DNA of 25,313 bases from NCBI GenBank assembly GCA_900546615.1, contig URDJ01000038.1, positions 1-25,313 of the forward strand, given 5' to 3'. The stretch comes from an uncultured Eubacteriales bacterium (GTDB taxonomy: Bacteria > Bacillota > Clostridia > Oscillospirales > Oscillospiraceae). This document shows, piece after piece, positions 1 to 25,313 of this stretch. How positions within the stretch are numbered: the stretch's first letter is position 1; each line of letters begins with the position of its first letter. The position numbers were made by a program, and so were the translations under genes. The notes under the pieces are model-generated. The model was not told the origin of the DNA. It was given only the letters and a program-made list of their open reading frames with translations, and made no database searches.

Positions 1-55
1 GTATGACGGCCTTCGTATAGGTGGAGCCGACGTCGCATCCTCCGTAGTATTTCAT
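1..55 (-). CDS. 2-hydroxyacyl-CoA dehydratase activase, N-terminal fragment (BcrA/BadF/HgdC family)
   Basis: Only the first 18 codons are in the window; the gene continues past the left edge. The visible protein starts MKYYGGCDVGSTYTKAVI. The DVGSTYTK stretch is the phosphate-1 loop of the ASKHA-fold ATPases that activate 2-hydroxyacyl-CoA dehydratases and benzoyl-CoA reductases. In that family a homodimer holding one [4Fe-4S] cluster hydrolyses ATP to push a low-potential electron into the dehydratase. An AGGAGG ribosome binding site lies just upstream at about 71-76. It is the fourth gene of a minus-strand operon, 47 bp after the large dehydratase subunit, which fits an activase serving that enzyme. 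The family call rests on a short stretch plus context. Confidence 0.8.
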   Translation of the reverse strand, partial: MKYYGGCDVGSTYTKAVI

Positions 56-102
56 TATATAATCTTCCTCCTAATAATCTTTTTATTGGATCACAAGAGA
101 CT

Positions 103-1842
103 TTACCAGGTGATGTCGTCCTCGAACTCGATGAGGCTCTCGTCCGTGGGCTCCGCCTGAATGATGGCGCGCATATAGTTCGTGACCTTGGCGCGCATGT
201 CGCGGCGGGAAACGGTACGCGGGTCCATGAGGTCGTGCTCGACCCAGATGAGGTGCAGTCCGCGCTCGCGTGCCTGCTCGTCGAACAGGCCCTGCAGGCC
301 CGCCATCGTCTTGCAGCACACGTGCTGGTACATGATGATGAAGTTCGCGTTGAACTGCTCGCACACCTTCCACAGCTCGTCCAGCACGTGGACGTAGCCG
401 CCGTTCGTGTGCTTGCGCATGACCATGCGCTCGTACAGCCTCGCAAGGTCGCGGATGGCCTCTTCCTTGTCGGTCGTATTCAGTTCCTTCGTGAAGTTCA
501 GGCTCTCCATCTCGACCAGCACGCCGATGCCCCAGGCGTTGGCCAGCCAGTTCGAGAAGTTCGCGTAGTAGTGGGCCGGGCAGCTCCAGACCACCGCGCG
601 GTACTTCATCGGATGACGGTAAGGATCGCACTTCTCCTCGTAGGACTGGAACATCAGCTTGCGGACCTTGTAGAAGGTCTTCATGACGCTCGGCTCCAGG
701 CCGCCGTCCATCTCGTAGTTCCACTTGCGGAACAGCTCGTAGCAGGGGCCGATCAGCTGCGGGTACGGGGTGGAGTTCATCTCCCACTTCTCCATCTCCA
801 TCTTCGTCTGCTCGTTGAAGCGGCGGATGACGGTGAAGTAGTGCTCCCAATCCCACTTCTCGCCGGTGATCTCCTCCACCCACTTGATGCAGTGCCACAT
901 ATCCTGCGCGCCGCACTCGACGGTGTCCTCATCGTCGTAGCGCACGGGCAGCGTGAGCGGGAAGGTCGGCAGCTTGAAGCGGCGGTCCTGATAGCTCGTC
1001 GCCATATCCGAGCCATCGCAGGGCGTCGAGGTCGAGATAAAGCCGAGGCCGCAGTGCGGCAGAGCGTCGAGGATGGCGCAGCCGCATTCGCTCGTCGGCA
1101 CCGGGCAGGTGTCAGACGGCAGGCCGTAGCTCTCGACCGCGTCGATATACGGAATGCAGATGAGCTGGTCGAGCTCGGAGACGAGGAACATCGGGATGAG
1201 CTGGTACGGGATACCGATGAGGCCCGGGAAACCGGCCATCATCTGAGCCATCGTCATCTCGTCGAACAGCATGAGCTTGTCGTTTATCTTGTCGTTGCCG
1301 CCGATGCGACGGTCGGCCATCAGCAGCGTGGCGATGACGTTCTCGACGTAGCGGTACACGTCGGCCAGCAGCAGGCGGTTCATCGTGACGGCCCTGCCGC
1401 GGTAGCCCAGCGTGTTGCGGTCGAAGAACGCGACGGACGCGAGGTAGGAGCTGAACCAGCGGTACTCAAACAGGCCCAGCGCTATGCTCATCGGGTCGCG
1501 CATGACCATCTTTATCATGTCCGCCCAGAGGATGAGCCAGTTCTGGAAGTCGCGGGCAGTGGACTCGACGCCCTTCCACTCGCGCCTCGTAAACGCTATG
1601 GAGCCCTTCTGGTACAGGCGGCCGAGCTGGCGCTCACCGTTTATGAACCTGTCCCACTTCTCCGCCGGGGAGAGCGCCACGAAGTCCTTCCACTCGCTCT
1701 GGATGCGCTCCTTGTCCATGCGCAGCTTATTGAGCTGCTTTTTCTTTACGTCCTTCCAGTCGATCTCGGAGATCATTTCCTTCCAGATCTTGAGGTCGCC
1801 GGGGACATTTTTCTTTATCCACTCAATATTGGTTTTAAGCAT
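103..1842 (-). CDS. 2-hydroxyacyl-CoA dehydratase-family protein, large (beta-like) subunit, 579 aa
   Basis: This is a member of the HgdB/BcrB/FldC-like dehydratase superfamily, whose two related subunits each carry iron-sulfur clusters and, after one-electron activation, remove water from 2-hydroxyacyl-CoA or reduce other difficult substrates. Visible features are a Cys-rich central block (C246, C253, C255, C264, C275, around SDTCPVPTSECGC), a second block at C421 (VVWSCPAHYY), and a C-terminal HVCCKTM motif (C509, C510) followed by an IWVEHDLMDPRTVSRRDMRAK segment, matching the end of the family fold. At 579 residues it is clearly longer than the roughly 330-440 usual for these subunits. 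The extra length is mostly a charged, Trp-rich N-terminal part of about 150-200 residues with no recognisable motif. The ATG is preceded by AAGGAGG and lies one base after the stop of the small subunit, so the two are probably translationally coupled. The substrate cannot be told from sequence. Confidence 0.82.
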   Translation of the reverse strand: MLKTNIEWIKKNVPGDLKIWKEMISEIDWKDVKKKQLNKLRMDKERIQSEWKDFVALSPAEKWDRFINGERQLGRLYQKGSIAFTRREWKGVESTARDFQNWLILWADMIKMVMRDPMSIALGLFEYRWFSSYLASVAFFDRNTLGYRGRAVTMNRLLLADVYRYVENVIATLLMADRRIGGNDKINDKLMLFDEMTMAQMMAGFPGLIGIPYQLIPMFLVSELDQLICIPYIDAVESYGLPSDTCPVPTSECGCAILDALPHCGLGFISTSTPCDGSDMATSYQDRRFKLPTFPLTLPVRYDDEDTVECGAQDMWHCIKWVEEITGEKWDWEHYFTVIRRFNEQTKMEMEKWEMNSTPYPQLIGPCYELFRKWNYEMDGGLEPSVMKTFYKVRKLMFQSYEEKCDPYRHPMKYRAVVWSCPAHYYANFSNWLANAWGIGVLVEMESLNFTKELNTTDKEEAIRDLARLYERMVMRKHTNGGYVHVLDELWKVCEQFNANFIIMYQHVCCKTMAGLQGLFDEQARERGLHLIWVEHDLMDPRTVSRRDMRAKVTNYMRAIIQAEPTDESLIEFEDDITW

Positions 1843-1843
1843 C

Positions 1844-3040
1844 TTATTTGACCTCCTTGCCCTGCTGGATGCGTTTAATCTCCAGGGATTCCACGAAGGC
1901 CTGGAAGCGGGTGCGGAGCTGTCCTGATGTCTTTGCGTTGTACGGCCTGTCGATCGTCAGCACCGGGTGACCGTAGTCCTCATACTGGATGTGGCTCGCC
2001 AGCGCGCGCTCGAAGCCCCAGAAGTCGCAGAACTTCACGTTCTCGTAGATGATGCCGTCGGCGTTGAACTCCTTCGCCAGACGGTCCGCGGTCTCGCGCC
2101 TCTGGAAGATCTTCTCGTCCGACATGAAGCGCGGACACTCGCTGGTGATGAGGTAGTGGCGGCAGATCTGCACGAGAGCGGGCTCCTCGTCGTTCAGCTC
2201 TATCACTTCCCTGCCCGGGAACACGCCGAAGCAGAAGCGGTCGAACGCTATGAACGCCCCTGCATCCTCCAGCATACGGGTCAGGTTGGGATCGTCCACC
2301 TCGGAGCCGACGATGCCCACACGGCAGCGGTACCAGGGCTTCGCATCCGGCTCGCGGGTCTTGATCTCCTCCAGAGTCTCCTGCAGATAGGGCAGTATCA
2401 GCCGTTGCGGGCAGCAGAAACTGACCATGTTGATGATGTGGAACTCATAGCCGGTCACAGGCGGATTGTCCAGCTTGCGCAGCTCGCTGATCTCCGTGAT
2501 GATGCGGCAGATCTCATTGTGCCTCTGCACGGCCTCGCGCAGGGCGGCGTCGGAGATGTCCACGCCCAGCTTCTCGTGCATGACGTTCAGCACCCTGTTC
2601 TGCATCTGCGTCACATAGTGCTTGAGCGTGTAATCCGTATACTTATAAGGTATGTCCGCGTGGGTGACGAAGAAGTTCGGCTTGTCGATGCACTTGAGCA
2701 GCTCGATGTTCTCCATGCAGCGGTTCATCTGCGCGCAGGCGTCAACACCGCAGATGCCGTCCAGGAAGTTGTAGCCGCCCTCGATCGCCCTCTCGACCAG
2801 CGCGCGGCAATATTCACATGTGTAGTTAGACATGTAATAAGAGGCCACGTCTATGCTTCCGGTATTGGGAGCGCGCATCCTGACCGAGAAGCAGTTGTCT
2901 ACATTGAGAAGCACTTCCGGCATGTGATAGCAGGTGAAGCCCAGCGCCAGCTGGCCCTCCTCCTTCGCCTTGCGTATAAGCTCGTTATGCGCATCGTCCA
3001 GCAGGTTCTCAAAGTAGATCAGATGCTTAAGATCTTTCAA
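1844..3040 (-). CDS. 2-hydroxyacyl-CoA dehydratase-family protein, small (alpha-like) subunit, 398 aa
   Basis: This is the partner subunit of the dehydratase-type enzyme. Family landmarks are GFTCYHMPEVLL at residues 34-45 (C37, the usual first cluster ligand region), YTCEYCRALVERA with C75 and C78, and LDGICGVDACAQMNRC at about 93-108. The later VGIVGSEVDDPNL segment is typical of the C-terminal half. The length is normal for the family. The start is a TTG at 3040: it has a GAGAGGTG ribosome binding site about seven bases upstream, there is no in-frame ATG before residue 39, and the frame upstream soon hits a stop. It sits 15 bp downstream of the CooC-like gene and one base before the large subunit. 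It could be a true 2-hydroxyacyl-CoA dehydratase or one of the less understood double-cubane-cluster reductases of the same superfamily. I cannot separate these by eye. Confidence 0.82.
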   Translation of the reverse strand: MKDLKHLIYFENLLDDAHNELIRKAKEEGQLALGFTCYHMPEVLLNVDNCFSVRMRAPNTGSIDVASYYMSNYTCEYCRALVERAIEGGYNFLDGICGVDACAQMNRCMENIELLKCIDKPNFFVTHADIPYKYTDYTLKHYVTQMQNRVLNVMHEKLGVDISDAALREAVQRHNEICRIITEISELRKLDNPPVTGYEFHIINMVSFCCPQRLILPYLQETLEEIKTREPDAKPWYRCRVGIVGSEVDDPNLTRMLEDAGAFIAFDRFCFGVFPGREVIELNDEEPALVQICRHYLITSECPRFMSDEKIFQRRETADRLAKEFNADGIIYENVKFCDFWGFERALASHIQYEDYGHPVLTIDRPYNAKTSGQLRTRFQAFVESLEIKRIQQGKEVK

Positions 3041-3055
3041 ATGTTTACACCTCTC

Positions 3056-3823
3056 TTATAAAATCTCTATTCTTCGGAGCGCTTCCCTCACTCCGTAGAG
3101 GACCTTGGACCCAGCGGGAAGTTCGAACACGCTCTTCCCCTGGATGTCGTTTGCAGCATGGCTGTCGTCCGCTTCTATGAACGCCAGTATCTCCACGCCC
3201 GCTATCTTGATATACTCGTTCAGCTCCGGGTTCGTCACCCGGTTTATTATAGCGCCGATGTGGTCGTACATCACGAGCTCGTCCGCGACCTCCTTGATGG
3301 TCTCCGCAACATGAGTACCCTTCCGGCTCTGGTCCGATATGAGTATCAGGTGCGTTACCTTCTCCATGACGCGACGTTGGATCTGCTCTATCCCGGCCTC
3401 GCCGTCTATCACAACGTAGTCGAAGTCGCCCGCCAGCATACTGACGACCTCCTTCAAATACGCATTCACGCTGCAATAGCAGCCCTCGTTCTCAGGCCGG
3501 CCGATCGCAAGAAACGAAAAGCCGTTTGTCTCGACCATCGTGTCGAAGATCCTGAACCGGGACTCGTTGAGCATCTCGATAGCCTCCCTGGGCCGGCCGT
3601 CCTCCGCGCTCTTTATCACCGCACGGCGGATGTCGTCCAGAGACGATGTGACCTTTACCCCCAGCGCCGTCGAAAGCCCGACGGCCGGGTCGGCGTCTAT
3701 CGCCAGGATCCTCGCGCCCGGTCTGTCCTCCGTGAGCACACGCACTATCGTGGCCGCAAGCGACGTCTTCCCCACGCCGCCCTTGCCCGCAAGGGCTATT
3801 ATCCTGGCCTGTCCTTCGCCCAT
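3056..3823 (-). CDS. CooC-like P-loop ATPase (MinD/Mrp superfamily, nickel-insertion type)
   Basis: This 255-residue cytoplasmic ATPase belongs to the SIMIBI/MinD group. It has a deviant Walker A GKGGVGKTS at residues 13-21 with the signature lysine, an IDADP motif at about 42-46, and a VVIDGEAGIE switch/Walker B segment at about 137-146. A CYC motif at residues 115 and 117 matches the CxC that binds nickel at the dimer interface of CooC, the ATPase that helps insert nickel into CO dehydrogenase. The ATG at 3823 is preferred over an in-frame TTG one codon earlier because AGGGGG lies seven bases upstream of it. No CO dehydrogenase gene is in view. Instead it leads an operon of two dehydratase subunits and an activase and diverges from two nickel-type genes. 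The likely role is ATP-dependent metal or cluster insertion, but the client protein is inference. Confidence 0.85.
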   Translation of the reverse strand: MGEGQARIIALAGKGGVGKTSLAATIVRVLTEDRPGARILAIDADPAVGLSTALGVKVTSSLDDIRRAVIKSAEDGRPREAIEMLNESRFRIFDTMVETNGFSFLAIGRPENEGCYCSVNAYLKEVVSMLAGDFDYVVIDGEAGIEQIQRRVMEKVTHLILISDQSRKGTHVAETIKEVADELVMYDHIGAIINRVTNPELNEYIKIAGVEILAFIEADDSHAANDIQGKSVFELPAGSKVLYGVREALRRIEIL

Positions 3824-3876
3824 CAACTACCCCCTCTCGTATTTGTTAAAGAGCAACGAACGCTTGACAATAAGTT

Positions 3877-3905
3877 AGCATACATTGAGCCATTTTACAA
3901 GTCAT
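3877..3905 (-). promoter_or_regulatory. weak candidate promoter for the CooC-like/dehydratase operon
   Basis: Reading the minus strand, ATGACT (3905-3900) and TATGCT (3882-3877) are 17 bp apart, each matching 4 of 6 sigma-A consensus bases. Transcription would start about 45 bases before the ATG at 3823. This is the best candidate in the 183-bp divergent gap, but it is weak. Confidence 0.35.
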
Positions 3906-3931
3906 AAACTATACATTCAGATATTTTTTTG

Positions 3932-3960
3932 TTGAATGTCTCCAAGCTATGTGCTATGAT
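3932..3960 (+). promoter_or_regulatory. sigma-A-type promoter for the His-rich protein/cooT pair
   Basis: TTGAAT (3932-3937) and TATGAT (3955-3960) are separated by exactly 17 bp, 50 bp before the ATG at 4010. An AAGGAGGT ribosome binding site follows at 3993-4000. The layout is close to consensus and correctly placed. Confidence 0.72.
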
Positions 3961-4009
3961 TTAAGCGGCCGGAAGGCCATTTTAAGGAAGATAAGGAGGT
4001 GGCGTCGCC

Positions 4010-4348
4010 ATGACATACCCGAAATTGCTGCTGCACGAGGGCGGGCACGGGCACGCCGGCGGCAGCGGCGGCGGCGGCGAGGCGCATGAGCACGCGCACG
4101 AGCATGTGAGCGGGCATCATCACGAGCACGGGGACACGCCCGAGCTGACGCCGGAGCAGACTCTGGCGCTCATGAGCTATATGCTCGAGCACAACCGCAG
4201 CCACGCCGAGGAGCTGCACGGGGTGGCCCACGCGCTGGAGCATCAGGGCAAGCCCGAGGCGGCAAAGCTGGTCTCGGAGGCTGTCCACTGGTTCGGCCAC
4301 TGCAACGACAGGCTGGAGGAGGCCCTCCGGCTGGTAAAGGGGGAATAG
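4010..4348 (+). CDS. histidine-rich small protein, candidate nickel-binding/storage protein
   Basis: This protein of 112 residues has two parts. The first 43 residues are Gly- and His-rich with 11 histidines, including HEHAHEH and GHHHEHGD clusters. From about residue 47 there is a predicted helical domain with histidines one helical turn apart (H61/H65, H70/H74/H78, H93/H97), so metal ligands could line one face. There is no signal peptide. I do not recognise a named family. The closest functional analogy is CooJ, a His-rich nickel chaperone of CO dehydrogenase systems, although CooJ carries its His-rich stretch at the other end. The stop is two bases before the ATG of the CooT-like gene, so the two are co-translated and probably act together. 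Nickel is the likely metal from context, but zinc or cobalt cannot be excluded. Confidence 0.75.
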   Translation: MTYPKLLLHEGGHGHAGGSGGGGEAHEHAHEHVSGHHHEHGDTPELTPEQTLALMSYMLEHNRSHAEELHGVAHALEHQGKPEAAKLVSEAVHWFGHCNDRLEEALRLVKGE

Positions 4349-4350
4349 CC

Positions 4351-4542
4351 ATGTGCCTTTCCGATGCTTTTGAACTGGTCGGCGGGGAGAAAAAGCCCCT
4401 CATGAGCTACGTCTCAGGCATCAGCGTTGAGGACGGGAAGGTCACGCTCACCGACATGCTCGGCGCGCGCAAGACCGTTTCCGGCACGCTCAAGAGCGTG
4501 GACCTCACGAAAAACGTCATCCTCATCGCCGCGAACGAATGA
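4351..4542 (+). CDS. cooT: CooT family small nickel-binding protein
   Basis: This 63-residue protein starts MCLSDAFEL and ends with a KSVDLTKNVILIAANE strand pattern. It matches the compact, mostly beta CooT family: about 60-66 residues, an invariant Cys at position 2 that binds nickel in Rhodospirillum rubrum CooT, and a conserved D-then-V-L-I ending. In characterised systems CooT assists nickel loading of CO dehydrogenase. Here the upstream neighbour two bases away is a His-rich protein and the divergent operon begins with a CooC-like ATPase. No CO dehydrogenase is seen in the window, so the client may be elsewhere or may be the adjacent dehydratase-family enzyme. A strong terminator follows 11 bases after the stop. 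Confidence 0.83.
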   Translation: MCLSDAFELVGGEKKPLMSYVSGISVEDGKVTLTDMLGARKTVSGTLKSVDLTKNVILIAANE

Positions 4543-4553
4543 GCGCACAACGG

Positions 4554-4583
4554 AAAAGCCGCCTCGTGTGAGGCGGCTTTTTC
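4554..4583. terminator. bidirectional intrinsic terminator between cooT and pyrG
   Basis: A perfect 12-bp stem (AAAAGCCGCCTC at 4554-4565 with its complement at 4570-4581) closes a GTGT loop and is followed by T on the plus strand, with A at the other end giving T on the minus strand. It serves both convergent units, directly abutting the pyrG stop codon. Confidence 0.92.
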
Positions 4584-6197
4584 TCATGTCAGGCCCTCTG
4601 CGCGCTCGAGGGCCGCGCGCGTGAAGGCGGCGAACAGCGGGTGGGGCCTGTTGGGCCGTGACTTGAACTCCGGGTGGAACTGCACGCCGACGAAAAAGCG
4701 CTCGCCCGTCAGCTCCACCGCCTCCACCAGCCTGCCGTCCGGCGACAGGCCGCTGAGACACAGGCCCTTTGCCTGAAGGGTCTCCCGGTAATCGTTGTTG
4801 AACTCGTAGCGGTGCCGGTGGCGCTCGGTTATCACTCGCTCGCCGTAGCAGCGGTACAGCGTCGTGCCATCGGCGATGACGCAGGGGTAACCGCCGAGGC
4901 GCAGGGTGCCGCCCTTGTCCACGCTTTCGCTCTGGCCGGGCATGAAGTCGATGACCCTGTGAGGGCTGTCCGGGTCGAACTCCCCGGAGTTTGCGCCCTC
5001 GAGCCCCGCCGCGTCGCGCGCGAACTCGATTACCGCCACCTGCATGCCGAGGCAGATGCCGAAGTACGGCACGTGGTTCTCCCTCGCGTACCGCGCCGCG
5101 GCGAACATGCCCTCCGTGCCCCGGCAGCCGAAGCCGCCCGGCACGATGATCCCGTCCAGCTCCCTGAGGAGCTCCGTGCCGTCCGGCCGCTCCAGCTCCT
5201 CGGCGTCTATCCAGTCTATGTCCACCCGCGCATCCTGTGCCCAGGCCGCGTGCCGCAGCGCCTCGGCGACGGAAAGATATGCGTCGTGCAGCTTCACATA
5301 CTTGCCGACCAGCCCTATCCTCACCCGCCTGCGCGGTGAGCGCATCCGCTCCACCATCGCGCGCCACTCGGCGAGGTCCGGCTCCGGCGCCGCAAGCCCC
5401 AGCTCCCGGCATACCACCCGCGCAAGGCCCGCCTCCTCGAGCATCAGCGGCGCCTCGTAGAGGTTCGGCAGGGTGACGTTGCCTATGACGCAGTCCTCGG
5501 CCACGTTGCAGAACCCGGCCACCTTGCGGAAGATCGCCCTGTCCTCTATGGGCTCGTCGCTCCTGAGCACGATGATGTCCGGCGAGACGCCGAGGCCCTG
5601 CAGCTCCTTGACCGAATGCTGGGTCGGCTTGGACTTGTGCTCGCCCGAGGCGCGCAGATAGGGCACCAGCGTGACGTGGATATAGAGCGCGTTGCCGCGC
5701 CCGGCCTCGCGCCCGATCTGCCGTATGGCCTCGATGAAGGGCTGGCCCTCGATGTCCCCGATGGTGCCGCCTATTTCGGTTATGAGCACGTCCGCTCCCG
5801 TGCGTTCGGCCAGGGCGCGGATGCTGCCCTTTATTTCGTCGGTTATGTTCGGGATGGTCTGCACGGTGCTGCCGAGGTACTCGCCTCGCCGCTCCTTCTG
5901 GATGACACTGGAGTACACCCGTCCGGTGGTGAGATTCGAGAGGCTGTTGAGGTCCTCGTCTATGAAGCGCTCGTAGTGGCCGAGGTCGAGGTCGGTCTCA
6001 GCCCCGTCCGTGGTGACGTATACCTCGCCGTGCTGGTAGGGGCTCATGGTGCCCGGGTCCACGTTTATGTAGGGGTCCAGCTTCTGCGCCGCGACCTTGA
6101 GGCCGCGCGCCTTCAGGAGCCTGCCCAGCGAGGCAGCCGTGATGCCCTTGCCGAGTCCCGATACCACACCGCCCGTGACGAAAATGTGCTTTGTCAT
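4584..6197 (-). CDS. pyrG: CTP synthase
   Basis: This enzyme makes CTP from UTP, ATP and glutamine-derived ammonia in the cytoplasm. The 537-residue length is standard. The N-terminal amidoligase domain begins [18 protein letters not shown], the family's nucleotide-binding loop, and contains [19 protein letters not shown] (about 41-59) and [14 protein letters not shown] (about 141-154). The C-terminal class I glutamine amidotransferase domain has FGICLGMQ with nucleophile C382 and a late [10 protein letters not shown] carrying the His-Glu pair. The ATG has GGGAGG upstream. It is the last gene of a glnA - ANTAR regulator - pyrG unit, 16 bp after the regulator. This places a major glutamine consumer under whatever controls glnA. 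Confidence 0.97.
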
Positions 6198-6213
6198 ATC
6201 CCGCGCCTCCCGC

Positions 6214-6798
6214 TCATTCGTAGGTCTTTATCAGGTTGGAGGCCAGCTCGCGCTTGGAGACGCGCTGGTCCATGGCCTGTTTTTCTATGTATTTGTGCGC
6301 CTCGGCCTCTGTCATGCCGAGCCGCTCTATGAGGAGCCACTTGGCACGGTTCACGAGGCGTATCTCCTCTATCTTGTCTTCGACCGTGGCCTGGCGCTCC
6401 TCCATCCTCCGAAGCCGCTCGCGCGTGGCGCATAGCACGCGCAGGGACTGGCGTATTACCTGCACCGAGCTGGGTTTCGACACCGTGAGCACGCCGTACT
6501 CCGTCACCTTGGAGCACACGTCCTCGTAGAGCGCGGCCTTCACAAAAAGCAGCACCCCCGCGCCGGATTCGAGACATATGCCCGTGGCGAGGCGCACGCC
6601 GAAGTCGTCCGGCAGCGGCGAGTTTATGAGCACGAGGTCGTACTCCGTCTCGAACAGCCTGCGCCGCGCCTCGCTCACGCTGCCCGCGAAGTCCACCGGC
6701 CAGAAATCGGTCATGGGCAGGTGCGTGCGCATGGCGGTATTGAATTTTTCCGAGGCGGATACGACGAGCACGCCGTAGGTACGCTCGCTGAACACCAT
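6214..6798 (-). CDS. ANTAR-domain RNA-binding antiterminator with receiver-like domain (NitR-like)
   Basis: This 194-residue protein has an N-terminal receiver-like domain (residues 1 to about 120), a coiled-coil-like stretch rich in R/E (about 123-145), and a C-terminal ANTAR domain (about 140-190) with the typical [34 protein letters not shown] pattern spread over 146-182. ANTAR domains bind RNA hairpins and stop intrinsic termination. The usual phosphoacceptor aspartate of the receiver appears to be Asn ([12 protein letters not shown] around 54-65), so phosphorylation may not be the switch. It lies 42 bp downstream of glnA with a G-rich ribosome binding site, the arrangement of NitR in solventogenic clostridia. 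The two glutamine synthetase leaders nearby carry candidate target hairpins. The RNA-binding role is family knowledge; the targets are inferred. Confidence 0.88.
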
Positions 6799-6840
6799 GT
6801 CCGCTCCCCCCCTTTTTCCTCTGCGGGATACCGCTCCGGC

Positions 6841-8055
6841 TCAGTGCCTGTAATACGCTCTGGCTATGGAGACGTGCAGATGCTTTGCAATGAACTCGCT
6901 GGCCTCGGCCGCGGCCGCCGCCTCTGAAAGCGAGGCCGGGAGCCGCCTGTAGGCCGAGAGCACCTCCGGCGGCGCGGTATAGAGGTTCATGTCCGCGGGC
7001 TCGGGCAGGATGAGCCGGTTTTCTATGCCGTGCAGACCGGCGTAGATGAGCAGCGCGCAGGCGATATAGGGGTTCGCCATGGGGTCGGCCGAGCGCAGCT
7101 CCGCCCGCTTAAACTCGCCCTGCGCCGCGGGGATGCGTATGAGCTGGGAGCGGTTCTCGCTCGACCAGCTGATATACCTCGGAGCCTTGAAGCTGCCGAG
7201 CCGCGCGTAAGAGGCCTCGCATGGATTCAAAAAGACGGTCATGTCGTAGATCTTGTCGAGCACGCCGGCGATGACATAGGGCAGCGGGTCGCATCCGTCC
7301 ACCTTACCCTTCACGGACATGTTGATGTGCAGGCCGCTGCCGGCGCTGTCCGGGAGGGGCTTCGGCGTAAAATCCGCGCACAGGCCGTTGCGCGCCGTCA
7401 CCGTGCGCACGACGGAGCAGAAGGTCACGGCGTTGTCCGCAGCCTGCAGGGGGTCCGAGTAGCGGAAGTCTATCTCGTTCTGGCTGGGGCCTTCCTCGTG
7501 GTGGCTGCTCTCCGGGCGGATGCCCATCTGCTCGAGCGTGAGGCATATCTCCCGCCTGATGCTCTCTCCCCTGTCCTCCGGCGCGGCGTCCATGTAGCCG
7601 GCGTGGTCGTAGGGTATGCGGGTCGGCTCGCCGTTCTCGTCCCGCTTGAAGATGTAAAACTCCATCTCCGAGCCGAAAGCGAAGCTGAACCCGGCCTTTT
7701 CCGCATCCTTCACGGCCGCGCGCAGCAGGGCGCGGGTGTCGGTCTCGAAGGGCTTGCCGTGCGGATACCTTATATCACAGTAGAGCCGCACGACTTTGCC
7801 GTTCTCCGGCCGCCAGGGCAGCTCTGCAAGCGTCTCCGGGTCGGGATGCAGAAACAGATCCGAGCGCACCTCGCCGCCGAAGCCCGGCACCGCCGAGGCG
7901 TCGATTGCTATGCCCGAGCGGAAGGCCCGCTCAAGCTCCGAGCCCATGATCGTCACGTTCTTCTGCCTGCCGTACACGTCGCAGAACGCCAGGCGCACGA
8001 ACTTCACGTTTTCCTCTTTTGCGTACTGTATTATCTCCTCAGCTGTGTATTTCAC
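6841..8055 (-). CDS. glnA: glutamine synthetase type I
   Basis: This enzyme makes glutamine from glutamate, ammonia and ATP. Visible landmarks are the N-terminal beta-grasp VKYTAEEIIQYAKEENVKF, the FGSEMEFYIF glutamate-metal motif, EGPSQNEIDFRY, DSAGSGLHINMS, and the NRSQLIRIP phosphate-binding loop. I choose the GTG at 8055, giving 404 residues. It aligns with the usual family start (M-KYTAEEI), has GGAAAGG about 11 bases upstream, and lies after a strong leader terminator. An open frame extends to another GTG at 8112, but that codon is inside the terminator loop and the added residues look like a translated leader. The protein is somewhat shorter than the classical 440-470. It heads the glnA - ANTAR regulator - pyrG unit and diverges from a type III synthetase. 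Confidence 0.93.
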   Translation of the reverse strand: MKYTAEEIIQYAKEENVKFVRLAFCDVYGRQKNVTIMGSELERAFRSGIAIDASAVPGFGGEVRSDLFLHPDPETLAELPWRPENGKVVRLYCDIRYPHGKPFETDTRALLRAAVKDAEKAGFSFAFGSEMEFYIFKRDENGEPTRIPYDHAGYMDAAPEDRGESIRREICLTLEQMGIRPESSHHEEGPSQNEIDFRYSDPLQAADNAVTFCSVVRTVTARNGLCADFTPKPLPDSAGSGLHINMSVKGKVDGCDPLPYVIAGVLDKIYDMTVFLNPCEASYARLGSFKAPRYISWSSENRSQLIRIPAAQGEFKRAELRSADPMANPYIACALLIYAGLHGIENRLILPEPADMNLYTAPPEVLSAYRRLPASLSEAAAAAEASEFIAKHLHVSIARAYYRH

Positions 8056-8086
8056 GTCGAATCCGACCTTTCCGGCTGATAAAATC

Positions 8087-8150
8087 AAAAAATCGAGGAA
8101 AGCATCCGGCACCTGTCCCTCACTCCGAATGAACTTCCTCGTTCACCCGG
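8087..8150 (-). promoter_or_regulatory. glnA leader attenuator: terminator versus xAGGAx-loop antiterminator hairpin
   Basis: The minus-strand RNA can form a terminator. CGAGGAA (8141-8135) pairs perfectly with UUCCUCG (8100-8094), CAUUCGG (8131-8125) pairs with CCGGAUG (8109-8103), and six U follow at 8092-8087. Alternatively 8150-8141 pairs with 8134-8125 in a 10-bp stem closing the hexaloop GAGGAA (8140-8135). This uses up the 5' arm of the terminator, so the two folds exclude each other. Two pairs of the alternative stem are G-U only in the minus-strand RNA, arguing for function on this strand. The predicted start site, near 8146, leaves most of that stem in the transcript. The hexaloop hairpin is a likely ANTAR target. 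Confidence 0.82.
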
Positions 8151-8152
8151 TG

Positions 8153-8181
8153 ACTTTACCACATGGACGACCGTTTGTCAA
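8153..8181 (-). promoter_or_regulatory. sigma-A-type promoter of glnA
   Basis: On the minus strand TTGACA (8181-8176) and TAAAGT (8158-8153) are separated by 17 bp. The -35 is perfect. Transcription from about 8146 would begin at the foot of the leader hairpin. Confidence 0.82.
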
Positions 8182-8223
8182 CGGCGACTTTTGACTAATG
8201 TGCTGATTTTTGCAATTGCCGTC

Positions 8224-8252
8224 TTGACAAATTGCACTAGGTGGCTTATATT
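8224..8252 (+). promoter_or_regulatory. sigma-A-type promoter of the glnN operon
   Basis: TTGACA (8224-8229) and TATATT (8247-8252) are separated by 17 bp, so transcription should start near 8259. The 42 bp between this and the divergent glnA -35 box contain an 8-bp palindrome GCAATTGC at 8212-8219, a possible but unproven protein site. Confidence 0.83.
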
Positions 8253-8258
8253 GTTCGC

Positions 8259-8311
8259 GTTGTACGGCAAGGACGCCCAGGCAATATACCTGAGGCATCC
8301 CTGCCTTTTTT
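8259..8311 (+). promoter_or_regulatory. glnN operon leader attenuator with AAGGAC hexaloop
   Basis: A terminator-like hairpin spans 8266-8305: GGCA/TGCC, GGA/TCC, GCC/GGC and CAGG/CCTG helices stack with single mismatches and one bulged A around a CAATATA loop, followed by six T at 8306-8311. Its 5' arm can instead fold as GGC (8266-8268), loop AAGGAC (8269-8274), GCC (8275-8277), with possible outer pairing of 8259-8262 to 8282-8285. The loop has A at position 1 and G at position 4, the known ANTAR-target pattern, and shares AGGA at positions 2-5 with the glnA leader loop. The alternative stem is short, so this attenuator is less certain than that of glnA. Confidence 0.72.
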
Positions 8312-8336
8312 ATTTTTCAGAAAAGGTGTGAGCGGA

Positions 8337-10430
8337 ATGAAGACAGTCCCCGAGTATTTTGGATGTATGGTGTTTGACGACAGGGCCATGAGAGCGAGGC
8401 TCCCCGGCTGGGTCTGCGATTCCCTGAGGGAGACCATAGAAGCCGGGCGTCCGCTCAACCAGAACGTGGCCGACGAGGTGGCCAAGGCGATGAAGGACTG
8501 GGCGGTGGAGCGCGGCGCGACGCATTTCACCCACTGGTTCCAGCCGATGACAGGCATCACGGCCGAGAAACACGACAGCTTTATAAGCTCCGCGCCGGAC
8601 GGCGGCGTGCTGATGGAGTTTTCGGGCCGCGAGCTTATACAGGGCGAGCCGGACGCATCGAGCTTCCCCTCCGGCGGCCTGCGCGCGACCTTCGAGGCGC
8701 GCGGCTACACCGCCTGGGACCCGACGAGCTACGCCTTCATAAAGGGGCATACGCTCTGCATCCCCACGGCCTTCTGCTCCTACGGCGGCGAGGCTCTGGA
8801 CAAAAAGACGCCGCTTCTGCGCTCCATGGACGCCCTCTCGCGCGAGGCGCTGCGCGTTCTGCGGCTCTTTGGGAACACCGAAACACTGCGGGTCGTGCCC
8901 TCCGTCGGGCCGGAGCAGGAGTATTTCCTGATAGACAAGGAGATGTTCAAAAAGCGCCGCGACCTCGTGTGCACGGGCCGGACGCTATTTGGCGCGCGCC
9001 CGCCCAAGGGCCAGGAGCTGGACGACCACTACTTCGGCAGCATCAAGCCGAGAGTCGAGGCCTACATGAAGGAGCTGGACGAGGAGCTTTGGAAGCTCGG
9101 CGTGCTGGTGAAGACCGAGCACAACGAGGTAGCCCCGGCCCAGCATGAGCTGGCGCCCATATACGGTGCGGCGAACGTCGCCACGGACCACAACCAGCTC
9201 ACGATGGAGATAATGCAGAAGGTCGCGGCAAAGCACGGCCTGGCCTGCCTGCTGCACGAAAAGCCCTTTGCGGGCGTGAACGGCTCGGGCAAGCACAACA
9301 ACTGGTCGATTACCACCGACACGGGCCTGAACCTCCTCTCGCCGGGCGATACGCCGCACGAAAACGCGCAGTTCCTCACCTTCCTGTGCGCGGTCATCGA
9401 GGCCGTGGACGAATATCAGGACCTGCTCCGCCTCGCCGTGGCCACGGCGGGCAACGACCACCGTCTGGGCGCTAACGAGGCCCCGCCGGCCGTGGTCTCC
9501 ATCTTCCTCGGCGACGAGCTGACAGCCATACTCAAGGCGATCGAGGCCGACGTGCCCTATTCCGCCGCGGAGCGCAGCCAGATGCGTCTCGGCGTGGACA
9601 CCCTGCCGCGCTTCCAGAAGGATACGACCGACCGCAACCGTACCTCGCCCTTCGCCTTCACGGGCAACAAGTTCGAGTTCCGCATGCTCGGCTCGTCCAA
9701 CTCCATCGCCTGCGCGAACATCATGCTCAACTCCGCCGTTGCCTCGGTCCTGCGCCGTTACGCGGACGCGCTCGAGGGCGCTGAGGACTTCGACGCCGCC
9801 CTGCACGCGCTCATCCGCAGCGTTATCGCCGCCCACAAGCGCATCATCTTCAACGGCAACGGCTACGACGCGGCATGGCTGCATGAGGCGGAGCGCCGCG
9901 GCCTCTCCGACCTGCGCACGACGCCCGACTGCATGCCAAGGCTGCTGGATAAGAAGAACATCGGCATGCTCACCTCCCTCGGCGTCTACACCGAGGCAGA
10001 GCTGCGCTCGAGGTATGAGATCATGCTCGAGAACTACTGCAAGACGGTGAACATCGAGGCCCTGACGATGGCTGACATGGCGAAGAAGGACATCCTGCCG
10101 GCCGTCGAGGCATACGCCGCCGAGGTCGCAAGGGGCGCCGCCGCGAAGCGCTCGCTCGACCCGGACTGCCCCTGCGCCTGTGAGCGCGGGCTGGTGCGCC
10201 GGCTCTCCGCGCTCTGCGACTCCATTGCCGCAGACACCGAGGCACTCGAGGACGCCCTGCTCCGGCTGCACGACACAGAGGACGTCACTGCCGAAAGCTG
10301 CGCCATACGCGACGACCTGCTCCCGCGCATGCGCGAGCTGCGCGCCGCCGCCGACGAGGCCGAGAGCATCACCGCCGCGAAGTTCTGGCCCTACCCGACC
10401 TACAGCGAGCTGCTCTTCAGCGTGGGATAA
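8337..10430 (+). CDS. glnN: glutamine synthetase type III
   Basis: This 698-residue enzyme is of the GSIII (GlnN) class, unrelated in length to the type I enzyme encoded divergently, and also makes glutamine from glutamate and ammonia. Recognisable segments are [16 protein letters not shown] at the start, THWFQPMTG, the [10 protein letters not shown] metal-site motif, [33 protein letters not shown], and [16 protein letters not shown], all hallmarks of GSIII. The ATG at 8337 is preceded by AAAAGGTG. A GTG in the same frame at 8241 is rejected because it lies upstream of the promoter's -10 box. It opens a five-gene plus-strand operon with asnB 11 bp downstream. Two glutamine synthetases from one control region suggest tuning to different nitrogen states; that is inference. 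Confidence 0.96.
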
Positions 10431-10441
10431 GGAGGTAAAAT

Positions 10442-12064
10442 ATGTGCTCCATTATGGGATACTGCGGCCCAGCGCCGGATATGCCCGCCTTTGAAGCGGG
10501 CTTCGAGCGCACAAAGTCGCGCGGGCCGGACGACAGCCGCGTCGTCGCGTTCGACGACGGCGTCCTCGCCTTCCACCGCCTCGCCATCATGGGCCTCGAG
10601 CCGAGCGGCATGCAGCCCTTCGAGCTGGACGGCAGCCGCGTGGTCTGCAACGGCGAGATCTACGGCTTTGAGAAGATAAAAGCGGAACTTTCCACCAAAT
10701 ACAACTTTAAAAGCGGCTCCGACTGCGAGGTATTGCTTCCTCTCTGGAAGGAATACGGCACGGATATGTTCAAAATGCTCGACGCGGAGTTCGCGCTCGT
10801 CCTCTACGACGGCGACACGCACGAGTTTGTCGCGGCGCGCGACCCCATAGGCATCCGCCCGCTGTTCTACGGCTATGACGCCGGCGGCAGCATTGTGTTT
10901 GCGAGCGAGGCGAAAAACCTCGTCGGCCTCGTGGAAAAAGTAACTCCCTTCCCGCCCGGCTGCTTCTGGCGCGGCGGTGAGTTCACCCGCTACGCCGACC
11001 CCGGTGAGGTCACGGAAGTGGTGAGCGGCACGGAGGACGAGGTCTGCGCGGGCATACGCGAACGGCTCGTCAGGGCCGTGGAGAAACGCCTCGTCTCGGA
11101 CGCGAAGGTGGGCTTCCTCCTGAGCGGCGGGCTGGACTCCTCGCTCGTCTGCGGCATAGCGGCGCGGCTCACGGGCAAGAGGATACGCACCTTCGCCATA
11201 GGCATGAGCGGCGACGCCATCGACCTCGGCTACGCCCGCGAGGCAGCGGACTTCCTCGGCAGTGAACACACGGAAGTCGTCGTGCCGGTCAAAGAGGCCG
11301 TCGCCGCCCTGCCCGAGGTCATAGCAGCCATCGGCAGCTACGATATCACCACCGTCCGGGCCAGCATAGGCATGTACCTCGTCTGCAAGGCCATACACGA
11401 GCAGACGGACGTGCGCGTCCTGCTCACGGGCGAGGTCTCCGACGAGCTTTTCGGCTACAAGTACACGGACTTCGCGCCCTCGGCGGAGGAATTCCAGCGC
11501 GAGGCGCAAAAGCGCGTGCGCGAGCTGTATGCCTACGACGTGCTGCGCGCCGACCGCTGCATCTCGGTACACTCGCTCGAGGCGCGGGTGCCCTTCGGCG
11601 ACCTGGACTTTGAGCGCTACGTCATGGCCCTGGACCCGGAGCTCAAAATGAACCGCCACGGCGTGGGCAAGTACCTGCTCCGCCGCGCCTTCGACGGCGA
11701 GGGCCTCATCCCTGACGACATACTCTGGCGCGAGAAAGCCGCCTTTTCCGACGCCGTGGGCCACTCGCTGGCCGACAACCTCAAGGCCCTCGCCGAGCGC
11801 ATGTACTCCGACGCGGACTTTGAGCGCAAACGCAAAAAATACACCTTTGCGCAGCCCTTCACGAAGGAATCACTGCTCTACCGGGAGATATTCGAGCGTT
11901 ACTACCCCGGCCAGGCGCAGATGATACCCGGCTTCTGGATGCCGAACCGGAGCTGGGAAGGCTGCGACGTGGGCGACCCCTCGGCCCGGTTCCTCGCGAA
12001 CTACGGTGCGAGCGGCAAAAGCATTGAAAATATGGAGGAAGCAAAATGTCTAACTGCGCGGTAG
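10442..12064 (+). CDS. asnB: asparagine synthase (glutamine-hydrolysing)
   Basis: This 540-residue enzyme makes asparagine from aspartate, ATP and glutamine. The N-terminal class II amidotransferase domain starts MCSIMGYCG with Cys2 as the catalytic nucleophile and contains SRGPDD (26-31), HRLAIMG (45-51), CNGEIY (69-74) and ARDPIGIRPLFYG (132-144). The synthetase domain has the PP-loop SGGLDSS at 228-234, then GEVSDELFGYK and SVHSLEARVPFGD motifs. An AAGGAGG ribosome binding site precedes the ATG. Its 3' end overlaps the purA start by 19 bp in another frame, pointing to coupled translation. It is a second glutamine-dependent enzyme placed directly behind glutamine synthetase. Confidence 0.95.
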   Translation: MCSIMGYCGPAPDMPAFEAGFERTKSRGPDDSRVVAFDDGVLAFHRLAIMGLEPSGMQPFELDGSRVVCNGEIYGFEKIKAELSTKYNFKSGSDCEVLLPLWKEYGTDMFKMLDAEFALVLYDGDTHEFVAARDPIGIRPLFYGYDAGGSIVFASEAKNLVGLVEKVTPFPPGCFWRGGEFTRYADPGEVTEVVSGTEDEVCAGIRERLVRAVEKRLVSDAKVGFLLSGGLDSSLVCGIAARLTGKRIRTFAIGMSGDAIDLGYAREAADFLGSEHTEVVVPVKEAVAALPEVIAAIGSYDITTVRASIGMYLVCKAIHEQTDVRVLLTGEVSDELFGYKYTDFAPSAEEFQREAQKRVRELYAYDVLRADRCISVHSLEARVPFGDLDFERYVMALDPELKMNRHGVGKYLLRRAFDGEGLIPDDILWREKAAFSDAVGHSLADNLKALAERMYSDADFERKRKKYTFAQPFTKESLLYREIFERYYPGQAQMIPGFWMPNRSWEGCDVGDPSARFLANYGASGKSIENMEEAKCLTAR

Positions 12065-13320
12065 TGGGAATAAACTGGGGTGACGAGGGCAAGGGCCGCA
12101 TGGTAGACCTGCTCACGGCGGATTACGACGTGGTGGTGCGCTATCAGGGCGGAGGCAACGCCGGGCACACGGTGGTGAACGAGCGCGGCAAATTCGCGCT
12201 GCATCTGCTGCCCTCGGGCATCTTCCGGGCCGGGGTCGTGAACGTCCTCGGCCCCGGCGTGGCGCTCGACCTGCAAAGCCTCTCGGAGGAAATAGCCCAG
12301 GTGCGGGCCGGCGGAGTTGACATAACATCAGACAACCTCATGATAAGCGACAGGGCGGGCCTGCTCCTGCCCTGGCACAGGGAGCAGGACGCGCTGGAGG
12401 AGGCGCGGCTGGGCGCGCACAAGTTCGGCTCGACGGGTCAGGGCATAGCGCCCTTTTACTCGGATAAGTACCAGAAAAAGACACTGCAGGCGGGAGACCT
12501 CAACTATCCCGAACAGTTCAGGGAGCGACTCGCAGAGCTGCTCGAATGGAAGAACCTGACGCTCACGCGCGTCTATGGCGCTAAGGGCCATACGCTGGGC
12601 GAGCTGATGGACTGGGTAGAGCGCTATGCCGAGCCGCTCCTGCCCTTCATACGCGACACGGGCCGCTTCCTCGACTCTGCGGCGGCCTCGGGCAGGAGCA
12701 TACTCTTTGAGGCCCAGCTGGGCGCCCTGCGCGACCTTGAGCACGGCATCTGCCCCTATACGACCTCGTCCAACACCCTCGCGGCCTACGCCCTCATGGG
12801 CAGCGGCATGGCGCGGGGGAGTTTGGACGAGGTCGTCGGCGTCGTCAAGGCCTACTCGACCTGCGTTGGCGAGGGGCCGTTTGTGTGCGAGTGGTTCGGC
12901 CCGGAGGCGGAGACGCTCCGGCGCGCGGGCGCGGAGTACGGCGCGAAGACGGGCCGGCCCCGGCGCGTGGGGCCAATAGACCTCGTTGCGACGCGCTGCG
13001 GCGTGAGGCTCCAGGGCGCGACAAAGCTCGCGCTCACGAAGCTCGACGTACTCGGCTACATGGACAGGGTACCGCTCTGCGTGGGCTACGAGATAGACGG
13101 AGTCGAATCGAGGGATTTCCCCTTCCCCGCCGCTCTTACGAAGGCGAAGCCGGTCATAGAGTACATGGACGGCTGGCTCTGCGACATTTCGAAGGCCCGG
13201 AAATGGACCGACCTGCCCCTTGCCGCCCGTCGCTACGTGCGCAGGATAGCCGAGGAGACGGGCTGCCCCATCGGCTGGGTATCGGTCGGCGCGGGCCGGG
13301 ACGAATACATCAGGCTCTGA
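12046..13320 (+). CDS. purA: adenylosuccinate synthase
   Basis: This 424-residue enzyme joins IMP and aspartate using GTP, the first step from IMP to AMP. The N-terminal GINWGDEGKGRMVDLL loop and GGGNAGHTVV motif are the family's GTP/IMP site, and a late KLALTKLDVLG segment is the usual guanine-recognition strand. Several central motifs differ from the Escherichia coli-type enzyme. FGSTGQGIAPFYSDKY stands where TTGRGIGPAY is common, and RRVGPIDLVATR where RRCGWFD is common. This resembles a clostridial branch of PurA rather than a broken gene. The ATG lies inside asnB, preceded by GGAGGAAG. It is the only enzyme of the operon that does not itself use or make glutamine, but it shares IMP with GuaA's pathway. 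Confidence 0.92.
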   Translation: MSNCAVVGINWGDEGKGRMVDLLTADYDVVVRYQGGGNAGHTVVNERGKFALHLLPSGIFRAGVVNVLGPGVALDLQSLSEEIAQVRAGGVDITSDNLMISDRAGLLLPWHREQDALEEARLGAHKFGSTGQGIAPFYSDKYQKKTLQAGDLNYPEQFRERLAELLEWKNLTLTRVYGAKGHTLGELMDWVERYAEPLLPFIRDTGRFLDSAAASGRSILFEAQLGALRDLEHGICPYTTSSNTLAAYALMGSGMARGSLDEVVGVVKAYSTCVGEGPFVCEWFGPEAETLRRAGAEYGAKTGRPRRVGPIDLVATRCGVRLQGATKLALTKLDVLGYMDRVPLCVGYEIDGVESRDFPFPAALTKAKPVIEYMDGWLCDISKARKWTDLPLAARRYVRRIAEETGCPIGWVSVGAGRDEYIRL

Positions 13321-13336
13321 GCGGAAAGGAGAGCAT

Positions 13337-15163
13337 ATGTGCGGCATAACAGGCTTCACGGGCAAAAGAGAGGCGGCGCCGGTGCTGCTGGACGGCCTTC
13401 GGGCGCTGGAATATCGCGGCTATGACTCGGCCGGCATCGCCATCATGGGCGAGGACGGCCTCGAGCTGGCGAAGACGAGCGGGAGGATAGACAGCCTCTG
13501 CGAGCTGACGGATAACGGCAGGGCGCTGCGCGGTCGTTCAGGCATAGGCCACACCCGCTGGGCTACGCACGGCGCGCCGACGGACTTAAACGCCCACCCG
13601 CATGTGAGCAACGACGGGCGTTTCGCCGTCGTGCACAACGGCATCATCGAAAACTACCGCAGCCTGCGCGACGAGCTTATCCGGCGCGGCTGCACCTTCG
13701 CGAGCGAGACGGACACGGAGGTCATCGTCCACCTGCTTGAGACCTGCTATACCGGCGATTTGAAGGAAGCGGTCATGCGCACTACTGCGCGGCTCGAGGG
13801 CAGCTACGCGCTGGGCATCGTCTGCTCCGATGCGCCGGGCACGCTCTACGCCGTGCGGGAGTCCAGCCCTCTCATACTGGGCCTCGGCGTGGGCGAGAAC
13901 TACTTCGCCTCCGACGTCACGGCGCTGGTGGCGCACACGAAGAACGCGGTGTTCCTCGAGGACGGGCAGTTCGCACAGCTGCGGCCCGAGGGCGTGACGG
14001 TATTCGACTGCGCGGGCAGGCCGGTACAGGCCGAGGTCACGCGCATAGAGTGGGGCGTAGAGGCCGCGGAGAAGGGCGGCTACGAGCACTTCATGCTCAA
14101 GGAGATCATGGAGCAGCCCCGGGCGGTGAGGGCCGCACTCGAACCGAGGCTGCGCGGCGGCGGCATCGAGTTCGAGGAGCTGGGCATCAGCGACGAGGCG
14201 CTCGGGCGGATACGCTCCGTCGTCATCACCGCCTGCGGCTCGGCATATTACGCGGGCTGCGTGGGCAAGAAAGCGCTCGAGCGGCTCTGCCGGGTGCCCG
14301 TCACCGCCGAGCTGGCCAGCGAGCTGAGGTACTCCGACCCGCTCATCGGGCCCGACACGCTGGTCATAGCGCTCTCGCAGTCAGGCGAGACGGCGGACAC
14401 CCTCGCAGCAGCGAAGGAGTGCAAGGCCCGGGGCGCGAGGCTGCTTGCAATCGTGAACGTCGTGGGCAGCAGCCTCGCAAAGCTCGCGGACGACGTGGTG
14501 TACACGCGCGCCGGGCCGGAGATCGCCGTTGCCTCTACCAAGGGCTACACGACGCAGGTGGCCGTCATCTGCGCCCTCGCGGCCCACTTCGCGCAGAGGC
14601 TGGGCCGGATAAGCGCCGGTGAGCTGAACGCGCTGGCCTCCCGGCTCTACTATATCCCCGACGCCATACAGAGGGCCATAGACATGAACCGCGCCCTGCC
14701 CGCGCTGGCGAGTAAATACTGTCTGGGCGACGCGCTGTACTATATCGGACGCGGCGTGGACAGCGCCGTGGCGCTCGAGGCGGCGCTGAAGATGAAGGAG
14801 ATATCGTACAACCACTCGGAGGCCTACGCCGCGGGCGAACTCAAGCACGGCACTATAGCACTCATAGACGAGGGCACGCCGGTCGTCGCGCTCTGCTGCC
14901 GCGAGGAGCTGATGGAGAAGATGGTGAACGCCATCGAGGAGGTCAAGGCGCGCGGCGCGAAGGTGCTGGCCGTGGCGCTGGCCGGGAACCGGCGCATCCT
15001 CTCGGCGGCGGACGACGTCATTTTTATCCCGCGCACCGACCCGGTCTTCGACGCCGTGGCAGAGATAGTCCCGCTGCAGCTGCTGGCCTATTACGCGGCG
15101 CGGGAGAAGGGCTGCGACATAGATAAGCCCAAGAACCTCGCGAAATCCGTAACTGTCGAGTGA
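13337..15163 (+). CDS. glmS: glutamine-fructose-6-phosphate aminotransferase (isomerizing)
   Basis: This 608-residue enzyme makes glucosamine-6-phosphate from fructose-6-phosphate and glutamine, the entry to peptidoglycan and amino-sugar synthesis. The N-terminal class II amidotransferase domain starts MCGITGFTG (Cys2 nucleophile), with LEYRGYDSAG and GHTRWATHG. Two SIS sugar-isomerase domains follow, with TACGSAYYAG, ALSQSGETADT and STKGYTTQ, then an EISYNHSEAYAAGELKHG segment. The C-terminus KNLAKSVTVE is the invariant family ending that covers the active site. The ATG has AAGGAG upstream and follows purA by 16 bp. No glmS ribozyme fits in that gap, so control probably comes from the operon leader. 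Confidence 0.97.
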   Translation: MCGITGFTGKREAAPVLLDGLRALEYRGYDSAGIAIMGEDGLELAKTSGRIDSLCELTDNGRALRGRSGIGHTRWATHGAPTDLNAHPHVSNDGRFAVVHNGIIENYRSLRDELIRRGCTFASETDTEVIVHLLETCYTGDLKEAVMRTTARLEGSYALGIVCSDAPGTLYAVRESSPLILGLGVGENYFASDVTALVAHTKNAVFLEDGQFAQLRPEGVTVFDCAGRPVQAEVTRIEWGVEAAEKGGYEHFMLKEIMEQPRAVRAALEPRLRGGGIEFEELGISDEALGRIRSVVITACGSAYYAGCVGKKALERLCRVPVTAELASELRYSDPLIGPDTLVIALSQSGETADTLAAAKECKARGARLLAIVNVVGSSLAKLADDVVYTRAGPEIAVASTKGYTTQVAVICALAAHFAQRLGRISAGELNALASRLYYIPDAIQRAIDMNRALPALASKYCLGDALYYIGRGVDSAVALEAALKMKEISYNHSEAYAAGELKHGTIALIDEGTPVVALCCREELMEKMVNAIEEVKARGAKVLAVALAGNRRILSAADDVIFIPRTDPVFDAVAEIVPLQLLAYYAAREKGCDIDKPKNLAKSVTVE

Positions 15164-15179
15164 AACTGGAGGATACAAG

Positions 15180-16706
15180 GTGGAAAAGATACTGGTCATA
15201 GACTTCGGCGGGCAGTACGCGCTGCTCATAGCCCGGCGCGTGAGGGAGCTGGGCGTGTACGCGGAGATAATGAGCTGGCGCGCCGCCTCGCCCGAGCGCA
15301 TAGCGGCTGCGGGCTGCTCGGGCATCATCCTCACGGGCGGGCCGCAGAGCGTGCCGGAGCCGTCCTCGCCCAAGTGCGCGCGCGGGGTGCTGCACCTCGG
15401 CGTGCCGGTGCTGGGCATCTGCTACGGCTGCCAGCTCATGGCGTATCTCGAGGGCGGCGAGGTCGGCTCCGCCGGGGCCTCGGGCGAGTACGGCGGCGTG
15501 ATGCTGAGCGCCTCCGACAGTGCGCTGTTCCAAGGCTGCGCCGGGGAGAGCGAGTGCTGGATGAGCCACACGGACATGGTGCTCGCGCCGCCCGCGGGCT
15601 TCAAGGTCACGGCGAGCACGGGAAAATGCCCCGTCGCGGCCATGGAAAACGGCGAGGCGAGGCTCTACGGCGTGCAGTTCCACCCTGAGGTGACTCATAC
15701 GGAGCGCGGGCGGGAGATACTGCGGAATTTTCTCTACGATATCTGCGGCTGCGAGGGCAGCTGGCATATGGACGCCTGCGCGCAGAGGCTCATAGAGCGT
15801 TACCGCACTGAGCTTGCGGGCAGACATGCGCTCTGCGCCCTGAGCGGCGGCGTGGACTCGGCCGTCGCGGCGGCGCTGCTCGAGCGGGCCATGGGCGGGC
15901 GGCTGCACTGCGTGTTTGTGGACCACGGCCTGCTGCGCGAGGGCGAGGCCGAGCTGGTCGAGCGCACGTTCCGTGGCAGCAGCGGCCTGGATTTCGTGCG
16001 TGTGGACGCGAAGGAACGCTTTTTGGGGAAACTGCGGGGCGTTACGGAGCCGGAAATGAAGCGGCGCATCATAGGCGAGGAATTCGTGCGCGTGTTCGAG
16101 GCCGAGGCGGAGCGGCTCGGGAATCCGGAATATCTGGTGCAGGGCACGATCTACCCGGACGTGGTGGAGAGCGGCACGGGCGAGGCGGCGAAGATAAAGA
16201 GCCACCACAACGTGGGCGGGCTGCCGAGCGACATGGCCTTCAAGGGCGTGGTGGAGCCATTGCGCGAGCTGTTCAAGGACGAGGTGCGCGCACTGGGGCG
16301 CGAGCTGGGCCTGCCGGAGGCGCTTGTGAGCCGCCAGCCCTTCCCCGGCCCTGGGCTTGCGGTGCGGGTCATCGGCGAGGTAACGGAGGAGCGGCTGAGG
16401 GTCCTGAGGCGCGCGGACGCGATATTCCGCGAGGAGGTGGATAAGCTGCCGGAGCGCCCGAGCCAGTATTTTGCGGTGCTGACGGATACGCGGAGCGTGG
16501 GCGTGCGCGGCGACGCAAGGAGCTGGGGCGAGACGGTGGCGCTGCGTGCGGTGACGACGGACGATTTCATGACGGCGGACTGGACGCGCCTGCCGCTGGA
16601 GGCGCTCTCCCGAGCATCGGAGCGCATCACAGGCGAGCTGCCGGAGGTCTCAAGGGTGGTCTACGATATCACGAGCAAACCCCCTGCCACGGTGGAATGG
16701 GAATGA
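15180..16706 (+). CDS. guaA: GMP synthase (glutamine-hydrolysing)
   Basis: This 508-residue enzyme converts XMP to GMP with ATP and glutamine. The N-terminal class I amidotransferase domain has GICYGCQLMAY with nucleophile C81 and VQFHPEVTHTE with H168 and E170. The ATP-pyrophosphatase domain has the PP-loop SGGVDSA at 222-228. The C-terminal dimerisation domain has RQPFPGPGLAVR and ends DITSKPPATVEWE, the normal family terminus. The start is a GTG at 15180 with GGAGG seven bases upstream, 16 bp after glmS. It is the last gene of the glnN operon. The only hairpin downstream is the inverted repeat at 16781-16815. Confidence 0.97.
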   Translation: MEKILVIDFGGQYALLIARRVRELGVYAEIMSWRAASPERIAAAGCSGIILTGGPQSVPEPSSPKCARGVLHLGVPVLGICYGCQLMAYLEGGEVGSAGASGEYGGVMLSASDSALFQGCAGESECWMSHTDMVLAPPAGFKVTASTGKCPVAAMENGEARLYGVQFHPEVTHTERGREILRNFLYDICGCEGSWHMDACAQRLIERYRTELAGRHALCALSGGVDSAVAAALLERAMGGRLHCVFVDHGLLREGEAELVERTFRGSSGLDFVRVDAKERFLGKLRGVTEPEMKRRIIGEEFVRVFEAEAERLGNPEYLVQGTIYPDVVESGTGEAAKIKSHHNVGGLPSDMAFKGVVEPLRELFKDEVRALGRELGLPEALVSRQPFPGPGLAVRVIGEVTEERLRVLRRADAIFREEVDKLPERPSQYFAVLTDTRSVGVRGDARSWGETVALRAVTTDDFMTADWTRLPLEALSRASERITGELPEVSRVVYDITSKPPATVEWE

Positions 16707-16773
16707 CCCCGGCGGCCAACACACGAAGCGGCTTTCACATCTCGCCGCAGGAATGCACTTTCAGGTCAATACA

Positions 16774-16802
16774 GTGACAAACAAAGCCCGGCATGGTATA
16801 AT
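16774..16802 (+). promoter_or_regulatory. promoter of the tyrosine phosphatase gene
   Basis: GTGACA (16774-16779) and a perfect TATAAT (16797-16802) with TGG just before it are separated by 17 bp. The -10 box sits in the loop of a perfect inverted repeat. Transcription from about 16809 gives a leader of about 24 bases with an AAGGAG site. Confidence 0.78.
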
Positions 16803-16815
16803 AGCCGGGCTTTGT
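16781..16815. repeat. perfect 12-bp inverted repeat around a promoter -10 box; terminator or operator
   Basis: ACAAAGCCCGGC (16781-16792) is repeated inverted at 16804-16815 with an 11-base loop holding TATAAT. The GC-rich stem with a moderately T-rich tail (TTTGTATT) could end guaA operon transcripts. Because it straddles the next promoter it could equally be an operator. Confidence 0.8.
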
Positions 16816-16832
16816 ATTAAGGAGAGCTGATT

Positions 16833-17282
16833 ATGAAAAAAGTGCTGATCACGTGCCACGGCAATATTTGCCGCAGTCCTATGGCTGAGTTTGTGTTTCG
16901 TGACATGGCGGCTCGGGCGGGGGTCGAGGTTGAGGTGGCTTCGGCGGCTACCAGCGCCGAGGAGCTCGGGAACCCCGTCTATCCGCCCGTGCGCCGGCTG
17001 CTCATCGCGCACGGCCTTGACCCCTCAGGCAAGAGCGCACGTCAGCTGCGCCGCTCCGAGTACGCCGACTGGGACCTCTTCGTCGGCATGGACTCCGCCA
17101 ATATCCGCAACATGAACCGCATCTTCGGCGGCGACCCCGAGCGCAAAATTCTCCGCCTGCTCGACCTCACACCCCTCAAACGCGACGTAGAAGACCCCTG
17201 GTACACCCGTGACTTCAACGCCTGCTGGGACGATATCCAGCTCGGCTGTGCCGCCCTGCTCGACTATGTATCCAAAGCCTAG
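16833..17282 (+). CDS. low-molecular-weight protein-tyrosine phosphatase
   Basis: This 149-residue cytoplasmic phosphatase has the family's active-site loop CHGNICRS at residues 8-15 (C8 nucleophile, R14). Near the C-terminus a DPWYTRDF segment (about 130-137) supplies the general-acid Asp. The length is typical of the small acid phosphatase family, which removes phosphate from tyrosine on proteins, or from arginine in some Firmicutes (YwlE type). Which applies cannot be told here. It has its own promoter in an inverted repeat and is probably monocistronic. Its stop overlaps the 3' end of the convergent PdaB-like gene by four bases, so there is no room for a terminator between them. Confidence 0.93.
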   Translation: MKKVLITCHGNICRSPMAEFVFRDMAARAGVEVEVASAATSAEELGNPVYPPVRRLLIAHGLDPSGKSARQLRRSEYADWDLFVGMDSANIRNMNRIFGGDPERKILRLLDLTPLKRDVEDPWYTRDFNACWDDIQLGCAALLDYVSKA

Positions 17283-18061
17283 GCCGCCGGGTGCATCCTG
17301 CCCGTGTGGTCTATGCTGTACTCACCACTGAGCAGCAGCTCCGAGATCGGCACTATCGTGTAGCCGTCCGCGAGCAGCTGCTCTATTATTCCCGGCAGCG
17401 CCTCCGGCGTGTGCTCCGCCGCGTTATGGAACAACACGATCGACCCCGGCTTCACCCCGCTCACCACTCGCTCCGTTATCTGCGACGCGTCCAGCCCCTT
17501 CCAGTCCAGGCTGTCCACGTCCCACTGTATCGCCGTCATGCCCATCCCCTGCACCGTCTCTATGACGTTATCGTCGTACTCGCCGTAGGGGCAGCGGAAC
17601 AGCGTCGGCCGCACACCCGTTATCTCCTCTATCTTCGCGTTGCAGGCGTTCACATTCTCCACGATCTCGGACGCCGACAGCTTCGCAAAATGTGCGTGGT
17701 CGTTCGAGTGGTTCATGACCTCCATCCCGGCGTCCGACAACTGCTTTACCGACTCAGGGTACTTATCCACCCACTGGCCCACGAGGAAAAACGTCGCCGT
17801 CACGTCGTATTTTTGCAGTATCTCGATGAGCTGTTCCGTGTCCTCGTTGCCCCAGGCCGCGTCGAAGGAGAGCGCCACAAACTTGCCGTCGCGCTCCACA
17901 CTGTATACAGGCAGCGAGCGGCGCGTCGCGGACGCCCCGACAACCGCCGGGCTGTTCACGATCGCAAAAAGCAGCAGCACCGCCAGCACAAGCGCCGCCC
18001 CAGACGCCGCCTTCCTGTGCCGCTCAATGAAACAAAGCGCCGTTGTCACCGTGTTTTTCAT
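17279..18061 (-). CDS. polysaccharide deacetylase, PdaB-like sporulation protein
   Basis: This is a 260-residue NodB-fold deacetylase with one N-terminal membrane segment (about residues 19-41) and an outside-facing catalytic domain. The motifs are SFDAAWGNEDT (about 69-79, catalytic and metal Asp region), FFLVGQWVDKYP, NHSNDH (metal histidines), RCPYGEYDD, and the QWDVDSLDWKG and GSIVLFHN segments. This pattern is characteristic of clostridial PdaB-type proteins, which act on glycan during spore formation, so it suggests a spore-former. The ATG is preceded by GGGGG seven bases away. I see no convincing vegetative promoter upstream, which would fit a sporulation sigma factor, but I could not identify such a site with confidence. 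Confidence 0.9.
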   Translation of the reverse strand: MKNTVTTALCFIERHRKAASGAALVLAVLLLFAIVNSPAVVGASATRRSLPVYSVERDGKFVALSFDAAWGNEDTEQLIEILQKYDVTATFFLVGQWVDKYPESVKQLSDAGMEVMNHSNDHAHFAKLSASEIVENVNACNAKIEEITGVRPTLFRCPYGEYDDNVIETVQGMGMTAIQWDVDSLDWKGLDASQITERVVSGVKPGSIVLFHNAAEHTPEALPGIIEQLLADGYTIVPISELLLSGEYSIDHTGRMHPAA

Positions 18062-18134
18062 AGTTTACCCCCGTCCATGATTTTGGTACAGACTATGTGG
18101 CGGTGGACTCGCGTATGCCGAAAAAATAACGTTC

Positions 18135-18163
18135 TTGCGCTTTGAGGTGCGCAGTAGTATAAT
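18135..18163 (+). promoter_or_regulatory. promoter of the aminotransferase gene
   Basis: TTGCGC (18135-18140) and a perfect TATAAT (18158-18163) are separated by 17 bp, 55 bp before the ATG at 18218, which has GAGGAGGG upstream. Confidence 0.77.
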
Positions 18164-18217
18164 ATATGAGCCAGTAATTTACATTGCTGAAGCAAAGCGT
18201 CTGAGGAGGGATTCTTT

Positions 18218-19408
18218 ATGAAGTTATCGTCAAAAATCCAGAAATGTGAGCTGTCGCCCATAAGGAAGTTCGCACCGTATGCAGACGCTGCGCGAGCGCG
18301 GGGAATAAGGATCTTCCCGCTGAACATCGGCCAGCCCGACATCGAAACGCCCGTGGAGTTTTTCAACGCGGTACGCGAATTCAAAAGCCCGGTGCTCGAG
18401 TATGCCCCGTCGGCGGGCGTTCCTGAATACCTCAATGCGGTGCATAACTACTATACGCGCATAGGGATCGACCTCGCTCCCGAGGACATGCTCGCCACGG
18501 CAGGCGGCAGCGAGGCGCTGGGCATGACGCTCGCCTGCATACTCGACGACGGTGACGAGCTGCTGACGCCCGAACCGTTCTACCCGAACTACAGCACCTT
18601 CACACAGGTTACCGGTGCAACGATAAGGCCCATCCCCACCTTCGCGGAGGAGGGCTTCCGCTATGCCATGCGCGAGCGCATAGAGCCGCTCATCAACGAG
18701 CATACGCGGGCGATACTGCTTACGAACCCCGGCAACCCGACGGGTTACGTGCTCTCGCGCGCGGAGATGCGGCTCATCGCGGACATCGCGAAGGAGCACG
18801 ACCTCTACATCGTCAGCGACGAGGTCTACCGCGAGTTCGTCTACGGCGGCGAGGAGATGACAAGCATGCTCGAGTTTGACGACATGCACGAGAACGTCAT
18901 CGTCGTGGACTCGGTGTCGAAGCGCTTCTCGGCCTGCGGCGCGAGGGTCGGCGTGGTCGTCTCGAGGAACAGGGCCTTCATGACCGAGGCAATGAAGATA
19001 TGCCAGGGCAGGCTCTGTGTGGCGACGCTGGACCAGATCGGCGCGGCGGCGCTCTACTCTGTGAAGCCTGAGTATTTCGCTGCGGTGCGCGAGGAATACA
19101 AACGCAGGCGCGACGCCGCGCTCAAAAAGCTGCTGGCCATACCGGGCGTGATCTGCGAGCAGCCGGAGGGCGCGTTCTACCTCATGGCCAAGCTGCCCGT
19201 GGACTCGACCGACAAGTTCCAGCAGTGGCTGCTCGAGGAGTTTAACGCCGACGGCGACACCGTTATGTTGACCCCCGGAGAGGGCTTCTACGCCACCCCC
19301 GGCAAGGGCGTGGACGAGGCCCGCATGGCCTATGTGCTCAAGCAGGAAGACCTCGAGCGCGCCATGGACGTGCTCGCCCTCGGCATAAAGGCTTACAACG
19401 AAAGATAG
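18218..19408 (+). CDS. PLP-dependent class I aminotransferase (aspartate aminotransferase-like)
   Basis: This 396-residue fold-type I aminotransferase has N-terminal PLNIGQPDIETP (34-45, substrate-loop region), AGGSEALGMTL (95-105), TNPGNPTGYVLS (169-180, PLP and substrate Asn), SDEVYREFVYGG (200-211, Asp to PLP nitrogen), and DSVSKRFSACGARVG (231-245) with K235 as the Schiff-base lysine. It fits the aspartate/aromatic aminotransferase group, moving an amino group between an amino acid and a 2-oxo acid. The exact substrate is not readable. It stands alone, with its own promoter and a strong terminator 16 bp after the stop. Its place beside a glutamine island may be chance. Confidence 0.93.
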   Translation: MKLSSKIQKCELSPIRKFAPYADAARARGIRIFPLNIGQPDIETPVEFFNAVREFKSPVLEYAPSAGVPEYLNAVHNYYTRIGIDLAPEDMLATAGGSEALGMTLACILDDGDELLTPEPFYPNYSTFTQVTGATIRPIPTFAEEGFRYAMRERIEPLINEHTRAILLTNPGNPTGYVLSRAEMRLIADIAKEHDLYIVSDEVYREFVYGGEEMTSMLEFDDMHENVIVVDSVSKRFSACGARVGVVVSRNRAFMTEAMKICQGRLCVATLDQIGAAALYSVKPEYFAAVREEYKRRRDAALKKLLAIPGVICEQPEGAFYLMAKLPVDSTDKFQQWLLEEFNADGDTVMLTPGEGFYATPGKGVDEARMAYVLKQEDLERAMDVLALGIKAYNER

Positions 19409-19424
19409 TTCCACTAGTAAACAT

Positions 19425-19465
19425 AAAAAACAGGGAAGCTCTTTTTTGGAGCTTCCCTGTTTTTT
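19425..19465. terminator. strong bidirectional intrinsic terminator
   Basis: A perfect 17-bp stem (19425-19441 with 19449-19465) encloses a seven-base loop. Six A and six T at its two ends make it work in both directions, for the aminotransferase gene and for the convergent secreted-protein gene. Confidence 0.95.
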
Positions 19466-19483
19466 GTGTGGATGTATGGAGAT

Positions 19484-19888
19484 TCAGGTCCTTGTATATT
19501 GGAAGGTGACGTCTATGACCACGGCCTCCTCGGGCATGACGAAGCTGTACTGCTCGCCCACGACCCTCACGACCTGCAGCATGTTGCCCGCGGCGGTGAT
19601 GGCCGCAACGGAAGCAGTCTCGTAGCCGCTCGAAGGATCGACGCTGAAAGAGACGGTCTTGCCTGCCGCAGAGTCCGAAACGCTGGGCACGACCACACCG
19701 CCGGCCTGCGCAGAGGCTATTACATTAAAAGTCTCCGCCCCGCTGTCCAGATACAGCGAAGCGCCGCTGCCCGCAACAGCGTCAGGATCACCGGTACTGC
19801 CCGACGCCGTCGTCGGGAAAACCGCCATCGAAACGAGCAGAGCAGCAATGAATATCAGCATCGGAAGCGTGATCGTATGTTTCTTCAT
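19484..19888 (-). CDS. small secreted protein with one InlB-like repeat domain
   Basis: This 134-residue protein has a clear signal peptide (MKK followed by a hydrophobic stretch to about residue 24, likely cleaved near PTTASGS). A Gly/Ala/Ser-rich spacer follows. The last 65 residues read like a single divergent InlB B-repeat/bacterial-repeat domain: GKTVSFSVDPSSGYETASV, then YSFVMPEEAVVIDVTFQY, matching the usual G-x-V-x-V ... GY ... F-MP-x-x-V-x-V-x-F rhythm. Such domains normally occur as tandem parts of large surface adhesins, so a lone copy is unusual. There is no LPXTG or other anchor, so it is probably released. It is monocistronic with its own promoter. No function can be assigned. 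Confidence 0.72.
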   Translation of the reverse strand: MKKHTITLPMLIFIAALLVSMAVFPTTASGSTGDPDAVAGSGASLYLDSGAETFNVIASAQAGGVVVPSVSDSAAGKTVSFSVDPSSGYETASVAAITAAGNMLQVVRVVGEQYSFVMPEEAVVIDVTFQYTRT

Positions 19889-19912
19889 GACACTTACTCC
19901 AAAGATAATATA

Positions 19913-20017
19913 AAAAGGTTACATAACACAATTCATAATTTGATATTAAACATATCCGCCAAACTATTCAAGCAAAACTTTAGATACAAAAGGTTACAAA
20001 CCCTTAATCTTTGTAAC
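19913..20017. repeat. GGTTACA repeats: two direct copies and an 8-bp inverted repeat near the promoter
   Basis: AAAAGGTTACA occurs at 19913-19923 and again at 19988-19998, 75 bp apart. The second copy is part of an inverted repeat GTTACAAA (19993-20000) / TTTGTAAC (20010-20017). They bracket the minus-strand promoter at 19943-19971, so a DNA-binding regulator is possible. Confidence 0.55.
19943..19971 (-). promoter_or_regulatory. promoter of the small secreted protein gene
   Basis: On the minus strand TTGAAT (19971-19966) and TAATAT (19948-19943) are separated by 17 bp, about 55 bp before the ATG at 19888, which has GGAG upstream. Confidence 0.65.
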
Positions 20018-20026
20018 ATCCCGGTC

Positions 20027-20062
20027 AAAAAACACCGGCAGCGTCTGGGCGCTTCCGGTGTT
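20027..20062 (-). terminator. terminator of the MBOAT-DHHW-YbaK operon
   Basis: The arms at 20031-20043 and 20050-20062 form a 12-bp stem with one mismatch and a six-base loop. On the minus strand it is followed by six T (20032-20027). It lies 58 bp after the ybaK-like stop codon. Confidence 0.85.
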
Positions 20063-20078
20063 ATGTAAACAATATGGC

Positions 20079-20110
20079 ACAGGCCCCCCAGTGTGGAGGG
20101 CCTGTTTTTT
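20079..20110 (+). terminator. plus-strand-oriented intrinsic terminator
   Basis: ACAGGCCC (20079-20086) pairs with 20098-20105, followed by six T (20105-20110) on the plus strand. No plus-strand gene ends here; it may block antisense transcription into the ybaK-like gene. Confidence 0.75.
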
Positions 20111-20119
20111 ATTCCTGTT

Positions 20120-20593
20120 TTACTCGGGCAGCTTGCAGACGTCTATCCACTCGAGGGCGTTGGAGTATTTCCACAGCTCATCCATGTTCAGCTCTATCGC
20201 GCTCGCGCCGCTGCCCACCGCGGGGTAGACCGTCTCGAAGCGCTTCAGGCTCTCATCCAGGTACACGTCCACGCCCTCGTTTATCCCGAAGGGGCATACG
20301 CCGCCCACAGGGTGGCCCACAAGCTCCAGCACCTCGTCCGCCGTCAGCATCTTCGCCTTGTGGTGGAACTTCTCCTTGAACTTGTGGTTATCTATCCGCG
20401 CGTCGCCTGCCGCGAGTATCAGCATCGCTCCGCCGTCCGGCCGCTTGAAGGACAGTGTCTTCGCTATCCGCGCGCCGTCCACTCCCAGCGCCTTCGCCGC
20501 AAGCTCCACCGTCGCGGACGACACCGTGAACTCTATCACCCGGTCCTCCATGCCGAACTGCCTGAAATACGCGCGTCCCCTCTCAATAGACAT
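20120..20593 (-). CDS. YbaK/EbsC-family aminoacyl-tRNA deacylase-like protein
   Basis: This 157-residue cytoplasmic protein belongs to the YbaK/ProX superfamily, which hydrolyses mischarged tRNAs such as Cys-tRNA(Pro). The family signature is clear: a KTLSFK strand, DARIDNHKFKEKFHHKAKML at about 63-82, and a GHPVGGVCPFGI loop at about 92-103. The length matches stand-alone YbaK proteins. It is the last gene of a minus-strand unit, 24 bp after the DHHW protein, and is followed by a terminator. Its function has no obvious link to polymer acetylation, so it may simply be co-transcribed. Which mischarged tRNA it edits cannot be read from the sequence. Confidence 0.92.
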   Translation of the reverse strand: MSIERGRAYFRQFGMEDRVIEFTVSSATVELAAKALGVDGARIAKTLSFKRPDGGAMLILAAGDARIDNHKFKEKFHHKAKMLTADEVLELVGHPVGGVCPFGINEGVDVYLDESLKRFETVYPAVGSGASAIELNMDELWKYSNALEWIDVCKLPE

Positions 20594-20617
20594 CTCTTTC
20601 TCTGCCTTCCTTTCCTC

Positions 20618-22039
20618 TTATTTGCACAGCCATTTCAGCAGGTCAAGCGTCCCCTGACCCTGCGCCATCGCAAGGCTCTCCGTCAGCAGCACGTCGTCTA
20701 TGTCGTAGTACTGCACGAAGTAGCTCAGTGTCATCGCGTTATACTTCCGGTAATCTATAACGTACACATTGTGGTAATTCTGGCTCAGATACGGCGCGAA
20801 GGGGTTGCCGAAGGAGTCCTTTATCACCACGCAGTTCGGGCCGTCCGGCAGGTCGTTGTTCGTTATCGTCACCAGCGGATGGTCTCCGCCCAGGAAGGTC
20901 ATGTACTTCGAGTAGATGCTCGACTGCGACATGTCCGTCAGCACCGGCCACTCGAAGGAGCTGCCGTTCTCCTTCGTTATCACCATCGTGATATCCCCCG
21001 GCGGGTCGTAGGCCACCACGTTGTCCTCCCGCAGCTTTGAGCTTTGCGCGCAGTTGCCGTAGAACGAGCCGAGGAACGGCCCCATGTCCAGCTCCTCGAA
21101 GTCCTCCAGCGCCGCCGGCTCGAGGCCCGCCACCTTGCAGAACTGCTCGTAGGAATAGTACGCCGCCAGCGCCGTCCAGTGGTGGTCCGTGCGGAAATAC
21201 AGGTACTCGTCGTTGTGCTCTATGAGCGTGTTGAACACGTTCACCGCGTTCACGTTCTCGTCCACCTGCGAGAAGATATAGCTTATCGTCTGCCCCTGGT
21301 CCGTGCACTTGAGCAGCTCCATATACTCCGAGGACACCACGATGCCCACGCTCGTGGGTATGAGTATGTCGTAGAGCTCCACGCCGTACTGCTCAAGCAT
21401 GTCCGCGCAGGAGTTCACCAGCTCGATGTGCTGGTCGGAGCCGTACTGCGAGAAGCCGTAGTAGGAAAAGGCCGCGTCGCCTATCTGCAGCACGTTGCCG
21501 TAGATGACCTCCGTCTCATCGTCCACCTCAAGGCCGCCCCAGTGCTCGACGGATTCCTCGGGCGGCGAGGTCAGCACGACCTCGGGCGTGGGCGGCGGGG
21601 TCGGTTCCGTCGTCGGCTCAGGCGTGGGCGTCGGCTCGGGCGTCTCGGTCGGGGCCGCGTCGGGTGCGTCGCTCTCCACGGGCGGCAGCTCGTCCGCCTC
21701 GCCCAGGTCGCCGTAGATCACCACGTCGTTTATCCCGTGCAGCTCGCCCAGGCGGGTCGACACCGCCAGCCAGTAGTCCCGGAACGGGAAGGTGTCCGAA
21801 AACCACAGGCCGATCTGGTCAAAGTATTCGCCCGAAAGCAGCGTGTCCACCGTAAAATCGGGGAACTCCGTCAGCCGGCGCTTCTCGCTCTCCGACTCCG
21901 TGGGCCGAAGGGGTATTATAAAGGCCACGATGGTCAGCACGAAGAGCGCCGTGAAAAACGGCGCGGCGACTCTGGCTCGGCGGCGGTTCTGCTCGCGGCG
22001 GCGGGCCTTCTCGGATTTATATTTACCGCTGTCGTTCAT
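20618..22039 (-). CDS. DHHW/AlgJ-like extracellular protein, partner of MBOAT acyltransferase
   Basis: This 473-residue protein has a very basic N-terminus (KARRREQNRRRARV), one membrane segment (about 26-44), and a large outer domain. YFRTDHHWTALAAYYSYE holds the DHHW motif, and VVIKDSFGNPFAPYL supplies the SGNH-hydrolase-like Ser region. Between about residues 120 and 160 lies a low-complexity linker rich in Pro, Thr and Glu (repeated TPEPTP units), which may span the cell wall. In the family these proteins pair with MBOAT proteins to move acetyl groups onto exported polysaccharides. The gene lies 9 bp after the MBOAT gene, and GAGGTG precedes its ATG, supporting that pairing. The acceptor polymer is unknown. 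Confidence 0.88.
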   Translation of the reverse strand: MNDSGKYKSEKARRREQNRRRARVAAPFFTALFVLTIVAFIIPLRPTESESEKRRLTEFPDFTVDTLLSGEYFDQIGLWFSDTFPFRDYWLAVSTRLGELHGINDVVIYGDLGEADELPPVESDAPDAAPTETPEPTPTPEPTTEPTPPPTPEVVLTSPPEESVEHWGGLEVDDETEVIYGNVLQIGDAAFSYYGFSQYGSDQHIELVNSCADMLEQYGVELYDILIPTSVGIVVSSEYMELLKCTDQGQTISYIFSQVDENVNAVNVFNTLIEHNDEYLYFRTDHHWTALAAYYSYEQFCKVAGLEPAALEDFEELDMGPFLGSFYGNCAQSSKLREDNVVAYDPPGDITMVITKENGSSFEWPVLTDMSQSSIYSKYMTFLGGDHPLVTITNNDLPDGPNCVVIKDSFGNPFAPYLSQNYHNVYVIDYRKYNAMTLSYFVQYYDIDDVLLTESLAMAQGQGTLDLLKWLCK

Positions 22040-22048
22040 GCGAGCACC

Positions 22049-23521
22049 TCAGAAATTGAAGTAGATAAAGGGATTGTAGCTGTCGCCCACGAGCGAGGCC
22101 GTGGAGAGCAGCAGCAGGATTATCGGGATCAGGATATAGGCCAGAAGGTTCCAAAGCCGCTGGCCCGCAGCGCTCCGTCGCAGCCGGCGGCCCAGCCCGT
22201 TCGCCATGCACTTCACAAACGGCGTGCAGGCCACGACGGAGGCCCCGAGCAAAAACAGGTTGTTCTTCAGCAGCGTCAGGCTGACGAAGTCCGAGGCCGC
22301 GTTGCCGTTTAACGTGAACAGGCCCAGGAACACCGTCCAGCCCAGACGCACGTCCGTGAAGTGGAACAGTATCCAGCCCGCGAACACCACGAACACGAGG
22401 TAGATGTGCGGCAGCACATGTAGCTTCTCGAACAGCCGCTTCAAAAACAGCCTTTCAAGGACTATGAACACGAAGAAATACAGGCCCCAGAGCACGAAAT
22501 TCCAGTTCGCGCCGTGCCACAGGCCCGTCAGCGCCCAGACGACAAAGAGGTTGAAGATCGAGCGCGCCTTCGAGCACTGCCGCCCGCCGAGCGGGATGTA
22601 CACGTAGTCCCTGAAAAACGTGCCGAGCGAGATATGCCAGCGCCGCCAGAACTCCGTGACCGTCTTCGACATGTAGGGGTAGTCGAAGTTCTCAAGATAG
22701 TGCATGCCGAGCATCCGGCCCATGCCTATCGCCATGTCGGAGTAGGCGGAGAAATCGAGGTATATCTGCAGCATGAAGGCCGCGACGCCCACCCATGCGC
22801 CGAGGGCCGAGAGCCCCGAGAGGGTGTGGAGGTTCTCGGCAAAGAGCGCGGCGTCGGAGGCCGTGTCGGTTGCGAGCAGGAGCTGGTCGGCCAGCGCGCC
22901 GCAGGGATTGGCCAGCAGGGTCTTCTTCGCAAGGCCCACAGTGAAGCGCGAGATGCCCGGCAGCAGGTCTCTGCTGTCGCGCTCGACAAACAGCTCGTGC
23001 GCTATGGTCTTGTAGCGCACTATCGGCCCCGCCACGCACTGGTGGAACAGCGCGGCGTAGAGCAGCACGTTCAGATAGCTCGGCTGCGCCTCGGCGTCGC
23101 CCCGGTACACGTCCACGACATAGGTCAGCAGCTGGAAGGTGTAAAACGAGATGCCTATGGGCAGGGCGATGTCCGCGATGAAGCCCGGCACCTGCCCGAA
23201 GACGGAGCATACAAGCCCCGAATACTTGAAAAACCCAATGAGCAATATGTCAATGGCACAGGACATCGCGACCCAAAGCCTCCTGCGCCCCTGCGAGGCC
23301 GCGCGCTCCACCCGCAGGGCGCAGAACCACGAGGTCAGCGCCATGAACATCAGCAGCAGCACATACTTCGGCTCGCCCCAGGCGTAGAAGATGAGCGAAA
23401 ACACCAGCAGCGACATGTTTTTGGCCTCCCGGCTCCGGCACAGCACGTACACCAGAAGCGAGAGGGGCAGAAAGGCATATAAAAATACGAGGCTCGAAAA
23501 TACCATGTTTCGCGTCACCAT
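22049..23521 (-). CDS. MBOAT family O-acyltransferase (AlgI/DltB-like)
   Basis: This 490-residue polytopic membrane protein of the AlgI/DltB/PatA group takes an acyl group, usually acetyl, from the cytoplasm and passes it across the membrane to a surface polymer. Around ten hydrophobic segments are visible. Conserved features are FSSLVFLYAFLP at the start, ALPIGISFYTFQLLTYVVDVYRG, HQCVAGPIVRY, FWRRWHISLGTFFRDYVYIPLGG, and the catalytic-histidine motif LTGLWHGANWNF. The length is typical. The start may be the ATG at 23521 or one five codons in (23506); neither has a strong ribosome binding site, and I keep the first. A TTGCGC-17-TATAAT promoter lies directly upstream. It leads an operon with the DHHW partner and a YbaK-like gene. 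Confidence 0.95.
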   Translation of the reverse strand: MVTRNMVFSSLVFLYAFLPLSLLVYVLCRSREAKNMSLLVFSLIFYAWGEPKYVLLLMFMALTSWFCALRVERAASQGRRRLWVAMSCAIDILLIGFFKYSGLVCSVFGQVPGFIADIALPIGISFYTFQLLTYVVDVYRGDAEAQPSYLNVLLYAALFHQCVAGPIVRYKTIAHELFVERDSRDLLPGISRFTVGLAKKTLLANPCGALADQLLLATDTASDAALFAENLHTLSGLSALGAWVGVAAFMLQIYLDFSAYSDMAIGMGRMLGMHYLENFDYPYMSKTVTEFWRRWHISLGTFFRDYVYIPLGGRQCSKARSIFNLFVVWALTGLWHGANWNFVLWGLYFFVFIVLERLFLKRLFEKLHVLPHIYLVFVVFAGWILFHFTDVRLGWTVFLGLFTLNGNAASDFVSLTLLKNNLFLLGASVVACTPFVKCMANGLGRRLRRSAAGQRLWNLLAYILIPIILLLLSTASLVGDSYNPFIYFNF

Positions 23522-23546
23522 ACCATAAATTTACCGAGACCTATGC

Positions 23547-23575
23547 ATTATATACCAACCATCCCCCTCGCGCAA
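23547..23575 (-). promoter_or_regulatory. promoter of the MBOAT operon
   Basis: On the minus strand TTGCGC (23575-23570) and a perfect TATAAT (23552-23547) are separated by 17 bp. The predicted start near 23540 leaves a short leader of about 20 bases. Confidence 0.78.
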
Positions 23576-23596
23576 GGCGTTTAGACAGATAAATAT

Positions 23597-23655
23597 TCGC
23601 AAGGTACCTTGACAACTGTAAAACGAGCTGTTATACTCATAATCGCAAGGTACCT
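23597..23655. repeat. duplicated operator-like repeat around the marR-type promoter
   Basis: The 13-mer TCGCAAGGTACCT occurs at 23597-23609 and 23643-23655. Each copy contains an AAGGTACCT near-palindrome; the first is the full palindrome AAGGTACCTT and overlaps the -35 box, the second lies just after the -10. This is how self-repressing MarR regulators usually bind. Confidence 0.78.
23609..23637 (+). promoter_or_regulatory. promoter of the MarR-type gene
   Basis: TTGACA (23609-23614) and TATACT (23632-23637) are separated by 17 bp, 48 bp before the ATG at 23686. Both boxes are near consensus and are flanked by the duplicated operator-like repeat. Confidence 0.85.
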
Positions 23656-23685
23656 AACTAATTACGACATGGAGAGTTGAAAATA

Positions 23686-24417
23686 ATGACGGAACATGGA
23701 TACGAGGCTGAGGGCCGCTGCCCGGGCTGTCCAAGGCATTGCGAGCTGAGCGAGCCGGGCTGTGAGAGGGGCGAGCAATACGCTCGGGGCATTGAGCCGC
23801 CGGAGTCTGAGCATGCTCACCACTACAGGCCGGATAATGGCTTGGAATGGGCGTCCGGCCCCCACCGCTGGCCGGAAGATAGCGGTCATCATCACCGCGG
23901 TCCCCACGGGCCGGGACCGGGCCCGCACAGGCCCGGGCCTCACGGCCCTCACGGGCCGGGGCCGCACGGGAGAGGGCCGGGGCCGCACGGGAGAGGGCCG
24001 AGGCCGGAGCCGCCCGAGCCGGAGCCGGACAGGGACAGCCTGCTGGGACTGATGCGGCGCTGCGGGCACTATCTGGCCCACCGCGCGGGCGCGGTGAGCA
24101 GCCGCGAGCGGATGCTGAGGCTGCTGGCGGAGCGCGGGGAGATGCAGCAGGCGGATTTTGTGAAGCTGCTGGACCTGCGCAGCGCCTCGGTGAGCGAGCA
24201 GCTGGGCAAGCTCGAGGCTCAGGGTCTGGTGGTGCGCCGCCGCAGCGAGCAGGATCGGCGCGGCGTGACGATCGAGCTGAGCGAACAGGGCCGCGAGCTG
24301 GCGCAGGCCATAGGCGGTCGGGACAGCGAGGGCGCCTTCGGCGCGCTGGACGAGGCGGAGCGCGAGACGCTCAAGGCCCTGCTGGAGAAGCTGCTCTCCG
24401 ACTGGGAGGGCGAGTAA
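23686..24417 (+). CDS. MarR-family regulator with Cys-rich and His/Gly/Pro-rich N-terminal extension
   Basis: This 243-residue protein ends in a normal winged-helix MarR domain (about 117-243): SSRERMLRLLAERGEMQQADFVKLLDLRSASVSEQLGKLEAQGLVVRR is spread over 138-186, with a wing RRSEQDRRGVTIELSEQG. Before it sit two unusual parts. Residues 12-26 hold C12, C15, C19 and C26 (CPGCPRHC...C), and residues 57-104 form a low-complexity stretch rich in Gly, Pro and His that includes two perfect GPGPHGR repeats. The Cys set could bind an iron-sulfur cluster or metal. The ATG at 23686 has GGAGAG nine bases upstream and is preferred over a TTG three codons earlier. The duplicated AAGGTACCT sites in its promoter suggest autoregulation. 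The usual partner, a transporter operon, is not adjacent. Confidence 0.87.
   Translation: MTEHGYEAEGRCPGCPRHCELSEPGCERGEQYARGIEPPESEHAHHYRPDNGLEWASGPHRWPEDSGHHHRGPHGPGPGPHRPGPHGPHGPGPHGRGPGPHGRGPRPEPPEPEPDRDSLLGLMRRCGHYLAHRAGAVSSRERMLRLLAERGEMQQADFVKLLDLRSASVSEQLGKLEAQGLVVRRRSEQDRRGVTIELSEQGRELAQAIGGRDSEGAFGALDEAERETLKALLEKLLSDWEGE
23953..23994 (+). repeat. 21-bp tandem repeat inside the MarR-type gene
   Basis: Two perfect copies of a 21-bp unit (23953-23973 and 23974-23994), followed by the start of a third, encode GPGPHGR twice. A repeat length divisible by three lets it expand or contract without breaking the frame. Confidence 0.9.
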
Positions 24418-24436
24418 AAACAGGCGGAGACGCCCC

Positions 24437-24465
24437 TTTACAAAGGCCGCGGTCTGGTTTACGAT
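24437..24465 (+). promoter_or_regulatory. candidate promoter of the truncated LysR-type gene
   Basis: TTTACA (24437-24442) and TACGAT (24460-24465) are 17 bp apart, 37 bp before the ATG at 24503, which has AAGGGGG upstream. The match is moderate. Confidence 0.45.
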
Positions 24466-24502
24466 GTGACTGGAACGTGACGGATGTAAGGGGGCGTTGT
24501 GC

Positions 24503-25009
24503 ATGAATACCGGCTGGCTGAGGGAGTTTGTGGTGCTGGCGGACACGTGCAGCTATTCGGAGGCGGCGGAGAGGCTGTTCATGGGGCAGTCGAGCCTGTC
24601 GAAGCACATCAAGGCGCTGGAGCAGGAGCTGGGCGTGGAGCTGTTCGAGCGGACGAGCCGGAGGGTGAAGCTGAGTGCGGAGGGCGAACAGCTGCGGGAC
24701 GAGGCCTTTGCGTGTTTGGAGGAGGAGAGCCTGATACACGAGCTGGCGCTGGCCGCCTGCGAGCGCGCGGGCTTTGCGCCGAGGGTGGCGTTCACCTGCC
24801 GCGAGGCGGCGAGCATCAAGGAGCTGATAAGGGGCGGCCTTGGCCTTGCGATACTGACGCAGGCCCAGGCGGCCCCGGCAGACGGGCTGGTGATAAGGCC
24901 CATCCGTCCCAGTGCAGCGACGAGGATAAGCCTGTGTTACAAGCCGGCCGCCGCCCTGTCGCCCGCAGCGCGCGCCTTCCTCGAGTACGCAGCGGCGGGC
25001 GCGCGATGA
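24503..25009 (+). pseudogene. LysR-type regulator with most of the effector domain deleted (168 aa)
   Basis: The first 60-65 residues are a complete LysR helix-turn-helix: WLREFVVLADTCSYSEAAERLFMGQSSLSKHIKALEQELGVELFERTSRRVKLS is spread over residues 5-58. After EGEQLRDEAFACLEEE the sequence jumps, in frame, to what looks like the last third of a LysR effector domain (RAGFAPRVAFTCREAASIKELIRGGLGLAILTQ, then LSPAARAFLEYA). LysR proteins are usually near 300 residues, so roughly 120-130 residues of the domain are missing. The frame is intact and there is a good ribosome binding site, so a short product, possibly a DNA-binding mini-regulator, may be made. I class it as a probable decaying gene. 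Its target is unknown and no divergent gene lies upstream. Confidence 0.7.
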
Positions 25010-25313
25010 CGGTGCCGCGTTAGGCTTGAACGTGGTGCATGTCGTGACGGCGGGTCTGTTTGTTTTACCCAAAGCATCCCCGTAGGGGTGGGGCTCAATC
25101 CCCGCCCCTACGATTTTTGTGCGTTGTTTGGCGTGGCGCGTGACCGTGGCGTTGGTGCGTATCGTGACGGCGGGTCGTCGAGGACGCCGACCCCTACGGG
25201 TGGGTCTGATATCGTACCCCCAGCGTAGCCGTAGGGGCGGGGTTCCATCCCCGCCCGACGTGATGGTTTCGCACTCCCTACCGTTTCCGCACCTGCGTAC
25301 GTTTCGCGTAAAC
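25010..25313. repeat. gene-free tail with GC-rich palindromic repeats
   Basis: No convincing gene is present. CGTGACGGCGGGTC occurs at 25043-25056 and 25163-25176, exactly 120 bp apart, and each copy is followed by a palindrome of the form CGTAGGGGYGGGG-loop-CCCCGCCC (25081-25112 and about 25229-25256). This is the look of short dispersed palindromic elements found between genes in GC-rich gut Clostridia. The first palindrome, a 13-bp stem with one G-T pair followed by ATTTTTG, could also end the LysR transcript. Confidence 0.7.

Follow-up and report, generated by a model that had tools for sequence, protein, structure and literature searches.

Divergent glnA and glnN of an uncultured Oscillospiraceae bacterium are preceded by probable single-hexaloop attenuators of the ANTAR type

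The window (the whole stretch of DNA analysed, 25,313 nucleotides) carries two glutamine synthetase genes as divergent neighbours, glnA on the minus strand and glnN on the plus strand, within the following gene context.

4584–6197, minus strand: pyrG, CTP synthase
6214–6798, minus strand: gene of an ANTAR protein (degenerate receiver, coiled coil and ANTAR domain)
6841–8058, minus strand: glnA, type I glutamine synthetase, with a presumed GTG start
8337–10430, plus strand: glnN, type III glutamine synthetase
10442–16706, plus strand: asnB, purA, glmS and guaA, close-packed 3′ of glnN

The pyrG gene begins 16 nt past the ANTAR gene, and the two are probably in one transcript. On the other side, asnB, purA, glmS and guaA come after glnN, overlapping or no more than 16 nt apart, and are possibly, through a presumed co-transcription, under the glnN attenuator described below; since three of these four genes use glutamine, one leader may govern its synthesis and use together. 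GlnA is short (405 aa) and scores 317 bits against an NCBIfam GlnA cut-off of 429, but the protein is conserved in relatives. Near the edge of the window (103–3826, minus strand) stand, in tandem, two 2-hydroxyglutaryl-CoA dehydratase D-component-like proteins and a ParA/NifH-like ATPase.

Between the two synthetase genes, each leader can be described by a promoter, a short hairpin and an intrinsic terminator.

8224–8252, plus strand: glnN promoter (−35 box TTGACA at 8224–8229, 17-nt spacer, −10 box TATATT at 8247–8252)
about 8259, plus strand: predicted glnN transcription start, placed from spacing
8266–8277, plus strand: putative glnN antiterminator hairpin GGC-AAGGAC-GCC, hexaloop at 8269–8274
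8266–8317, plus strand: glnN intrinsic terminator (stem 8266–8305, U-rich run 8306–8317)
8153–8181, minus strand: glnA promoter (−35 box TTGACA at 8181–8176, 17-nt spacer, −10 box TAAAGT at 8158–8153)
about 8146, minus strand: predicted glnA transcription start, placed from spacing
8129–8146, minus strand: putative glnA antiterminator hairpin GUGAAC-GAGGAA-GUUCAU, hexaloop GAGGAA at 8140–8135
8087–8141, minus strand: glnA intrinsic terminator, CGAGGAAG (8141–8134) with CUUUCCUCG (8102–8094), then a U-run to 8087

In DNA letters, the glnA terminator pairs CGAGGAAG (8141–8134) with CTTTCCTCG (8102–8094), followed by ATTTTTT to 8087, and thereby takes up the hexaloop and one base of the hairpin 5′ stem. 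At its longest, the glnA hairpin reaches from 8150 to 8125, an extension that requires a transcription start upstream of 8146, while the stem of the glnN hairpin is limited to 3 bp in the window, against 4 bp in the relative L001. Folded from the predicted starts, the terminator is the lower-energy structure on both sides (glnN: −22.3 vs. −14.0 kcal/mol for the hairpin; glnA: −19.3 vs. −13.2 kcal/mol; equilibrium values); in the untrimmed glnA leader, the hairpin beat the terminator by 1.5 kcal/mol, an order that trimming to the predicted start reverses. The folding z-score is −3.39 for the glnN leader and only −1.10 for the glnA leader, so that folding energy alone does not single out the latter. 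A covariance model built without the window and L001 recovers the window glnN element (23.3 bits, E = 0.0037 in 37,895 bases). An alternative glnN hexaloop, ACGGCA, was weighed by eye and dropped, the relatives backing AAGGAC. The analysis confirms what the initial annotation had read in the two leaders, i.e., an intrinsic terminator overlapped by a hexaloop hairpin (GAGGAA for glnA, AAGGAC for glnN), and the G-U pairs that it considered possible in the minus-strand RNA of the glnA alternative stem are present.

Relatives were collected by scanning genome contigs with an ANTAR alignment, which yielded 79 loci, mostly from metagenome-assembled Oscillospiraceae and other Clostridia. In 76 of these loci, fewer than 400 nt separate the end of glnA from the ANTAR gene, and glnN is divergent to glnA and the ANTAR gene in all 36 loci where it was found; the initial annotation likewise places NitR of clostridia next to glnA. 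Among the 37 corresponding glnN leaders (the window and 36 relatives), 36 have a hairpin of at least 3 bp with an RNNGNN loop at a fixed promoter distance, the loop beginning 9–22 nt after the −10 box and 51–238 nt upstream of the start codon; the 37th (L021) has the hairpin too, with a promoter beyond the cut. By eye, hexaloop leaders are also found before glnA in the window and 11 relatives. Others precede a three-gene glutamate synthase operon running into glnA (L004, L005 and L019, with a Pfam check for L005 only) or pyrG, which has its own hexaloop leader in six loci (L002, L031, L057, L061, L065 and L066). In yet other relatives, such as L012, L017 and L026, the element stands before glnN and none was seen before glnA.

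In a census of the 37 glnN leaders free of any loop-sequence filter, 28 had a six-base loop on the best alternative hairpin in the terminator 5′ arm, with G at position 4 in every case (a further loop, in L074, is a recoding artefact and was excluded). The other nine divide into five 4-base loops, one 7-base loop, one 9-base loop and two leaders with none; by eye, the 4-base loops of L041, L046 and L073 are hexaloops in which positions 1 and 6 were counted as a pair, and in others of the nine the terminator uses the 3′ arm instead. Covariation was examined on 36 glnN leaders (set A5), taken as the 78 nt after the best promoter, chosen by promoter score regardless of hairpins and then aligned, one row (L074) being visibly misaligned. 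In this set, the hexaloop helix (five pairs) is paired in 96.1% of cells vs. 89.6% in shuffled alignments (0/500 as high), with double changes at three of the five pairs and a covariation of 0.231 vs. 0.109, while the terminator (12 pairs, same 5′ strand) is paired in 89.8% vs. 77.5%, with a covariation of 0.423 vs. 0.197; slid versions of these helices score far lower. Judged by pair types or doubly changed pairs, the hexaloop helix beats the shuffles weakly (22–23 of 500) and the terminator does not, and for all these tests it holds that related sequences may exceed shuffles without any structure. An earlier set (A2), which required pairing in both helices together with A/G at position 1 and G at position 4 and was biased towards its result (96.0% vs. 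86.3% and 92.9% vs. 80.0% shuffled), is superseded by A5. Of the covariation check that the initial annotation had proposed for both leaders, the glnN part was run on promoter-chosen leaders, where hairpin and terminator covary.

For the wider comparison, we assembled a list of 66 elements from filtered scans and by eye, omitting near-duplicates and including a hairpin before a glmS-like gene (L024). The overlap between hairpin and terminator is kept in 65 of the 66 (the exception being L024) despite shifts in the register of the terminator, which may use the 5′ arm, the loop or the 3′ arm. As in published ANTAR targets, the hexaloop hairpin is mutually exclusive with the terminator. The latter is the lower-energy fold in all 59 start-trimmed leaders with a placeable start and terminator (equilibrium values) and in 64/66 untrimmed leaders, the window glnA leader being among the exceptions. 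Attenuation by mutually exclusive hairpins, as initially proposed, is supported by these start-trimmed energies and by the covariation of both helices.

Across the relatives, the loop rule is roughly R-N-N-G-R-Y, its determinant being a purine at position 1, G at position 4 and usually a pyrimidine at position 6. The initial annotation had instead put forward a shared xAGGAx hexaloop: AGGA (positions 2–5) is indeed common to both window loops, but by chance, as it is not conserved in relatives, where positions 2 and 3 vary freely, which rules it out as the determinant. Of its more general rule, A at position 1 and G at position 4, G4 is present in both loops, and A1 in the glnN loop, the glnA loop having G1, against the published A1 rule. 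Position 1 is A in 51 and G in 15 of the 66 listed elements; because the list was filtered for A/G at position 1 and G at position 4, its counts at these two positions are not evidence for them. Pyrimidine-1 loops are rare (0/69 glnN leaders, and 2 with G4 vs. 46 purine-1 loops in a scan of 147 leaders), and position 6 is a pyrimidine in 62/66 listed elements, a rule broken by the window glnA loop (G..A). A1-U6 loops in the wider set weaken the case for an isosteric exchange of A-C and G-U between positions 1 and 6 (Fisher p = 0.002).

The two loop classes are unevenly distributed in a hand-picked list, G1 loops occurring on 10/14 glnA or glt leaders and 4/39 glnN leaders, and A1 loops on 35/39 glnN leaders. 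Among 14 divergent pairs compared by eye, one from the window and 13 from relatives, 13 have A1 on one side and G1 on the other, L041 having two A1 loops. In one related group (L018, L033 and L034), the assignment is swapped between glnN and glnA, probably in a single event, so the A1/G1 pairing pattern is suggestive only.

The position of the element leaves space for a single hairpin. The promoter match is good in 60 of the 66 listed elements, and in 58 of them the loop begins 12–17 nt downstream of the −10 box (21 and 58 nt in the others), which leaves no room for a first hairpin. Assuming a start seven bases after the −10 box, the RNA ahead of the loop is 6–11 nt long (15 nt in a single case among 59 elements), and no second RNNGNN hairpin was found upstream of the loop in any of the 59. 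Downstream RNNGNN hairpins occur in 10/66 listed elements vs. 4.5 expected from shuffles, nine of the ten being, by eye, the terminator 3′ arm or an inner hairpin. The two tandem hairpins of published ANTAR targets are therefore not seen here, and the initial suggestion of one hairpin per leader rather than the classical two is borne out by the lack of upstream hairpins and the fixed promoter distance.

Four glnN leaders (L160, L165, L167 and L176) contain, by eye, a series of two hexaloop attenuators with one terminator each, the loops being 65–169 nt apart in the three leaders with two flagged loops (in L167, the second was recognized by eye). This arrangement is different from the published tandem dual hairpin and possibly gives a steeper response. 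The glnN leader L187, with two hexaloops 57 nt apart and a single evident terminator, may represent a relaxed variant of the dual hairpin.

The association with ANTAR genes was studied on an order-wide set of 295 genomes, with ANTAR in 167, a type III synthetase in 261 and matches to a covariance model (R1, strict filters) in 28. From these, 69 glnN leaders were sampled, i.e., 30 top loci, 30 without and nine with ANTAR, taken roughly in rank order and skipping second copies in G041, G018 and G144 as well as the ANTAR-bearing genomes G199, G153 and G105; both copies of G060 were used, so the 33 ANTAR-bearing leaders come from 32 genomes, and two sampled leaders were known beforehand to carry the element (L160, with ANTAR, and L218, without). 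The RNNGNN attenuator is present in 23/33 leaders with ANTAR vs. 3/36 without (Fisher p = 1.9e-7, the genomes being related); 10 of the 33 are without the element. Control scans of the 69 leaders gave 1/33 and 2/36 when position 4 was not G and none in either group for pyrimidine-1 loops, and shuffled leaders gave 0/345 for the narrower RNNGRY form. On a tree of the type III synthetase, 13 path-disjoint pairs have the element only in the ANTAR-bearing member in seven cases, only in the other member in one, in both in one and in neither in four; this tree-independent association of seven to one is not significant (p = 0.07). The three leaders with an element and no ANTAR match in the genome are L197, L209 and L218, of which L209 (G166) and L218 (G290) look like true elements; laxer ANTAR searches in these two genomes returned nothing above the cut-off, and assembly gaps may explain such leaders. 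ANTAR is found in 25 of the 28 genomes with model matches, the others being G082 and G242 (plain terminators by eye) and G290. In the genome closest to the window (G001), as assembled, the one ANTAR protein above the cut-off is the neighbour of glnA. The link to ANTAR made in the initial annotation is supported by this co-occurrence.

The element also stands before other genes in the order, namely glutamate synthase, pyrG, gdhA, amt, asnB, purC and amidase-type genes. The R1 model returned 33 rows, 30 of them with an inspected locus, and Pfam was run on the nine that were not glnN: 23 of the 30 combine a hexaloop with a nitrogen or glutamine gene next to it (glnN 14, pyrG 2, gdhA 2, and one each of asnB, amt, purC, amidase and carbon-nitrogen hydrolase), the elements of the last two genes having a stem of 3 bp only, and the remaining seven are plain hairpins by eye. 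Many members of the order appear to use single 5′-end hexaloops for much of their ammonium and glutamine metabolism.

The window ANTAR protein scores 62.2 bits against PF03861 (curated cut-off 27.3). Its residue N59 occupies the alignment column of the phospho-acceptor Asp in Rv1626 and EutV, and all 18 aligned sequences (window included) have Asn there; the Asp characteristic of REC-ANTAR response regulators is absent, which makes ordinary phosphorylation unlikely as the signal and suggests an input that does not come from a histidine kinase. A PDB search returned Rv1626 first by E-value (TM 0.56), and the model of the window protein fits RNA-bound EutV with a TM of 0.78 (3.6 Å, 194 alignment columns), the best among ANTAR proteins. 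With the two-residue offset in the PDB chain taken into account, the EutV residues E160, M172, K149 and R175 are kept (E164, M176, K153 and R179 in the window protein), E160 and K149 being described as contacting G4 and M172 as the plug (PMC8934654), whereas Y164 is changed to His (as in AmiR), R142 to Ile, R168 to Glu, N173 to Asp and R177 to Ser. ANTAR-like proteins of 30–36% identity also occur in three unannotated human-faecal ‘Bacteriophage sp.’ records (MT837336.1, MT837649.1 and MT836393.1), which may be host contigs.

Could these leaders work without a protein reader, their terminators setting a fixed read-through and the hexaloop being a by-product? We hold this to be improbable: a terminator-like helix is present in every element and the hexaloop stem is partly the terminator stem, some pairing being shared, yet loop position 4 stays G though its partner could covary (paired with C in 35/36 leaders of set A5, the odd row being the misaligned L074), while positions 2 and 3 do covary with their terminator partners (17/36 and 14/36 doubly changed). 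Moreover, the presence of the element tracks ANTAR genes, and the overlap with the hairpin is kept in all listed leaders but L024 while the terminator register shifts.

An inverted repeat at the start site might also be a DNA operator for a repressor, as short palindromes at +1 to +20 are in typical operator positions and the −10 spacing is fixed. This reading is put in serious doubt by a strand test on 147 leaders, in which promoter-proximal hexaloops were scanned with A-C pairs admitted as readily as G-U pairs. The inner stems of the 46 distinct purine-1 G4 elements contain 15 G-U and no A-C pairs (p = 6e-5), which indicates that the sense RNA is under selection; the same scan returned 20 purine-1 loops in which position 4 is not G (a threefold larger class), and two (G4) and seven (not G4) pyrimidine-1 loops. 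Besides, the loops are asymmetric, only 1/66 being self-complementary, and compensated terminator pairing spans the element, so that an operator is very improbable. Less probable still is a riboswitch, T-box or leader-peptide attenuator sensing glutamine or charged tRNA. Glutamine-binding RNAs do stand in glutamine synthetase leaders of other bacteria, but no Rfam family reaches its gathering score in the window, the sole lax match in a leader being to an unrelated lncRNA (E = 1.9), and the few nucleotides before the loop are too little for an aptamer or an ORF.

We therefore consider it highly probable, on the strength of sequence comparisons, that both leaders are antitermination attenuators of the ANTAR type read by the ANTAR protein encoded after glnA. 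Transcription would start a few bases upstream of the hairpin and, by default, the nascent RNA would pass into the more stable terminator and stop before glnA or glnN. When active, the ANTAR protein would grip the single hexaloop as it emerges, through purine-1 and a flipped-out G4, and the gripped hairpin would withhold the strand needed by the terminator, so that the polymerase reads through; binding, read-through and nitrogen limitation as the signal are what we infer from the features above. On the glnA side, the circuit would be self-reinforcing, because the ANTAR gene sits in the glnA operon. A more specific proposal, which we regard as speculative and rather doubtful, is a phosphorylation-independent ANTAR protein acting on single 5′-end hexaloops whose A1 (usually C6/U6) and G1 (usually U6) classes set different affinities. 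If true, these classes would make the two synthetases respond in order to a single nitrogen signal, and glutamine synthetase itself would perhaps restrain the ANTAR protein.

The receiver of AmiR from Pseudomonas aeruginosa is not known to be phosphorylated. This protein (1qo0) is ANTAR by sequence and fold, carries His at the G4-stacking position like the window protein, and is controlled by a partner, AmiC, as the title of the 1qo0 entry indicates. NitR of Clostridium saccharobutylicum is an ANTAR protein said to induce GS/GOGAT cycle genes by antitermination on nitrogen limitation, antisense RNAs being also mentioned for that system (PMC6316151).

The EutV/eut system of Enterococcus faecalis shares with the window a hexaloop with G4, a short stem exclusive with an intrinsic terminator and the same REC-ANTAR fold (PMC3369931, PMC8934654). 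In contrast, EutV is described as phosphorylated at Asp54, where the window protein has Asn, and eut RNAs as needing both of two tandem hairpins, whereas the window leaders have one at the RNA 5′ end. Published ANTAR targets are described as tandem pairs of hairpins of which the second overlaps the terminator (PMC3369931, PMC8934654, PMC8164766), and as this feature is lacking, we file the present elements as a variant of ANTAR antitermination outside the dual-hexaloop class. In eut, deletion of the first hairpin abolished induction (PMC3369931), and single P1, single P2 and the pair bind comparably (6.0, 3.1 and 3.8 uM; PMC8934654); antitermination in vitro was lost when the linker between the hairpins was lengthened (PMC8934654), so that the sufficiency of one hairpin is not a given.

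ANTAR-target RNAs have been described before nitrogen genes in Desulfotomaculum, Pelobacter and others, where the regulons likewise cover glutamine and glutamate synthases, ammonium transport and more, the targets coming from a dual-hairpin model that is probably blind to single hexaloops (PMC3369931). That nitrogen genes, glutamine and glutamate synthases among them, are attenuated through ANTAR is already in print (PMC3369931). Our search of the open-licence literature, subscription papers lying outside its reach, found no single-hexaloop glnN or glnA leaders. The present system is set apart from known ones by a single 5′-terminal hexaloop, by loops of the G1 class and by a receiver that lacks Asp. 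Walshe et al. describe one hexaloop as the minimal ANTAR site and leave open the extent of its natural use (PMC8934654); the consensus, tight geometry and natural variants reported here offer material for asking whether one hairpin suffices, and the single-hexaloop design may be why searches based on dual hairpins would overlook the regulon.
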